The notes under the pieces: generated by a model | Database searches by the model: none | What the model was told of the DNA's origin: nothing | The model's input: only the letters and a program-made list of their open reading frames with translations | DNA from: Prescottella equi | GTDB lineage: Bacteria > Actinomycetota > Actinomycetes > Mycobacteriales > Mycobacteriaceae | Direction: 5' to 3' | DNA: 64,000 nucleotides | Assembly (NCBI RefSeq): GCF_020171745.1 | Contig: NZ_JAIVAH010000016.1 | Span: forward strand, 1-64,000 | Program-made: the position numbers and the translations under genes | Part shown: positions 1 through 64,000 of the stretch, one piece after another | Layout: each line of letters starts with the position of its first letter | Position numbering within the stretch: the first letter of the stretch is position 1

Positions 1-2
1 CG

Positions 3-66
3 GTGTGGTGGAAGGCGCTGCTCGCGCTGGTCGTCTCGCTGGCGTTGATCATCGGCGTCAACTTCG
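3..66 (+). pseudogene. menA fragment (DHNA prenyltransferase), cut at the window edge and broken at its 3' end
   Basis: The frame beginning at base 3 encodes WWKALLALVVSLALIIGVNFA, a membrane segment that I recognise as the stretch of MenA (1,4-dihydroxy-2-naphthoate polyprenyltransferase, menaquinone synthesis) just before its NDYSDG metal-binding motif. In MenA the next residues should be NDYSDGIRG. Here the similarity stops at codon 22 and the sequence runs into a hairpin, although the frame itself stays open into the next gene. The upstream part lies outside the window. It may be a truncated remnant left by a rearrangement, or an assembly junction. The match rests on memory of the mycobacterial protein. 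Confidence 0.5.
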
Positions 67-67
67 C

Positions 68-108
68 CACTTGTCGCGACGGGTCGCCGCGCCCGGTCGC
101 GACAAGTG
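68..108. repeat. 13-bp inverted repeat (hairpin) at the menA-fragment breakpoint
   Basis: CACTTGTCGCGAC at 68-80 is exactly complementary to GTCGCGACAAGTG at 96-108, with a 15-nt loop. It begins two bases after the last codon that resembles MenA and lies 51 bp before the next start codon. It could be a terminator, a REP-like dispersed palindrome or an operator. It has no T-tract. Confidence 0.7.
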
Positions 109-159
109 CGCAAAACGCGGGTCAACTGGGGGTTCAGGGTGGCGTGGCACGATCGAGGT

Positions 160-1731
160 ATGCAGTCCAGACCCCGCTTACTCACGGCCGCTGCGATTGG
201 GACGGTGGCCGTTCTGGCGGCCGGTTGCAGCTCAGCGGACAGATCGGACACCATCGTCGGGACCCCTGTGGCCGAGGCTGTCGCGGGGGCGGGGGAGGTG
301 CCCGCCGGGCTCGAGACGTTCTACACGCAGCAGATCACGTGGGGCTCGTGCGACGGGTTCGCGACCGGCGGGGACGAATTGAGCCCGTCGCTCGAGTGCG
401 CGAAGGTCACCGTGCCGCTCGACTACGCCGCGCCGGCCGGCGACACCGCGCAGATCGCGATCTCCCGGGCCCCGGCGACCGGCGCCCGGCTCGGTTCGAT
501 CCTCGTCAATCCGGGAGGCCCGGGGGCGTCGGGTCTGAGTTCGGCGTCGATTCCCGAGGGCACCGAGCTCGCCGAGCGATTCGACATGATCGGCTTCGAC
601 CCGCGCGGAGTCGGGGCGTCGACCCCGCAGGTGCGGTGCCAGACGCCGCAGGAGATCGACGCCGAACGGCGCGACCCGGACGTCGACATGAGCCCGGCCG
701 GCATCGCGTACGTGGAGGGCAAGAACCGGACGTACGCGGCCCGCTGTGCGGAGCGGTCGGGGCTGCCGATGCTCGCGCACGTCGGGACGCGGGAGGTGGT
801 GCGCGACATGGACGTCATCCGGTCGGTCCTCGGCGACGCGAAACTGAACTATCTCGGGTTCTCGTACGGCACCCGGATCGGCACCCAGTACGCCGAGACG
901 TTCCCACGGAACGTGCGGGCGATGGTGCTCGACGGTGCCCTCGACCCCGAGCAGGATCCGGTCGAGGAGGTCGTGCTGCAGGGCGCGGGCTTCCAGCAGG
1001 CGTTCGACGCGTTCGCCGCCGAGTGCGCGCAGACGTCGAACTGCCCGCTCGGCACCGACCCAAGTGGTGCGAACGCGCGCTTCCGGGCCCTCGTGGATCC
1101 GTTGGTCGCGCGGCCGGCCGCCACCACCGACCCGCGGGGGCTCAGCTATTCGGACGCGATCACCGGGGTCACGCAGGCGCTCTACTCGCCGAGCCTGTGG
1201 AGTTCGCTGCGAGGCGGGCTGTCGAGCCTCGCCGACGGGAACGGCGACACCCTGCTGCTGCTCGCGGACCTCTACGAGGGGCGGGCCGACGACGGCAGCT
1301 ACTCGAACATCAACGACGCCTTCAACGCGATCCGCTGCGTCGACGACCCGCCGCTCACCGACCGGGCCGTGGCGGGTGAGGCCGACATGCGGTACCGGGA
1401 GGCGGCACCGTTCCTCGACGACGGCCGCGGCACCGGCAACGCTCCGCTCGACGCGTGCGCGTTCTGGCCCGTGCCGAACACCGGTGCGCCGCACACCATC
1501 GACCCGGCGTCGATCGAGGGGCTGCCGACGCTCGTGGTGGTGTCGACGACACAGGACCCCGCGACGCCGTACCAGGCGGGCGTGGACCTGGCCAAGCAAT
1601 TGGACGCCGCGCTCGTCACGTACCGCGGTGCGCAGCACACCGCGTCGTTCGACGGCGTCGCGTGTATCGACGATCCGCTCACCCGATACTTCGTCGATCT
1701 CACCGTCCCGGACCCCGACCTGACGTGCTGA
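160..1731 (+). CDS. exported alpha/beta-hydrolase lipoprotein, CaeA/Hip1-like serine protease/esterase
   Basis: This 523-residue secreted serine hydrolase belongs to the tripeptidyl-aminopeptidase-like family that includes mycobacterial CaeA/Hip1 (Rv2224c), an envelope-associated protease/esterase. The ATG at 160 is preceded by CGAGG and gives a lipoprotein signal: basic start, hydrophobic stretch and lipobox LAAGC with Cys23. An oxyanion motif NPGGPG is at about 117-122. The nucleophile is Ser235 in GFSYGT, and Asp466 (in QDPATP) and His493 (in GAQHTA) complete the triad. Several paired Cys fit an extracytoplasmic location. Position immediately before glnA2 matches the mycobacterial order. 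The in-frame start at 106 would place extra residues before the signal peptide and is rejected. Confidence 0.88.
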   Translation: MQSRPRLLTAAAIGTVAVLAAGCSSADRSDTIVGTPVAEAVAGAGEVPAGLETFYTQQITWGSCDGFATGGDELSPSLECAKVTVPLDYAAPAGDTAQIAISRAPATGARLGSILVNPGGPGASGLSSASIPEGTELAERFDMIGFDPRGVGASTPQVRCQTPQEIDAERRDPDVDMSPAGIAYVEGKNRTYAARCAERSGLPMLAHVGTREVVRDMDVIRSVLGDAKLNYLGFSYGTRIGTQYAETFPRNVRAMVLDGALDPEQDPVEEVVLQGAGFQQAFDAFAAECAQTSNCPLGTDPSGANARFRALVDPLVARPAATTDPRGLSYSDAITGVTQALYSPSLWSSLRGGLSSLADGNGDTLLLLADLYEGRADDGSYSNINDAFNAIRCVDDPPLTDRAVAGEADMRYREAAPFLDDGRGTGNAPLDACAFWPVPNTGAPHTIDPASIEGLPTLVVVSTTQDPATPYQAGVDLAKQLDAALVTYRGAQHTASFDGVACIDDPLTRYFVDLTVPDPDLTC

Positions 1732-1798
1732 GCTGCGCCGACGAGACCGATTTCACGATGTAACACAGATTTAACGCGATGTGCTTACGCTCGCGAGC

Positions 1799-3139
1799 AT
1801 GGATCGCCAAAAGGAGTTCGTGCTACGCACCCTCGAAGAGCGAGATATTCGGTTCGTGCGACTGTGGTTCACCGACGTTCTCGGCTACCTCAAGTCGGTG
1901 GCGATCGCGCCCGCCGAACTGGAGGGTGCGTTCGAGGAGGGCATCGGGTTCGACGGCTCCGCGATCGAGGGTTTCTCGCGGGTCTCGGAGGCTGACACCG
2001 TCGCCAAGCCGGACGCTTCGACGTTCCAGATCCTGCCGTGGGCGCACAAGGACGGCGCCCAGCATTCCGCGCGCATGTTCTGTGACATCGCGATGCCCGA
2101 CGGCACGCCGTCGTGGGCCGATCCGCGGCACGTGCTGCGGCGCCAGCTGGCGAAGGCCAGCGACCTCGGCTTCTCGTGCTACGTGCACCCCGAGATCGAG
2201 TTCTTCCTGCTGGAGAACGGCCCGATCGACGGAAGCCCGCCGATCCCGGCCGACAGCGGCGGCTACTTCGATCAGGCCGTGCACGACCGGGCCCCCAACT
2301 TCCGTCGCCACGCGATCGACGCGCTCGAGTCGATGGGCATCTCGGTGGAGTTCAGTCACCACGAGGCCGCGCCGGGTCAGCAGGAGATCGACCTGCGCTA
2401 CGCGGACGCGCTCTCGATGGCCGACAACGTGATGACGTTCCGGTACGTCGTCAAGGAGGTCGCGATCGACGAGGGCGTGCGGGCGTCGTTCATGCCCAAG
2501 CCGTTCGGCGATCAGGCCGGCTCCGCGATGCACACCCACATGAGCCTGTTCGAGGGTGACACCAACGCCTTCCACAACCCGGACGATCCGAACCAGTTGT
2601 CGGCGACCGGCAAGGCGTTCATCGCCGGCATCCTCGAGCACGCCAACGAGATCAGCGCCGTCACCAATCAGTGGGTGAACTCGTACAAGCGTCTCGTCCA
2701 CGGCGGCGAGGCGCCGACGGCCGCGACGTGGGGTCCGTCCAACCGGTCCGCACTGATCCGAGTCCCGATGTACACGCCCAACAAGGCGTCGTCGCGACGG
2801 GTCGAGATCCGCAGCCCCGACTCGGCGTGCAACCCGTACCTGACGTTCGCGGTCCTGCTCGCCGCCGGTCTGCGCGGCATCGAGAAGGGCTACGAACTGC
2901 CCGCAGAGGCCGAGGACGACGTGTGGGCGCTGACCGGCGCCGAGCGTCGCGCGATGGGCTACAAGCCGCTGCCCGGCAGTCTGGCAGAAGCCCTGGCCGA
3001 GATGGAGAAGTCCGAGCTGGTCGCCGAGGCGCTCGGTGAGCACGTGTTCGACTTCTTCCTCCGCAACAAGCGTCGTGAGTGGGAGGAGTACCGCAGCCAG
3101 GTCACTCCGTTCGAGCTGAAGGCCTACCTCGGCCTGTAG
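1799..3139 (+). CDS. glnA2: glutamine synthetase type I, GlnA2-like
   Basis: A 446-residue glutamine synthetase (glutamate + ammonia + ATP to glutamine), or a related glutamate-ligating enzyme of the GSI-alpha group. The protein starts MDRQKEFVLRTLEERDIRFV as in mycobacterial GlnA2. The GTG six codons earlier (1781) is rejected for that reason. It carries the beta-grasp N-domain motif GIGFDGSAIEGF, the metal/glutamate segments VHPEIEFFLL and NQWVNSYKRL, and the ATP-binding stretch around GPSNRSALIRVP. It lacks the NLYxLPPE adenylylation loop seen in GlnA1 at 19499-20935, so GlnE probably does not control it. The 67-bp upstream gap contains GTAAC-N6-TTAAC, only a weak resemblance to a GlnR site. 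Confidence 0.93.
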   Translation: MDRQKEFVLRTLEERDIRFVRLWFTDVLGYLKSVAIAPAELEGAFEEGIGFDGSAIEGFSRVSEADTVAKPDASTFQILPWAHKDGAQHSARMFCDIAMPDGTPSWADPRHVLRRQLAKASDLGFSCYVHPEIEFFLLENGPIDGSPPIPADSGGYFDQAVHDRAPNFRRHAIDALESMGISVEFSHHEAAPGQQEIDLRYADALSMADNVMTFRYVVKEVAIDEGVRASFMPKPFGDQAGSAMHTHMSLFEGDTNAFHNPDDPNQLSATGKAFIAGILEHANEISAVTNQWVNSYKRLVHGGEAPTAATWGPSNRSALIRVPMYTPNKASSRRVEIRSPDSACNPYLTFAVLLAAGLRGIEKGYELPAEAEDDVWALTGAERRAMGYKPLPGSLAEALAEMEKSELVAEALGEHVFDFFLRNKRREWEEYRSQVTPFELKAYLGL

Positions 3140-3236
3140 GGCCGATCCGACCAGGAACATCCCGAGAGGTGACGCGCGTGCCCCGTCCGGCCAGTCCATG
3201 TTCTGCTGGTGACGACGTCTGGATCGGGGTGATCCG

Positions 3237-6200
3237 GTGAAGCCCCCGTACGCCCGATCGGCCGTTCCTGGGGTGGGCAGGCTCGGCCTCGTCGAGCCCA
3301 CCGCGCCGGACGAGCTCAAGGCCATCGGCTGGTCGAAACTCGACTCCGTCGAGCTGCTCTGGTCGCTGTCGCGGGCCGCGAACGCCGACCTCGCCCTGCG
3401 GACGCTGGTGCGGATGCAGGAGGGGCTCGGCGACGCGTGGGCCGAACTCGACAGCGCGCTGCACACCGACAAGGGGTTGCGTGGCAGGCTGCTCGGGCTG
3501 ATCGGTGCATCCAGTGCGTTCGGCGACCACCTGGTCGCGGACCCGTCGTCCTGGAAGCTGCTCGCGGGCGACATGACGCTGCCGTCCAAGGACGAGCTGA
3601 CGCGTCGGCTGCTCGCGAGCGTCGGGGCCGTGCCGGAGACGGGGCCGAACGAGTCGGCGATGCTGTACCGCGCCGCCCTCACCGGGCCCGAAGCGATTGC
3701 AGCGCTGCGCAAGTGCTACCGCGACCAGATGATGGTGCTGGCCGCGGCCGACCTCGCCGCCACCGTCGAGAACGAGCCCGTAGTCCCGTATCAGACCGTG
3801 GGACACCAGCTTTCCGACATGGCCGACGCCGCACTCACCGCGGCGCTCGCGGTGGCCGTCGCAGCGGTGTGCCCGGACGAGCCGTGCCCGGCGCGCATCG
3901 CCGTCATCGCGATGGGCAAGTGCGGTGCGCGCGAACTGAACTATGTGAGCGACGTCGACGTCGTGTTCGTCGCCGAACCGTCCAATGCGGTCTCGAGCCG
4001 GATCGCCGGCGAGATGATGCGCGTCGGCTCGGCCGCGTTTTTCGAGGTCGACGCGGCCCTCCGGCCCGAGGGCAAGCGGGGCGAGCTCGTCCGCACGCTG
4101 GACTCGCACATCGCGTACTACAAGCGCTGGGCCAAGACGTGGGAGTTCCAGGCGCTGCTCAAGGCCCGGCCGATGACCGGCGACCTCGACCTGGGGCGGC
4201 AGTACACCGATGCCCTGGGCCCGATGGTGTGGACGGCGTCCGAGCGTGAGGACTTCGTGCCCGAGGTGCAGGCGATGCGCCGGCGCGTCGAGAATTCCGT
4301 CCCGCCCGAGCTGCGCGAGCGGGAACTCAAGCTGGGGCGCGGCAGCCTACGCGATGTCGAATTCGCCGTCCAGCTCCTGCAATTGGTGCACGGCCGGGCC
4401 GACACCTCGCTCCGGGTCAAGAGCACCGTCGACGCCCTGACCGCCCTCGCGGCCGGCGGATACGTCGGCCGCGACGACGCCGCGAACCTGACGGCGTCGT
4501 ACGAGTTCCTGCGCCTGCTCGAGCACCGCCTGCAGTTGCAGAGGCTCAAGCGCACCCACACGCTGCCGCCGCCGGACGACGAGGAGGCGCTGCGCTGGCT
4601 CGCCCGCGCCGCCCACATGCGTCCCGACGGGCGCAACGACGCACTCGGTGTGCTGAACGCGGAGATCAAGCGCAACTCGCACCGGGTGCGCCGCCTGCAC
4701 GCCAAGCTGTTCTACCGCCCGCTGCTCGAGTCGGTGGCGCGGATCGACAAGGAGGCGCTGCGGCTGGGCCCGGACGCAGCGGTCCGGCAGTTGGCGGCCC
4801 TCGGCTACTCGGCGCCGCAGAATGCCCTCGGGCACCTCACCGCGCTCACCAGCGGGGCGTCCCGCAAGGGCCGCATCCAGGCGCTGCTGCTGCCGACACT
4901 GCTCGAATGGCTCGGCGACACACCGGACCCCGATGCCGGACTGCTCGCGTACCGGCGGCTCTCGGACGCACTGGTCGACGCCACGTGGTTCCTGCGACTG
5001 CTGCGCGACGAGGCGTCGGTGGCGCAGCGCCTGATGACGGTGCTCGGCTCGTCGGCATACATCCCGGACCTCCTCATCAAGGCCCCCGACGTGATCCGGC
5101 TGTTCGCGGACGGCCCGTCCGGTCCGCGGCTGCTCGAGCCGCAGCCAGAGGACGTCGCCCGCGGCATCCTCTCGTCGTCGGCGCGATACGTCGATCCGGT
5201 GCGCGCCGTCGGCGCCGCCCGGTCGCTGCGCCGGTACGAACTGGCCCGCGTCGCGAGCGCCGACATCCTCGGCATGCTCGACGTCCCGCAGGTGTGCAAG
5301 GCGCTGTCGTCGGTTTGGGCCGCGGTGCTCAACGCGTCGCTGGCCGCGGTGATCCGCGCCAACGAGGCCGAGGCGGGCGAGCCCGCGCCGGCACGGTTCG
5401 CGGTGATCGGCATGGGCCGGCTCGGCGGCGGCGAACTCGGCTACGGCTCGGACGCCGACGTGCTGTTCGTGTGTGAGCCCCACGAGGGCGTCGACGAGAC
5501 GCGAGCGGTCAAGTGGGCCAACCTGATCGGTGATCGGGTGCGGACCCTGCTCGGCGCGCCGAGTACCGACCCGCCGCTCGAGGTGGACATCGGACTGCGG
5601 CCCGAGGGTCGCAGCGGGCCGTTGGTGCGGACGCTGACGTCGTACGAGGCGTACTACGCGCAGTGGGCGCAGGCCTGGGAGGTCCAGGCGCTGCTGCGGG
5701 CGCACGCCGTGGCCGGTGACGCCGACCTGGGGCTGCGATTCCTGCACATGATCGACAAGACCCGCTACCCGGAGGGTGGCGTGTCGGATGCGGCGGTCCG
5801 GGAGATCCGGCGGATCAAGGCCCGCGTCGACTCCGAGCGGCTGCCGCGCGGCGCCGACCCGGCCACGCACACCAAGCTCGGCCGCGGCGGCCTCGCCGAC
5901 ATCGAGTGGACCGTGCAGCTCATCCAGTTGCGGCACGCCCACGAGATCCCGGCGCTGCACAACACGTCGACGCTCGAGACGCTCGACGCGATCGGTGCGG
6001 CGGAGTTGTTGAGCGAGACCGACATCGAACTGCTGCGCGACGCCTGGCTGCTCGCCACCAAGGCGCGCAACGCGCTGGTGTTGGTGCGCGGCAAGCCCAC
6101 CGATCAGCTGCCCGGCCCGGGCAAGGTGCTCGCCGCCGTCGCGCAGGTGGCCGGCTGGCCGGGTGGCGACGCGAACGAGTTTCTCGACAACTACCTGCGC

Positions 6201-6251
6201 GTCACGCGTCGGGCGAAGGCCGTGGTGCAGCGGGTGTTCGGGGGAGAGTAG
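3237..6251 (+). CDS. glnE: bifunctional glutamine-synthetase adenylyltransferase/deadenylase
   Basis: GlnE attaches AMP to, and removes AMP from, the regulatory Tyr of dodecameric glutamine synthetase according to nitrogen status. The 1004-residue length is full size. Two nucleotidyltransferase domains are visible. The N-terminal one has [18 protein letters not shown] at about 227-244, the C-terminal one has [18 protein letters not shown] at about 727-744, and each is followed by an ExDxxLRPEG element ([18 protein letters not shown]). The GTG start gives an N-terminus resembling mycobacterial GlnE (VGRLGLVEP). It lies 97 bp after glnA2. Its substrate GlnA1 is 13 kb away here rather than adjacent. 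Confidence 0.95.
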
Positions 6252-6315
6252 TTCGGGGACAAGGGGTTCGGGGACGCACACCCACCGGGCCCGTGTTCGA
6301 GGGAGAATGGTCGGC

Positions 6316-6819
6316 ATGTCCACGCAACTCGACGTTGTCGATCAGGGGGCGTCGCTGACGTTCACCTTTGCCGATCTGATGAAGTACCACGGCCCGAACG
6401 CGCCCGGCGGTGTCGCGCACGCGCTCCAGGTCCTGGGGCGCGCGCTGCCGCTGCTCGACGACGGCCGCCCGGTCGAGCGTCGTGAGGTGGAGATCGCCAC
6501 GGCGCACGGGGGACCGGGCGTACGGGACGCGTTCGAGATGGTGCTGCGTGCAACCACCGGCGACCGTTACGTCGTGGATCCCGCACTGGCACGGCCGGAG
6601 CGGGGAAACACGCTCGCCAACTATGTCTTCCGGCTCACCTACCGGGGTCGCACCGTGACACTTCAGGTGCGTGACGGCTTCGTGGCGGACGAGTTCATCG
6701 AACTGGTGAACAAGAGCGGGCGCACCGATGCCGACGAGGTGCGCTTGGTCGTGCTCAAGCAGGAAATGACCGACCGGTTGCTGGCAGTGCCGGCCACCGA
6801 GGTCTACGACGTCGACTGA
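6316..6819 (+). CDS. conserved protein of unknown function, weakly FmdE-like
   Basis: A 167-residue cytoplasmic protein without signal or membrane segment. The ATG at 6316 has GGGAG 10 bases upstream; the ATG at 6307 has no room for a ribosome site. The N-terminal segment FADLMKYHGPNAPGG, followed by a helix, recalls the HGH-C-PG helix of FmdE-like domains, but the Cys is absent, so this is only a hint. The middle part (VEIATAHGGPGVRDAFE) and the end (LKQEMTDRLLAVPATEVYDV) look conserved and structured. It follows glnE by 64 bp and may be cotranscribed with it. No function is assigned. Confidence 0.75.
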   Translation: MSTQLDVVDQGASLTFTFADLMKYHGPNAPGGVAHALQVLGRALPLLDDGRPVERREVEIATAHGGPGVRDAFEMVLRATTGDRYVVDPALARPERGNTLANYVFRLTYRGRTVTLQVRDGFVADEFIELVNKSGRTDADEVRLVVLKQEMTDRLLAVPATEVYDVD

Positions 6820-6947
6820 GGAAGCCCCCGGTCTGAACTGCTCCCTGGAAGTTCAGCCCTGCAGCGCGCTGCACGACTCGGGACTCAGGACGAGCGCGTC
6901 GCGACTATGCGCGATTTGGTGTCGAACCGAGAACCACCCCGCGGTGA

Positions 6948-6970
6948 CCGGCACCCAGTTCGAGTGCCGG
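6948..6970. terminator. short hairpin downstream of the HNH gene
   Basis: CCGGCAC at 6948-6954 pairs with GTGCCGG at 6964-6970 around a 9-nt loop, just beyond the stop codon of the minus-strand HNH gene. It is short and lacks a T-tract, so terminator function is only possible. Confidence 0.3.
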
Positions 6971-6978
6971 CTGCAGCG

Positions 6979-8289
6979 TCACGCGGCGTGTGGTCCCGCC
7001 CGATTGTGGGCGGGAATGGGCTTCTTGTAGGGATCGACGGTGCTCGGTGGTGTGAACCAAGGGGTTCGATCGGCGCCGATCTTGACTCGCCAGTGTGAGT
7101 GGTGCAGCAACCCGTGGTGGAAGCGGCACAACAGCACGAGGTTGTCGAGGTCGGTGGGTCCGCCGTCTGCCCAATGAATCACGTGGTGGCCTTCGCAGTG
7201 GGCGGGTGGTGCTCCGCAGCCGGGGAAGGCGCAGCCGTGATCGCGGGCGACCAACGCCCGACGCTGCTTCTTGGACACGGTTCTGCTCGTGCGTCCGAGG
7301 TCGATGGGCACGCCGTCGCTCATGACGATCGGCGTCAGGTGGCAGTCGCAGGCCAGTCGTCGCGCGGTCGCGATGGAGATCGGTCCCATGTGTGGCATGC
7401 GTGCGGTGTCTTTGTCGCCGAACAGGTCCTGATCGTCACCCGCATCGTCGCCCGAACCCGTCCACTCGTGGGCGGCTTCGCTGCGGGCAAGGTCGGCGGC
7501 GTTCACATGCAGGGACAGGTGGGGTCGTTCGCCGCCCTCGATCGGCGCGTCGCCGGAGTCGAGGTAGCGGCGCAGGATTTCGGCGAACGCATCGGCCCGC
7601 TGCCGCGCCGGGGTGCGGGAGCCTGCAGGGTCGTCGATCGGGTTTCGTGGCTTGGTCAACGCCGACAGCGCGGTCAGGAGCATCTCTCCGGTGACGGCGT
7701 CGAGATCCCCCTTCACGGCGACGCGCCCGTTGAGTGTCTTGGATGCGTGGAACTCGTTGCGTTCGGTGTCTTCGCTCGGAGGTAGTTCGTCGGATTCGAA
7801 GATCCGCTCGAGCTTGCTGATGCAGGTCTGGACGGTTGCGGTGGTGGCGGTGGGTCCGGTGGCGCTGTCCAGCAACACTTTCCGGCACGAGTCCAGTGCC
7901 TCGTTCGGCATACCGCGGGGCGGGGTTTCGCAGAACTTGCCGATAAGGGCGGCGTGCTCGGCGGAGATAGTGCCGGCGTTGTAGGCGTCGGCGATCTCGG
8001 GTTGCCGGCCGAGCATGCGCCCCAACGTGAGGATTCGTCCCGCGGTCGACACTTCCAGGAGTGTGTTGGCGGCGAGCCATTGTTTGACGCTGCGGAATCC
8101 GAGGGTGTCGAACGAGACTGCGCGCTCGTCGATTTCGGCGATTGTGGCTGCACGTAGTGCTTCGAGTTGTTCGATCGCGTGGCAGATGTCGAGGCCTGTC
8201 TGCAGCAGCAGGATTTCGGTCAGCGTGTGCACGTCTTCGGGTTGTGGCGCGCTGACTGCGACGAGCGAATTGAGTCCCCCCGGATTCAT
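6979..8289 (-). CDS. DUF222 (13E12 repeat family) protein with C-terminal HNH endonuclease domain
   Basis: A 436-residue member of the actinobacterial DUF222-HNH family, called 13E12 repeat proteins in mycobacteria and usually present in several copies per genome. Residues about 20-330 form the helical DUF222 part. The C-terminus holds the nuclease fold: CAFPGCGAPPAHCEGHHVIHW, then a stretch ending NLVLLCRFHHGLLHH, with the Cys pairs and His residues of an HNH site intact, so it is probably active. The biological role is unproven; links to mobile DNA or DNA damage are proposed. A LexA-type box lies 14 bp before the start, and an IS481 relic lies beyond that, marking the spot as accessory DNA. 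Confidence 0.9.
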   Translation of the reverse strand: MNPGGLNSLVAVSAPQPEDVHTLTEILLLQTGLDICHAIEQLEALRAATIAEIDERAVSFDTLGFRSVKQWLAANTLLEVSTAGRILTLGRMLGRQPEIADAYNAGTISAEHAALIGKFCETPPRGMPNEALDSCRKVLLDSATGPTATTATVQTCISKLERIFESDELPPSEDTERNEFHASKTLNGRVAVKGDLDAVTGEMLLTALSALTKPRNPIDDPAGSRTPARQRADAFAEILRRYLDSGDAPIEGGERPHLSLHVNAADLARSEAAHEWTGSGDDAGDDQDLFGDKDTARMPHMGPISIATARRLACDCHLTPIVMSDGVPIDLGRTSRTVSKKQRRALVARDHGCAFPGCGAPPAHCEGHHVIHWADGGPTDLDNLVLLCRFHHGLLHHSHWRVKIGADRTPWFTPPSTVDPYKKPIPAHNRAGPHAA

Positions 8290-8303
8290 GACACTAGTTT
8301 AGT

Positions 8304-8319
8304 TCGAATATATGTTCGA
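8304..8319 (-). promoter_or_regulatory. LexA-type SOS box before the DUF222-HNH gene
   Basis: Read on the minus strand the site is TCGAACATATATTCGA. The mycobacterial/actinobacterial LexA consensus is TCGAAC-N4-GTTCGA, so 11 of 12 specified bases match. It ends 14 bp upstream of the ATG at 8289, where a repressor would block the promoter. Several mycobacterial 13E12 genes are reported members of the LexA regulon, which supports the assignment. Confidence 0.8.
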
Positions 8320-8321
8320 GT

Positions 8322-8580
8322 CAATGGGTCTCTCGTGCGTCAGGCCTTCTGGCAGGCTTTCGGCTTTGTATGCGGAGCTCGATGATCCGGGTCTCGACGT
8401 CGGCTGCGGTTCGGGTCGGGATCGTGTGTGGGCGGGAGGCCCGATCGTGCAACCCGGCATCGCCCCGGCCTCGTAGCGGGCCACCCAAGTGGAGACGCAT
8501 TTGCGGGAAATCCCCGTTGCGCTGGCGGTATGCGCTTTGGGTCAGCCGTCCCGATAGCGCTCGACGATGAGCACTCTGCA
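8322..8580 (-). pseudogene. decayed N-terminal part of an IS481-family transposase
   Basis: Reading the minus strand from about 8573 gives LIVERYRDG, a stop, then PKAHTASATGISRKCVSTWV and ARYEA. After a one-base frameshift it continues GDAGLHDRASRPHTIPTRT and VETRIIELR. This is the helix-turn-helix and linker region of IS481-type transposases, with one in-frame stop, one frameshift and no DDE catalytic domain. The remainder is missing and I see no clear terminal inverted repeats. It is a relic, about 80 codons long. Confidence 0.8.
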
Positions 8581-8613
8581 GAGATGTGTGGTGCGGGTGC
8601 CGGACCGGGAAAT

Positions 8614-8669
8614 GAGAACCTCCGAGTGGGGTGTGCCGTGGAGAAGACGCACCCGACTCGGAGGTTCTC
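8614..8669. terminator. hairpin terminator of the iron-box uptake operon
   Basis: GAGAACCTCCGAGT at 8614-8627 pairs perfectly with ACTCGGAGGTTCTC at 8656-8669, and the stem continues inward past one mismatch. It sits 15 bp beyond the stop codon of the last gene of the minus-strand operon, the right place for its terminator. Confidence 0.7.
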
Positions 8670-8683
8670 TTCACTTCAGGCCG

Positions 8684-9394
8684 TCACGCCCGCTTCCGAT
8701 CAGGACACACGCTCTGGTTTCCGGTGTTGTCCAACCAGCGCAGCAGCGCGTAGAGGAAGCGCGTCGATCCCGGCATGAAGTTGTTGCCGTGGTGGTACGT
8801 CGGGTCCAGGGTGGTCGCGATGATCCGGCCCGGCGTAGAGACGGTGTCCTCGAACAGCATCATCCCGGCGTCGCGGAGGTCGCCGTTCTCGTCGGGCTCC
8901 TCCGACACCAGCAGCGGTACGACGTCGGCGTCGGTGTGCAGCAGGCCGTGGTGGTGCCAGATCACCGACTTCGTCGAAAGGTATTCCCACGCCTCGTGTT
9001 CGGGACTGCGGGTGCGGATCAGCGGATCCTCGCCCTCGAGCCACCACCAGAAGTTGGTGGGGCGCGCCGTCCACGTCACTCCGGGCAGCCAGGTGTGCGC
9101 CGCATTCTCACCGAGGACCACGAGCGTCCCGCCGCGTTCGGCGACCGCGAGGATCTGCGCGGTGTGTCGGCGGAGCAACTCGGGATGCAGGCGGTCGGCG
9201 AGGACAACGGTGTCGAACGCGTCGAGGTCGCCGTCGGCGAGGTCCGCGAGGTACAGGAACTCGGGCTGGTGCGCGATCACCGCCGGGTCCTTCAGCGTCT
9301 GCAGATGGAAGTGCGATCCGCCGTGCACCAGTGCGAGTCGACGTCGGGAGCGGGGTGCGCGATCGGTGCGGGCGAAGGGTTCGATGGTGGTCAT
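8684..9394 (-). CDS. ThuA/GATase1-like protein, second of a pair
   Basis: A 236-residue soluble protein with a Rossmann-like class I amidotransferase-type fold, by pattern: a strand RRLALVHGGSHFH near the start, FDTVVLADRLHPELL, and GGTLVVLGENAAHTW in the middle. The later segments HHHGLLHTDAD and DPTYHHGNNFMPGSTRFL resemble the His-rich C-terminal signature of ThuA-like proteins. No catalytic Cys in a GxCxG elbow is seen, so glutaminase activity is unlikely. The ATG at 9394 is preceded by AGGAGG and overlaps the previous stop (ATGA). It ends the ABC-uptake operon. The biochemical role is unknown; work on the imported compound or regulation are guesses. Confidence 0.75.
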   Translation of the reverse strand: MTTIEPFARTDRAPRSRRRLALVHGGSHFHLQTLKDPAVIAHQPEFLYLADLADGDLDAFDTVVLADRLHPELLRRHTAQILAVAERGGTLVVLGENAAHTWLPGVTWTARPTNFWWWLEGEDPLIRTRSPEHEAWEYLSTKSVIWHHHGLLHTDADVVPLLVSEEPDENGDLRDAGMMLFEDTVSTPGRIIATTLDPTYHHGNNFMPGSTRFLYALLRWLDNTGNQSVCPDRKRA

Positions 9395-10026
9395 GCCTGT
9401 GCCTCCTGCTGGGCCAGCCACGTGAGCAGCTGCGGGAAGATACGCGCGGAGGTGTTCGGATCCTCCTGGTAGACGGCGAGATCGATGCCGCCGTGCACCA
9501 GCACCTGACCGGCGCCGAGTGGGTACACGTAGTCGACGGGCAGCGCGTGTCGGCCGATGCAGTTGGTCACGACGGCGCCGTCGGGCAGCTTCTGGCTGTA
9601 GCCGCGGCCGTAGAAGCCGGACACCCCGCGTCGGAAGCTGACGTCGGCGGGATCGACACCCTCCCACACCGGATGCGGGTCACCGGCGGCGATCGCCAGA
9701 TCCTTGGGGCCCGAGTACTGCAGCTTGCGCCACTGGCCGAGGCCGGGCAGGAAGTCGGTGAGCGGGTGACCCATGATCGCGATGCGCCCGCCGGCGGTGA
9801 CGAAGTCGGTGAGCAGATCGCGTCGGCGTTCGAGGAAGATCTGGTCGCAGTTGCCGTTGACCAGCAGGCCGCGGACGCCGTCCAGGTTCAGGGTGTCGAG
9901 GTCGTACAGGTCGACGGGCTGCACGCGCCGGGCGGCGGTGGTGCCGCCGGACATGCCGGTGTTCGTGCCCATCACCAGGTGTAGAACAGGTGGAAGTGAC
10001 TGCGGCGCAGTCGTGTCGAGATTCAT
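9391..10026 (-). CDS. ThuA/GATase1-like protein, first of a pair
   Basis: A 211-residue soluble protein with the same overall pattern as its downstream neighbour but little obvious identity to it. It shows a strand LHLVMGTNTGMSGG near residue 15, LDGVRGLLVNGNCDQIFLE at about 48-66, then a GGRIAIMGHP turn. VSGFYGRGYSQ and YPLGAGQVLVHGGIDLAVY in the second half fit a ThuA-type core. It overlaps both neighbours by 4 nt (ATGA), so it should be translated in fixed ratio with the ATPase and its partner. I know no experimental function for this family arrangement. Confidence 0.72.
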   Translation of the reverse strand: MNLDTTAPQSLPPVLHLVMGTNTGMSGGTTAARRVQPVDLYDLDTLNLDGVRGLLVNGNCDQIFLERRRDLLTDFVTAGGRIAIMGHPLTDFLPGLGQWRKLQYSGPKDLAIAAGDPHPVWEGVDPADVSFRRGVSGFYGRGYSQKLPDGAVVTNCIGRHALPVDYVYPLGAGQVLVHGGIDLAVYQEDPNTSARIFPQLLTWLAQQEAQA

Positions 10027-10808
10027 CGTGAAACCTTCTGAAGGGTGGCCGCGGGTTCGGCGGCCGCGAATGTGTCGTAACGGGTGTAGAGCACGGTGCG
10101 AGGAGCGCCGCGGTCGTCGACGGTGGCGCTCACCACCTCGATGCCGTACAGATCGGTGAGCATGTCGTCGGTGACGAGATCGGCGACGGGGCCGAGCCGG
10201 ATGTCCTCGGGCGAGCGCATCACGATCGCGCGTCCGCCCAGATGTAGCGCGTGATCCGGGTGGTGCGTCGTGAGGAGGATGCCCATGCCGTCCGAGGCGA
10301 GATCGCGCAGCAGCTCGAGCACTCGCGCCTGGTTGCGCAGGTCCAGCGCCGAGACCGGCTCGTCGAGGATCATGAACGCGGCGTCCGACGCCAGCGCTCG
10401 CGCGATGAGCACGAGTTGCCGCTGGCCGCCGGACAGTTCGGCGAAGCTACGGGTGGCCAGGTCGGTGATGCCGACCCGGTCGAGGACCTCGCGGGTGCGG
10501 GAGATGTCGGCCCTGCCGGGCACCGAGAACGCCGAGACCTTCTTCGCCCGGCCCATCAGGACCATGTCGAACACCGAGTACGCGAAGCTCGACAGGCTGG
10601 CCTGCGGGACATAGCCGATCGCGGTGTCCCGCTCCACCCGTCCCTCGCGCAGCGGCGTCAGCCCGGCGATGCACCGCAGCAGCGTCGTCTTGCCCTGGCC
10701 GTTGGGGCCGAGGATCGACGTGATGCCGCCGTCGATGCGCAGGTTCGCGTGCCGGAACACCCAGTCCCGGTGCGGGTAGTGGAAACCGGCGTCCTGAATC
10801 TCAAGCAT
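10023..10808 (-). CDS. ABC transporter ATPase, FepC/FecE type
   Basis: A 261-residue ATPase driving a binding-protein-dependent importer. Walker A is GPNGQGKTT (about 34-42), the signature is LSGGQRQ, and Walker B runs into the catalytic Glu as AAFMILDEP. The H-loop is TTHHPDH, and the D-loop region SALD is intact. The start MLEIQD at 10808 is chosen because the earlier in-frame start would add 18 low-quality residues inside the permease gene. It overlaps the permease by 8 nt and the first ThuA-like gene by 4 nt. Confidence 0.92.
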   Translation of the reverse strand: MLEIQDAGFHYPHRDWVFRHANLRIDGGITSILGPNGQGKTTLLRCIAGLTPLREGRVERDTAIGYVPQASLSSFAYSVFDMVLMGRAKKVSAFSVPGRADISRTREVLDRVGITDLATRSFAELSGGQRQLVLIARALASDAAFMILDEPVSALDLRNQARVLELLRDLASDGMGILLTTHHPDHALHLGGRAIVMRSPEDIRLGPVADLVTDDMLTDLYGIEVVSATVDDRGAPRTVLYTRYDTFAAAEPAATLQKVSR

Positions 10809-11862
10809 CGATGAAGGCCTGTCTACGCGAATTCCGGAGCAGCAGAACGAACACCGGGGCACCGATGATCGCGGTGAGGATGCCGAGCGGGATCTCGCCG
10901 GAACTGACGGTGCGGGAGAGCGTGTCGATGATCGTCAGGTACGCGGCACCGAGCACGAACGTGGTCGGCATCGAGATCCGGTGGTCGGGGCCCACCCACA
11001 GCCGGGCGATGTGCGGAACCACCAGGCCCACCCAGCCGATCACGCCCGACACGGCAACCGCACCGGCGGTCATGAGCGCCACCATCGTCAGCAGCAGCGC
11101 CCGTAGCCGTCCGGGGTTGACCCCGAGCGAGGCGGCGTCGTCGTCGCCGAGCGAGAGGATGTTGATCCGCCAGCGCAGCCCGATGATGACGGCGGAGCCC
11201 GCGAGGATCGGGATCGCCGCGATCAGCACCTTCGCCATGTCGGCGGTGGCGAGGGAACCCATGAGCCAGAACACGATCGACGGGAGTGTCGTGTACGGGT
11301 CGGCGACGTACGTGATGAACGACACCAGTGCCGAGAAGAACGCACTCGTGACGACGCCGCCGAGCACGATCATCAGGAGCGCGCCGCCCGACCGGCTCCG
11401 GCCGATCAACAGCACCATGCCGAGCGCGGCGAGACCGAACAGGAATGCGCCGCCGACCAGGAACGTCGAGCCCAGCCCGAACATCAGTGCCAGCACACCG
11501 CCGAACGACGCACCCGAGGACACGCCCAGGATCTGGGGGCTCACCAGCGGATTGCGGAACGCGGCCTGCAGCGCGGCACCACCGAGGGCAAGGCCACCGC
11601 CGACGAGCATCCCCAGCAAGACCCGTGGAAGCCGCACGCCCAGAACGACGTTGGATTCGGCCTCGGTCCACGTTCGGGGGAGCGAGATCACCTCGTTGAT
11701 CAGGATGCGGGCCACCTCGTTGACCGGGACCGTGTAGCGGCCCACGGACAGCGAGATCAGCCCGACCGCGACGATCCCGACGGTGAGTACGACCGGCACC
11801 AGCAGCCGCGACGACCGCCGCGTCGGCTGCTCGGTCGCGGTCTCAAGCGCGGAAGGCGTCAT
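10801..11862 (-). CDS. FecCD/BtuC-type ABC permease
   Basis: A 353-residue polytopic membrane protein of the iron-siderophore/haem/B12 permease family. After a basic N-terminus come about nine or ten hydrophobic helices, with typical family segments RLPRVLLGMLVGGGLALGG, NPLVSPQILGVSSGASFGG and IGWVGLVVPHIARLWVG (the last carries the ATPase-coupling GxVxxxxR loop). A single permease gene implies a homodimeric channel. The start MTPSAL at 11862 lies inside the end of the binding-protein gene (20-nt overlap). Substrate specificity cannot be read from the permease. Confidence 0.93.
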   Translation of the reverse strand: MTPSALETATEQPTRRSSRLLVPVVLTVGIVAVGLISLSVGRYTVPVNEVARILINEVISLPRTWTEAESNVVLGVRLPRVLLGMLVGGGLALGGAALQAAFRNPLVSPQILGVSSGASFGGVLALMFGLGSTFLVGGAFLFGLAALGMVLLIGRSRSGGALLMIVLGGVVTSAFFSALVSFITYVADPYTTLPSIVFWLMGSLATADMAKVLIAAIPILAGSAVIIGLRWRINILSLGDDDAASLGVNPGRLRALLLTMVALMTAGAVAVSGVIGWVGLVVPHIARLWVGPDHRISMPTTFVLGAAYLTIIDTLSRTVSSGEIPLGILTAIIGAPVFVLLLRNSRRQAFIDA

Positions 11863-13000
11863 AGCCTGCGCTGCCCGAGTTGGCCGACATCTGGAGAATG
11901 CGGTCGACGTCCGCATCGGTGACGTCGTACGCGTACAGCGTGCGGTACGTCTCCCGGATGCGCTGGCGCAGTCCGTGGTTCACGTCCGGGAAGAACACCG
12001 AGTTCACCCACAGCCACATCAGGTTCGACTCGTTGCATGGCGGATCCCACGAGAAGCCGCCGATCGGGGCCTTGTAGACCCGCTTGTTCTTCACCGCGGA
12101 CAGCGACGCCCACTTGGGGTCGGCATAGACGTCGGCGGGGGTCGTCGGCTCGAAGTTGCCGAGGATCAACACCTCCGGGTCCCAGCCGAGCACCTGCTCT
12201 CGGGTGACACCGAGGCTCGAGCCGCTACCCGCGCCGGACGCGACGTTCTTGCCGCCGGCGAGCTTGATCCAGAAGTCCATGTAACTGTTGTCGGCGCCGA
12301 CCTTGATCTCCGGCGCGTTGTACAGGTACATCACCTTCGGGGCGGTCGACGCGTGCGCCGCGGCGGTCTTCTCGACCAGCGCGCGGTCGTCGGCCATCTT
12401 CGCGAGCACCGCGTCGGCCTCGGCCTTCTTGCCCAGCAGTTCACCGAAGATCTGGATCCAGGCCTCGAGATCCTCCTGCGTGCCGTACTTGAGCAGGATC
12501 ACCTTCAGGCCGGCGTTGCGCAGCGGCGCGACGATGTCGTCGCCCTTGTCGCCCCACTGGATCACGACGTCCGGGTTCAGGCTGAGGATGTGCTCGACGT
12601 TCGGCACGAAGTCGTTGCCCGCCACCACCGGGGTGTCGAGGAACTGCGGGAACATCGTGCCCAGCATGCCCTTCGAGGCCATCGAGATCGCGACCTGGTT
12701 GACGCCGACGTTGCGGGCGGTGGACTGGTCCGAACCGATGATCATCGATGGCACCGGGATGATGGCCGACGCGATCCGGCCGACCGGGGTGTCGAACGTG
12801 ACGGTGTTCCGGTACTGGTCGACGATCGTGATGGGTCCACCGGTGGCGGCGTCCGCGGCCGTCTCGGTGACGGTCTCGCGGCTCGAGCACGCGGTGATGC
12901 CGAGAGCGCCGAGGGCGAGCGCTGCGACCCCCATCGAGCGCATGAGGTCTCGGCGCGTGAGCGCGGCGGTGAAATTCGGGGAAGTGGGAGGGGTCGACAT
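11843..13000 (-). CDS. substrate-binding lipoprotein of an iron-complex-type ABC importer
   Basis: A 385-residue class III binding protein (FepB/TroA fold). The N-terminus has a twin-arginine-like TRRDLMRS before a hydrophobic stretch and a lipobox ending in Cys (GITACSS, about residue 39), so it should be a lipid-anchored cell-surface receptor. The family core is visible: PVGRIASAII, a DVVIQWG turn after LSLNP, and WDPEVLILGN late in the protein. It is the first gene of a five-gene operon with every junction overlapping. The iron-responsive box about 93 bp upstream suggests a ferric siderophore or haem ligand, but molybdate or cobalamin relatives exist. Confidence 0.92.
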   Translation of the reverse strand: MSTPPTSPNFTAALTRRDLMRSMGVAALALGALGITACSSRETVTETAADAATGGPITIVDQYRNTVTFDTPVGRIASAIIPVPSMIIGSDQSTARNVGVNQVAISMASKGMLGTMFPQFLDTPVVAGNDFVPNVEHILSLNPDVVIQWGDKGDDIVAPLRNAGLKVILLKYGTQEDLEAWIQIFGELLGKKAEADAVLAKMADDRALVEKTAAAHASTAPKVMYLYNAPEIKVGADNSYMDFWIKLAGGKNVASGAGSGSSLGVTREQVLGWDPEVLILGNFEPTTPADVYADPKWASLSAVKNKRVYKAPIGGFSWDPPCNESNLMWLWVNSVFFPDVNHGLRQRIRETYRTLYAYDVTDADVDRILQMSANSGSAGYDAFRA

Positions 13001-13093
13001 GGGGCTCCGAAGGCAAAAGTTGTTGGCTCGGTGGCCGTTCGGGGAACGGCGGCAACCCTCCGGGATCGGAAGGTTAGGCGAGCATACAATAAC

Positions 13094-13112
13094 TAATGTA
13101 AGCCTTACCTGA
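13094..13112 (-). promoter_or_regulatory. IdeR/DtxR-type iron box
   Basis: The minus strand reads TCAGGTAAGGCTTACATTA. Compared with the IdeR/DtxR consensus TWAGGTWAGSCTWACCTWA, 17 of 19 positions agree. It precedes the binding-protein gene and is followed by A/T-rich TTATTGTATG, a plausible -10 region. Iron-loaded IdeR would repress the operon, so expression is expected under iron limitation. Confidence 0.8.
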
Positions 13113-13140
13113 GTGCCCTTTGTCTGGTTCTGAAACGACG

Positions 13141-13169
13141 AGGTCCGCGGACGAAACGCCCGCGGACCT
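13141..13169. terminator. hairpin terminator of the GntR gene
   Basis: AGGTCCGCGG at 13141-13150 pairs with CCGCGGACCT at 13160-13169 around a 9-nt loop. It lies 18 bp past the stop of the minus-strand gntR gene and before the iron box, so it separates the two transcription units. Confidence 0.65.
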
Positions 13170-13186
13170 GTGGGGGAGTGTCGGCC

Positions 13187-13873
13187 TCAGCCGTTCGCGA
13201 AGAGGTGGATCCGCTGTTCGCGGCTGCGCTCGAGGTGGGTACGCATGTGCTCGCGGGCGGCCCGCTCGTCCCGGGTGCGGATCGCCTCGAGGATGTTGCT
13301 GTGCTCGGCGTTGAGCAGGTCGGGTTCGCCGTAGTTCGACGGCGGCCCGCTGTCGTAGATCCGCAGCTGGGTCGTCAGCCGGACCAGCAGCGTCATGATC
13401 GTCGTGTTGTGGGCGGCCTGCCACAGCGCCTCGTGGAAGCGGAAGTTGTCGGTGCGAACCTCGTTGTCGTCCTTGGCGCCGCAGCACGAGTTGTGCAACC
13501 GGTCGAGGCGGGCCATGTCGAGGTCGGTGTGCCGGATGGCGGCGGCGCCGGCGGCCTCCGATTCGAGCGCTACGCGGGCGGCGTAGATCTCGATGACGTC
13601 CTCCGGGGTGCCGGAGCGGACCCGGAAGCCGCGCGCGGCGCGTTCGAGCAGGCCGTCGTGCGCGAGCCAGTTCAGAGCCTCGCGGATCGGCGTGCGGGAG
13701 GCGCCGTACTTCTCGCTCAGCTGTGTCTCGTGCAGTGCGGCACCCTGCGGGAACTTGCCGGCGAGGATGTCGGCGCGCAGGTGCAGGTACTGCCTGGACG
13801 TCTGATCGGAGCGGCCGGCGGCGTCGGTGGGTATGAGCGCGCCGAGTTCCGTCAGGTCGTCCCCGTGTGTCAT
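13187..13873 (-). CDS. GntR-family regulator, FadR/FCD subgroup
   Basis: A 228-residue transcription factor. The winged helix-turn-helix is at about 24-95 with LSEKYGASRTPIREALNWL as the recognition segment. The C-terminal all-helical FCD domain has the expected Asp and His residues for a metal/ligand pocket (RTDNFRFHEALW, AEHSNILEAI). The start at 13873 (ATG) is preferred, because the alternative GTG at 13951 would run through a 12-bp palindrome that looks like its own operator. It is divergent from the sulfurtransferase gene, so that gene and gntR itself are the likely targets. The effector is unknown. Confidence 0.87.
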   Translation of the reverse strand: MTHGDDLTELGALIPTDAAGRSDQTSRQYLHLRADILAGKFPQGAALHETQLSEKYGASRTPIREALNWLAHDGLLERAARGFRVRSGTPEDVIEIYAARVALESEAAGAAAIRHTDLDMARLDRLHNSCCGAKDDNEVRTDNFRFHEALWQAAHNTTIMTLLVRLTTQLRIYDSGPPSNYGEPDLLNAEHSNILEAIRTRDERAAREHMRTHLERSREQRIHLFANG

Positions 13874-13938
13874 CGGTGCCCCATCTGTCGTTTCTGCCTC
13901 GGACTCGCTGATTATGCCACCGACGCCAGTCGGATACT

Positions 13939-13950
13939 TGCGTATACGCA
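13939..13950. promoter_or_regulatory. perfect palindrome, probable GntR operator
   Basis: TGCGTATACGCA is self-complementary over 12 bp and lies in the gap between the divergent gntR and sulfurtransferase genes. FadR/FCD regulators commonly bind short palindromes centred on GTATAC, which is present here. Autoregulation and control of the divergent gene are inferred. Confidence 0.6.
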
Positions 13951-13986
13951 CGTCGTCATTTAAGTTCGTGGGCGCTGATCGTCGTA

Positions 13987-14895
13987 GTGAGGATGTACAA
14001 GTTGTCGAGCGTTGCGTGGCCCCTGATCCAGGCGGAGGAACTCGCCGCCCTTCTCGGGGAGGAACCGGAGCCCGTTGTGCTGGACGTCACGGTCCTGCTC
14101 GCGCCGGCCCGCTTCGACGGCGACTACCGGCCCGAGTCGGGGGTGTCCGGGTGGCGGGAGGCGCACGTGCCGGGGTCTCGGCACCTCGATCTGTTTGCCG
14201 CGCTCTCGGACACCGGCAGCACCCTGCACTTCTCCCGGCCTCGCGTCGAACGGCTCGTGGAGGATCTCGCCGAGTTGGGCATCGCCCCGGACACCGACGT
14301 CGTCCTGTACGACCAGGGATCGATGACGTGGGCAGCGCGAGTTTGGTGGCTGCTCCGCAGCATCGGATTCGACGCACGCGTCCTCGACGGTGGCCTCGCC
14401 CGATGGCGGACGCTCGATCTTCCGGTCGCGACCGGGGACGACGCACCGGACCGGCCGGCCGCGGCGCCCCTCGCCGTGACGGGATACCGCCCGGCGTGGG
14501 CGGATCGCGACGATGCGATCGCGATCGTCGAGGGGCAGGCGCAAGGCACCCTGGTCTGCGCACTCGCGCCGGCGCAGTTCTCCGGCGCCGAGAAGACCCG
14601 CTACTCGCGCCGCGGCCACATTCCCGGCAGTCGCAACCTGTCGGCGAAGAGCCTGCTCGACGACACCGGCCGACTCCGGTCGGTCGACGAACTCCGTGCC
14701 CTCGCGTCCTCGGCGCTCGCCGGCGCCGACGATCCGGTGGTCCTCTACTGCGGCGGGGGCATCTCGGCGTGCCTCTCGGCGCTCGGTCTGGTGCTCGCCG
14801 GCCGCGACGACATCAGGATCTACGACGGATCCCTCGAGGAGTGGACTGCCGACCCGGCACTACCGCTCGTGACCCTGCCCGGCGGTGAACTGTGA
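13987..14895 (+). CDS. thiosulfate/3-mercaptopyruvate sulfurtransferase (tandem rhodanese)
   Basis: A 302-residue two-domain rhodanese that moves sulfane sulfur from mercaptopyruvate or thiosulfate to a thiophilic acceptor. The N-terminal, non-catalytic domain has VVLYDQGSMTWAARVWWLLR. The C-terminal domain has RRGHIPGSRNL and the active-site loop with Cys255 in YCGGGISAC, closer to the mercaptopyruvate enzymes than to classical rhodanese. The start is GTG at 13987 or ATG at 13993; neither has a strong ribosome site. It is divergent from gntR and 59 bp ahead of thiM. Confidence 0.87.
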   Translation: MRMYKLSSVAWPLIQAEELAALLGEEPEPVVLDVTVLLAPARFDGDYRPESGVSGWREAHVPGSRHLDLFAALSDTGSTLHFSRPRVERLVEDLAELGIAPDTDVVLYDQGSMTWAARVWWLLRSIGFDARVLDGGLARWRTLDLPVATGDDAPDRPAAAPLAVTGYRPAWADRDDAIAIVEGQAQGTLVCALAPAQFSGAEKTRYSRRGHIPGSRNLSAKSLLDDTGRLRSVDELRALASSALAGADDPVVLYCGGGISACLSALGLVLAGRDDIRIYDGSLEEWTADPALPLVTLPGGEL

Positions 14896-14954
14896 CCCGA
14901 TGTCGTAGGTCCTGACGCCGTCCGCCCGAACTCGCTCTTCTCCCAAGGATTTCC

Positions 14955-15803
14955 ATGACCCGCACCGTCACCGGCGACGACCTCGCCGGCGCTCTGGACG
15001 CGCTGCGCACCCAGGTGCCGCTCGTCCACTCGCTCACCAACATCGTGTCCGCGAACTTCCTCACCAACGTGGTGCTCGCGGCCGGGGCCAGCAACGCCCA
15101 CATCGACAACGCCCACGAGGCAGCGGGATTCGCCCGCATCGCCGGCGGTGTGCTGGTCAACCTCGGCACCCCCGACGACGGCACCGCAACGGCGTTCACG
15201 CTCGCGGCCGAGGCCGCCCACGACGCCGGCACCCCGTGGGTGCTCGACCCGGTCGGCGTAGGCGGGCTGCCGTGGCGCAGCGGGCTCGCGGTCGACCTGC
15301 TGAAGCATCGGCCCACCGCGATCCGCGGCAACGCGTCCGAGATCATCGCGCTCGCCGGACTCGGCGGCGACACCCGCGGCGTCGACAGCTCCGACGACCC
15401 CGCGGCGGCGGTGCCCGCGGCCGTCGCCCTGCTCGAGCACGCCGAGGTGGTCTCGGCGTCCGGCCCGGTGGACCACCTGGTGGGCCGAGACGCGCACGGC
15501 GCCGTCGTCGGGGTCCGGATCGGCGGCGGCAGTGACCTGCTGCCACGGGTGACCTCGACCGGGTGCTCGCTCGGTGGCCTGGTCGCGGCCTACCTCGCGG
15601 TGGCGCCGACCCCGCTCGTCGGGCTGGCCGCCGCGCACGCGCACGTCGCGGTCGCGTCGGAGATCGCGGCCGAGAAGTCCTCGGGCCCCGGCTCGTTCGC
15701 GGTCGAGTACCTCGACGCGCTGGCCGCCGTCGACGCGGAGACGCTCGCCGAGCGTGCCCGCATCGAGTCGATCGACCTGGCGATCGTGGGTGGAATCCGA
15801 TGA
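14955..15803 (+). CDS. thiM: hydroxyethylthiazole kinase
   Basis: A 282-residue ribokinase-like enzyme that phosphorylates 4-methyl-5-(2-hydroxyethyl)thiazole in thiamine salvage. Visible features are the substrate-binding start VHSLTNIVSANFLTNVVLA, the segment WVLDPVGVGG, the AIRGNASEI motif and the catalytic Cys loop TSTGCSLGG. The ATG follows AAGGA. No TPP riboswitch fits in the 59-bp leader. The stop overlaps the next gene by 4 nt. It is unusual that thiE and thiD are not nearby; instead it is coupled to a flavin monooxygenase. Confidence 0.9.
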   Translation: MTRTVTGDDLAGALDALRTQVPLVHSLTNIVSANFLTNVVLAAGASNAHIDNAHEAAGFARIAGGVLVNLGTPDDGTATAFTLAAEAAHDAGTPWVLDPVGVGGLPWRSGLAVDLLKHRPTAIRGNASEIIALAGLGGDTRGVDSSDDPAAAVPAAVALLEHAEVVSASGPVDHLVGRDAHGAVVGVRIGGGSDLLPRVTSTGCSLGGLVAAYLAVAPTPLVGLAAAHAHVAVASEIAAEKSSGPGSFAVEYLDALAAVDAETLAERARIESIDLAIVGGIR

Positions 15804-16909
15804 GCATCAAGACTTTCTGGTACCTCACCCAGGCTGACGGCGACTTCCCGTGGAGCCCGGGCGGGCTCTACCCGGTGGACGGGGCGCGGCAGATCGAACT
15901 CGCCAAGACCATCGACGACGGCGGCTTCGACGGCGCCCTCGTCGCCACGTGGTCCAACGATCCGTTCGCCTCCGCGGCCTGGGCGGCGTCGCACACCAGC
16001 CGCATGAAGTTCCTCGTCGCGATCTACGCCAACATGATCCCCGCGCGCCTGCTCGCCGAGAAGGCGCTCACGTTCGACGCCTTCACCGGTGGCCGCCTCA
16101 TGATCAACTCGGTGAACGGACGCGACAACATCCTCACCAAGTACGACATGAACGTCGAACACGACCGCCGCTACGAACTGGGGGAACAGTACTGGGCGGA
16201 CTTCCGGCGGTACTACCGTGAGGGCACCGAGTCGAACTTCCCGAACACGCCGCTGCGTATCGACGGGCCGGCCGACCACGACGTTCCACTGTGGGGTACC
16301 GGCGACTCCCCGGCCGGCCTGGCGAACTCGGGCAAGGTGCTCGATGCGTACCTGGTGATGCTCCGCGAGACGTCGTTCATCGAGGACAAGTTCGCCGGTG
16401 CGCGGGCTGCCGCGGCCGCCGCAGGACGCGAGTTCACCGATTTCGGCGCGCTGTCCGGCGTGATCGTCCGCCCGACCCGGGACGAGGCGATGGACCGGTT
16501 CCGGTCGCTGTTCGAGAAGGCCGGGATCGACCAGATCGCCGACGTCCTCGACAAGGCGGTGCGCCGCCGCACCGGCGGGCAGCAGGACCTGGCGACCTTC
16601 ACCGCCCGCGACGCGCAGCGCCAGGGCTGGGTCGACACCATCGTCGCCGGCAAGATCCCGGAACCGAACGATCTCTACCTCGGTGACGGCCTGTACGCCG
16701 GCATCACCGCGTGGTCGCCGCTCGATATCTTCGCGACGGGGTCGTCCGCCGTCTACTACGTCGGCGCACCCGACGAGATCACCGACCACGTCCGGGTGCT
16801 GAAGCAGCGGACGGGGCTGACGTCGCTGATCCTGGCCGGTTGGCCGCTGATCGACGAGGCGAAGCAGGTGGCCGAGCACCTGATTCCGCGGTTCGCCGAC
16901 CTCGACTGA
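15800..16909 (+). CDS. LLM-class flavin-dependent monooxygenase, SsuD-like
   Basis: A 369-residue luciferase-like TIM-barrel oxidoreductase of the alkanesulfonate monooxygenase group, expected to use reduced FMN and O2 to cleave or hydroxylate a small organosulfur or similar substrate. Characteristic parts are KTFWYLTQADGDFPW at the start, the MKFLVAIYANMIPARLLAEK segment, FTGGRLMINSVNGRD and the R-Y-E-x-G-E-QYW helix. The ATG overlaps the thiM stop (ATGA), so the two are translationally coupled. The true substrate is unknown; degradation or oxidation of a thiazole or sulfonate is an inference from context. Confidence 0.85.
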   Translation: MSIKTFWYLTQADGDFPWSPGGLYPVDGARQIELAKTIDDGGFDGALVATWSNDPFASAAWAASHTSRMKFLVAIYANMIPARLLAEKALTFDAFTGGRLMINSVNGRDNILTKYDMNVEHDRRYELGEQYWADFRRYYREGTESNFPNTPLRIDGPADHDVPLWGTGDSPAGLANSGKVLDAYLVMLRETSFIEDKFAGARAAAAAAGREFTDFGALSGVIVRPTRDEAMDRFRSLFEKAGIDQIADVLDKAVRRRTGGQQDLATFTARDAQRQGWVDTIVAGKIPEPNDLYLGDGLYAGITAWSPLDIFATGSSAVYYVGAPDEITDHVRVLKQRTGLTSLILAGWPLIDEAKQVAEHLIPRFADLD

Positions 16910-16919
16910 GACAACCCGC

Positions 16920-16957
16920 GAGCGGGCGTCGTGACCTCCTTGTCGCGGCGCCCGCTC
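16920..16957. terminator. imperfect hairpin after the thiM-monooxygenase pair
   Basis: GAGCGGGCGTCGTGAC at 16920-16935 pairs with GTCGCGGCGCCCGCTC at 16942-16957 with two G-T-type exceptions. It begins 10 bp after the monooxygenase stop. Confidence 0.6.
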
Positions 16958-17024
16958 CTCGTTGACTCGGCCTGCACGCGCGAGAACAGTGAGTGGTACC
17001 GGGAACGATCTTCGGAGGTGCCGA

Positions 17025-17327
17025 ATGGTTCGCGCAGCACTGTTGGTACGAGTGGAGGCGAAACGCGGCAAGGAGGCTGCCGTCGCCGAGTTCCTCGAGA
17101 GTGCGCTGTCGCTGGTGCAGGAGGAACCGGACACCACCGCGTGGTTCGCGCTGCGCTTCGGCCCGGCGACGTTCGGCATCTTCGACGCCTTCCCCGACGA
17201 CACCGGGCGCCAGGCGCACCTTGCCGGCAAGGTCGCGCAGGCTCTCATGGCGCGTGCCGACGAACTGTTCGTCGCGCACCCCACCATCACGAAGGTCGAC
17301 GTGCTGGCGAGTAAGTTGCCGGGCTGA
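17025..17327 (+). CDS. ABM-family (antibiotic biosynthesis monooxygenase fold) small protein
   Basis: A 100-residue ferredoxin-like alpha+beta barrel protein, start ATG 17025 after CGGAGGTG. The pattern VRVEAKRGKEAAVAEFLESAL, EEPDTTAWFALRFGPATFGIFDAF and the final helix with HLAGKVAQALM is typical of dimeric ABM proteins. These range from quinol monooxygenases to haem-degrading enzymes and stress-induced proteins of unknown role. The Asn/Trp pair of haem-degrading IsdG/MhuD is not evident. It forms its own small transcription unit after the hairpin at 16920. Confidence 0.8.
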   Translation: MVRAALLVRVEAKRGKEAAVAEFLESALSLVQEEPDTTAWFALRFGPATFGIFDAFPDDTGRQAHLAGKVAQALMARADELFVAHPTITKVDVLASKLPG

Positions 17328-17704
17328 GGCATCGCCCGGAACCCGTCACGATCGTCGGTGGCCTAGACGAAAACGTGACCATCGGGCCGTTACTTCGAGC
17401 CCGATCCAGTGGCCGAGGGCCGGGTCACAGTGTCCGAGTTGTCGTGTGGATCACGAACCGCGCAGTCGCGACGATCTAGGTGACGATGCTCGGCTGTCAT
17501 GAATAACTGCTGTTCAGCGCCATTTTCCTGACCGAACCGCAGTCCCGCGCCGAGTCGAACCACGTATACCCGCATACCCGAACAGGTACCCCTGCGCGTA
17601 CTTCTACGGATGTATCGAATCCATAACGACGGAACTCTGGGTTGTGCCCGAACACCGATGCCAGACCAAGTGTCGGACCACAGCAAGACTCGGAGGACCC
17701 TCGA
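17328..17704. other. 377-bp intergenic leader before the NlpC/P60 gene
   Basis: No gene or known riboswitch is recognised here. There are A/T-richer stretches (GTTACTTCG, ATGAATAACTG, GTATACCCGCATACCCG) and, near the gene, CATAACGACGG. A promoter and a long 5' leader are likely. The sequence lacks the ydaO-type core that is clear before the related gene at 53766. Confidence 0.4.
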
Positions 17705-18205
17705 ATGGCCCTGAAGAACACCCGCCTGACCCGTACCACCCGCGGCCTGCTGCTCGGCGCTGTCGCCGCCGGCGCCGTCATGATCCCCGCCGCTCCCGCC
17801 ATGGCGCAGCCGTTCACGGCGCCCAGCTGGGGCAGCAGCTCCATCGAGGCCACCCCGGTCGCGAGCTCGAATCAGGCCGTCGCGAACGCCGCCCAGTCCA
17901 AGGTCGGCTCGCCGTACGTGTGGGGCGCCACCGGCCCCAGCTCCTTCGACTGCTCCGGTCTGGTCCAGTGGGCCTACAAGCAGGCCGGAAAGTCCGTTCC
18001 GCGCACCAGCTACGACCAGGTCGGCGGCGGCACCTCGGTGTCCAAGGCCAACCTGCAGCCCGGTGACGTCGTCGCCTTCTACGGCGCCGAGCACGTCGGC
18101 ATCTACATCGGCAACGGCAGTGTCGTCCACGCCCCCACCGAGGGCGAGAACGTGAAGATCTCGCCGCTGGACTCGATGACCTTCTCCGGCGCGAGCCGCT
18201 ACTGA
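17705..18205 (+). CDS. secreted NlpC/P60 peptidoglycan endopeptidase
   Basis: A 166-residue exported hydrolase that should cut D-Glu-mDAP or similar stem-peptide bonds. A signal peptide (basic start, hydrophobic run, AMAQP cleavage near residue 34-35) leads to a short linker and the catalytic domain: Cys83 in FDCSGLVQWAYKQAG, His130 in EHVGIYIG and His142 in VVHAP. It has no other domain, so it is a minimal form of the RipA/RipB type. The start ATG 17705 has GGAGG 10 bases upstream. It closely resembles the protein at 53766-54374, suggesting a dispersed paralogue. Confidence 0.92.
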   Translation: MALKNTRLTRTTRGLLLGAVAAGAVMIPAAPAMAQPFTAPSWGSSSIEATPVASSNQAVANAAQSKVGSPYVWGATGPSSFDCSGLVQWAYKQAGKSVPRTSYDQVGGGTSVSKANLQPGDVVAFYGAEHVGIYIGNGSVVHAPTEGENVKISPLDSMTFSGASRY

Positions 18206-18228
18206 GCCTCCGGCTCCGCACCAGTGCA

Positions 18229-18266
18229 AACGAGCCCGTCACCCCGAAAGGGGTGACGGGCTCGTT
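18229..18266. terminator. 17-bp stem with GAAA loop between convergent genes
   Basis: ACGAGCCCGTCACCCC (from 18230) and GGGGTGACGGGCTCGT (to 18265), extended by one A-T pair at the outside, enclose a GAAA tetraloop. It serves the NlpC/P60 gene and, in the other direction, the FabH-like gene. Confidence 0.88.
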
Positions 18267-18280
18267 GCTGTAGTCGCTAC

Positions 18281-19318
18281 CTACGTGATCGCGGGTAGCT
18301 GAACGACCTGCCCGGCATAGGCGAGTCCAGCACCGAAGCCGAGCAGCAGCGCGGTGTCACCGGGGCGGGCCTCGCCGGAGCGGAGCAGCTGATCCATCGC
18401 CATCGGGATCGACGCGGCGCTGGTGTTGCCGCTATCGGCGATGTCCCGTGCCACGGCGACGGTATCCGGGAGTCCCAGTGTCCGGATCAGGGCATCGGTG
18501 ATGCGACTGTTGGCCTGGTGCGGCACGAAGGCGTCCAGATCGTCCGCTGCGACGCCGGCCTTCTCCAGGGCATCGCGGCATGCCTTCTCGAGGAACGTGA
18601 TCGCCCAACGGAAGACGGCCTGACCGTCCATCCGGATGTACGGGCGCTCCGTGCTGCCACCTTCGGCTTCGGCGGCCGCGACCTCGGCGAAGTACTGCAT
18701 GAAGTCCTTGTCCTGCTTGATCGCCGCGGTCTGGCTTCCGTCCGAACCCCACGCGACCGGACCGATCCCCTCGGAATCGGACGGACCCACGACAACTGCA
18801 CCGGCACCGTCCGCGAAGATGAACGCGCACGTCCGGTCGGTCGGATCGAGCAGGTCGGACAGTCTCTCCACCCCGATCACCAGCACGTGACGGGCCTGCC
18901 CGGCTCGGACCAGGCTCGCGGCGTTCCCGAGTGCGTAGCAGAAGCCCGCGCACCCGGCGGAGACGTCGAAGGCGGCGGTGTCCTGCATGCCGAGCTCCGT
19001 GGCCACTACCGCCCCGGCCGACGGCCCGAGCACCATCTGCGACGAGGTCGCCAGCACGACGGCGTCGATCTGCTCGGCGACCAGGCCGGCCGCGGCGAGC
19101 GCGTCGCGCGCGGCCGCCACGCTCATCGAGACGACGGTCTCGTCGGGCTCGGCCCAGCGACGCGCCCGGATGCCGGAACGGGTCCGGATCCATTCGTCGG
19201 ACGAGTCGATGAGGTCGACGATCTCGGAATTCGGGACCACGCGTCGGGGCCGGTACACGCCGAGGCCCAGAAGGCCCGCGTGTGCGACGGGAGTTGCGGT
19301 GGCAATGGGGGCAGGCAC
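18281..19318 (-). CDS. beta-ketoacyl-ACP synthase III (FabH-like)
   Basis: A 345-residue condensing enzyme that joins an acyl-CoA primer to malonyl-ACP, or a relative acting in secondary or alkene-type lipid metabolism. The triad is complete: Cys123 in SAGCAGFCYAL, His267 in PHQAN and Asn298 in DSGNTSAAS. GTG at 19318 follows GGAGAGG by five bases; the earlier frame start (19405) would add 29 acidic residues without ribosome site. It stands alone, without ACP or other FAS genes, between terminators. It is therefore an accessory KAS III rather than certainly the housekeeping FabH. Confidence 0.88.
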   Translation of the reverse strand: MPAPIATATPVAHAGLLGLGVYRPRRVVPNSEIVDLIDSSDEWIRTRSGIRARRWAEPDETVVSMSVAAARDALAAAGLVAEQIDAVVLATSSQMVLGPSAGAVVATELGMQDTAAFDVSAGCAGFCYALGNAASLVRAGQARHVLVIGVERLSDLLDPTDRTCAFIFADGAGAVVVGPSDSEGIGPVAWGSDGSQTAAIKQDKDFMQYFAEVAAAEAEGGSTERPYIRMDGQAVFRWAITFLEKACRDALEKAGVAADDLDAFVPHQANSRITDALIRTLGLPDTVAVARDIADSGNTSAASIPMAMDQLLRSGEARPGDTALLLGFGAGLAYAGQVVQLPAIT

Positions 19319-19408
19319 GGCATCCTCTCCATGTGGAACCGATCGGACCACATGCTCAGATCTAACATCACCGGGATCGTCGTCGTCCGGTTCAGGGCCC
19401 GACACAGA

Positions 19409-19460
19409 CGAATCGACCCGCTCGGCGATCGTTTCGGTGATCGGGGAGCGGGTCGATTCG
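19409..19460. terminator. terminator of glnA1
   Basis: CGAATCGACCCGCTC at 19409-19423 pairs with GAGCGGGTCGATTCG at 19446-19460, and the enclosed 22 nt can itself partly fold. It lies 38 bp past the stop of the minus-strand glnA1. Confidence 0.8.
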
Positions 19461-19498
19461 GGAAATACTGACGCGACGGTGTCAGCGCGTCATGCGAC

Positions 19499-20935
19499 TC
19501 AGCAGTCGTAGTACAGCGAGAACTCGTACGGGTGCGGACGCAGGTTGACCGGGGCGATCTCCTGCTCGCGCTTGATCGCGATCCAGGTCTCGATCAGGTC
19601 GGACGTGAACACGCCACCCTCGGTGAGGTAGTCGTGATCCTGCTCGAGGCGGTCGATGACGGCCGACAGGCTGGTGGGGGCCTGCGGGATGTTGCGGGCC
19701 TCCTCCGGCGGGAGCTCGTAGAGGTCCTTGTCGACCGGGGCCATCGGCTCGATCTTGTTCTTGATGCCGTCCAGGCCGGCCATCATCTGCGCCGCGAAGT
19801 TCAGGTACGGGTTGCCCGAGGAGTCCGGTGCGCGGAACTCGATGCGCTTGGCCTTCGGGTTGTTGCCGGTGATCGGGATGCGGACCGCGGCGGAGCGGTT
19901 GCGCTGGCTGTACACCAGGTTGATGGGGGCCTCGTAGCCCGGCACCAGACGGTGGTACGAGTTGATCGTCGGGTTCGTGAACGCCAGCAGCGACGGCGCG
20001 TGGTGCAGGATGCCGCCGATGTACCAGCGAGCGATGTCGGACAGGCCTGCGTAGCCGGCCTCGTCGTGGAACAGCGGCTTGCCGTCCTTCCACAGCGACT
20101 GGTGCACGTGCATGCCCGAGCCGTTGTCGCCGAACAGCGGCTTCGGCATGAAGGTGGCGGACTTGCCGTACTGCCAGCAGGTGTTCTTCACGATGTACTT
20201 GAACAGCTGCAGGTCGTCGGCAGCGGCAAGCAGGGTGTTGAACTTGTAGTTGATCTCCTGCTGACCACCGGTGCCGACCTCGTGGTGACCGCGCTCGAGC
20301 TCGAAGCCCGCGTTGGTGAGGTTCGTGGAGATCGCGTCACGCAGGTCGACGTAGTGGTCGTACGGCGCGACGGGGAAGTAACCACCCTTGGCGCGGACCT
20401 TGTAGCCCAGGTTGGGGGAGCCGTCGGCGTTGACGTCGTTGCCGGTGTTCCAGGAGCCCGAGATGGAGTCCAGCTCGTAGAACGCACCGTTCATCGCCGA
20501 GTCGTAGCGGACCGAGTCGAAGATGTAGAACTCGGCCTCGGCACCGAAGAACGCGGTGTCGGCGATGCCGGTCGACTTCAGGTACTCCTCGGCCTTGCGC
20601 GCGACGTTGCGGGGATCGCGGCTGTAGGCCTCGCGGGTGAACGGATCGTGGACGAAGAAGTCCATGTTCAGCGTGCGGGCTTTGCGGAAGGGGTCGATCC
20701 GCGCGGTGGAGACGTCGGGGAGCAGCATCATGTCGGACTCGTGGATCGACTGGAAGCCGCGGACCGAGGAACCGTCGAACGCGAGGCCGTCCTCGAACAC
20801 GTCCTGGTTGAACGCGGAGGCCGGGATCGAGAAGTGCTGCTGGACGCCCGGCAGGTCGCTGAACCGGATGTCGACGTATTCGATGTCCTGCTCGGCGATG
20901 TATTTGATGACCTCATCGGCCGTGGTGAACGCCAC
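19499..20935 (-). CDS. glnA1: glutamine synthetase type I-beta, main assimilatory enzyme
   Basis: A 478-residue glutamine synthetase with the same length as mycobacterial GlnA1. Motifs include [39 protein letters not shown] and [10 protein letters not shown]. Tyr406 lies in [11 protein letters not shown], the adenylylation loop, so the enzyme should be controlled by GlnE (3237-6251). Start GTG at 20935 is preceded by AAGGAG. A GlnR-type half site lies about 100 bp upstream. It is a monocistronic unit bounded by a terminator. Confidence 0.97.
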
Positions 20936-21031
20936 GTTGGTGCTCCTTAAGTCGGTTACCTGCCGGTCGGGTTGCGGCGGCTTCGTCGAGGCAAGACGGT
21001 AGAGAGCCGGTGTTGCCCGTTAATCAAGCCT

Positions 21032-21047
21032 ATGTTTCGCCAGTGTT
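21032..21047 (-). promoter_or_regulatory. GlnR-type half-site pair upstream of glnA1
   Basis: On the minus strand, GTAAC-ACTGGC-GAAAC matches the actinobacterial GlnR motif gTnAC-N6-GaAAC exactly in both boxes. A second, weaker pair may follow toward the gene. It lies within the 251-bp gap between glnA1 and the divergent RDD gene and is the expected position for nitrogen control. Confidence 0.6.
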
Positions 21048-21186
21048 ACACGTCGGGATTCGGGGCGTGGACGGGGTGTGAATGTGACCATTCCCACCGG
21101 TCGCCCCGCTGCCGCGGGTGTGACGGACAGCACCGCGGGCGCCGGGGCCGGTCGGAACCCGCACGTCGACGCCTATCCTGGACGGC

Positions 21187-21660
21187 ATGGCACGAATGAT
21201 GGGTTCCTGGCTTTCCGGACCGTCCGCGGCGCTGCCGAAGGACCAGACCGAGGCGCAGGCGTACCGAGGCGAACTTCTCGGGCTTCCGGCCGACGGCCCC
21301 GGATCGCTGGCGACCACCGGTCGGCGCATCGGGGCCATCGTCATCGACTGGTTCATGTCCGCGGGCGTCGTCATGCTGTTCATGCAGCAGGCCCCGTGGG
21401 ACTCCTACGTCTCGACCTACACGCTCGGACTGTGGTTCGTCATCGGCATCGTCTGCGTCACGCTGTTCTCCTTCACTCCGGGGCAGTACGCGATGGGACT
21501 GCAGGTGGCCCGCATCGACGGCCCCGTCCCTGTCGGATTCGTGCGCGCCCTGGCCCGCCAGGCACTGATCGTCTTCATCGCGCCGGCCGTCATCACCGAC
21601 GTCGACGGCCGCGGCATGCACGACCGCGCCACCGGCACCGCGCTGGTGCGCACGCGCTGA
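21187..21660 (+). CDS. RDD-family membrane protein
   Basis: A 157-residue membrane protein with the RDD signature in TTGRRIGAIVIDWFMSAG and three or so hydrophobic helices (VIDWFMSAGVVMLFM, LGLWFVIGIVCVTLFSF, and the C-terminal helix). The motif GQYAMGLQVARIDG matches the family's conserved P-G/Q-K-x-xG-x-xV segment. RDD proteins are small transport-related membrane proteins of uncertain substrate. It is divergent from glnA1, as in mycobacteria (Rv2219A position), and convergent with the DUF4191 gene. Confidence 0.88.
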   Translation: MARMMGSWLSGPSAALPKDQTEAQAYRGELLGLPADGPGSLATTGRRIGAIVIDWFMSAGVVMLFMQQAPWDSYVSTYTLGLWFVIGIVCVTLFSFTPGQYAMGLQVARIDGPVPVGFVRALARQALIVFIAPAVITDVDGRGMHDRATGTALVRTR

Positions 21661-21691
21661 TCTCTCACCCCGTCCGGTAGAACGGGCCCGT

Positions 21692-21748
21692 AAACGCCGA
21701 ATGTCACATCAGTTCAGTCCGACTGAACCGATGTGACATTCGGCGTTT
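21692..21748. terminator. 27-bp near-perfect hairpin with CCG loop, bidirectional
   Basis: Bases 21692-21718 pair with 21722-21748 with a single A-C mismatch (21711/21729) and a 3-nt loop. The outer part is AAACGCCGAATGTCACATC and its complement. It lies between convergent genes and ends in T-rich GTTTGTG, so it can terminate both. The length is far beyond what termination needs, which suggests a REP-like repeat unit. Confidence 0.85.
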
Positions 21749-21761
21749 GTGCGTGGTGAGG

Positions 21762-22517
21762 TCAGCGACGGCGGATGGTGCGCTGCATGCCCTTCATCCG
21801 CGCGCCGGGGGGCAGCGGACCCTTGGGCATCGCCGCACCGCTGCGGCTGCCGAGCGCGGCAAGGCGCGACTCGATGGAGTCCATGCGCTTGGTGTCGATG
21901 TTGCGAGGCAGCTTGTTGAGGTACTTGACCAGCTGCGACAGCGGGACCTGGCCCTCGTCGTTGCCGATGACGATGTCGTAGATCGGGGTGTCGCCGACGA
22001 GGCGGGCCGTCTTCTTCTTCTCCTGCGCGAGCAGACCCTTGACGCGCTGGGGCGAACCCTCGGCGACCAGGATGACGCCGGGACGGCCGATCACCCGGTG
22101 CACCGCATCGAGCTGAGCGGTGCCGGTGACGGCGTTCTTCACGCGCCACGCGCCCTGCATGTTCTCGAGCGCCCACGCGGCGGCACCGGCCTGGCCCTCG
22201 GCCTTGCCGTACACCGTCTTCTGGACTCGCTTGCCGAAGATGATGAAGGCCAGCAGCACGCCGACGAGGACGCCGATCGGCAACAGGAACCACTGGATGC
22301 CGAAGATGAGGCCGACGAGGAAGAACACCAGCGCGCTCGCGACGAGCGCACCGATCATCATCGGCAGCAGCAGCTTGTCTTCCTTGCGCTGCATCTGGAA
22401 CGCCTGCCAGAGCTGAGTCCGGCGTTCCTTGGACGCCTGCTTGCGGGCCGCCTTCGCCGCAGCCTTCGCTTCCTTGCTTGGTTTGCCCGCTTTACCGGAC
22501 TTACTGCCGTTCGCCAT
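21762..22517 (-). CDS. DUF4191 membrane protein
   Basis: A 251-residue protein with a very basic N-terminus (KSGKAGKPSKEAKAAAKAAR), two adjacent membrane helices (about 51-93: LLPMMIGALVASALVFFLVG and IQWFLLPIGVLVGVLLAFII) and a cytoplasmic C-terminal domain with VIGRPGVILVAEGSPQRVKGL and DTPIYDIVIGNDEGQVPL. This matches actinobacterial DUF4191 (mycobacterial Rv2219), always near lipA/lipB. The function is unknown. It lies downstream of lipA in the same direction but is separated by a hairpin. Confidence 0.88.
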   Translation of the reverse strand: MANGSKSGKAGKPSKEAKAAAKAARKQASKERRTQLWQAFQMQRKEDKLLLPMMIGALVASALVFFLVGLIFGIQWFLLPIGVLVGVLLAFIIFGKRVQKTVYGKAEGQAGAAAWALENMQGAWRVKNAVTGTAQLDAVHRVIGRPGVILVAEGSPQRVKGLLAQEKKKTARLVGDTPIYDIVIGNDEGQVPLSQLVKYLNKLPRNIDTKRMDSIESRLAALGSRSGAAMPKGPLPPGARMKGMQRTIRRR

Positions 22518-22533
22518 ACCTCACAGGATACGA

Positions 22534-22567
22534 CCCTCACCGCGCACTATCGCGCGCGCGGTGAGGG
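22534..22567. terminator. hairpin after lipA
   Basis: CCCTCACCGCGC at 22534-22545 pairs with GCGCGGTGAGGG at 22556-22567. It lies directly beyond the lipA stop and before the DUF4191 start, probably attenuating read-through. Confidence 0.7.
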
Positions 22568-22577
22568 GGAGAGCACG

Positions 22578-23594
22578 TCAGGCGCGGGCGGCGAGGCGCT
22601 CGAGGACCGAGCTGGCCTCCTGGGAGGCGCTGCCCTCCTCGGCAAGGTGGGCCTGACCCTCGGGGAGTGCGCGGCCGTGGCGGGCCATCGCCTGTGCGTA
22701 GAGGCGTCCGGCGCGGTACGACGAGCGCACCAGCGGACCTGCCATGACGCCCGCGAAGCCGATCTCCTCGGCGGCCTTGGAGTGCTCGACGAACTCCTCC
22801 GGCTTGACCCAGCGTTCGACCGGATGGTGCCGCGGCGACGGGCGCAGGTACTGGGTGATCGTGATGATGTCGCAGCCGGCCTCGTGCAGGTCGACCAGCG
22901 CCTGCTGGACCTCCTCGGGGGTCTCGCCCATGCCGAGGATGAGGTTGGACTTGGTCACCAGGCCGAACTCGCGGGCCGCGGTGATCACGCCGAGCGAACG
23001 CTCGTAGCGGAACGCCGGACGGATCCGCTTGAAGATGCGCGGCACCGTCTCGAGGTTGTGCGCGAGCACCTCGGGGCGGGAGTCGAACACCTCGGCCAGC
23101 AGATCGGGCTTGCCGTTGAAGTCGGGGATCAGGTTCTCGACACCGGTGCCCGGGTTCATCGCGTGGATCTGGCGCACCGTCTCCGCGTACAGCCACGCGC
23201 CGCCGTCGGGCAGATCGTCGCGGGCGACACCGGTGATCGTCGAGTAGCGCAGGCCCATCGACTTGACGCTCTCGGCGACGCGGCGCGGCTCGTCACGATC
23301 GAGCGCGGACGGCTTGCCCGTGTCGATCTGGCAGAAGTCGCACCGCCGCGTGCACTGCTCGCCGCCGATGAGGAACGTCGCCTCCCGGTCCTCCCAGCAT
23401 TCGTAGATGTTGGGGCAGCCGGCTTCCTCGCAGACCGTGTGCAGGCCTTCGTTCTTCACCAGGCCCTTGAGCTCGGTGTACTCCGGGCCCATCTTCGCGC
23501 GGGTCCGAATCCAATTGGGCTTGCGTTCGATCGGAGTTTCCGCATTTCGGGTCTCGATGCGGAGCAGCTTCCGTCCTTCTGGGGCGACAGTCAC
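22578..23594 (-). CDS. lipA: lipoyl synthase (radical SAM)
   Basis: A 338-residue radical-SAM enzyme that inserts two sulfurs into octanoyl groups on lipoyl domains. The auxiliary cluster motif is [12 protein letters not shown] (C-x4-C-x5-C), and the SAM cluster is CTRRCDFC (C-x3-C-x2-C). The conserved segments [12 protein letters not shown] and NLILGMGET are present. It starts with GTG. It is 52 bp downstream of lipB in the same operon and supplies lipoate for DlaT at 25476-27218. Confidence 0.97.
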
Positions 23595-23646
23595 GCCGTT
23601 GATCGTACGCCTGACCGAACCGTCGCTCCGGGCTGGGCGGCAGGCC

Positions 23647-24420
23647 TCAACCGAACCGCACGGTGGTGAACTCGGGGGTGGCCACGGCGGTGTCGAAGGT
23701 CACGCGTTCGATGTCGTGGGCGGTCACCGGAAGCGCCCCTTCGAGCGCCGCCTGTACCGCCGCGACGACGGCGGGGGCGACGTCGTCGATGGTCACGTCG
23801 CGCCCGAGTTCACGCGACAGGGTCGTCACACCGGCGTCGGTGATGCCGCACGGGACGATGTTGTCGAAGCCGTCGAGTTCGGCGTTGCAGTTCAGGGCGA
23901 ACCCGTGCATCGTGACGCCGCGCTGCACGCGCACCCCGATCGCGGCGACCTTGCGTTCGGGCAGCCAGTTGCCGGCGACCAGCGCGGCCGGAAGCCACAC
24001 CCCGGACCTACCCTCGACCCGACCGCACGTCAGACCCAGGTCGGTGCACACCGCGATGAGCGCCTCCTCGATCCGGCGGACGTAGCCGACGACGTCGACC
24101 GGTTCGGCGAGCTTGACGATCGGGTAGCCGACCAGCTGACCCGGGCCGTGCCACGTGATCTTGCCGCCGCGGTCGACGTCGATCACGGGAGTGCCGTCGG
24201 CGGGACGATCCTCGGGGGCGGTGCGCCGGCCCGCGGTGTAGACCGCGGGATGCTCGAGGAGCAGCAGGGTGTCGGCGCCCCCGTCGTCGGCCCGCGCCGC
24301 CGCGAGCACCCGCTGACGATCCCACGCCTCCATGTAGTCGATGCGGCCGAGACGCTCGACGACCATCGGCTGCGAACTGAAACGGGCCGTGCCGGTGGCC
24401 GCCGGGAAAACGCTGCTCAT
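23647..24420 (-). CDS. lipB: lipoyl(octanoyl) transferase
   Basis: A 257-residue enzyme transferring octanoate from ACP to apo-lipoyl domains. It has the family motif [17 protein letters not shown], the catalytic Lys region [11 protein letters not shown] and the catalytic Cys in [15 protein letters not shown]. The ATG at 24420 is chosen because the frame upstream loses family similarity. It is followed by lipA at 52 bp. Confidence 0.96.
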
Positions 24421-24476
24421 GATCGGAGACGTTACGCCGGAGGGCCTACCCGTCGCGCCCTCGGTCCGGTGAGCGG

Positions 24477-25367
24477 TCAGCGGGTCAGTGCGTACGCGAG
24501 TCCGTCCTCGATCGTGCGGTGCCGGAACTCGAAACCGGCGTCCGTCAGCACCTTCGGTACGGCCCGCTGCCCGGTGAGGACGGCCTCCCGGGCGAACTCG
24601 CCGACCAACGCGGACGCCGCGAAGCCCGGCACGATCCACGGCGTCGGCCGGTGCAGGGCGCGGCCCATCGCGGACGTGAAATCCGCGTTGGTGACCGGTT
24701 CGGGCGCGCACAGGTCGACCGGGCCCCGCACGTCGTCGCCGGTGAGTACGAACCCGATCGCGGCCACCTCGTCGGGGAGGGAGATCCACGACAGGTACTG
24801 GCGCCCGCTGCCCAGGCGCCCGCCGAGACCGAGCGAGAACAGCGGACGCAGTTTGCCCAGCATGCCGCCCGTGGGGGAGAGCACGGTCGCGGTCCGCAGG
24901 TTCACGACGCGGGCGCCGGCCTCGCTCGCCCGCGCGGTGGCCGCTTCCCAGTCCCGGCACAGCGCAGCCAGGAACCCGGCGCCGGACGGCGAGCGCTCGT
25001 CGACGATCCGGTCACCGGTGTCGCCGTAGTAGCCGACAGCGCTGCCGTTCACGAGCACCGGGACGCCCGCCTCGGCGACCGCGTGGGCGAGGACGTCGGT
25101 CGTGGTGAGCCGGCTGTCCCGGAGCGCCTGCTTGTAGGCGCCCGACCAGCGTTTGTCGCCGATCCCGGCGCCGCACAGGTTCACGACTGCGTCGACGCCG
25201 CGCAGCACCCCGCCGTCGAGTTGCCCTCGGCCGGGATCCCACTGCGACTCGTCGGCGTTCGAGGGTCGTCTGCGCACCAGTCGGGTCACCTCGTGGCCGC
25301 CTGCCTGCAGTGATGTGACGAGCGCGTTCCCGATCAGTCCCGACGATCCGGCGACGACGATCCGCAT
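24477..25367 (-). CDS. SDR39U1/TIGR01777-type NAD(P)-dependent epimerase family protein
   Basis: A 296-residue extended-SDR protein. It starts [20 protein letters not shown], whose GxxGxIG motif binds the cofactor, and continues with [28 protein letters not shown] (with the catalytic YxxxD variant) and a C-terminal DUF1731-like tail from about residue 245. The ATG follows AGGAGGAG; an in-frame start 16 codons earlier is rejected. It is upstream of lipB on the same strand by 56 bp, as in mycobacteria (Rv2216). The substrate is unknown. Confidence 0.9.
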
Positions 25368-25400
25368 GTGTTCTCCTCCTCCGACGACTCCTGCCGATAC

Positions 25401-25441
25401 GCCGAGGGGCACCACTTCTCGTGGAAGTGGTGCCCCTCGGC
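25401..25441. terminator. 18-bp perfect stem after dlaT
   Basis: GCCGAGGGGCACCACTTC at 25401-25418 pairs with GAAGTGGTGCCCCTCGGC at 25424-25441 around a 5-nt loop. It lies 34 bp past the dlaT stop. Confidence 0.85.
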
Positions 25442-25475
25442 GGTCATTCGTGTTGCGTTCGCGATCCGCGGGACC

Positions 25476-27218
25476 TTACAGGCCCAGGTCGGCCTCGAAC
25501 GACGCGTCCTCGAGACGCTGCTTGATGGTGGTCAGGAAGCGACCCGCATCCGCACCGTCGACCAGACGGTGGTCGTAGGTGAGCGGCAGGTAGCACATCG
25601 AGCGGACGCCGATGGACTCGTTGCCGTTCTCGTCCTGGACCACGACCGGGCGCTTGACGATCGCGCCGGTGCCCAGCATCGCCGCCTGCGGCGGAACCAG
25701 GATCGGGGTGTCGAACAGGGCGCCCTGGCTGCCGATGTTGGTGATGGTGAAGGTGCCACCGGACAGCTCGTCCGGCTTGAGGCCACCGGTGCGGGCGCGC
25801 TTGGCGATGTCCGCGATCGCGCGGGCCAGGCCGGCCAGCGACAGGTCGCCGGCGTTGTGGATGACCGGCGAGAGCAGACCCTGCTCGGTGTCGACCGCGA
25901 TGCCCAGGTGCTCGGCAGCGTGGTAGGTGATCTCCTTGGCGCCCTCGTTGTAGCTCGCGTTCACATTCGGGTGAACCTTGAGAGCCTCGACGACGGCCTT
26001 CGCGAAGAACGGCAGGAACGTCAGGTTGACGCCCTCACGCTCGGCGAAGTCGGCCTTGGCCTGTGCACGCAGCGCCGCGATCTTGGTGACGTCGACCTCG
26101 AAGGTCTGGGTCAGCTGCGCGGTGGTCTGCAGCGACTCGCGGGTCTTGACGGCCGTGATCTGACGGATCCGGTTGACCTTCTGCGTGGTGCCACGCAGGT
26201 GGGCCAGCTCGGGACGCACGCCGGCGGTGGCGGCGGCCGGTGCTGCAGCAGCGGGAGCGGCGGCGGCCGGAGCGGCAGCCGGTGCCTTCGCAGCGTCGGC
26301 GGCGGCGAGGACGTCCTGCTTGCGGATGCGGCCACCGACACCGGTGCCCGAGACCTTCGACAGGTCGACGTTGTTGTCCGCGGCGAGCTTGCGCACGAGC
26401 GGCGTCACGTACGGGGCGTTGTCGGCAGACGGAGCAGCAGCGGCCGGAGCCGGCGCAGGCGCGGGGGCAGCCGGTGCCGGGGCAGCAGCGGCCGGAGCCG
26501 GCGCGGGTGCGGGGGCCGCAGGAGCGGGAGCCGGGGCAGCGGGAGCCGGGGCAGCGGGGGCCGGGGCAGGTGCCGGAGCAGCCGGAGCCGCGGCGGCCGG
26601 AGCGCCGGAGCCGATGACTGCGAGCCGGCCGCCCACGTCGACGACGTCGTCCTCCTGTGCGCTGATCTCGAGCAGCACACCGGCGACGGGCGACGGGATC
26701 TCGGTGTCGACCTTGTCCGTCGAGACCTCGAGGAGCGGCTCGTCGACGGCGACCTCGTCACCGACGGCCTTGAGCCAGCGGGTGACGGTGCCCTCGGTGA
26801 CGGACTCGCCGAGCTCGGGCATCGTGACCGGGGTGCCGGACGCGGAACCGGCGGGAGCGGCGGCAGGTGCAGCGGCGGGCGCGGGCGCGGCGGCCGGAGC
26901 CGGGGCAGCCTCGGCGGCGGGAGCCGGAGCCGGCTCGGCGGCAGCAGGCGCGGGAGCAGCGGCGGGGGCGGGAGCCTCGCCGGCCTCACCGATCACGGCC
27001 AGCTCGCCACCGATGTCGACGACATCGTCCTCCTGCGCGACGATCTTCGTCAGGACGCCGGCGGCGGGCGACGGGATCTCGGTGTCGACCTTGTCGGTGG
27101 AGACTTCGAGCAACGGCTCGTCTAGTTCGACCGTGTCCCCTTCCTGCTTGAGCCACCGCGTGACAGTTCCCTCGGTGACGGATTCACCCAGGGCTGGCAT
27201 CTGGACGGAGAAGGCCAT
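25476..27218 (-). CDS. dlaT: dihydrolipoamide acyltransferase (E2) of pyruvate dehydrogenase / peroxynitrite reductase complex
   Basis: A 580-residue E2 component. Two lipoyl domains each carry the lipoylation motif [13 protein letters not shown] (Lys43 and Lys169), joined by long Ala-Pro linkers (about 82-130 and 205-268). The peripheral-subunit-binding domain is at about 268-308, and the catalytic domain ends with [11 protein letters not shown] (His550). In mycobacteria this protein (formerly SucB) is the PDH E2 and also works with AhpD/AhpC. ATG 27218 has AGGAG upstream. It is close to lipB and lipA, which make its cofactor. The linkers are unusually Ala/Pro-rich, with short internal DNA repeats. 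Confidence 0.95.
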
Positions 27219-27523
27219 TTCTTTTGACTCCTCGACAGTTGTGTTCGGGTTGTTGAGTTTTGTCGACTTGTGGTCGAAAACCATTGTGCTCGAGAAGCAC
27301 GGTTCCGGCGGCGTTGTACGACGTTTCCGAGGCGCCTCACTCCGGTGGTGTGCTGCGCTTCGGAACCGTCGTGCGGCGCCTTCCGCCCATCCTTTCATTG
27401 ATGCCCAGAGCGCGTCGTGCGAGGGGCGTGTCATGTGAATTTCCTCGTCGCCGCCGCCTCCTCCTGGCAAAATCGGACAGATCGCTGCGGAGTCGTCCGC
27501 GTTGCGCCGGGAGGAGAGTTCAC
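27219..27523. other. 305-bp intergenic region between divergent dlaT and the small basic-protein gene
   Basis: It holds two divergent promoter regions. On the dlaT side there is an A/T-rich stretch (TTGTTGAGTTTTGTCGACTTGTG). No gene, hairpin or riboswitch is seen. Confidence 0.4.
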
Positions 27524-27886
27524 GTGGGGTTGTTCGACCGATTCACGCGCAGGGGTGGGGCGCGTCCGAGGGCGGGGGTCGAGTCCGACGCGCGTCAGCT
27601 GGCGGACTGGGCGGCTACGCACCGGGGCGTCGAGGCCTACATCGAGCCGGAGACCACCGTCACGGAGCTGACCGTGGTGCTCGTCGCGTACGACGGCGAA
27701 TGGACCCGGCGCAAGGTCGGCGGCGAGCGCGGCGCCCGCAAGCTCGGCCAGGACCTGAAGATCCCCGTCTACGACGTGCGCAAGACCGGGTACCCGCAGC
27801 GAATGCGTGACTACGACAACCGCCGCCGGATCGAGCGCAAACGCGAACGTCAGCGCGAACTGCTCCAACGCGACCGGGACCTGTGA
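27524..27886 (+). CDS. conserved small protein of unknown function, strongly basic C-terminus
   Basis: A 120-residue cytoplasmic protein, GTG start at 27524 after GAGGAGAG. The N-terminal half has [20 protein letters not shown], and a strand pattern [20 protein letters not shown] follows. The last 25 residues are almost all Arg/Lys/Glu ([20 protein letters not shown]), a charged helix that could bind nucleic acid. It sits in the PDH-E2/leucyl-aminopeptidase interval. I do not recognise a named family. Confidence 0.75.
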
Positions 27887-27896
27887 CCCCGGCCTT

Positions 27897-27933
27897 GCCC
27901 GGGGATCCGTCGAACGTCGACGGATCCCCGGGC
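27897..27933. terminator. 17-bp perfect stem between convergent genes
   Basis: GCCCGGGGATCCGTCGA at 27897-27913 pairs with TCGACGGATCCCCGGGC at 27917-27933 around a 3-nt loop. It terminates the small basic-protein gene and pepA. Confidence 0.85.
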
Positions 27934-27953
27934 ACGTGCTGCCTTGCGGTGGG

Positions 27954-29480
27954 CTAGCCGTTGGCGGCGATGTCCTCGATCACCGAGATCATCGTGCGGA
28001 CCGGGACACCGGTGCCGCCCTTGCCGATGTACCCGAACGGGCCGCCGGTGTTGAACGCCGGGCCGGCGACGTCGAGGTGCGCCCACTGCACGTCGTCGGC
28101 GACGAACTCCTTGAGGAAGATCGCGGCCGCGAGCATGCCGCCCCAGCGGTGCGGGGTGACGTTCGCGAGGTCGGCGACCCGGGAGTTCAGGTCGGCGCGC
28201 AGCTCGGCCGGCATCGGCATCGGCCACGCGTTCTCGCCGATCTCCTGCGAGATCGTCGCGACCCGGTCACGGAAGTCGTCGGTACCCATGACGCCGGCGG
28301 TGCGGTTGCCGAGCGCCACCATCTGCGCGCCGGTCAGCGTCGCGGTGTCGATGAGGTAGTCGGGGTTGTCCTCGCACGCTCGGGCGATCGCGTCGGCCAG
28401 GATCAGGCGGCCCTCGGCGTCGGTGTTGATGACCTCGACGGTGGTGCCGCCGTACTGGGTGAGCACGTCGCCGGGACGCTGCGCCGTCGACGACGGCATG
28501 TTCTCCGCCATCGGCACCCACGCGGTGACGTCGACCGGCACGCCCAGCTTCGCGGCGAGCACGACGGTGGCGACGACGGCCGCCGCACCACCCATGTCGG
28601 AGGTCATGTTCTCCATGCCGGCGGCCGGCTTGATGGAGATGCCACCGGTGTCGAACGTGACGCCCTTGCCGACCAGCGCGACCTTCTTGACGCCGCGGCG
28701 CTTGCCGGACGAGTAGGTCATCTGCACCAGGCGCGGCGGGCGCGACGAGCCCTGGCCGACGCCGACGATGCCGCCGAATCCGGCCTTCGCGAGGGCCTTC
28801 TCGTCGAGGACCTTGACCGTGAGCCCGGCGGCGGTGCCGAGGGCCTTGGCGCGGGCGGCGAACTCGGCCGGGAACAGGTGACTCGGCGGGGTGTTGACGA
28901 GTTCGCGTGCGGTGGCGACGGCCTCGGCGATCGCGGTCGACCGGGCCAGGACGTCCTTCGTCACCTTCGTGCGCGGCGACTCGACGAGCAGTTCGACGCG
29001 GGCCAGCGGCCGCGCGCCGGCGCCCGGCGCCGACTTGGCCTTGAATTCGCTGTACGCGTAGGCGCCCAGGAAGAAGCCCTCCGCGGCGGCACCGAGATCG
29101 ACGGCAGAGAGCGTGGTCGCGGCGGTCGCAACACCGGACAGCGCGCGGGCGGCAACACCGGCGGACTTGCGGACCTGCTCGCCGTCGATCTTGTCGGCGG
29201 CGCCGAGCCCGACGGCCAGCACGCTCGACACCGGCAGTGCGGCGGGGGCAGGTACCCGAGTGAGTTCCTCGGCCTTGCCGGTCGCGCCGACCGCCTGCAG
29301 GTCGTCGAGCAGCCCCGCGAGCACCGCCTCGTCCACGCCGGCGCCGACGAGCGCCTCGGGCCCGTCGGATCCGGTCGTGAGACCGATCACGAGCACGTCG
29401 GCCCGCTTTCCGATCGATCCGGCCAGTGCCAGTTCGGGGCCCAGGGGGCGAATGGGTGACGAGGTTGCGGGCACGGGCAT
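27954..29480 (-). CDS. pepA: leucyl aminopeptidase, M17 family
   Basis: A 508-residue cytosolic two-metal aminopeptidase. The N-terminal macro-like domain spans about 1-180. The catalytic domain has [19 protein letters not shown], with the metal-binding Lys/Asp, and the signature [13 protein letters not shown] carrying Asp and Glu ligands and the catalytic Arg. Mycobacterial orthologues are called PepB (Rv2213). It is divergent from gcvT, separated by 102 bp. Confidence 0.95.
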
Positions 29481-29582
29481 CTCCTGCGGTGGGGAAGTCG
29501 GTAAAGGGGGTTACCGAAATCCGATGTTAGTGCCCGGATTGCGGTACGGAGGTGCGGGCGGCGTCGGCTAGCGTTGTCGCCC

Positions 29583-30683
29583 ATGAGCGACGAGCAGCTG
29601 CTGCAGGGCCCCATCCATTCCGTTCACGTCGACCTCGGCGCCACCTTCGCCCCGTTCGGCGGGTGGGAGATGCCCGTCTCGTACGCCGGCACCGTCGCCG
29701 AGCACACCGCGGTCCGTGAGGCGGCGGGCCTGTTCGACGTCAGCCACCTCGGCAAGGCGCTCGTCAAGGGCGCCGGTGCCGCCGACTTCGTCAACGCGAC
29801 GCTCACTGCCGACCTCGGCAAGATCGGCCCGGGCCAGGCCCAGTACACGCTGTGCTGCACCGAGACCGGCGGCGTCGTCGACGACCTCATCGCCTACTAC
29901 GTCGCCGACGACGAGGTGTTCCTCGTCCCGAACGCCGCCAACACCGCCGACGTCGTCGCGCGCCTGCGGGCCGCGGCGCCCGCGGGACTCGAGATCACCG
30001 ACCAGCACCGCGACTACGCCGTGTTCGCGGTGCAGGGTCCCAAGTCGGGCGAGGTCCTCGCCGCGCTGGGACTGCCGACCGACATCGAGTACATGGGCTT
30101 CGTCGACGCGGACTGGAATGGCGTGCCGGTGCGGGTGTGCCGCAGTGGCTACACCGGTGAGCGCGGCTTCGAACTGCTGCCGCGCTGGGCCGACGCGGAG
30201 GCGCTGTTCCGGGCGCTGATCGACGCGGTCCGCGCGCAGGGCGGCGAGGTGGCCGGTCTCGGAGCCCGCGACACACTTCGTACCGAGGCGGGCTACCCGC
30301 TGCACGGGCACGAACTCTCGCTCGACATCTCGCCGTTGCAGGCACGTTGCGGGTGGGCGATCGGCTGGGCCAAGCCGCAGTTCTGGGGCCGCGACGCGCT
30401 CACCGCGGAGAAGGCCGCCGGTCCGGCCCGCCGGATGTGGGGCATCAAGGCGCTCGACCGGGGTGTTCTGCGGCAGGGACAGACCGTGTCGAAGGACGGC
30501 GCGGCGATCGGGGAGACGACGTCGGGCACCTTCTCGCCGACGCTCAAGGTGGGGATCGCTCTGGCGTTGCTCGACACCGCGTCCGGGGTGGCGGCGGGCG
30601 ACGAGATCACCGTCGACGTGCGCGGGCGTAGCCTCCGATGCGAGGTCGTCACGCCGCCGTTCGTGCCGGTCCACACCAAGTAA
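29583..30683 (+). CDS. gcvT: glycine-cleavage T protein (aminomethyltransferase)
   Basis: A 366-residue tetrahydrofolate-dependent aminomethyltransferase of the glycine cleavage system. Recognisable segments are [35 protein letters not shown], the substrate-side [18 protein letters not shown] and [12 protein letters not shown], and [18 protein letters not shown]. The ATG at 29583 is preferred over a TTG three codons earlier. No glycine riboswitch is seen upstream. gcvP and gcvH are not in the window. Confidence 0.95.
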
Positions 30684-30736
30684 CGCTCGGTACCAGGGAA
30701 AAAGCGGCGAAACTCCGTTAGATAGGATCACGGCTT

Positions 30737-31840
30737 ATGACAGACGGCCTCGAATTCGCGCGCACCCAGCATCCTTCTCCCGCGACCGAAGAGGCGCGGC
30801 GTGAAATTCTGGAGGCGCCCGGGTTCGGTCGGTACTTCACCGATCACATGGTCTCGATCATGTACACCGAGGGCCGCGGCTGGCACGACGCCGAGGTGCT
30901 GCCCTACGGGCCGATCGAACTCGACCCGGCCGGCATGGTCCTGCACTACGGCCAGGCCATCTTCGAGGGCCTCAAGGCCTACCGTCAGCCGGGCGGCGGC
31001 ATCTCGTCGTTCCGTCTGACCGCGAACGCCGAGCGGCTGCGCCAGTCGGCCCGCCGCCTCGCGATGCCGGAGCTTCCGGACGACCTGTTCGTCCGGTCGA
31101 TCGACGCGCTGCTCGACGTCGACGAGGCGTGGGTTCCCGCCGCGGGAGGCGAGGACTCGCTGTACCTGCGCCCGTTCATGTTCTCCACCGAGGCGGGACT
31201 GGGCGTCCGCCCGGCCAAGGAGTACCGCTACCTGCTGATCGCGTCCCCGGCCGGCGCGTACTTCCCGCGCGGCGTCAAGCCGGTGAGCGTGTGGCTCTCG
31301 CGTGAGTACGTGCGGGCGGCACCGGGCGGCACCGGCGCCGCGAAGTTCGCCGGCAACTACGCCGCGTCGCTGCTCGCGCAGGCGCAGGCGTCCGACGAGG
31401 GCTGCGATCAGGTGGTGTGGCTCGACGCGATCGAGCGCAAGTACGTCGAGGAGATGGGCGGGATGAACCTGTTCTTCGTCTTCGGCTCGGGCCCCGACGC
31501 CCGCCTGGTGACCCCGTCGCTGTCGGGTTCGCTGCTGCCGGGCATCACCCGCGACTCGCTGCTGGCGCTGGCCGCCGACGCCGGCTTCTCCGTCGAGGAG
31601 CGCAAGATCAGCACCGACGAGTGGCGTGAGAAGGCTGCCTCGGGCGAGATCACCGAGGTGTTCGCGTGCGGCACCGCGGCTGTTATCACGCCGGTCGGCC
31701 GGGTCAAGTCCGCCGAGGGCGAGTTCACGATCGCCGACGGCGAGCCGGGCAAGATCACGATGGCGCTGCGCGACACCCTCACGGGCATCCAGCGCGGCAC
31801 CTTCGCCGACACCCACGGCTGGATGACCAAACTGCGCTGA
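30737..31840 (+). CDS. ilvE: branched-chain amino-acid aminotransferase
   Basis: A 367-residue fold-type IV PLP enzyme making or degrading leucine, isoleucine and valine. It shows [17 protein letters not shown], the long domain-linker and [16 protein letters not shown]. The PLP Lys lies in [16 protein letters not shown], the phosphate-binding region in NLFFVFGSG, and the end in [15 protein letters not shown]. It is 53 bp after gcvT and probably cotranscribed. Confidence 0.96.
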
Positions 31841-31858
31841 GTCGGCACAACGTTCGAC

Positions 31859-31892
31859 ATCGGGCCCTTCCGCTTCGGCGGGAGGGCCCGAT
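31859..31892. terminator. hairpin after ilvE
   Basis: ATCGGGCCCTTCCGC at 31859-31873 and GCGGGAGGGCCCGAT at 31878-31892 pair, apart from one T-G wobble, around a TTCG tetraloop. It is located 18 bp past the ilvE stop. Confidence 0.85.
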
Positions 31893-31937
31893 CGCGTTCG
31901 CGCGCGGAAGCGGTGCGCCGCGAGCTAGCGTGACGGC

Positions 31938-32141
31938 ATGTTCTGGCTCCAGGTGATCATTGCGGGTCTGCTCGTGGTCGGTGCCTACGTCGGGCTGGGT
32001 GTGCTGACCGCGATGGGTCAACTTCGTCGGGGAGGCGGTGTCCTCGCCGTGGCAACTGCGGTCCTGTTCTTCCCCGTGCACTGGGTGGCGTGGTACATGC
32101 GTGACGCACGGTCGTTCAGGCGCGCCTCGGAGCGAGGGTGA
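31938..32141 (+). CDS. small two-helix membrane protein, unknown function
   Basis: A 67-residue protein, ATG at 31938. Helix one covers about 3-25 (LQVIIAGLLVVGAYVGLGVL) and helix two about 34-52 (GVLAVATAVLFFPVHWVAW), with a basic tail RDARSFRRASERG that should face the cytoplasm. It lies between ilvE's terminator and a lipase gene 52 bp downstream. The upstream sequence gives no strong ribosome site. It is probably a real gene because of the clean hydrophobic periodicity, but I recognise no family. Confidence 0.6.
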   Translation: MFWLQVIIAGLLVVGAYVGLGVLTAMGQLRRGGGVLAVATAVLFFPVHWVAWYMRDARSFRRASERG

Positions 32142-32193
32142 TTATCGGGGAAAACACCTGACAGTCGGTTTTCGGGTGGCTACTCTGCGACCC

Positions 32194-33546
32194 ATGCGCA
32201 GATCGAGGATCTTGGCGGCAATGGGGGCAATTTCAACTCTGGTGGCGGTGTGGGGTGGTGTTGTCACGCCTCCGGTGCTCGCGGGTGCCGCCCCGGTGCA
32301 GCCGAGTGTCGACGACTTCTACCGTGCGCCGGACGGATTCGAGTCGGCGGCGCCCGGCACCATCCTGCGCGACCGGCCCGTGCAACTGGCGTCGTACTCC
32401 GCGTTGCCGTTCAATGCGCAGGCATGGCAACTCCTTTATCGGACAACAGATCTCGCTGGCAATCCCCTGGCGAGCGTGACGACCGTGATACTGCCTGCCG
32501 GCGCACCGCCTGCCGGTGGACGCCCGTTGCTGTCGTATCAGATGGCAACGGACAGTATCGATCCCGGCTGCGCGGCCTCGGTCGCCATGCAGCCCGGATC
32601 CGGTCTCGAGGCGTTCACCACTCAGGGGCAGATGACCTTCGTCGGTCAGGCTCTGCAACAGGGCTGGGCGGTTTCGGTTCCCGATCACGAAGGTCCCACG
32701 CCGCGTGTGGGCACTCCACGAGAGCCTGGTTATATAACGCTCGACGGCATCCGCGCCGCGGAGCAGTTCGCTCCGCTCGGGCTCGCCGGGGCGCAGACTC
32801 CGGTCGGAGTGTGGGGCTACTCGGGCGGCGGACTCGCGTCCGCATGGGCCGCGCAGGTGCAGCCCACGTACGCGCCGGAGCTCAACATACGAGGATTCGC
32901 TGTGGGCTCGCTGTCGCCGGATCCTGGGGCGGTCGTCCACCGTCTCAGCGGAACGCCCTGGGCCGGGCTGCAGACAATGGTTCTCGCGTCGACACGGGAG
33001 ATATTCCCCGACGCAGGACGTGAGATCGATGCACGCCTCACTCCGGAGGGCCGCGCGGCGTTGGCCGCTCCAGCTGATCAGTGCCTGGCATCGACGATCG
33101 CTACCAACCTCTTTCGCGACACCGCAGGCTACTGGACGGTCCCGTTGACGGAACTATTGCAGATGCCGGCAGTTGCCGCCGCCGTCGAGGAGACCAAGCT
33201 CGGTGGCACGGCACCTACGGCACCCGTGTATCTGTACAGCGGCGTGAACGACGAGATCGTTCCGATCGCCACCGTCGATCGCCTGGCTGAAACCTACTGT
33301 GCGGGCGGCACTCCGCTCACCTACCGCCGAGACGAGATCAGCCTGCACGCCACGCTCATCGTGACGGGCGCCGCGGACGCGCTGAACTGGCTGGGGGACA
33401 GGATCGATGGTGTGCCGAGCGCGTCGGGTTGCAACACTCAGACTCTGACCTCGACCCTGCAGGCGCCGGGTGCCGCGGAGACCTACGTGTCGACGACCCT
33501 GGGGATGGGCGACATCCTCATGGGCCGACCGATCGGGCCCCGGTAG
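32194..33546 (+). CDS. secreted lipase/esterase, secretory-lipase (LIP) family
   Basis: A 450-residue exported alpha/beta hydrolase acting on triacylglycerols or esters outside the cell. Signal peptide: MRRSR, hydrophobic 6-30, cleavage near PPVLAGAAP. The nucleophile elbow is GYSGGG with Ser210. The acid is probably the Asp in YSGVNDEIVP, and the His lies in ISLHATLI near residue 388. Conserved Cys residues (126, 307, 369 region) probably form disulfides. ATG 32194 is chosen as the start of the signal peptide. Similar enzymes are multiplied in Rhodococcus and Nocardia. The gene is an addition relative to the mycobacterial ilvE-cobS neighbourhood. Confidence 0.88.
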   Translation: MRRSRILAAMGAISTLVAVWGGVVTPPVLAGAAPVQPSVDDFYRAPDGFESAAPGTILRDRPVQLASYSALPFNAQAWQLLYRTTDLAGNPLASVTTVILPAGAPPAGGRPLLSYQMATDSIDPGCAASVAMQPGSGLEAFTTQGQMTFVGQALQQGWAVSVPDHEGPTPRVGTPREPGYITLDGIRAAEQFAPLGLAGAQTPVGVWGYSGGGLASAWAAQVQPTYAPELNIRGFAVGSLSPDPGAVVHRLSGTPWAGLQTMVLASTREIFPDAGREIDARLTPEGRAALAAPADQCLASTIATNLFRDTAGYWTVPLTELLQMPAVAAAVEETKLGGTAPTAPVYLYSGVNDEIVPIATVDRLAETYCAGGTPLTYRRDEISLHATLIVTGAADALNWLGDRIDGVPSASGCNTQTLTSTLQAPGAAETYVSTTLGMGDILMGRPIGPR

Positions 33547-33551
33547 ATCGC

Positions 33552-33589
33552 CGGGTTCCTGCTCGGTTCAGCCGCCGAGCAGGAACCCG
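33552..33589. terminator. 15-bp stem overlapping the end of cobS
   Basis: CGGGTTCCTGCTCGG at 33552-33566 pairs with CCGAGCAGGAACCCG at 33575-33589. The right arm lies within the last codons of cobS, so one hairpin serves the lipase gene and the cobS-T-U operon. Confidence 0.8.
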
Positions 33590-34329
33590 ACAGCCGTCGC
33601 GGCGACCGTGAATTCGATCGAGGCGCCGAGGACGTCACCGTTGATGCCGGCGAAGCGGCGCACGCAGTGCCGGACCAGTAGTGCCGCCGCGGCCAGTACG
33701 ACCACGATCACGACAGGTCCCTGCCACCACCGGCCGGGGACCGCCCACAGCGAGGCGACGGCCAGGATCAGTCCCCACAGCACCGCGACCCACAGCGGCT
33801 GCGAATCCGCCACCAACGCACCGAAACCGCGCGGGCTCGACGCGGGAATGCCGCGGCGACAGGCGAATACTGCGGACACCCGTCCGGCGGCGACTGCGAC
33901 GGCCACCCCGATCCAGGCATCGCTCACGCCCAGCGATCCGAAGGCCAGGGCCTGCACGCCGAACGTGACGATCAACGCGGCCACGCCGAACGGCCCGGCG
34001 CCGCCGCTGCGCATCACCTCGCGGGCCCGCTCCGGCGGGCCGTAGCAGCCCAGGCCGTCGGCCGTGTCGGCGAGACCGTCGACGTGCATCCCCCGGGTGG
34101 CCAGGGCCAGTGCGCCGACCGTGAGCAGCCCCGCGAGCATTGGGTCGAGACCGGCCCACAGCAGAACCCACAGCACTCCCGCCGCGGCCGCGCCGAGCAG
34201 CGCCCCGACGACCGGCGCCGCGGCGATCGCTCGCCGGCCCTCGACGCGGGCGATGTCCTGTGGGCCGCGCACCGGCAGCACCGTCAGCCAGGACAGCGCC
34301 GTCGCCAGGCCGGTGACCGCGGCGCGCAC
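33568..34329 (-). CDS. cobS: adenosylcobinamide-GDP ribazoletransferase (cobalamin synthase)
   Basis: A 253-residue integral membrane enzyme joining adenosylcobinamide-GDP to alpha-ribazole at the last assembly step of cobalamin. It has about seven hydrophobic helices and the catalytic acidic motif RGMHVDGLADTADGLG near residue 78. RFAGINGDVLGASIEF near the C-terminus is the second conserved motif. GTG at 34329 follows the cobT stop by 2 bp. Confidence 0.93.
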   Translation of the reverse strand: MRAAVTGLATALSWLTVLPVRGPQDIARVEGRRAIAAAPVVGALLGAAAAGVLWVLLWAGLDPMLAGLLTVGALALATRGMHVDGLADTADGLGCYGPPERAREVMRSGGAGPFGVAALIVTFGVQALAFGSLGVSDAWIGVAVAVAAGRVSAVFACRRGIPASSPRGFGALVADSQPLWVAVLWGLILAVASLWAVPGRWWQGPVVIVVVLAAAALLVRHCVRRFAGINGDVLGASIEFTVAATAVGFLLGG

Positions 34330-34331
34330 GT

Positions 34332-35447
34332 TCAGTCCGATTCCGGTGCGGTGTCGGCGTCTTCGGTGTCGGATTCCGGATCGGTGTTGTTGCTCACACC
34401 GGCGGAATCGAAGGTGGCCATGTGCGCGAGCGTCGCGACTGCACCCTGGAGGATCGGCAGCGCGGCGACGGCGCCGGAGCCCTCGCCGAGACGCATGTCG
34501 AGGCCGAGGATCGGGTCGAGTCCCAGGTGCCGAAGTGCGATCGAGTGCGCCGGCTCGGTGGAGCGGTGCCCGGCCACCCACCACTCCCGCGCGCCGGGCG
34601 CGAGTGCCTCGGCGACGACGGCGGACGCGGTGACGACGAGGCCGTCGACGATCACCGGTGTCTTCCGCGCCGACGCCTGCGCCAGGAAACCGGCCATCGC
34701 GGCCAGGTCGGCGCCGGACACGGTGCGGAGCAGCCCCACCGCGTCGCGGACGTGCGGGCGGGCCCGGCGCAGGGCGTCACGGATCGCGGCGGTCTTGCGC
34801 ATCCATCCGGCGTCGTCGACGCCGGTGCCGCGGCCGACGGCGGCGACGGGTTCGGTGTCGGTCATCGCGGCGATGAGGACCGTCGCGGGCGTGGTGTTCC
34901 CGATGCCCATCTCGCCGGCGATGAGCAGGTCCGCGCCCGAGTCGATCTCCTCGTCGGCGATCGCCCGACCCGCCGCGACCGCGCGCAGCGTCTCCTCGTG
35001 CGTGAGAGCGTCCTCACGGTCGATCGATCCCGACGAACGACGGATCTTGTAGGCCGAGACGACCGGATCGGTGTCGGCGTCGACGGACAGGTCGACGACC
35101 CGCACCGATGCGCCGGCGACGTCCGCGAGCACGTTCACGGCCGCGCCGCCGCCCTGGATGTTGGCGACCATCTGGGCGGTCACCTCGGGTGGGTACGCGG
35201 ACACGCCGTTTCGGGCGATGCCGTGGTCCCCGGCGAACACCACCACGCGCGGACGGGCGAAGATCCGCGGCGGGCAGACGCCCTGGCAGGCCGACGCCCA
35301 CACCGACAGTTCCTCGAGCCGGCCGAGCGCGCCGGTCGGCTTCGTCAGCATCGACTGGCGGGCCAGCGCCTGCTCCCGCACCCCGGCGTCCGGCGGGGTG
35401 AGTGGCTCGTAGAGGGGAGCGGACGGGCTCACGGGTTCGCTTGTCAC
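34332..35447 (-). CDS. cobT: nicotinate-nucleotide-dimethylbenzimidazole phosphoribosyltransferase
   Basis: A 371-residue enzyme making alpha-ribazole phosphate. Motifs include [61 protein letters not shown] and [20 protein letters not shown]-like sequence near the end. The catalytic Glu lies in that last block. GTG at 35447 overlaps the cobU stop (GTGA). The last 20 residues form an acidic low-complexity tail ([15 protein letters not shown]) that is not part of the enzyme fold. Confidence 0.94.
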
Positions 35448-36058
35448 GCTAAGCCTTTCATATCGGCACGGGTCGTTTTGAGGGTCAGGGGAAGGCCGGC
35501 GACCACGAGGATCACGTCGTCGCACACGTCGGCCAGGCGAGCGTTGAGGGCGCCGATCTCGTCGCGGAACAACCGGCCCGAGCGATGCTCGGGGATGACG
35601 CCCATGCCCACCTCGGGACTCACCAGCAGCAACCGATCCGGATACGACGCCACCGCGTCGACGAGTCCGTCGGTGCGGGCCGCGATCGTCCCGCGGGGCG
35701 CGTCCCAGGCGTCGGCGGCGTCGAGTTCCCCGGTGATCCACGTGCCCAGGTCGTCGACCAGTGTCGGGGGATGTGGGCCGGTGGCGCTCAGCAGGGCGAC
35801 GAGGCTGCCGTCGTGTCCGGTCTCGACCGTCGACCACGCGTCGGGGCGTCGGCGCCGGTGCTGGTCGATGCGGGCGTCCCAGTCCCGGTCGTCCGGGTAG
35901 CGGCGCGCGGTGGCCACGTACCGGACGTGCGAGCCGGGGGCGAGGTCGTCGAGCAGGCCCTCGGCGTGCGCCGACTTGCCGGACCGGGCACCGCCGAGCA
36001 CGAGGGTGCGGCGGGCGCGGGGCGAATCGGGGGAGAGCACGAGGGTAGACGCTACCAA
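35444..36058 (-). CDS. cobU: adenosylcobinamide kinase / guanylyltransferase
   Basis: A 204-residue bifunctional enzyme (CobU/CobP) that phosphorylates adenosylcobinamide and adds GMP. The P-loop is [12 protein letters not shown] near residue 22, followed by [25 protein letters not shown]-type sequence; [10 protein letters not shown] and [21 protein letters not shown] hold the nucleotide/cobinamide contacts. The start is uncertain: a TTG at 36058 or GTG at 36040. It is the first gene of the cobU-cobT-cobS operon. No cobalamin riboswitch is visible in the short leader. Confidence 0.92.
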
Positions 36059-36063
36059 CCGCG

Positions 36064-36098
36064 TCGGGCCGGCCCCCGCAGTGCGAGGACCGGCCCGA
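36064..36098. terminator. 9-bp hairpin between DUF3043 gene and cobU
   Basis: TCGGGCCGG at 36064-36072 pairs with CCGGCCCGA at 36090-36098. It lies downstream of the DUF3043 stop and just before the cobU start, so it probably separates the units. Confidence 0.55.
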
Positions 36099-36110
36099 GA
36101 TGGCGGTGGG

Positions 36111-36791
36111 TCAGACGGCGTCGCCCGGCTTGACGCGGGGCGCGGGCGCGCGCATCTTGCGGATCTGCGATGCGCGGACGAAGGAATACCAGCCCAGCTT
36201 GAAGCCGCCGTCGATGCTGTCCGGGAAGCGCTCGCGCACCTTGTTGTTGATCATCCGGCCGAGGAAGTAGCCCTCGCCGGCCATGAACAGCATCATCACG
36301 AGCATCGCCAGCGTGACGTAGTTCTGGATGACCGGGCTCAGGAACATCGCCATGATCAGCACGAGGGCCAGGGGCATGAAGAGGCCGACGAGGTTGCGGC
36401 GGCTGTCGACGAGATCGCGCGTGTAGGCGCGGGCCGGGCCCTTGTCGCGCGGCAGCAGGTACTTCTCCTCGCCGGCGAGCATGCGGGCGCGGCGATCGGC
36501 GGACTCGGCGCGGCGCTCGGCGGCGGCGACCTTGCGTTCGGCCTTGTTGCCGCGATTGGCCTTGCGGCGGGCGCGGGCTTCCTTGGAGGTGAGCGGGGCG
36601 GGTGCCACGGGGCCGCGCTTCCGGGCCTCGGCCTCGCGACGCTTGGGGGTGGCGCGGCCCTTGCCCGGCGTGGATGCGCCGTTGCCGTCGGGTGTCCGGG
36701 ACTCGTCAGTGGTGGTCTCCGCGGTCGACTCGATGACCTCGACGTCGCGCTTGTCGGAATTGTCGGAGTCGCCTCGGCGTAGCAGCTTCAC
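36111..36791 (-). CDS. DUF3043 membrane protein
   Basis: A 226-residue actinobacterial DUF3043 protein (mycobacterial Rv2206). Residues 1-110 are charged and cytoplasmic, rich in Arg, Ala and Glu. Two membrane helices follow at about 133-180 (LFMPLALVLIMAMFLSPVI, TLAMLVMMLFMAGEGYFLG), then a conserved tail with GRMINNKVRERFPDS and YSFVRASQIRKMR. GTG start at 36791. It stays next to the cob genes in related genomes, but its function is unknown. Confidence 0.88.
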   Translation of the reverse strand: MKLLRRGDSDNSDKRDVEVIESTAETTTDESRTPDGNGASTPGKGRATPKRREAEARKRGPVAPAPLTSKEARARRKANRGNKAERKVAAAERRAESADRRARMLAGEEKYLLPRDKGPARAYTRDLVDSRRNLVGLFMPLALVLIMAMFLSPVIQNYVTLAMLVMMLFMAGEGYFLGRMINNKVRERFPDSIDGGFKLGWYSFVRASQIRKMRAPAPRVKPGDAV

Positions 36792-36899
36792 GTCACCAGG
36801 CTATGGGATAACTGCCGTCCAGTCGAAACCGACCACCCGTCGAACCGCCAGGACGCGCCTCGAAATGCCGAGGTCGGGTGCTCGCCATACACTGCGCTG

Positions 36900-37988
36900 A
36901 TGCGCGTGCTCATCGCCCCCGACTCGTTCGGTGAAACCCTCACTGCGGTACAGGCGGCCGAGGCGATGGCGGCCGGATGGGCGGCCGCGCGGCCCGACGA
37001 CATCGTCGTGCTCGCACCGCAGTCCGATGGCGGACCAGGCTTCGCCGATGTGATTTCCGCGACTACCGGCGGGATGCGGTCCTCGAGCGTTGCGGGCCCG
37101 CTCGGGACGCCCACCGCGGCGCGCTGGGTGCTCGCCGACGGCACCGCGTACATCGAATCGGCGCAGGCGGTCGGCCTGGGACTGCTCGGCGGGCCGCCCA
37201 GCCGGGCCACGGCGCTCGCCGCGCACAGCCGCGGGGTCGGCGAACTGATCGCCGCGGCGGTCGACGCCGGTGCGCGCCGGATCGTCGTCGGCCTCGGTGG
37301 ATCCTGCTGTACCGACGGCGGGCGCGGCGCAGTCGAGGCCCTCGGCGGCCTCGACCAGGCGCGGGAACGTCTCGAGGGTGTGACGCTCGTCGCCGCCACG
37401 GACGTGGAGCACCCGCTGCTCGGCGAGCACGGCGCCGCCCGCGTGTTCGGGCCGCAGAAGGGCGCCGACGAGTCGGCGATCGAACTCCTCGAGCAGCGCA
37501 ACACCGCCTGGTCACGCGATTTGGAGCGCGTGTGCGGATCGGGCGTCGCCGACCGGCCCGGCGCCGGTGCAGCCGGTGGCCTCGGTGCCGCGCTGCTCGC
37601 GCTCGGCGCGGTCCGGAAGTCGGGCGCGGAGGTGGTCGCCGCCTGCACCGGTCAGGCCGACCAGCTCGCGGCGGCCGACCTCGTACTGACCGGCGAGGGC
37701 CGATTCGACCACCAGTCGTTGCGCGGCAAACTCGTCACCTCGCTCGCCGCCGCGGCCCGCCGCCTCGGGGTGCCGACCGTGGTCGTGGCCGGGCAGGTGG
37801 CGGTGGATCGCGACACCGTGCGCGGCGCGGGCATCGTCGCCGCCTTCTCGGTCGCGGAGTTCGCGGGATCCGTCGAGCGGGCCATGACCGAGGCCGCGGA
37901 CCGGCTCGAGGCTCTGACGTCGTGCGTCGCCGATGGTTGGCGCGGCGCGGCGGGTGCTGCGCGGTGCGCCCCGATACATGAGGAATAG
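36900..37988 (+). CDS. glycerate kinase, GckA/GlxK family
   Basis: A 362-residue glycerate kinase phosphorylating D-glycerate to 2- or 3-phosphoglycerate. Typical segments are RVLIAPDSFGETLTAVQAAEAM at the start (the usual Lys of DSFKG is Glu here), QSDGGPGFADVI, GLGGSCCTDGGRGAVEALGG, GAGAAGGLGAALLALGA and LTGEGRFDHQSLRGK. The gene is divergent from the DUF3043 gene and immediately before the IscA-like gene, as in mycobacteria (Rv2205c). Confidence 0.92.
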   Translation: MRVLIAPDSFGETLTAVQAAEAMAAGWAAARPDDIVVLAPQSDGGPGFADVISATTGGMRSSSVAGPLGTPTAARWVLADGTAYIESAQAVGLGLLGGPPSRATALAAHSRGVGELIAAAVDAGARRIVVGLGGSCCTDGGRGAVEALGGLDQARERLEGVTLVAATDVEHPLLGEHGAARVFGPQKGADESAIELLEQRNTAWSRDLERVCGSGVADRPGAGAAGGLGAALLALGAVRKSGAEVVAACTGQADQLAAADLVLTGEGRFDHQSLRGKLVTSLAAAARRLGVPTVVVAGQVAVDRDTVRGAGIVAAFSVAEFAGSVERAMTEAADRLEALTSCVADGWRGAAGAARCAPIHEE

Positions 37989-38047
37989 CGGAGCGCAGAG
38001 TACCGTTGAAGCGATCACGGGTTTGGCACGAGCGACAGGGAGAGCCC

Positions 38048-38398
38048 ATGACTGTGCAGAACGAGACCGCCACTCACGGCGTCACGATGACCGAGACCGC
38101 TTCCGCGAAGGCGAAGGCGCTGCTCGACCAGGAGGGACGCGACGACCTCGCGCTGCGCATCGCCGTGCAGCCCGGTGGCTGTGCCGGCCTGCGTTACCAG
38201 CTGTTCTTCGACGACCGCAGCCTCGACGGTGACCTCGTCGTCGACTTCGGCGGCGTCAACCTCGCCGTCGATCGCATGAGCGCTCCCTACGTCGAGGGCG
38301 CTTCCATCGACTTCGTCGACACCATCGAGAAGCAGGGCTTCACGATCGACAACCCGAACGCCACCGGGTCCTGCGCCTGCGGCGACTCGTTCAACTGA
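38048..38398 (+). CDS. A-type iron-sulfur carrier (IscA/ErpA-like)
   Basis: A 116-residue Fe-S insertion protein. The three cluster ligands are present: Cys45 in QPGGCAGLRY and Cys109/Cys111 in GSCACGDSF. The family core LLDQEGRDDLALRI and FTIDNPNATGSCACG is clear. The ATG at 38048 follows GGGAGA. It probably supplies clusters to LipA, QcrA or other apo-proteins. It corresponds to mycobacterial Rv2204c. Confidence 0.95.
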   Translation: MTVQNETATHGVTMTETASAKAKALLDQEGRDDLALRIAVQPGGCAGLRYQLFFDDRSLDGDLVVDFGGVNLAVDRMSAPYVEGASIDFVDTIEKQGFTIDNPNATGSCACGDSFN

Positions 38399-38423
38399 GT
38401 CCCGTACAACCTTCTCGACGCAC

Positions 38424-38464
38424 TCTGACGCGGAGTCTGCCTCACCGGCGGGCTCCGCGTCAGA
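38424..38464. terminator. 12-bp hairpin after the IscA-like gene
   Basis: TCTGACGCGGAG at 38424-38435 pairs with CTCCGCGTCAGA at 38453-38464, 25 bp past the stop codon. Confidence 0.75.
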
Positions 38465-38493
38465 CTGCGTTGCGCCCCCGACTGGCGTCCTGA

Positions 38494-39501
<1,008 letters not shown>

Positions 39502-39514
39502 GGCTTCCCAGGCG

Positions 39515-39554
39515 ACTCCGCCCGGGTTCCTCTTTCGAGGAGCCCGGGCGGAGT
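39515..39554. terminator. 18-bp hairpin between convergent kinase and asnB genes
   Basis: ACTCCGCCCGGGTTCCTC at 39515-39532 pairs with GAGGAGCCCGGGCGGAGT at 39537-39554, with one T-G wobble and a TTTC loop. Confidence 0.85.
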
Positions 39555-39574
39555 GCGTTTCGGGTGGAACGTGG

Positions 39575-41500
39575 CTAAAGGCTGACCGGGTACACCGGCT
39601 CCTGGATCTGCGGCACGATGCGCTTCTCGACGAAGATGCCGTGCCACACCATGAAGCACAGGACCGTCCACAGCCGACGGCTGTGATCGGACGCGCCCGC
39701 GCGGTGCTCGTTCAGCATCCGGGTGACGGCGGCCTTGTCGAAGATGTGGTCGGTGCCCGACTCGGCGATCTGCTGGTGCGCCCAGTCGAACAGTTCGGTG
39801 CCGGCCAGCCAGTGCCGCAGCGGCACCGGGAAGCCGAGCTTCGCGCGATGCAGCACATGCGGCGGCACGATGCCCTCGAGCGCCTGGCGCAGCGCGAACT
39901 TGGTGGTGTCCTTCGTGATCTTCTGATCCAGCGGTACGCGGGACGCGACGTCGAAGACCTCGGGGTCGAGGAACGGCACCCGCAGCTCGAGCGAGTTGGC
40001 CATCGTCATCTTGTCGGCCTTGACCAGGATGTCGCCGCGCAGCCACGTGAACAGGTCCAGGTGCTGCATGCGTGCCACCGGATCCCAGTCGCGGGACTGC
40101 GCGTAGATCGGCGCGGTGACGTCCTGATGCGTCCATTCCGGGCGGAAGTCGCGCAGCACGGCCCGCAGTTGCGCGTCGTTGAAGCTGCGGGCGTTGCCGT
40201 AGTAGCGCTCCTCGAGGGTCATCGATCCCCGGTTGAGCAGGCTCTTGCCGCGGGTGCCTTCCGGGATGCGCTCGGACAGCTTGCCGGCCGCGCGGCGCAG
40301 CGCCGCCGGAAGGTACTCGAACGGCTTGAGTGACAGCGGTTCCCGGTAGATGGTGTAACCGCCGAACAGCTCGTCCGCGCCCTCGCCGGAGAGCACCACC
40401 TTGACGTGCTTGCGGGCTTCCTTCGCCACGAACCACAGCGGCACCAGCGCCGGGTCGGCGACCGGATCGTCCAGGTACCAGATGATCTCGGGGATCGCGG
40501 CCGCGAACTCGGCGGGGGAGACGACCTTGACCACGTGCCGGGCACCGATCGCCGCCGCGGACTCGGCCGCGACGTCGACCTCGGAGTAGCCCTCACGCTC
40601 GAAACCGGTGGTGAAGGTGATCAGGTTCGGGTTGTGCCGCATCGCGAGCGCCGCGATGGCGGTGGAGTCGATGCCGCCGGACAGGAACGAGCCGACGGTG
40701 ACGTCGGCGCGCATGTGCTTGGCGACCGAGTCCTCGAGGGCCTCCGCGATCTCCCGGTAGCGGGACGCCTCGCTGCCGGGCGTGAACGGCACCGCCGGGA
40801 ACTTCGGCGTGAAGTAGCGCGTCATCTCGGGAGCCTTGCCCGGCATCAGGCGCGCGTAGCAGCCGGACTCGAGGCGGCGGATCTGCGCGTGCAGCGTCTC
40901 GGGCTCGGGGACGTACTGCAGCACCGTGTAGTGCTCGGTCGCGCGCGGATCGAGGTCGGTGTCGATGCCGATGACGTCGGCCAGTTCGAGCAGGCTCTTC
41001 TTCTCGCTGCCGAACGCGGTGCCGCCGGTGCCGGTCGCGATGAACAGCGGCTTGATGCCGAACGGGTCGCGCGCCACGAACAGCTCACGGGTCTCGGTGT
41101 CCCACACCGCGAACGCGAACATGCCGCGCAGCCGGCGGACGGCGTCGGCGCCCCAGTAGTGGTACGCCGCGACGATCGCCTCGCTGTCGCCCTCGGTGCG
41201 GAACTTTGCGCCGTGGTCCTTCGCGAGCTCCGCCCGGATCTCGAGGTAGTTGTAGATCTCACCGTTGAAGGTGAGGGCGTAGCGCTCGGGGTTCTCCGGC
41301 GGGCCCCACCGCAGCGGCTGGTGGGAGTGCTCGATGTCGATGATCGACAGCCGGTTGAAACCGAAGATCAGGTCGTCGTCGTGCCACGTGCCGTGCTCGT
41401 CCGGGCCGCGATGGCGCAGGCAGTGCATGGCCGCATCGACGCGGGCGACGGCGTCGTCGCTGGTGCCGTCGGTGGTGAGTAGTCCGAGCAGTCCGCACAC
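39575..41500 (-). CDS. asnB: glutamine-hydrolysing asparagine synthetase
   Basis: A 641-residue two-domain enzyme. The N-terminal glutaminase has Cys2 as nucleophile (MCGLLGLL after removal of Met), RLSIIDIEHSHQPL and TFNGEIYNYLEIRAEL. The synthetase domain has the PPi-loop SFLSGGIDSTAIAALA and VVLSGEGADELFGGY. In actinobacteria, members of this family may also amidate peptidoglycan mDAP residues (LtsA/AsnB). The start is GTG at 41500. It is divergent from ctaC across 301 bp. Confidence 0.95.
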   Translation of the reverse strand: MCGLLGLLTTDGTSDDAVARVDAAMHCLRHRGPDEHGTWHDDDLIFGFNRLSIIDIEHSHQPLRWGPPENPERYALTFNGEIYNYLEIRAELAKDHGAKFRTEGDSEAIVAAYHYWGADAVRRLRGMFAFAVWDTETRELFVARDPFGIKPLFIATGTGGTAFGSEKKSLLELADVIGIDTDLDPRATEHYTVLQYVPEPETLHAQIRRLESGCYARLMPGKAPEMTRYFTPKFPAVPFTPGSEASRYREIAEALEDSVAKHMRADVTVGSFLSGGIDSTAIAALAMRHNPNLITFTTGFEREGYSEVDVAAESAAAIGARHVVKVVSPAEFAAAIPEIIWYLDDPVADPALVPLWFVAKEARKHVKVVLSGEGADELFGGYTIYREPLSLKPFEYLPAALRRAAGKLSERIPEGTRGKSLLNRGSMTLEERYYGNARSFNDAQLRAVLRDFRPEWTHQDVTAPIYAQSRDWDPVARMQHLDLFTWLRGDILVKADKMTMANSLELRVPFLDPEVFDVASRVPLDQKITKDTTKFALRQALEGIVPPHVLHRAKLGFPVPLRHWLAGTELFDWAHQQIAESGTDHIFDKAAVTRMLNEHRAGASDHSRRLWTVLCFMVWHGIFVEKRIVPQIQEPVYPVSL

Positions 41501-41801
41501 AGCGTCCAGTACCTCGTTTCAGAGTCGGTTGTCGGGCGGAGACCGGTGGTCCGTGGGGGCTCGCCGATTTCCCAAGGAAGTATGCCGCAGTTTCCTGAGG
41601 GGCACCGTCGCCGGACCGGGAGTGCGCGCTGCGATCTCAGCTGAATCCCAGGTAGGGCGCGTACTGTGGAGGGCCATTGGTCCCGACTGCAACACGGGCG
41701 TCGACCCGACAGTGGAGGATCGGCGCGCTTGGTCTACGCTGCGTAGTAATTGGGCCTTCCCTTCGGGTGTGCCCTAGTGGAATTGCGGCGATCAGGAAGG
41801 C
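41501..41801. other. 301-bp divergent promoter region asnB/ctaC
   Basis: It contains two outward promoters and no gene. A -10-like GTACTGT/TACGCTGCG stretch lies on the ctaC side, and TAGTGGAATTGC is close to the ctaC start. No strong hairpin was found. Confidence 0.4.
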
Positions 41802-42866
41802 GTGAACGTGGCGCAAGGTCGGATCCTTCGGCGAGCCGGGCTGGCAGGCTCTTTGGGCATAGCTGCCATGCTGTTGTCGGGATGTTCAATCGACAACTCG
41901 GTACTTCGCTTCGGGTGGCCCTCGGGAGTTACCCCGCAGGCAGAACGTATGCGCGAACTGTGGACGTGGTCGGTCATCGCCGCCCTCGTCATGGGTGTCA
42001 TCGTGTGGGGCCTCACCTTCTGGGTGGTTGTGTTCCACCGTAAGAAGAAGGACTCGCCCGAGTTCCCCCGTCAGACGGCATACAACGTGCCGTTGGAGCT
42101 GTTCTACACGGCAGTTCCGTTCGTGATCATCGCTGTCCTCTTCTACTTCACGGTCGTGGTGCAGAACTACGTCACCGAGAAGAAGGACAATCCGAACGTC
42201 GTCGTCGATGTGACGGCGTACCAGTGGAACTGGAAGTTCGGTTACCGCAGCATCGATCTCGGTAACGGCACCGCCAAGTACGAGGGCATCGACGAGGCCG
42301 CCACCGAAGCCGCGCTCGCTGCGTCGAAGCCCGAGGGCCTCGACGAGCACGGCAAGGAGAAGATCGGCGCGATCCACGGTAAGAACCCGCAGGATCTGTC
42401 CTACCTGGCATACGACAAGATCGAGACCGTCGGCACCAGCAACGAGGTTCCGATCCTCGTCCTGCCGACCGGCAAGCGTATCGAGTTCGTCCTGGCGTCC
42501 TCCGACGTCATCCACTCCTTCTGGGTTCCCGAGTTCCTGTTCAAGCGTGACGTGAACCCGAACCCGAAGGAGAACCACTCGGACAACGTCTTCCAGATCA
42601 GCGAGATCGAGAAGGAAGGCGCGTTCGTGGGCCGCTGCGCCGAGATGTGCGGCACCTTCCACGCGATGATGAACTTCGAGGTCCGCGCGGTGTCGCCGGA
42701 GAAGTTCGACCAGTACATCCAGGCCCGCAAGTCGGTCGAAGAGGGCGGCAAGGGCATGAACACCGGCGAGGCGCTGGCGTCGATCGGCGAGTCGCCCACC
42801 GCGACCTCGACCTCCCCGTTCAAGACCGATCGCACCGTGCGCGAGGCATCGGCCAACGGGAACTGA
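41802..42866 (+). CDS. ctaC: cytochrome c oxidase subunit II
   Basis: A 354-residue subunit of the aa3 oxidase. It has a lipoprotein-type signal with lipobox LLSGC, two membrane helices (about 53-75, 98-122) and the periplasmic CuA domain. Metal ligands are visible: Cys279, Cys283 and His287 in [12 protein letters not shown], with the earlier His in [12 protein letters not shown]. An actinobacterial insertion of about 60 residues ([15 protein letters not shown] and onward) sits between the QWNWKF strand and LPTGKRIEF. Start GTG 41802 or GTG 41808. It is followed by ctaF at 35 bp. Confidence 0.96.
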
Positions 42867-42901
42867 CGCCCGAGAACCACTGACCAAGGACAAGAACTGA
42901 T

Positions 42902-43318
42902 ATGAAGATCGAAGCCAAGCTCTTCGAGATCCTGACGGTGTTCTTCATTCTCGTCGCGATCGTCTACGGTGTCTTCACCGCGATGTCGCGGACCGGAATC
43001 GAGTGGGCCGGCCTCACCGCGATCATCCTGTCGGCAGGCCTGAGCCTGATCGTCGGTACCTACTTCCGCTTCGTGGCGCGTCGTCTCGACACCCGCCCCG
43101 AGGACTACGAAGAGGCCGAAATCTCCGACGGCTCGGGCGACCTGGGCTTCTTCAGCCCCGGTAGCTTCTGGCCCATCCTGCTGGCCGGTGCGGCCGCCTT
43201 CGCGGCCATCTCGCTGGCATTCTTCCAGCCGTGGATGATCGTCGTGGCCGTGGTGCTCGTCCTGACCGCCGCTGCCGGCCTGGTCTTCGAGTACCACCTC
43301 GGACCCGAGAAGCACTAG
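42902..43318 (+). CDS. ctaF: cytochrome c oxidase subunit IV, actinobacterial CtaF
   Basis: A 138-residue membrane subunit specific to actinobacterial aa3 oxidases. It has four hydrophobic helices, two in the first 60 residues and two after a central loop carrying [17 protein letters not shown]. The ending [10 protein letters not shown] is typical. It follows ctaC in one operon and is closed by a terminator. Start ATG 42902. Confidence 0.94.
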
Positions 43319-43337
43319 CTCTCACCCAGATCGACGC

Positions 43338-43375
43338 CGAAGGCGCCGAACCCCTCACCGGGTTCGGCGCCTTCG
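43338..43375. terminator. 16-bp perfect stem after ctaC-ctaF
   Basis: CGAAGGCGCCGAACCC at 43338-43353 pairs with GGGTTCGGCGCCTTCG at 43360-43375 around CTCACC. It is convergent with the carotenoid-oxygenase gene and can serve both. Confidence 0.88.
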
Positions 43376-43395
43376 CCGTTTCCGGATGACCCGAA

Positions 43396-44847
43396 TCAGT
43401 GTGCCGAGTCCGAATCCGGTATCCAGTTGCCGTGGAAGCCGGCCGGGACGCGTTGCGGCAACGCGACCGCCGCCCGGTCCTCGAGAGTCCGGGCGTCCAG
43501 GATGCGCAGTTCCGTCGAGCTCTCCGCGAGGTCCGTCACCAGGCCCATCACGACGCCGTGGCCCTCCGGACTGTCCGGAGACTCCGGATGGAACACGAAC
43601 TCGCCCACCGACGAGTGCGGACCGAAGTCGCGCATCGCGGCGACGCCGTCGGTGCGATCCGTGCGGATCAGCCGGTGCTCGCCGGACAGGTCGTCGGAAC
43701 CCATCACGAGCCAGCAGTCGCGGTGGCGCGACGTGGCGTACCGCTCGTCGAATCGGGGAAACTCGACGTGCTCGTCGGCGAGCCGGGTCCGCCGGACGCG
43801 GCAGCTCACTCGCGGTTCCAGTTCCCAGCGCTCGAGACGGGGCCGGCCCTCCGACGGTCCCGTCCGGTCCGCGTCGAACACCCGCTCGTGCACGACGAGG
43901 TCGACGACGACCCGGCCGTCGGTGCTGGTCGCGTTCACCGGATGGAAGACGTAACTCGGCTCGACCTCCAGCCAGTGCGGCGTCGGATCACCGTGCCGGG
44001 GGATCAGCCCGACCCTGGCGGGATAGCGCTCGTTCCACCGGTACGGGAAGCTCCCGGCCCGGGTCGGCGGCAGGCGGTCCAGGAGCGGACGCGGAACACG
44101 GACCCGCCCGATGGTGGCACCGAGCGCAAGAGCGGCGAGGGGACGGAGCGGTCGTGCGACGTTCGCACTGACCGCGCTGCGGACGTCGAATGTCACCGGG
44201 AGGTCGTAGACCACGAGGTAGTCGCGGGTCAGGGAGAAGGCGTGCATCATCGGGCTGCCGCCGACCCGGATCGGCACCTTCCGGCGGAGCCGGCCGTCCG
44301 GGCCGATGACGGTGTACTGGACGGCGTTGCCGCGGCCGAAGTGGTACGAGACGGCGTGGAGCTCACCGGTTTCCGGGTCCACTATCGGGTGCGCGGTGTA
44401 GCCGCCGCGAACCGTGCCGTCGAAATCGCAGACGTCGACGGTTTCGAGTTCGTACGACAGCTCGGCACACGCCACACCCGCCTCGACCAAGGCCAGTGTC
44501 CGTCCCGCGAAACCGATGACGTTCGTGTTCGCCGACGGTCCGTGCAGCGGTGACCGCCCTCGTTCGGGAGGAGCCGTCCGATGCAGGGCCGCGGACGTGA
44601 CGTCCGAGTCGACCCAGCGGTTGCGGTACCACAGGGCGCGTCCACCACTCAGTCGGACACCGTGCACCATGCCGTCGCCGGTGAACCAGTTGTACTCGTC
44701 CGGGCGCACGTCGGCGATCGGGTTGGGGCCGTTGCGGAGATACCGTCCGTCGAGCCACTCCGGGATCGTGCCGCGCACCGGCAGGTCGAACTCGGTGACC
44801 TCGGCGCGGACCGGCGCATAGCGTTCGTCGACGAAACTCGTGGACAT
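43396..44847 (-). CDS. carotenoid cleavage oxygenase (RPE65/CCO family)
   Basis: A 483-residue non-haem Fe(II) dioxygenase that cleaves a double bond in a carotenoid, stilbene or related polyene. All four iron-binding His are identifiable: His153 (YTAHP), His202 (MMHAF), His302 (VFHPVNA) and His472 (GFHGNW). The N-terminal segment RYLRNGPNP and WFTGDGMVHGV are family hallmarks. It sits between ctaF and the qcr operon, where mycobacteria have mmpS3 and Rv2197c, so it is a local insertion/replacement. The substrate is unknown; Rhodococcus carotenoids or lignin-type stilbenes are possibilities. Confidence 0.92.
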   Translation of the reverse strand: MSTSFVDERYAPVRAEVTEFDLPVRGTIPEWLDGRYLRNGPNPIADVRPDEYNWFTGDGMVHGVRLSGGRALWYRNRWVDSDVTSAALHRTAPPERGRSPLHGPSANTNVIGFAGRTLALVEAGVACAELSYELETVDVCDFDGTVRGGYTAHPIVDPETGELHAVSYHFGRGNAVQYTVIGPDGRLRRKVPIRVGGSPMMHAFSLTRDYLVVYDLPVTFDVRSAVSANVARPLRPLAALALGATIGRVRVPRPLLDRLPPTRAGSFPYRWNERYPARVGLIPRHGDPTPHWLEVEPSYVFHPVNATSTDGRVVVDLVVHERVFDADRTGPSEGRPRLERWELEPRVSCRVRRTRLADEHVEFPRFDERYATSRHRDCWLVMGSDDLSGEHRLIRTDRTDGVAAMRDFGPHSSVGEFVFHPESPDSPEGHGVVMGLVTDLAESSTELRILDARTLEDRAAVALPQRVPAGFHGNWIPDSDSAH

Positions 44848-44958
44848 CGGACGGACCCCTCCCGTTGCGGTGTTGCCCGCGACGGTAGAGGCTGTGGGCG
44901 CCGGCGGGGTGGTTTCCGCTGGAGTTCGGTGCGGGGGAGTGGCCGACAGAGCAAGAAC

Positions 44959-44998
44959 GAGGAAGGCCCCCGAACCGATCGGTTCGGGGGCCTTCCTC
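44959..44998. terminator. 40-bp perfect palindrome terminating the ctaE-qcrCAB operon
   Basis: Bases 44959-44978 (GAGGAAGGCCCCCGAACCGA) are fully complementary to 44979-44998. It lies 15 bp beyond the qcrB stop and about 110 bp upstream of the carotenoid-oxygenase start, isolating that gene. Confidence 0.9.
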
Positions 44999-45013
44999 TG
45001 CAGTCTCGGCGAA

Positions 45014-46660
45014 CTAGTGCGCTTCGCCGTTGCCGGAGCCGTTTCCGCGGATGCGGTCCTGGTACTCCGTGAGCATCTTCAGCTGCTCGTGCTCAGCCTT
45101 GTGTTCGGCTGCCTCGAGCGCCTGGCTCTGCTCGACCGGGTCCGGGGTGACCCAGCTACCGGAGCCGGGCTTGCCGGCGGAGCCGAGCTTGTTCATCTTC
45201 TTCGGGATCGCAGCACCCTGGTACTCCAGCGGGAGCGGGTGACCGTGATCGTCGACCGGGCCGAGCGGCTGGTGGATCTCGACGTACTCACCGTGCGGCA
45301 GGCGCTTGATGATGCCCGTCTCGATGCCGTGCTCGAGCACCGCGCGGTCGCTGCGCTGCAGACCCAGGCAGAACCGGTAGGTGACGTAGTACGCGATCGG
45401 AGGCAGAACGACCATGCCGATGCGACCGATCCAGGTCATCGCGTTGAGCGAGATGTCCAGGTGGTACGCGATGATGTCGTTGATGCAGGAGATCGTCAGC
45501 ACCAGGTAGAACGCGATGGACATCGCGCCGATGCCGGTGCGGACCGGGACGTCACGCGGACGCTGCAGCAGGTTGTGGTGCGCGTCGTCCTTCGTGAACT
45601 TCTTCTCGATCCACGGGTAGGCGATCAGCAGTGCGAACACCAGGCCCATGATCACCGCGACGGCGAACACCGCGGGGATCGTGTAACGGTCGAAGAGGTA
45701 GATCTCCCATGCCGGCCACAGACGTGCCAGGCCGTCGGTCCACATCATGTAGAAGTCGGGCTGCGAGCCTGCGGAGACCTGCGACGGGTTGTACGGGCCG
45801 ATGTTCCAGATCGGGTTGATCTGCAGCAGGCCGCCCATGAGGGCCAGGACACCGAACGTGAACGCGAAGAACGCGCCGCCCTTGAGGGCGAACACCGGGA
45901 GGATGCGAACGCCGACGACGTTCTTCTCGGTGCGGCCGGGGCCGGGGAACTGCGTGTGCTTCTGGTACCAGACCAGCGCCAGGTGGGCGGCGATCAGGGC
46001 CAGGATGATGCCGGGCAGCAGCAGGACGTGCGCAACGTACAGACGCGGGATGATCAGGGTGCCGGGGAAGTCGCCACCGAAGATCAGCCAGTGCAGCCAG
46101 GTGCCGGCGACCGGAACACTCAGGGTGATACCGGAGAGCGCGGCGCGCAGGCCCGTGCCGGACAGCAGGTCGTCGGGCAGCGAGTAGCCGAAGAAGCCCT
46201 CGAACATCGCCAGGATCAGCAGCAGCGAGCCGATGACCCAGTTCGCCTCACGCGGGCGACGGAACGCGCCGGTGAAGAAGATGCGCAGCAGGTGCACGAT
46301 GATCGACGCGGCGAACATCAGTGCGGCCCAGTGGTGGATCTGGCGGACGAACAGACCGCCGCGAACCTCGAACGAGATGTCGAGGGTCGTTGCGTAGGCG
46401 CGCGACATCTCGACGCCGCGGAGCGGCTCGTAGGCGCCGTTGTACGTGACCTCGGCGAGCGACGGGTCGAAGAACAGCGTCAGGTAGACACCCGAGATCA
46501 GCAGGATGACGAAGCTGTAGAGCGCGATCTCGCCGAGCATGAACGACCAGTGCGTCGGGAAGACCTTGTTGATCTGCCGCTTCATACCTGCCGCGAGGTG
46601 GTAGCGGGAGTCGACTCCCTCTGCCTGGGCGGCAACTCTGGATTGAGTGGTAGTGGTCAC
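45014..46660 (-). CDS. qcrB: cytochrome bc1 complex cytochrome b subunit
   Basis: A 548-residue membrane subunit carrying both b haems and the menaquinol sites. [20 protein letters not shown] and the second pair around [14 protein letters not shown] supply haem His ligands; NPIWNIGPY is the Qo-site PEWY-equivalent region, fitting actinobacteria. It has the long actinobacterial C-terminal cytoplasmic extension (about residues 430-548). GTG at 46660 overlaps the qcrA stop (GTGA) and follows GGGAG. The alternative TTG at 46675 is less likely. This is the subunit targeted by Q203-type inhibitors. Confidence 0.96.
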
Positions 46661-47793
46661 GGTCGACGCTCCCAAAATGCCGGGCCGAGGGCTTCGATGA
46701 AGTCACCGTTGGCGACGAGGTAGCCCTCTTCGTTCACTGTAATAGGCAGCTGCGGAAGAGCACGAGCGGCGGGACCGAAAAGCGGCTTGCCGTACTGCAG
46801 GGCGTCGAACTGCGACTGGTGGCAGGGGCACAGGATTCGGTTGGTCTGCTGCTCGTAGAGCGAGGTGGGGCAGCCGAGGTGGGTGCAGATCTTCGAGTAC
46901 GCGAAGTAGTCGCCGTAGTTGAAGCTCTCCTGGCCCTTGCGCTTGATGGCCTTCTGGGTGTCCTCGGTGCGCAGACGGATCAGCATGACCGAGTTGCGGA
47001 TGCCACGCAGAGCCTTGAACAGCTCCTCGTCGTTGCCGCGCTCGGACTCACGGAACGGGAAGACCGTCTCCATGGCGCCGGCGTCGAGATCCTCGGGGCG
47101 AACCAGCACGATGTCGTGCGGACGTCCGGTGTCGCGACGCAGGTAGATGGTCTCGCCCTCGTAGCGCGGGGTCCAGCCGGACACCCACAGCGGGGAGTCG
47201 TCGCCCTTGGCCCACGGGTTCTTGATCATGCCGCCGAGGGGCATGACCGACATGACGCCGATGGCGCCGCCACCGAAGATCAGGCTGCGCTTGATCATCT
47301 TGCGGCGACCGATCGTCGAGGAGTCCAGCGTGTCGCCGAGCTGTGCGACGAGGGTGCGCTTGTCGACCTCGGACGAACCGCCGTCGTGGCGGTCCTGGAT
47401 CGAGACCTCTTCGGGGACGAACTTCTTGGTGAACTTCACCGCGCCGACGCCGACACCGAGGATCGCGAGACCCATGGTGAGACCGATCAGCGGGGTGTAC
47501 AGGTTGTACGCCGAGTAGGTGTCCTCACCCGGACCGGCGTACTCCCACGGCCAGAACAGGAAGATCGCGATGAACGCGATCGCGGAGACGCCCGCAAGGA
47601 TGAACCAGAAGGCCACCGAGCGCTCTGCGCGCTTCTCGGCCTTCGTGCCCTTGACCGCCCAGCGGTCCTTGCGGAACGCGACATCGACGCCGTCGAGGTT
47701 GGTACCGAGCGTGACGAGTTCGTCACGGCTCATACGGTCGAGTTCCTCGTCCGTGTACTTCTTCGGCGTATCGCCGCTGCCGGCGTCGCTCAT
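46657..47793 (-). CDS. qcrA: Rieske iron-sulfur subunit of cytochrome bc1
   Basis: A 378-residue subunit with three N-terminal membrane helices, as in the actinobacterial form (about 60-80, 98-120 and 170-192 after the [10 protein letters not shown] segment). The 2Fe-2S ligands are Cys303 and His305 in CTHLGC, and Cys322 and His325 in CPCHQS; Cys308 and Cys324 form the disulfide. ATG 47793 overlaps the qcrC stop by 4 nt. A missing upstream ribosome site fits translational coupling. Confidence 0.96.
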
Positions 47794-48653
47794 GACCTTG
47801 CTCCGATCCACAGTGCTGCACCGACGACAGCGACGATGCCGACGACCCACATCGCGAGACCCTCGGAACCCGGTCCGATTCCACCGAGGCCGTAGCCGCC
47901 GGGGTTCTTGTTCTCGCTGGACTGCTTGACGTAGGCGATGATGTCCTTCTTCTCCTCGATCGTCAGCTGACGATCGGAGAACTTGGGCATGTTCTGCGGG
48001 CCCGTGACCATCGCGGCGTAGATCTGCTGCTCGCTGGCCGGGTCCAGAACGGGGGCGTACTTACCGGACGACAGCGCACCGCCGCGGCCCGTGAAGTTGT
48101 GGCACGACGCGCAGTTGAGACGGAACAGCTCGCTGCCGCGGGCGACGTCGCCGCCGCGCAGCGAGGACTGAGCGATCTCGCCGTTCTCGTCGCGGATTAC
48201 GGTCGGGCCGCCACCCTGGGACTGAACGTAGGCGCCGATGGCGTCGGTCTGGCGGGCGTCGAACTTGGCCGGCTTACGAGAAGCCTGTGCCTCGTTGCGA
48301 GCGGCCGGCATACGACCGGACGACACCTGGAAGTAGACGGCTGCCTCGCCGACACCGATCAGGCTGGGGCCGCGATCCTGGACACCCTGCAGGTTCGCGC
48401 CGTGGCACGTGATGCAGGAGGTGTCGTAGAGCTGCTTGCCCTCGCGGATCAGCGCAGCGGAGTCGTCGCTCGCCGTGGCGACCTGCGGGGCAGGCGTCAG
48501 GGCGGAGGCGAGGAATCCGGCGCTCACGAGACCCAGCATGAGGATCAACGCGCCGGTCACGCGCCGGCGCAGCTTGCGCTGGCGGCGCGCCTTGGCGGCT
48601 GTGGTGCGGTCGGGCATGTCACCCTCGAATGCGGGAGGGGGGGATGAACTCAT
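47790..48653 (-). CDS. qcrC: di-haem cytochrome c subunit of the bc1-aa3 supercomplex
   Basis: A 287-residue cytochrome cc. An N-terminal basic region and a helix at about 33-52 anchor it, two c-haem motifs follow (C80-ITC-H84 and C181-ASC-H185), and a C-terminal helix (about 262-284) anchors the end. The two haems replace a soluble cytochrome c, passing electrons straight to CtaC. ATG 48653 follows AAAGGG. It is the middle gene of ctaE-qcrC-qcrA-qcrB. Confidence 0.97.
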
Positions 48654-48716
48654 CTGTATCCCTTTGGTATGTCGGGACGACTGAAGCGTCAGGGGGCTGC
48701 CTGGTCGTTCAGCTGG

Positions 48717-49328
48717 CTAACGGATGAAATAAATCGTGGCGAACAGGCCGATCCACACAATGTCGACGAAGTGCCAGTAGTACGAAACGACGATCGCCGC
48801 AGTGGCCTGCGCAGGCGTGAACTTGCTGACCTTGGTGCGGACGATCAAGAAGACGAACGCGATCAGACCGCCGATGACGTGCAGTCCGTGGAAGCCGGTC
48901 GTCATGTAGAAGACCGATCCGTACACGCTGCTCGAAATCGTCGTGCCCTCGTGAACCAGGTGGTAGTACTCGTAACCCTGGCCGAGCACGAAGAACGTGC
49001 CCATGGCAAGAGTCACCAGGTACCACCGCCGGAGACCGAAAACGTCGCCCTTCTCTGCCGCGAAGACACCCATCTGGCAGGTGAAGGAAGATGCAATCAG
49101 CACCAGTGTCACCGGCACGGCCAACGTGAGGTTCAGCTCCGTCGGCTCCGGTGGCCAGTTCCCATTCGCCTGTGCTCGTGCAACGAAATACATGGCGAAG
49201 AGCCCTGCGAAGAACATGAGCTCGCTTGACAACCACACGATGGTGCCGACGCTGACCATGTTTGGCCGGTTCAGCGAGTGCACGCGCTGGGTGATTGCCG
49301 ATCCTGAAGTCCCTACTGCGCTCGTCAC
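48717..49328 (-). CDS. ctaE: cytochrome c oxidase subunit III
   Basis: A 203-residue polytopic subunit with five helices. Family segments are [33 protein letters not shown] and [19 protein letters not shown], and the ending [23 protein letters not shown] start at 49328. It is the first gene of the operon with qcrC 63 bp downstream, tying oxidase and bc1 synthesis together. Confidence 0.97.
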
Positions 49329-49454
49329 GCTGAGAAGTATGACGCTTCGTCGTAAAGGAAAGCCACCCGGGTCCGGTCTCGGCGCGTCGGCCCACGTCAG
49401 AGGCTATTACGCGGCCGTATCGGTGGTGGTCGGCGGACGTGACAAAGTAGGCAC

Positions 49455-49898
49455 ATGGAACTCAGGGGCGGTGTCGCTCGTTGGATCGGTGGTTTTCTGT
49501 CCAGGCGCTCTCCCGCGCCCCTCGATCGGACACGCGCGGACCTCGTCGTGGTGGTGTCCGGATTTGACGACGTCGAGGCCTGCTCGACGACCCTCGAACG
49601 GGGTGCCGCCGGCGAGCCGGGGTGGGTGCCGGACGCCGAGGCCGTGCTCCGGCACCACCTGAGACTGCCGTCCGATCGTGTGCAGGAGGCGGTGGATCTG
49701 GCCGGCCAGGACGACTACGTGCTCGCGGGTGCCCCCGTCGTCGGTGAGGACGATGTCGCGACGTTCCTTCTCGAGCGGGTCCAGGTTCTCGATTCCCTGC
49801 ACTGCTCGCAGGAGCGCTCGCGGATGGCGGGTCTTGCTCAGCGGCTCGGGGGAACCGCGCTGGGCTGGGAGGGGCTCCAGCCGCCGTCCGCGGTGTGA
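49455..49898 (+). CDS. conserved hypothetical protein
   Basis: A 147-residue soluble protein, ATG 49455, divergent from ctaE and 79 bp ahead of trpD. A strand RADLVVVVSGFDDVEAC near residue 28 is followed by helical stretches AEAVLRHHLRLPSDRVQEAV and DDVATFLLERVQVLDSLHC. Codon use and the lack of stops agree with a real gene, but I recognise no domain and cannot assign a role. A link to respiration or tryptophan synthesis is only positional. Confidence 0.65.
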   Translation: MELRGGVARWIGGFLSRRSPAPLDRTRADLVVVVSGFDDVEACSTTLERGAAGEPGWVPDAEAVLRHHLRLPSDRVQEAVDLAGQDDYVLAGAPVVGEDDVATFLLERVQVLDSLHCSQERSRMAGLAQRLGGTALGWEGLQPPSAV

Positions 49899-49977
49899 TC
49901 GGAGACGGGCGCACTAAGCTGCGGAGCGACAAATCTCCGCCCGACCGGTTGGTGGGCGTACAGCAGAAGGGGTCGTC

Positions 49978-51069
49978 ATGGTGCGGCAGTCGGCAGCGCA
50001 GGCAGTGGATCGAGTGGCGGGCGCGGCCGATCGGACCTGGCCGGCGATCCTGGGCGCGCTCACCGACGGTAGGGACCTCACCGCCGACGACGCCGCGTGG
50101 GCGATGGACGAGATCATGTCCGACAATGCCACCGCCGCGCAGATCGCCGCGTTCGGTGTCGCGTTGAAGATGAAGGGTGCGACACCGCCCGAGCTGCGTG
50201 GGCTAGCGGACGCGATGCTCGGCCACGCGAAGAGCGTGCCGGTGTCCCCGGACGTCGTCGACGTCGTCGGAACCGGCGGTGACCGCTCGAACACCGTGAA
50301 CATCTCCACGATGGCGTCGGTCGTCGTGGCGGCGGCGGGCGTGCGGGTCGTCAAACACGGCAACCGCGCCGCCTCGTCGAAGAGCGGTGGCGCCGACGTC
50401 CTCGAGGCGCTGGGCGTGCATATCAACCTCGGTGCCCAGGAGGTCGCGCGTTGCGTCGAGGAGGTGGGGATCGGGTTCTGCTTCGCGCCGGTGTTCCACC
50501 CGGCCCTGCGGTTCGCGGGAGCGCCCCGCAAGGAGATCGGCATCCCGACGGTGTTCAACGTCCTCGGACCGCTGACCAACCCCGCCCGCCCGCGCGCCGG
50601 ACTCATCGGCTGCGCGTTCGAGGACCTCATCGAGGTGGTCGCCGGTGTGCTCGCGGAGCGCGGCAACTCGGCGCTGGTGGTGCGCGGCGACGACGGGCTC
50701 GACGAGCTGACCACGTCGACGACGTCGGTCGTGCACGTGGTGTCGGGTGGCACCGTGCGCACACAGAAGCTCGATCCGACGGATCTGGGGATCGCGCGGG
50801 TGCCGCTGGACGCGCTGCGCGGCGGCGACGCCGAGGCCAACGCGGCGGTCGCGCGGGGTGTGTTCGCGGGCGACGAGGGGCCGGTCCGCGACGCGGTGCT
50901 GCTCAACGCGGCCGGTGCGCTGGCGGCGTTCGACGGCGTCGGCGACAGCCTCGAGGAAGCGCTGGCCGCGGGTCTCGAGAAGGCCGCCCGGGCGATCGAC
51001 TCGGGCGCGGCCGCGACGGTGCTCGAGCAGTGGGCGGCGCTCACCACGGAGCTGGCCGCCCACCGCTAG
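49978..51069 (+). CDS. trpD: anthranilate phosphoribosyltransferase
   Basis: A 363-residue enzyme of tryptophan biosynthesis joining anthranilate to PRPP. The PRPP loop is [37 protein letters not shown] follows, and the metal-binding DE pair lies in [32 protein letters not shown] and [12 protein letters not shown] are conserved. The ATG at 49978 is in-frame with the best similarity. Other trp genes are not in the window, as in mycobacteria. Confidence 0.96.
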
Positions 51070-51084
51070 GCGTGCGGGGGCCGC

Positions 51085-51360
51085 CTACTCGCCGAGCGAG
51101 AAGGCGGCCTCGATGTCCGCGCTGGAGTACGACTGGAAGGCGATGTGTGTCGCCGTCTTGGTGACGCCGCGCACCTTGTTGATGCGCTCGGTCACGACCT
51201 CGGCGATCTGCGCGTGGTCGCGCACCTTGACGATCGCGATCAGATCGATGTCGCCGGCGCACGAGTAGACCTCGGAGACCCCACCCAGGTCGGCGACCGC
51301 CTGCGCGGTCTCGGGGATCCGGTCGGCCTCGGCGTGGATCATGACGATCGCGTTGATCAT
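51085..51360 (-). CDS. stand-alone Lrp/AsnC ligand-binding (RAM) domain protein
   Basis: A 91-residue protein consisting only of the beta-alpha-beta-beta-alpha-beta effector domain of Lrp/AsnC regulators (AIVMIHAEADRIPETAQAVA, VSEVYSCAGDIDLIAIVKV, RINKVRGVTKTATHIAF). There is no DNA-binding helix-turn-helix. Such stand-alone domains bind amino acids and may modulate full-length regulators. It is convergent with trpD (15 bp apart) and 9 bp downstream of the exonuclease gene, so probably cotranscribed with the latter. Confidence 0.9.
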   Translation of the reverse strand: MINAIVMIHAEADRIPETAQAVADLGGVSEVYSCAGDIDLIAIVKVRDHAQIAEVVTERINKVRGVTKTATHIAFQSYSSADIEAAFSLGE

Positions 51361-51369
51361 GGCGCTCCT

Positions 51370-53103
51370 TCAGCTGTGCTGTCGTTCGACAGACACAGTA
51401 GGCGCTCGGGCGGTGCGGGCGAGCGCGCACCAGTCCTCCCACGAGCCGGCGCCGTGGGCGGGCTCGCACCAGCCGTGGCTCGTCCGGACGATCCGTACGC
51501 CGTCGGCGTCGAGCCACCGCGCGATGACGGCCAGTTCCTCGGGGGAGGCGCCCCGCAGCGGAACGGCGTCGGGCAGGACCGTTTCCGCCGAGGCGACCAG
51601 TGCGTCGACGACCGGCATGGGGGCGACGCCGCGCCTCGAGACACCGGCGGATGCGAGCCGTCCGGCGCGGATGACGGCGAATTCCCACCCGCCCTCCACG
51701 GCCGGCCGGGCGGCGATCAGCTCGTCGATGGCGGCGAGGGCGGCGAGCCGCTGCATGCGGCGCAGGGCGAGACCGAGGGCGGCGACGCGGTCACGCAGCC
51801 GCGCCGCGCTCTCGAACAGTTCGCCGGCCGCAAGTTCCTCGATGCGTGAGCGCATGAGCCGGAGCGACGAGTCGTCCTCGCCGCGCATCAACGCGCGCGC
51901 GCGTTCGGGCGCGATGCGGTAGCCCTCCTCGTCGTCGGCGACGGCGGAGCAGCCGCCGATGTCCCGCGGTGGGCACTTGGGTCCGTGCGGCGTTCCCTTG
52001 GCGATCCGCGTCGTGCAGGTGCGCAGTCCGCAGAACTCGGCGACCGTCGCCGCGGCGTCGGCGGCGTCCGTCCGGGACCGGAAGGGGCCCATGCAGTCCG
52101 CCGTCGGCGTACGGACCACGGAGAGGCGCGGAAACGCCTCTGTGGTGAGCGTGACCCACCAGCCGCGCATCGGGAACTTGGAGCGGCGGTTGTAGGGCGG
52201 CACGTGGGCGCGCAGGAGGCGGAGCTCGCGCACGCCCGCCTCGAGTGGATGTGCGCACTCGACATGGTCGACCCGGGTGGCGAGGGCGACCATCTCCTTC
52301 ATCCGCCCGCGGGTCTCGGATCCGGTGAAGTAGTTGCGCACACGCCGTCGGAGATCCGATGCGGTCCCCACGTAGAGCACCTCGTCGGACGGGCCGCGGA
52401 ACAGGTACACGCCCGGGGAACGCGGAAGGTGGCTCGCGAGCGTGCGTTTGGCCCGTTGCTCCGGGGACACCCTCGGGATGTAGTCGAGCAGTTCGGGCAG
52501 GCTGTGGACGCCCTGATTCCCGACGCGTCCGATCAACGCGTGCAGGACGTCGACGGTGGCGCGCGCGTCGTCGAGGGCGCGGTGCGACGGCGTGGTGTCG
52601 GCGCCCAGCAGTGCCGCCAGCGCCGACAGCTTGACCGAGGGGGCCTCGTCCCGGCCCAGGACCCGCCGCGCGAGCTTGACGGTGCACACCACCTGGAACT
52701 TGGGCCACGGCAAGCCCTGCCGGGCCGCAGCCGCTTTGAGGAATCCGACGTCGAACCCCGCGTTGTGCGCGACGAGCACCGCGCCGCTCGCGAATTCGAG
52801 GAACGCAGGCAGCACCGCGTCGATCCGGGGTGCGCTGCGCACCATCGCCGTCGTGATTCCGGTGAGCTCGACGATGTACGGCGGGATCGCGCGACCGGGA
52901 TCGACGAGCGTGCCCAGTTCGCCGAGTACCTCGCCGCCCCGCACCTTGACGGCGCCGATCTCGGTGATCGCGTCGTTCTCGGAGCTTCCGCCGGTGGTCT
53001 CGAGGTCGACGACCACGAAGGTGATGTCGCGCAGTGGGGTGTCGAGTTCGTCGAAGCTCAGTTGGTCGCCGTCGGCGGTTCGGGCGTTCGGCGGTCTGCT
53101 CAC
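51370..53103 (-). CDS. DEDD-type 3'-5' exonuclease fused to a UvrC-like GIY-YIG nuclease domain
   Basis: A 577-residue DNA-processing protein (mycobacterial Rv2191 type). The N-terminal DnaQ-like exonuclease has VVDLETTG (Asp33), HNAGFD (113-118) and HRALDDA (174-180). A linker leads to a GIY-YIG domain: PGVYLFRG at 230, [16 protein letters not shown] at 244-259. A C-terminal UvrC-like part has Cys-rich [20 protein letters not shown] and a UvrB-binding-like helix. It joins proofreading-type exonuclease and incision-type domains in one chain. Its precise repair role is unestablished as far as I know. Confidence 0.92.
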
Positions 53104-53579
53104 GACAGCAGACCTTAGAGAGCCCCTCCGACAGCGAGTCCGCGTAGCGCGTCGGACCCGGTTCCGGGCGCGGAGAGACGAGGATCACACCGCCTGTTTC
53201 GTGGCCCGGATCGAGTCGTGCGCGATCGGCGTTGGGGGAGTAGGGGTTCGAGTCGTCGCGATGTCGCCACGGCGGGCCCGGCTCGGTCTCCGGGTGGCTC
53301 GGGAGGCCGGCGGTCGATCTCGCGCTGACCAGTGGCGACCTGTGCGAGATGCGTTGCCGGACGCTTCCGCGGGCGGTGCTCCCGCATTTCGGGCCGAGCA
53401 GTCGGTTCCGCGACAACCGAACTGGTTGTTATCCATCCGTGACGTTGGCGCCGATCGGGGCGCGGCCGGACCCGCCAAACGGTTGAAAAGCATGGAATCG
53501 GCGCGTCCGAGTCGACACAAGGGATGCGCTTTCGTAATCTTCTCGAGACCTAGCGGAGTCTTGCCGTCCCACCCGGAAC
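53104..53579. other. long intergenic stretch upstream of the c-di-AMP riboswitch
   Basis: About 475 bp with no convincing gene. Open frames exist on both strands but lack start sites, known motifs and homologous features. The part near 53420-53520 (GGTTGTTATCCATCCGTGACG, TTGAAAAGC) is the likely promoter for the riboswitch RNA. Confidence 0.4.
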
Positions 53580-53738
53580 GGCATCGCTGGGCCCGCCTAA
53601 TCGAAACCTCCTCGGAGGGGACGTGCCGGGAACCCAAGTTTCCTTTGGGGTGAATCCCGTCGAAGCCGCGATGTGCGGTGTCGACGGGTAGGGCTGATCT
53701 TCCCAGCCCGAACCCGTCAGCTAACTCGGTCGGCGGAC
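53580..53738 (+). promoter_or_regulatory. c-di-AMP (ydaO-yuaA) riboswitch
   Basis: The leader has the conserved elements of this riboswitch in order: GCATCGCTGGGCCCGCC at its 5' end, GGAACCCAAGTTTCC followed by TTTGGGGTGAATCC, a central GTCGAAG to TCGAC stem, and AGCCCGAACCCGTCAGCTAAC followed by CTCGGTCGGCG at the 3' end. In actinobacteria this RNA typically precedes cell-wall hydrolase genes, exactly the case here (NlpC/P60 gene at 53766). High c-di-AMP should turn expression off. The boundaries are approximate. Confidence 0.9.
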
Positions 53739-53765
53739 GAACGGAAGAAACGGAGTTCCTTTCTC

Positions 53766-54374
53766 GTGGCGTCACCCAATCTCAAGCGTTCCGCGCAGCG
53801 CGCAGCCGTCGCCGGCGCACTTGCCATCGGAGCCGTCGCGGTCACCGCGGCACCGGCCATTGCCGATCCGATCAACGTCCCCGGCGTCGGCACGGTCGAG
53901 GTCCCCGGTGTGACCCAGGCGCAGGTCGATGCTGCGATCGCACAGATCGCTCCGATCGTCGCGCCCGCGCTGCCCACCGGCAGTGCCGATCTCGCTCCCG
54001 CCCCGCCCGCATCGGTCGCTCCGATCCTCAGCGCGGGCCAGAAGGCGCTCCAGGCGGCCGAGAGCAAGCTCGGCTCCCCCTACGTCTACGGTGCGGCCGG
54101 TCCGGACGCCTTCGACTGCTCGGGCCTCGTGCAGTGGGCCTACAAGCAGGCCGGCCTCAACCTCCCGCGCACCAGCTACGACCAGGCCGTCGCCGGCTGG
54201 TCCGTCGCGCGTGACGACCTGCAGGTCGGCGACGTCATCTCGTTCTACGGTGGCAGCCACTCGGGCATCTACGCCGGCAACGGCAACGTCATCCACGCGT
54301 CGACTTCCGGTCAGCCGGTCAAGCTCGCGCCGGTGTCGTCGATGCCGTTCGACGGCGCTCGTCGCTACGCCTAG
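53766..54374 (+). CDS. secreted NlpC/P60 peptidoglycan endopeptidase under riboswitch control
   Basis: A 202-residue exported hydrolase. The signal peptide ends near ITAAPAIADP-like AIADP (about residue 34). A linker 35-95 has two VPGVGT/VPGVT strands. The catalytic domain has Cys118 in FDCSGLVQWAYKQAG, His165 in GGSHSGIYAG and His177 in VIHAS. GTG at 53766 follows GGAG at about 10 bases; ATG starts further upstream lie inside the riboswitch and are rejected. It is a close paralogue of the protein at 17705-18205 and the first of two tandem hydrolase genes. Confidence 0.93.
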   Translation: MASPNLKRSAQRAAVAGALAIGAVAVTAAPAIADPINVPGVGTVEVPGVTQAQVDAAIAQIAPIVAPALPTGSADLAPAPPASVAPILSAGQKALQAAESKLGSPYVYGAAGPDAFDCSGLVQWAYKQAGLNLPRTSYDQAVAGWSVARDDLQVGDVISFYGGSHSGIYAGNGNVIHASTSGQPVKLAPVSSMPFDGARRYA

Positions 54375-54395
54375 TCGACACGACTGTTCTCGGTT

Positions 54396-54429
54396 CTCGG
54401 GGCGGGTCCGTAATCGGACCCGCCCCGAG
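54396..54429. terminator. 15-bp perfect stem between the two tandem NlpC/P60 genes
   Basis: CTCGGGGCGGGTCCG at 54396-54410 pairs with CGGACCCGCCCCGAG at 54415-54429 around TAAT. It separates the riboswitch-controlled gene from the next, so the latter needs its own promoter. Confidence 0.85.
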
Positions 54430-54525
54430 TCGTTTGCAGGGGGGAGTCCGGACCGACCGTTCTGTGGCCTTGGTGACTGTATGGCGAATTGTCCTACTGT
54501 CGGGTAGACACGGACATATACCCTT

Positions 54526-54550
54526 CCGTAACCTATTCGAGACATTACGG
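54526..54550. promoter_or_regulatory. inverted repeat CCGTAA-N13-TTACGG in the promoter of the second hydrolase
   Basis: CCGTAA at 54526-54531 and TTACGG at 54545-54550 form a symmetric site 54 bp before the gene start, within an A/T-richer stretch (ACATATACCC). GTAA(C)-type repeats are typical for MtrA-like response regulators that control wall hydrolases, so an MtrA-type site is possible but unproven. Confidence 0.4.
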
Positions 54551-54603
54551 AGCCCATCGCCTCGCGATGGAGACTGAATCCAGAAACGGAGTGTCGCGCA
54601 GCT

Positions 54604-55668
54604 GTGCCCGGTGACAAGTCCTCGCTGAAGATGAAGCGCTCGATGTGTACTGCTCTCGCGACGGGGGTGCTGTCCCTGACCCTCGTGGGGCTGCCCGCCG
54701 GTTCCGCGGGAGCCGACCCCGTGCTGAGCAACCCGACCGCGGCGCTCGACCGCCTCGCGGAGCTGTCCCGGGAGTCCGAGCGGACCACCGAGGCCCTCCA
54801 CAACGCTCAGATCGATCTCGACGGCAAGCAGGCCGTGCAACGGGATGCGGAGGCGCGCCTCGCGGGCGATCGGGACGCCCTCGCGGCCGCCGAATCGCAG
54901 ATCGACCAGTTCCGTCCCGCGGTCGGCAAGCTGGCGGCCGCCAGTTACCAAGGCGCGCGGACCAATCGGCTCTACGCGCTGATGCTGAGCGATTCGCCGC
55001 AGCAGATGCTGGACCAGATGGCGGCACTGGACGCGATTTCGAACGAGACCACCAAGGCTGTCGTGGGGTTCAAGCAGGCGTCGGCCGCCGCCGCGGCCGC
55101 CGCCGAGGCCTCCCGGGTGTCCGCCGACGAGGCGCGGTCGGCCACCGACCAGGCCAAGCTGGTCAGCGACGACCTGCAGAACAAGCAGAGCGAGCTGCAG
55201 AAGCAGATCGAGTCGGTGACCCAGGCGTTCGACCGTCTCACCGGCGCCGAGCGGGCCCAGCTCGCCGGCAGTTCCTTCCCGCCCGGGGTCGATGCGGGGC
55301 GAATCCTCGCGAACCTGGGGTCGGGCGCGGGGTCCGCGGCTCTGCAGGCCGGCATGACGCAGATAGGAAAGCCGTACAGCTGGGGTGCGACCGGGCCCGA
55401 CGCCTACGACTGCTCCGGGCTGGTCGTGTGGGCCTACAAGCAGATCGGCAAGTCGCTGCCGCGCTCGAGCCAGGCGCAGGCGGGCGGTGGCGCTCCGGTT
55501 GACAAGAGCCAGTTGCAGCCGGGTGACGTCGTGCTGTTCTACGACGACGCATCGCACGTCGGGCTGTACGCGGGAGACGGCAACGTCCTGCACGCCTCGA
55601 CCTACGGCACGCCCGTGAAGGTGGACTCGATGGCGTCGATGCCGTTCTACGGTGCGCGCCGGTACTGA
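54604..55668 (+). CDS. secreted coiled-coil NlpC/P60 endopeptidase, RipC-like
   Basis: A 354-residue exported wall hydrolase like mycobacterial Rv2190c. After the signal peptide (KMKRSMCTALATGVLSLTLV, cleavage near AGADP) comes an alpha-helical coiled coil at about 45-225, rich in Ala, Glu, Gln and Asp. This is the kind of domain that docks to FtsEX-type partners and holds the enzyme inactive. The catalytic domain ends the protein: Cys270 in YDCSGLVVWAYKQIG, His318 in ASHVGLYAG and His330 in VLHAS. GTG start at 54604. It has no riboswitch, unlike its upstream neighbour. Confidence 0.93.
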   Translation: MPGDKSSLKMKRSMCTALATGVLSLTLVGLPAGSAGADPVLSNPTAALDRLAELSRESERTTEALHNAQIDLDGKQAVQRDAEARLAGDRDALAAAESQIDQFRPAVGKLAAASYQGARTNRLYALMLSDSPQQMLDQMAALDAISNETTKAVVGFKQASAAAAAAAEASRVSADEARSATDQAKLVSDDLQNKQSELQKQIESVTQAFDRLTGAERAQLAGSSFPPGVDAGRILANLGSGAGSAALQAGMTQIGKPYSWGATGPDAYDCSGLVVWAYKQIGKSLPRSSQAQAGGGAPVDKSQLQPGDVVLFYDDASHVGLYAGDGNVLHASTYGTPVKVDSMASMPFYGARRY

Positions 55669-55702
55669 CCTGTAGAACGACCCGGTCGATACACGGCCCT
55701 CG

Positions 55703-55736
55703 AACGGACCCGATACCCAGGGGTATCGGGTCCGTT
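55703..55736. terminator. 16-bp stem with 2-nt loop after the RipC-like gene
   Basis: AACGGACCCGATACCC at 55703-55718 pairs with GGGTATCGGGTCCGTT at 55721-55736. It would swallow a TTG start at 55735 for the next gene, which argues for a later start there. Confidence 0.85.
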
Positions 55737-55764
55737 GTCGTCCGTGGCTCATACACTCTCGGAC

Positions 55765-57135
55765 GTGCCCGCTGAAGATCATTCGTCCCCTGCCACGCCG
55801 CGGCGGCGTGTGCGTCGGTGGGAGTGGGCGGGGCTTGTGGGGCTCGGGGTGGCCGTTGCCCTGGTGTTGAGCCTGTCGGCGTTCGATCACGGCGACGACG
55901 AACCTGGAGCTCCGACGGGAGCCGCGCCGGTGGCCAACCCCTACGAGGATGGGCGACGGGCGGGCGCGCAGGCGCTGCTCGACGACTGGGCTGCCGCGGT
56001 GCGTACCGGTGACACCGATGCGCTGCCCGCCCTGTTCGATCCGAACGCCGATCCCGGATTCCTCGAGTCCGAGATCCGGCGTGCGAACAACGCTGCCGGC
56101 GTTCCCTTCGGCGAGTTCGCATACGACATCGGGGCGGAACCGGAGACGCCGGTGGCGTCCGCGACCGCCGACGAACTCGGGGCGTCGGACGTGTGGGCGC
56201 CGACGGTGTACCTGCGCTACTCGATCGCGGGAGCCGACACGCAGTCGACCCGCAAGCCGGTTGCGCTCCTTCTCGCCCGGCACGGCGACGAGTGGAAGCT
56301 TGTCAGCGATTCCGACGTTCCGGGATCCGATCGTGAGACATGGCGTGGCCCTTGGGATTTCGGTCCCGTGGCGGTTCGTCGGGTGGACGGCGAGGAGGGG
56401 CGGCCGTCGTTCGTGCTGGGTCCGACGACGCAGACGCCGATGATCGATCTCCTCGCGACCGAGGTCGGTGACGCCGTCGCGCACGTCACGGACGTCTGGG
56501 GCGAGGACTGGTCGCGGCGGGCCGTCGTGATGGTCGCAGGCTCGCATGAGGAGTTCTCGTCCCTCGTCGGCTCGGATCACAGTGGAGTCGACATCGCCGC
56601 GGTGGCGGTGTCCGACGCGGTCGATCGGCGTTCGCGGACGGCGTCCGGACAGCGGATCGTGTTCAGCCCGGAGTCGTCCGGTCGGCTCACCGATCTGACC
56701 AGGATCTCGGTGTTGCGTCACGAGCTCACACACGTCGCCGCGCGACCGGTGACCGAGGACGGGTCGCCGATGTGGATGCTCGAGGGGTACGCCGACTACG
56801 TCGGCTACCGGGGGATCGAGGCGCAGTTCGGGCAACTCGCCCCCACCCTCGCGGCCGAGGTCGCGAAGTCCGGCCCGCCGAGCAGGCTGCCCGCCGACCG
56901 CGACTTCCGTGGGGGTGGTGACACTGCCCGGCGGGCGTACGAATCCGCCTGGTCCGTAGCTACTTTCATCGCATCGCAGTACGGTGAGGACCAACTCGGC
57001 GTGCTGTACCGGGAGCTGGCCCGTGGGCCCGTGGCCGATGCGGAGCTCGACCGCACGATCCGCGGCGTGCTGGGGGTCGGCACCGCCGATCTGGTGAACT
57101 CGTGGGGTGTGTGGGTGAAGGAACAGTTGTCCTGA
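55765..57135 (+). CDS. membrane-anchored HExxH metalloprotease-like protein
   Basis: A 456-residue protein with one N-terminal helix after an Arg-rich segment (RRWEWAGLVGLGVAVALVLSL), so the bulk faces outward. A first domain (about 50-150) looks like an NTF2-type fold (ALLDDWAAAVRTGDTDALPALFDP). The second half has a gluzincin-like zinc site: HELTH near 324, with a downstream Glu in WMLEGYADYVGYRG. Candidate starts are TTG 55735, GTG 55744 and GTG 55765. The last has a -10-like ATACACT seven bases upstream, which suits a leaderless transcript. It corresponds in position to Rv2189c but is much larger. Confidence 0.8.
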   Translation: MPAEDHSSPATPRRRVRRWEWAGLVGLGVAVALVLSLSAFDHGDDEPGAPTGAAPVANPYEDGRRAGAQALLDDWAAAVRTGDTDALPALFDPNADPGFLESEIRRANNAAGVPFGEFAYDIGAEPETPVASATADELGASDVWAPTVYLRYSIAGADTQSTRKPVALLLARHGDEWKLVSDSDVPGSDRETWRGPWDFGPVAVRRVDGEEGRPSFVLGPTTQTPMIDLLATEVGDAVAHVTDVWGEDWSRRAVVMVAGSHEEFSSLVGSDHSGVDIAAVAVSDAVDRRSRTASGQRIVFSPESSGRLTDLTRISVLRHELTHVAARPVTEDGSPMWMLEGYADYVGYRGIEAQFGQLAPTLAAEVAKSGPPSRLPADRDFRGGGDTARRAYESAWSVATFIASQYGEDQLGVLYRELARGPVADAELDRTIRGVLGVGTADLVNSWGVWVKEQLS

Positions 57136-57178
57136 CCCTGGTGGCCGCCGTGGCGGCGCTAAGACCTACGGTGGAAGC

Positions 57179-58306
57179 ATGCGTCGAACCCTGTTGGTGA
57201 CGAACGATTTTCCACCCCGCCCCGGTGGGATCCAGTCCTACCTGCACACTTTTGCCGCCCAGTTGCCCGCCGACGAATTGGTGGTCTACGCACCCCGCTG
57301 GCGGGGGGACAGCCACGTCCGATTCGACGCCGAGCAGCCCTACAAGGTGGTACGCCACCCCACGACGCTCATGGTGCCGACGCCGTTCGTCGCGCGCCGC
57401 GCCGCGAAGCTCGTGCAGGAGTACGAGTGCTCCAACGTCTGGTTCGGTGCGGCGGCACCGCTGGCGCTGCTGGCATCGACGGTGCGGCGGGCCGGCGCGG
57501 ACCGGGTGATCGCGTCCACGCACGGCCACGAGGTGGGCTGGTCGATGCTTCCCGCTGCGCGGCAGGCGCTTCGCCGCATCGGTGACACCACCGACACCGT
57601 GACGTTCGTCAGCAAGTACACCCGCGGGCGGTTCGCGTCGGCGTTTGGGGCGCACGCCGCGCTCGAGCATCTGCCGCCCGGCGTGGACACCGACGTCTTC
57701 CGGCCCGACCCGGCCGCGCGCGCGGAACTGCGCGCCCGCTACGGACTGGGGGAGCGGCCGACGATCCTGTGCCTGTCCCGGCTGGTGCCGCGCAAGGGGC
57801 AGGATCAGCTCATCAGGGCTCTGCCGGCGGTGCGTCGCCGCATCGACGGCGCCGTGCTGGTGATCGTCGGCGGCGGCCCGTACGCCGAGCGGCTGCAGGC
57901 CCTCGCGCACGAGTGCGGTGTGGCCGAGCACGTCGTGTTCACCGGCGGTGTGCCCGCGTCGGAACTGGCCGCGCACCACACGATCGCCGACGTGTTCGCG
58001 ATGCCGTGCCGGACCCGTGGCGCCGGACTGGACGTCGAGGGCCTGGGCATCGTCTACCTCGAGGCGTCGGCGAGCGGGGTGCCGGTGATCGCTGGACGCT
58101 CCGGTGGCGCCCCGGAGACGGTGTCCGAGAACGAGACCGGGCACGTCGTCGACGGCACGTCCGTCGACGACATCGCCGGCGCGCTGATCGGTGTCCTCGA
58201 GGACCGGGACCGCGCCGCGGCGATGGGGGCGGCGGGCCGGGAGTTCGTCCAGACGCACTGGCGCTGGGACGTGCTCGGCGCGAAGCTGCGCCACCTGCTG
58301 TCCTGA
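57179..58306 (+). CDS. pimB: phosphatidylinositol-mannoside mannosyltransferase PimB' (GT4)
   Basis: A 375-residue GT-B glycosyltransferase. It resembles mycobacterial PimB' (Rv2188c), which adds the second mannose from GDP-mannose to PIM1 at the inner membrane leaflet. The N-domain has TNDFPPRPGGIQSYLHTF. The C-domain has LSRLVPRKGQDQLIRAL, VGGGPYAERLQ and the EX7E signature EGLGIVYLE. HGHEVGW is the conserved N-domain His. It is convergent with fadD15. Confidence 0.93.
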   Translation: MRRTLLVTNDFPPRPGGIQSYLHTFAAQLPADELVVYAPRWRGDSHVRFDAEQPYKVVRHPTTLMVPTPFVARRAAKLVQEYECSNVWFGAAAPLALLASTVRRAGADRVIASTHGHEVGWSMLPAARQALRRIGDTTDTVTFVSKYTRGRFASAFGAHAALEHLPPGVDTDVFRPDPAARAELRARYGLGERPTILCLSRLVPRKGQDQLIRALPAVRRRIDGAVLVIVGGGPYAERLQALAHECGVAEHVVFTGGVPASELAAHHTIADVFAMPCRTRGAGLDVEGLGIVYLEASASGVPVIAGRSGGAPETVSENETGHVVDGTSVDDIAGALIGVLEDRDRAAAMGAAGREFVQTHWRWDVLGAKLRHLLS

Positions 58307-58332
58307 ACGGCCCTGCACCGACAACCGAAAAA

Positions 58333-58375
58333 CGCACGACGCCCGCGGTCCGGAAGGGGCCGCGGGCGTCGTGCG
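58333..58375. terminator. 16-bp perfect stem between pimB' and fadD15
   Basis: CGCACGACGCCCGCGG at 58333-58348 pairs with CCGCGGGCGTCGTGCG at 58360-58375. It terminates both convergent genes. Confidence 0.88.
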
Positions 58376-58383
58376 TCGTGGGA

Positions 58384-60195
58384 CTACTTGCTGTAGATCT
58401 GCTCGATGTCCGACGCGAAGCTCTCGTGGACGACGTTGCGCTTGAGCTTCATCGTCGGGGTCAGCTCACCGGTCTCCTCGGTGAAGTCGACGGGCAGGAT
58501 GCGGTACTTCTTGATCGCCTCCGCGTGCGAGACGAGCTTGTTGGCCTCGGCGATCGCGGCGTCGACCTCGGCGGTGAGATCGGGGTCCGACAGCAGTTCC
58601 GAAACGGTGGTACCGGCGGGCTTGCCGTTGCGCTCGTTCCAGGCGGGCAGCGCCTCCGCGTCGATCGTGATGAGCGCCCCGATGAACGGCTTCTGGTCGC
58701 CGACGACGATCGCCTGGCTGATCAGCGGATGCGCGCGCAGGTGGTCCTCGAGCTGGGCCGGGGCGACGTTCTTGCCGCCCGCCGTGACGATGATTTCCTT
58801 CTTGCGGCCAGTGATCGCGATGTAGCCGTCCGCGTCGACGGTGCCGAGGTCGCCGGTGTGGAACCAGCCGTCCTCGATCGCCTCCTTCGTGGCGGTCTCG
58901 TTGCGCCAGTACCCGGAGAACACGACCGGCCCGGACAGCATGATCTCGCCGTCCTCGGCGATGCGAACGGAGTTGCCCGCCAAGGGCTTTCCGACGGTGC
59001 CGACCTTCTGGTTGCCGATCGTGTTGACCGCGAACGCCGCCGTCGTCTCGGTGAGCCCGTAGCCCTCGTAGATGGTGACGCCGATGCCGCGGAAGAAGTG
59101 GCCGAGGCGGGCGCCGAGCGGCGCGCCGCCGGAGATCGCGAGCTTGCAGTTGCCGCCCAGTGCGGCACGCAGCTTCGAGTAGACGAGCTTGTCGAACACG
59201 GTGTGCTTGATGTTGAGGAACAGGCCGGGTCCGCCGTTGTCCTTCGCCTCACTCCACTCGATCGCGGTCGCCGCGGCCGCGTCGAAGATCTTGCCCTTGC
59301 CCTCGGAATGCGCCTTCTGCCGGGCGGTGTTGTACACCTTCTCGAACACGCGCGGCACCGAGAGGATGAAGTCCGGCTTGTACTCGGCGAAGGTCGGGAC
59401 GAGGTTCGGGATGTCGCTGGTGTGGCCGACGGAGGCGCCGGCGTCGAACGCCGCGATGCTCACGGCGCGCGCGAGGACGTGCGCGAGCGGCAGGAACATC
59501 AGTGTGCTGACGCCGGGCGTGGTCAGCAGGTCGCCCAGGCTCGACGCGATGATGCCCTTGGACTCGGCGATCAGGTTGGAGTGGGTCAACTGGCAGCCCT
59601 TGGGGCGGCCCGTGGTGCCCGACGTGTAGATCAGCGTGGCCGGATCGCTCGCCTTCAGCGACGTCGCGCGGGCGCGGATCTCGTCGTCGGAGACGGCGGC
59701 GCCCTGTGTGGTGAGGACCTCGACGGCGCCGGCGTTCGCGCCGGACGGCTCGATCTGGAGGACCGCGCGCAGGTCGGGTGCGCCCTCGGCGGCCTCGGCG
59801 ACGGTCTTCGAGTGCTGGTCTGTCTCGACGATGAGGCCGATCGCGCCGGAATCTTCGAGGATCCACTTCACCTGGTCGGCGGAGGACGTCTCGTAGATCG
59901 GCACCGTGACGCCGCCGGCGGACCAGATGGCGTAGTCGAGGAGCTGCCACTCGTAACGGGTCGCGGACATCAGGGCCACCCGGTCGCCCGGCTGGACGCC
60001 GCGGGCCACGAGCCCCTTCGCGACGGCGGTGACCTGCTCGGCGAACTCGCGGGCGGTCACGTCGACCCACGATCCGTTCACGAGCCGCCGGAAGACGATG
60101 TGGCCGGGCTTCGTCGCTGCGTACTCGTAGACCGAGTCGACCGCGGACGCGTCCTCCGGAATCGTGAAAGTGGCAGGAACGCTGAACTCGGGCAC
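58384..60195 (-). CDS. fadD15: long-chain fatty-acid-CoA ligase, FadD15-like
   Basis: A 603-residue acyl-CoA synthetase activating fatty acids with ATP and CoA. The adenylate-binding motif is [20 protein letters not shown], then [35 protein letters not shown] and the catalytic Lys region near the C-terminus ([11 protein letters not shown]). GTG at 60195 follows GGAGG at a good distance; the longer frame start at 60282 has none. In mycobacteria FadD15 (Rv2187) lies next to pimB' in the same arrangement. Confidence 0.95.
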
Positions 60196-60364
60196 GACGA
60201 CCTCCGACACTGAAGATACTGACGAGTAAGGCTTGCTGATCCTCACGATAGACGGCGGACGCGTGACGCGCGGCACTGCCACCTACCTGCGGTTGCTCGA
60301 ATGGTCGTCCGTCCAGGTGTAGTCCAGATCACCGGACCGGAGGCCGGTGTGTGAAGCTGTGGGG

Positions 60365-60751
60365 GTGAGCAGCATTCAGGTCGCCGACCAGACGTTCGTC
60401 GCTGCAGCCCCGGAGAAGGTGGCTGCCCGCGTTTCCGTGCCCGCACGCTGGCGCGCGTGGTGGCCGGACCTCGTCCTCGACGTGCGCGAGGACCGCGCCG
60501 AGAAGGGCGTCCGCTGGACCGTCGCCGGGCCGCTCACCGGGACGATGGAAGTGTGGCTCGAGCCCGTGATGGACGGGACCGTGATGCACTACTTCCTGCA
60601 TGCGGAGCCGACCGGGGTGTCGCCGCAGGGTGTCGCGTCGCTGGACCTGGCCGGGATGAATCACACCCGCCGCCTCGCGGGCAAGGCGATGACCTTCGAG
60701 ATCAAGCAGCAGCTGGAAGCGGGACGCGCCGCCGGGGAGCCCCCCGCGTAG
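60365..60751 (+). CDS. SRPBCC (START-like) family protein, Rv2186c type
   Basis: A 128-residue helix-grip protein, GTG at 60365. QVADQTFVAAAPEKVAARVSV opens the fold, RWRAWWPDLVLDV and GPLTGTMEVWLEPVMDGTVMHYFLHAEP form the sheet, and the final helix is NHTRRLAGKAMTFEIKQQLE. Such domains bind lipids or polycyclic ligands in a central cavity. It is the first of two SRPBCC genes in a row, upstream of an ArsA-like gene. The ligand is unknown. Confidence 0.85.
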   Translation: MSSIQVADQTFVAAAPEKVAARVSVPARWRAWWPDLVLDVREDRAEKGVRWTVAGPLTGTMEVWLEPVMDGTVMHYFLHAEPTGVSPQGVASLDLAGMNHTRRLAGKAMTFEIKQQLEAGRAAGEPPA

Positions 60752-60836
60752 CGAATTGTGCGCGAGGTCGGCAATCGTGTGAGATGAACGGGCGGTACGC
60801 GCGCACCGCGTCGTTCTGAAAGGAAGCGTCCGAGGC

Positions 60837-61274
60837 ATGGCCGAGAAGACCAAGAGGTCGATCACCATCGACGCACCCGCCGCCGAGGTGATGGGTGTGA
60901 TCGCGGACTTCGGCGCCTACCCGACCTGGGTGGAGGCTGCCAAGTCGGTCGAGGTGCTCGTGCCGGGGCCGGGGGACCGCGCCGCGGAGGTGCGATTCGT
61001 CCTCGACGCCGGCATGGTCAAGGACACCTACGTGCTCCGCTACCGCTGGGCGCCGGACGGCATGTCGGTGAGCTGGGACCTGGTGTCCGGTGAGATCCAG
61101 AAGTCGCAGCACGGCTCGTACACGCTCGAGCCCGAGGCCGGCGGCGGCACCCGCGTGACGTACGAGCTCACCGTCGATCTCACGATCCCGATGATCGGTC
61201 TGTTCAAGCGCAAGGCCGAGAAGGTCATCACCGACACGGCACTCAAGGAACTCAAGAAGCGGGTGGAGGGCTGA
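60837..61274 (+). CDS. SRPBCC polyketide-cyclase/dehydrase-like protein, Rv2185c type
   Basis: A 145-residue helix-grip protein with AGGAAG upstream of ATG 60837. It shows SITIDAPAAEVMGVIADFGAYPTWV, VRFVLDAGMVKDTYVLRYRW, and a C-terminal amphipathic helix with FKRKAEKVITDTALKELKKR. In mycobacteria this gene (Rv2185c) lies in the same cluster. The last codons overlap the start proposed for the ArsA-like gene (CTGA), so they are probably translated together. Confidence 0.9.
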   Translation: MAEKTKRSITIDAPAAEVMGVIADFGAYPTWVEAAKSVEVLVPGPGDRAAEVRFVLDAGMVKDTYVLRYRWAPDGMSVSWDLVSGEIQKSQHGSYTLEPEAGGGTRVTYELTVDLTIPMIGLFKRKAEKVITDTALKELKKRVEG

Positions 61275-62515
61275 GCGCCGCCGCCTCGGAGTCGGCTGCC
61301 ACGGTCCGGCTCTTCGTCGGCAAGGGCGGTGCCGGGAAGACGACGATGGCGGCCGCGACGGCGGTCGGCGCGGCCGCGGCCGGTGAGCGCGTCCTGCTGA
61401 TCTCGCTCGATCGGGCGCACGGTCTGGCCGACGTGCTCGACCGTCCGATCGCGCCGGGTGAACCGACACGCGTGGCAACCGGACTCGACGTCCTCGAGGT
61501 CGACACGCTCGCGCTGCTCGAAGAGCGCTACCGCGGCCTGGTCGCGCTGCTGGCGCTCGGCGGATCCCATGATCACGGTGCCGATCTCACCGACCTCGCG
61601 CCCGAGGAGCTGACCGGGCTGCCGGGCGTCGAGGACGTGCTCGGGCTCGGTGAGGTGGTGCGCCTGGCCGGCGAATCACGTTGGGACCTGGTCGTCGTCG
61701 ACTGTCCCGCCACCTCCGATGCCCAGCGATTGCTGGCGCTTCCCGAGTCGGTCGCCGGGTGCATCGAGCGGGTGTGGCCCCAGCACCGCCGGATGGCCGC
61801 ACTCACCTCGGGCGACACCGGGCTCGCCATGGTCGTCGCCGTGGTGGACCGGGTGCTGGAGGCGACGTCGGCGGTCACGGCGCTGTTGTCGGATCGCGGG
61901 CGCACCGCGATCCGGCTGGTGACGACGCCCGAACGGATGGCGTTCGCCGAGACCCGGCGACTGCTGTCCGGGCTCGCGCTGGGCGCCCTGCGGGTCGATG
62001 CCCTGATCGTCAACGGTCTTCTTCCACAACTCGATTCGGATGCGTTGACGTCGAATGTGGGCGACTGGTACCGGACTCGCCGCGCCGCGCAGGGCGAGGT
62101 CCTCGCGGAGTTGCGCGACGCTGCCGGCGACGTCACCGTGCTGACGTCCGGCCAGGTGGCGACCGAGCCGATAGGGTGGGAGGCTCTCGACGGCATGGCG
62201 CGGACGCTCTACGCGGGCGTCGCCGGTCCGTCGGCGATGCTCACCGCAGATGCGGCGCCGATCCGGGTGGCGCTCGAATCGGGATCGGGGGGTCTCGAAT
62301 CGGTGTACGCGATGCGGATGCACCTGCCGCTCGCGAACCCGCGGGCATTGACGCTGGGACGAGTGGAGGACGACTTGGTGGTGGGGGCCGACGGGAAACG
62401 CCGTCGCGTCAGGTTGGCATCGGTACTCCGTCGTTGCACCGTGCGCGACGCGGACTTCGACGGCAGCGACCTGGTCGTGCGGTTCGTGCCAGACCCGGCG
62501 GTGTGGCCGCAATGA
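61271..62515 (+). CDS. ArsA/GET3-like P-loop ATPase, Rv2184c type, with apparent CTG start
   Basis: The deviant Walker A GKGGAGKTT is encoded at 61320-61346, upstream of the first in-frame ATG (61346). No ATG, GTG or TTG lies in frame between the end of the upstream gene and the P-loop. The only sensible start is CTG at 61271, which overlaps the upstream stop (CTGA) and has GGTGGAGGG just before it. The resulting 414-residue protein has VVVDCPATSDAQRLLALPES as the switch/Walker B region. The C-terminal part has an ArsA/HSP20-like ending (MHLPLANPRALTLGRVEDDL). Family members handle tail-anchored proteins or metals elsewhere; the role here is unknown. Confidence 0.85.
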   Translation: MSAAASESAATVRLFVGKGGAGKTTMAAATAVGAAAAGERVLLISLDRAHGLADVLDRPIAPGEPTRVATGLDVLEVDTLALLEERYRGLVALLALGGSHDHGADLTDLAPEELTGLPGVEDVLGLGEVVRLAGESRWDLVVVDCPATSDAQRLLALPESVAGCIERVWPQHRRMAALTSGDTGLAMVVAVVDRVLEATSAVTALLSDRGRTAIRLVTTPERMAFAETRRLLSGLALGALRVDALIVNGLLPQLDSDALTSNVGDWYRTRRAAQGEVLAELRDAAGDVTVLTSGQVATEPIGWEALDGMARTLYAGVAGPSAMLTADAAPIRVALESGSGGLESVYAMRMHLPLANPRALTLGRVEDDLVVGADGKRRRVRLASVLRRCTVRDADFDGSDLVVRFVPDPAVWPQ

Positions 62516-62883
62516 CCGGTGAGCACGCCGAACTGGTCGCCGAGCTGCGGGCGCTGGCCGAGACGGTCCTCGAGCGGATCGAGCCCATCCTGCAGAAGGC
62601 GGCGCGGGGCGCCGAGACGGAGTCCGGCGAGTCCGATGGGTCGGGTCAGCCGGGCTGCAGCACGTGTTCGTGGTGTCCGCTGTGCGCCCTCGCCGCGCTG
62701 ATGCGCGGCGAGCAGCACGACCTCGTCACTGCGGTGGCGGGCCACGCATCGGCCCTGCTCCTGGTGCTGCGCGAGGTTCTCGACGGACATCAGGATCCGT
62801 CCGCCGGCCGCGCGGCCGAGACGTCGGAGCACCCCGCCCCGGCCGCTGCCTTCGTCCCGATCGACATCACCATCAAGGACTGA
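62512..62883 (+). CDS. small four-cysteine protein, Rv2183c type
   Basis: A 123-residue protein whose ATG overlaps the ArsA-like stop (ATGA). The N-terminus is a long helix (ELVAELRALAETVLERIEPI). Residues 49-58 form a tight C-x2-C-x2-C-x2-C cluster (GCSTCSWCPLCALAALMRGE), able to bind zinc or a redox centre. A second helix follows with HDLVTAVAGHASALLLVLRE, then an acidic/Ala-Pro tail. It is always next to the ArsA-type gene in mycobacteria, so the two may work as a pair. The biochemical function is unknown. Confidence 0.82.
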   Translation: MTGEHAELVAELRALAETVLERIEPILQKAARGAETESGESDGSGQPGCSTCSWCPLCALAALMRGEQHDLVTAVAGHASALLLVLREVLDGHQDPSAGRAAETSEHPAPAAAFVPIDITIKD

Positions 62884-62936
62884 TCCGGGCCGCCCGGCGT
62901 ATCGGGGTCCGCGCCGGTATGGGCACAATCTTGTGC

Positions 62937-63908
62937 GTGAACAGCGTCGAAGAGCTCACGGTCGGTGTGGACGTCGGGGGAACGAGTATCCGCGCGTCCG
63001 TGGTCGATGTCCGCGGTGAGGTCATCGACACCGCGCAGGCGCCCACGCCGCACTCGGCCGAGGCCCTCGAACAGGGAATCACCCGTGCCGTCCGGGAGCT
63101 CACCTCCCGGCATCCGATCGCCGCGGTCGGGCTCGCGGTGGCCGGGTTCGTCGACTACGACCGCACCACGATCCGGTTCGCGCCCCACCTGCCGTGGGTG
63201 GACGCCCCCGTCGCTCGCCGTCTCGGAGACCGGTTGGCACTGCCGGTCGTGCTCGAGCACGACGCGAACGCGGCGGCATGGGCCGAATCCCGGTTCGGGG
63301 CGGCCGGAGGCGGCCGGAACGTCGTCGTGGTGGCGATCGGGACCGGCATCGGCGCCGCGCTGCTGATCGACGGCCGGCTGTACCGGGGCAGTTTCGGCGT
63401 CGCACCGGAACTCGGACACCTGCAGGTGGTGCCCGACGGGCGGGTCTGCGCCTGCGGCAAGCGAGGCTGCTGGGAGCGGTACTGCAGCGGCACCGCGCTC
63501 GTGGACACCGCGCTCGAGCTGCTCGCGGCCGAGCCGTCCGGCTCGACGATCCTGGCGCGGGACGTCGCCGTGGACCCGGGCGCGCTGACCGGCCGTCGCA
63601 TCGCGGCGGCCGCGCGGGAGGGTGACGCGGTGGCGCTCGCGACGTTCGCCGACTTCGCCCGGTGGCTCGGGGTGGGACTGGCGACGGTGTCGGACATCTT
63701 CGATCCGGACCTGGTCGTCATCTGCGGTGGTGTCGGAAGTTCGGCGTCGCTGTTCCTGGACGAGGCACGCGAGCACTACGCGCGACTGGTGACCGGCGCG
63801 GGCCACCGGCCGCTCGCCCGGATCCGGCACACCCAGCTGGGGGAGGCGGCCGGAATGATCGGGGCCGCCGACCTCGCACGCCAGGCGCTGCCGCAGGGGC
63901 CGCGCTGA
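62937..63908 (+). CDS. ROK-family sugar kinase (probable glucokinase)
   Basis: A 323-residue ROK kinase. The ATP/phosphate loop VGVDVGGTSIRASVVD starts the protein; VVLEHDANAAAWAESRFG holds the catalytic Asp, and the zinc motif is GHLQVVPDGRVCACGKRGCWERYCSG with the His and the Cys triplet. No DNA-binding helix-turn-helix precedes it, so it is an enzyme, not a NagC-type repressor. GTG 62937 is chosen; ATG 62919 is possible. CACAATC a few bases upstream may be the -10 of a leaderless transcript. Confidence 0.9.
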   Translation: MNSVEELTVGVDVGGTSIRASVVDVRGEVIDTAQAPTPHSAEALEQGITRAVRELTSRHPIAAVGLAVAGFVDYDRTTIRFAPHLPWVDAPVARRLGDRLALPVVLEHDANAAAWAESRFGAAGGGRNVVVVAIGTGIGAALLIDGRLYRGSFGVAPELGHLQVVPDGRVCACGKRGCWERYCSGTALVDTALELLAAEPSGSTILARDVAVDPGALTGRRIAAAAREGDAVALATFADFARWLGVGLATVSDIFDPDLVVICGGVGSSASLFLDEAREHYARLVTGAGHRPLARIRHTQLGEAAGMIGAADLARQALPQGPR

Positions 63909-64000
63909 CGCATCGGAGCCCGGCAACACCGTGTGGCAGCCGTCCAGACTGCTGAGTACAGTCATTGCGTAGGTGGCCGCCCTGGCAGGCCTCGGGGGAA

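Follow-up and report, generated by a model that had tools for sequence, protein, structure and literature searches.

The window analysed here, a stretch of 64,000 nucleotides from Prescottella equi, carries on its minus strand a binding lipoprotein of the type found with FecCD importers (13000-11843, 385 aa; Peripla_BP_2, E 5.2e-25), a permease (11862-10801, 353 aa; FecCD, E 3.4e-85 in a Pfam scan on the longer frame 10801-11916), an ATPase (10808-10023, 261 aa; ABC_tran, E 4.3e-23, scanned on 10023-10811), a protein without a named family that hhalign pairs with its neighbour (T1; 10026-9391, 211 aa), and that neighbour, T2 (9394-8684, 236 aa). All five genes run from an ATG start to a TGA stop with no internal stop on a reading-frame check, and their junctions overlap by 20, 8, 4 and 4 nt in gene order, exactly as the original prediction had described them. 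The same prediction read fixed stoichiometry into these overlaps, which is not borne out; gene overlap suggests translational coupling instead. Its five-gene unit has the composition it proposed but overlooked a linked third companion gene, FMD, which lies outside the operon on the plus strand (6316-6819) and converges on it.

With Pfam matches to Peripla_BP_2, FecCD and ABC_tran in a single operon, and an iron box in front, the first three genes resemble a FecCD-type iron-siderophore or haem ABC importer, from which the locus differs by the addition of T1, T2 and the linked FMD. Among solved chains the binding protein is closest to an unspecified periplasmic binding protein (4ovk), followed by iron-complex, haem, nickel and other binders; the permease exceeds the cut-off of no NCBIfam equivalog. 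iupABC of the close relative Rhodococcus equi (REQ24080-100) is likewise a putative siderophore ABC importer (PMC2947987, PMC6948317), whose iron regulation is named by the title of a paper cited there; compared with our locus by description, it differs in that the operon is said to consist of iupA, iupB and iupC. Upstream of the iron box lies a GntR/FCD regulator (13187-13951, minus strand) that accompanies the operon in Prescottella/Rhodococcus loci and was not seen in the three Gordonia loci. Beyond it, on the plus strand (13987-16909), are a rhodanese, a hydroxyethylthiazole kinase (ThiM) and an SsuD-like luciferase-family monooxygenase, all facultative neighbours: kinase and monooxygenase also adjoin one Opp-type locus (L013), and at L037 the whole island adjoins FMD alone.

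The iron box itself (13094-13112, minus strand) is a palindromic IdeR/DtxR-like site about 94 bp before the start of the binding-protein gene. It was predicted to match at 17 of 19 positions and does so, with two mismatches to TWAGGTWAGSCTWACCTWA, the degenerate consensus of IdeR/DtxR iron boxes. No other site in the 64 kb comes within three mismatches, and 100 shuffles yielded none (0 expected). Across the 5.49 Mb genome, five sites have at most two mismatches versus none for a reversed control pattern, and three of the four sites elsewhere adjoin siderophore-type genes. The genome also encodes two Fe_dep_repr_C (DtxR/IdeR-type) proteins, so that a predicted 19-bp box before the operon is accompanied by a candidate regulator.

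What are T1 and T2? The original prediction called both ThuA-like. Neither matches a Pfam or NCBIfam model at E <=1, bar chance-level matches for T2; PF06283 (ThuA) finds nothing anywhere in the genome, and a T2 relative from a haloarchaeon reaches only E 0.031 against it (15 bits, cut-off 33.4). The label survives nonetheless at a greater evolutionary distance. For T2, a ThuA/GATase1-like fold is indicated by the families among the structural matches listed, starting from a model of modest quality (pLDDT 58), and by remote sequence similarity to seven ThuA proteins kept from 12 ThuA loci, whose frames were picked by mutual similarity and one of which is only weakly similar to the rest. For T1, it holds through paralogy with T2, as judged from profile comparison (hhalign probability 96.2%, E 2.6e-9 with broad profiles; 37% with shallow ones). 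Both proteins differ from the ThuA/GATase1-like superfamily in lacking a Pfam match, in their pairing, and in the absence of the Cys nucleophile of class I glutamine amidotransferases: after the corresponding strand, where sequence alignment would put the nucleophile elbow, T1 has G-H and T2 mostly G-E. Because the nucleophile is missing, GATase1 chemistry is not implied for T2. What T2 does conserve is a set comprising His133, His147, His201, Asp183 and Asp197 plus a Trp cluster.

That T1 and T2 act as a pair, as was proposed, is supported by natural fusions in both orders, T1-T2 and T2-T1; one T2-FMD fusion also exists. One T2-T1 fusion relative matches DUF4159 at E 1.8e-4, below the cut-off. 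When T1 and T2 rows were aligned jointly against a natural fusion, the T1 rows fell on its T2 half, and this alignment was set aside. No T2 relatives were found in phages or viral contigs, PHROGs gave nothing better than E 0.046, and sequence searches of solved structures with three alignments (A1-A3, A3 being that of FMD) returned no credible relative. Matches of A3 to TAL-effector repeats, with E down to 4e-6, were discounted: they span about 50 residues and no stretch passes alone.

FMD is a divergent homologue of FmdE. Compared with 12 FmdE proteins (from 12 of 15 loci, those where our script detected the FHG motif), it aligns over most of its length (hhalign 95.5%, E 4.9e-9, 147 columns), while negative controls stay at 0.1% (FMD against ThuA) and 0.1-0.2% (T1 and T2 against FmdE). 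PF02663 does not match the FMD of the window, and the best of the four further relatives scanned remains below its cut-off (E 7.9e-4, 19.9 bits against 22.9). According to PMC2954224, FmdE carries an FHGHxC metal motif, its relatives bind Zn or Ni, and most FmdE genes adjoin metal-ion transporter genes. In the ten aligned FMD members this motif reads YHGPxx, the zinc finger is missing, and none of the ligands corresponding to His17, Cys19 and Cys55 is kept, whereas a set of Arg residues is near-invariant; going by these alignments, FMD has lost most of the FmdE metal ligands and keeps a conserved Arg set. By analogy with its FmdE relatives, it is probably dimeric. In Sphingopyxis, no importer is annotated next to a truncated FMD.

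Among 151 genomes of the family, 21 encode T1 and all of these also T2 (a 22nd has a T2 fragment only); FMD is found in 19 of the 21 versus 10 of the 130 others. Around FMD in six of these ten genomes, we saw neither T1 or T2 nor a similar importer. The neighbourhood of T1 was examined in 19 of the 21 genomes (left out: G683 and G705). Before loci were counted, duplicates were dropped (L023, L024, L029, L032 and L033, of L003, L002, L011, L012 and L004, respectively), and so were L020, a T2 fragment beside an OppD-like gene, and L021, where a first match at E 6.9e-4 was unconfirmed by a later profile. Each of the 30 non-redundant actinobacterial loci has an importer no more than a few genes away from T1/T2, although the loci are related and the counts are hence not independent events; at L025 the importer matches are partial and FMD is broken. 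Outside Actinomycetota the search covered plasmids. There, T1 and T2 again have an importer within a few genes in all plasmid loci but one (13 of 14), and that one is a truncated copy. The concern that the ThuA-like genes might rarely be linked to such transporters is thus dispelled by the co-occurrence check. One might still suppose that the locus is a common FecCD siderophore operon whose neighbours hitchhike, given that FecCD operons are widespread and that only 3 of 396 genomes sampled across the phylum have T1. This is highly improbable: it is contradicted by a linkage that spans Actinomycetota, Proteobacteria, Paenibacillus and a haloarchaeon, together with the fusions and the exchange of importers described below.

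The original prediction coupled the pair to a FecCD importer. FecCD importers account for 16 of the 30 loci; the other 14 have a NikA/Opp-type importer, and the relatives on plasmids occur with importers of the FecCD, NikA, SsuA and Fbp-like kinds. On a T2 tree (T2 domains below 100 bits or 150 residues left out), four switches between FecCD and Opp are needed, three of them forced. Since the same pair keeps company with all these importers, and FecCD and Opp types have replaced each other beside it, it is not bound to FecCD importers in particular. The alternative actinobacterial importer recalls NikA/CntA-type nickel/metallophore importers in that its binding protein is an SBP_bac_5 member scoring about as well against NikA as against Opp4A (136.7 and 138.5 bits; one protein tested); it differs in falling far below the curated cut-offs for NikA, Opp4A and CntA and in having peptide-binding proteins as its best solved relatives. 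In the literature searched, we found no description of T1, T2 or FMD as parts of FecCD-type importers, in line with the view that ThuA-like proteins are not a known part of them.

Such promiscuity bears on the idea that T1, T2 and FMD are non-enzymatic and that their complex, a metallochaperone or a sensor, either accepts the importer's metal or gates the importer itself. Service to several importer families, the His/Asp-rich set of T2 and the metal binding and gene neighbourhoods of FmdE relatives would all suit this idea. We nevertheless regard it as unlikely: the permeases of FecCD importers are of another type than those of the Opp, SsuA and Fbp kinds, so that direct gating of all of them is hard to picture, and FMD lacks the counterparts of His17, Cys19 and Cys55.

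Is the imported substance an iron chelate? Half of the actinobacterial FecCD loci (8 of 16) have a box with at most three mismatches in a comparable position. Over 746,621 bp of loci, 23 of 24 iron-box-like sites (<=3 mismatches) lie no more than 400 bp upstream of SBP, SBP5 or T1, in zones that make up 3.5% of this sequence; they precede both importer types, and T1 where T1-T2 form a separate operon. On the strength of these boxes, the operon appears to be iron-regulated, as originally predicted, but the pattern is incomplete, 12 of the 30 loci having no such box before importer or T1. TonB siderophore receptors flank the cassettes that Methylocystis and Methylosinus plasmids carry; one of these flanks also includes HemP, the other FecR and PepSY-TM genes.

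Other neighbourhoods point elsewhere. On a Klebsiella plasmid, FMD separates a FecCD importer from phnG, phnH, phnJ and two ATP-binding genes, an arrangement repeated with phnI in Rhizobium WL3; on a Proteus plasmid it precedes phnGHIJ; and Labrenzia combines T1-T2, a FecCD importer, FMD, phnG and phnH. FecCD operons with C-P lyase genes point to a phosphonate substrate. SsuA-type importers occur with T2 or FMD, and beside them nothing speaks for iron. The compound that the module metabolises may accordingly be organic and anionic, resembling an organophosphonate or a sulfonate, and be carried by several importer types. The substrate itself would then be free of iron, and iron control in actinobacteria would have another cause, for example a later step that depends on iron. 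To the phn and SsuA associations one can add three neighbours of the window operon, namely the rhodanese, ThiM and the SsuD-like monooxygenase, as well as the near-invariant Arg residues of FMD. We consider this possible but on the unlikely side, since iron boxes precede both importer types and T1, and siderophore receptors surround the methanotroph cassettes.

Our preferred reading, to which we give a probability of roughly 45%, is that of a portable cytosolic T1-T2 heterodimer that, with an FmdE-like partner, processes an imported iron chelate. From the linkage, fusions, importer exchange, iron-box sequences and homology, we infer the complex, its substrate, chemistry and cellular place, and the residue roles. 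The operon would encode an iron-regulated importer of metal chelates and, in addition, two of the subunits that make up a cytosolic companion module. In this module the paralogous ThuA-fold proteins T1 and T2 probably form a heterodimer, and FMD is the third member. Because the three families adjoin different importer kinds in distant bacteria, and in part in an archaeon, they probably handle something imported; the module would follow the substance rather than one kind of importer. Most likely it receives the incoming iron chelate in the cytosol, where T2 may bind and then open or hydrolyse it through the His/Asp set and the Trp cluster while FMD holds the anionic ligand, so that iron would be released and the ligand reused or degraded. 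Speaking for a chelate are the boxes, the siderophore receptors and the metal-ion transporter genes near FmdE genes (PMC2954224); on the other side stand the phn and SsuA contexts, the boxless loci, the 10 of 29 FMD genomes without T1, and an Opp-type binder that resembles peptide binders no less than it resembles NikA.

A further reading, which we think quite unlikely, would join both lines of evidence: an undescribed, importer-independent cytosolic T1/T2/FMD machine for chelates whose metallophore ligand is anionic, possibly of phosphonate or sulfonate type. T1-T2 would strip the metal without a Cys nucleophile, the Arg set of FMD would hold the ligand, and the ligand would then be handed on, in some hosts to C-P lyase, in rhodococci to an SsuD-like monooxygenase. 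If so, one uptake route would feed iron and phosphorus or sulfur.

The analysis brings three protein families without a name together in a single module, which appears to follow a function, not a transporter, in bacteria and, for T1/T2, an archaeon, and it marks FecCD-, NikA- and SsuA-type importers with T1, T2 or FMD as likely sharing one substrate class. It also gives FmdE-like proteins near metal transporters a testable role. If the module does process metal chelates, it would add to siderophore-interacting reductases and esterases a new route by which chelates are opened or degraded in the cytosol.

The window operon consists of five minus-strand genes with successive overlaps of 20, 8, 4 and 4 nt, encoding a Peripla_BP_2 lipoprotein, a FecCD permease, an ABC ATPase (by Pfam) and the paralogues T1 (9391-10026, -) and T2 (8684-9394, -), neither of which was assigned a family when both Pfam and NCBIfam were scanned. 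Facing the operon is FMD (6316-6819, +), a homologue of FmdE (95.5%, E 4.9e-9, against 12 of the 15 FmdE proteins fetched). A Methylocystis relative matches PF02663 at 19.9 bits, below the 22.9 cut-off, and the FMD profile picks up one of the FmdE loci (L049) at 22 bits. His17, Cys19 and Cys55, the FmdE metal ligands named in PMC2954224, are not conserved in FMD, where Arg55 and Arg78 are present in all 41 sequences and Arg70 and Arg84 in 40.

In related loci L001 and L002, T2 and FMD lie less than 100 bp apart, whereas in the window they are separated by a DUF222-HNH gene (6979-8289, -), which we take to be of the 13E12 kind. An inverted repeat (20 nt, 95%; 8614-8669) lies immediately beyond T2, whose C-terminal tail differs from those of L001 and L002. 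On the other flank, an island kept in Prescottella/Rhodococcus loci (13187-16909) encodes a GntR/FCD regulator, a rhodanese, hydroxyethylthiazole kinase and an SsuD-like monooxygenase. In L037 this island adjoins FMD, with T1/T2 and a similar importer absent; in L013 the kinase and monooxygenase adjoin an Opp-type locus.

T2 was matched in 10 of 298 genomes of the order sample (including one fragment and one unconfirmed match) and T1 in 3 of 396 of the phylum sample. Among 151 family genomes, FMD was found in 29, T2 in 22 and T1 in 21, every T1 genome also carrying T2. FMD occurs in 19 of the 21 T1 genomes (on a different contig in two, broken in one) versus 10 of the other 130 (nominal Fisher P 6e-15, the genomes being related and so not independent). 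Each of the 30 non-redundant loci from actinobacteria that carry both T1 and T2 (the window, L001-L019, L022, L025-L028, L030, L031, L034-L036) has an importer a few genes or less away, and 24 have FMD within the fetched stretch. T1 and T2 are fused as T1-T2 in actinobacterial loci L010 (second copy), L014, L015, L026 and L027 and on plasmids (L047, L067, L077), and as T2-T1 in L046, L070, L071, L072, L077 (second system) and, truncated, L076. Such fusions in both orders argue for T1 and T2 being a working pair. T2 is fused to FMD in L016.

The importer itself varies: 16 loci are FecCD-type and 14 SBP5/Opp-type, counting L010, which has both, as FecCD. Some Opp loci, L011 and L028 among them, have the importer and T1-T2 pointing towards each other on either side of FMD. 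A tree was built of 45 T2 domains, with labels assigned from gene neighbourhoods and several rows on long branches; on it FecCD and Opp labels require four changes each, three forced by well-supported branches, and all four importer labels require six. Opp-linked T2 proteins of L011-L013 are 72-79% identical to that of the window, FecCD-linked L016 only 47%. The module tracks something other than importer build, most simply its substrate. The one Opp-type binding protein tested was no nearer nickel binders than peptide binders. Two systems can also be neighbours. On one Rhodococcus contig (L010) a FecCD operon with T1 and T2 adjoins an operon of the Opp type in which T1-T2 are fused, and the contig also has a further T1 and two copies of FMD. 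On a Rhizobium plasmid (L077, 1-8504) two FecCD importers are near neighbours: a T2-T1 fusion adjoins the first, and the second is accompanied by FMD and a T1-T2 fusion.

The window iron box, an IdeR/DtxR-like site (13094-13112), has two mismatches, with 0 such sites expected in 64 kb. The whole genome holds five of that quality. Of the remaining four, one separates a gene with an NRPS condensation domain from that of a chorismate-binding enzyme, another falls where a Peripla_BP_2 gene begins, a third precedes a siderophore-interacting protein and the last a gene of unclear identity. Two genes of the genome match Fe_dep_repr_C (DtxR/IdeR type). With up to three mismatches allowed, 746,621 bp from 38 non-redundant sequences of actinobacteria contained 24 sites, 23 of which fell in the 400 bp preceding SBP, SBP5 or T1, regions totalling 25,779 bp; 100 Markov-shuffled sets of these regions yielded none. 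At this threshold a box is present at 8 of 16 FecCD loci and 10 of 14 Opp loci, and absent from 12 of the 30. Where T1-T2 form a separate operon, they have their own box in L011, L012 and L036 and weaker ones in L028 (four mismatches) and L013 (five); in L019 a box precedes an operon beginning with T1.

Outside actinobacteria, where plasmid records were searched and 20 neighbourhoods fetched, T1+T2 occur in 14, 13 of them with an importer. It is FecCD-type in Methylocystis and Methylosinus (flanked by TonB siderophore receptors), rhizobia, Shinella, Aliivibrio and Labrenzia, NikA-type in Paracoccaceae (adjoining a HupE/UreJ protein), Opp-type in Paenibacillus (judged from unannotated ORFs) and, by annotation, SsuA-type in Chelatococcus (T1 broken) and Fbp-like in Natribaculum (no FMD seen in the stretch). 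R. sophoriradicis has a truncated T1/T2 copy with no adjacent importer. FMD without T1/T2 occurs in the other six: with an SsuA-type importer in Azospirillum, as two FMD-like genes bracketing one in E. coli ED1a (L066, 8001-11436), with no annotated importer in Sphingopyxis, and, in Rhizobium WL3, with a FecCD importer plus C-P lyase genes. The Klebsiella plasmid (L065, 5032-13700) carries a FecCD-type importer, in which the gene in the binding-protein position is annotated hypothetical, with FMD, phnG, phnH, phnJ and two ATP-binding genes, a LysR gene alongside; the Proteus record (L064, 292-5817) has the right part of this arrangement (FMD, ATPase, C-P lyase genes) and ends there. These stretches have no annotated PhnCDE-like importer, which points to a putative phosphonate importer of FecCD type. 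Labrenzia has T1-T2, a FecCD importer, FMD, phnG and phnH all together.

Searches of open-licence papers brought up no title or abstract describing the T1/T2/FMD module. As to what it may handle, an iron chelate is favoured because of the iron boxes and siderophore receptors, and an anionic organic ligand because of the C-P lyase and SsuA links. In the bold case, the substrate would be a metal chelate whose ligand is used afterwards, which is compatible with both lines of evidence.
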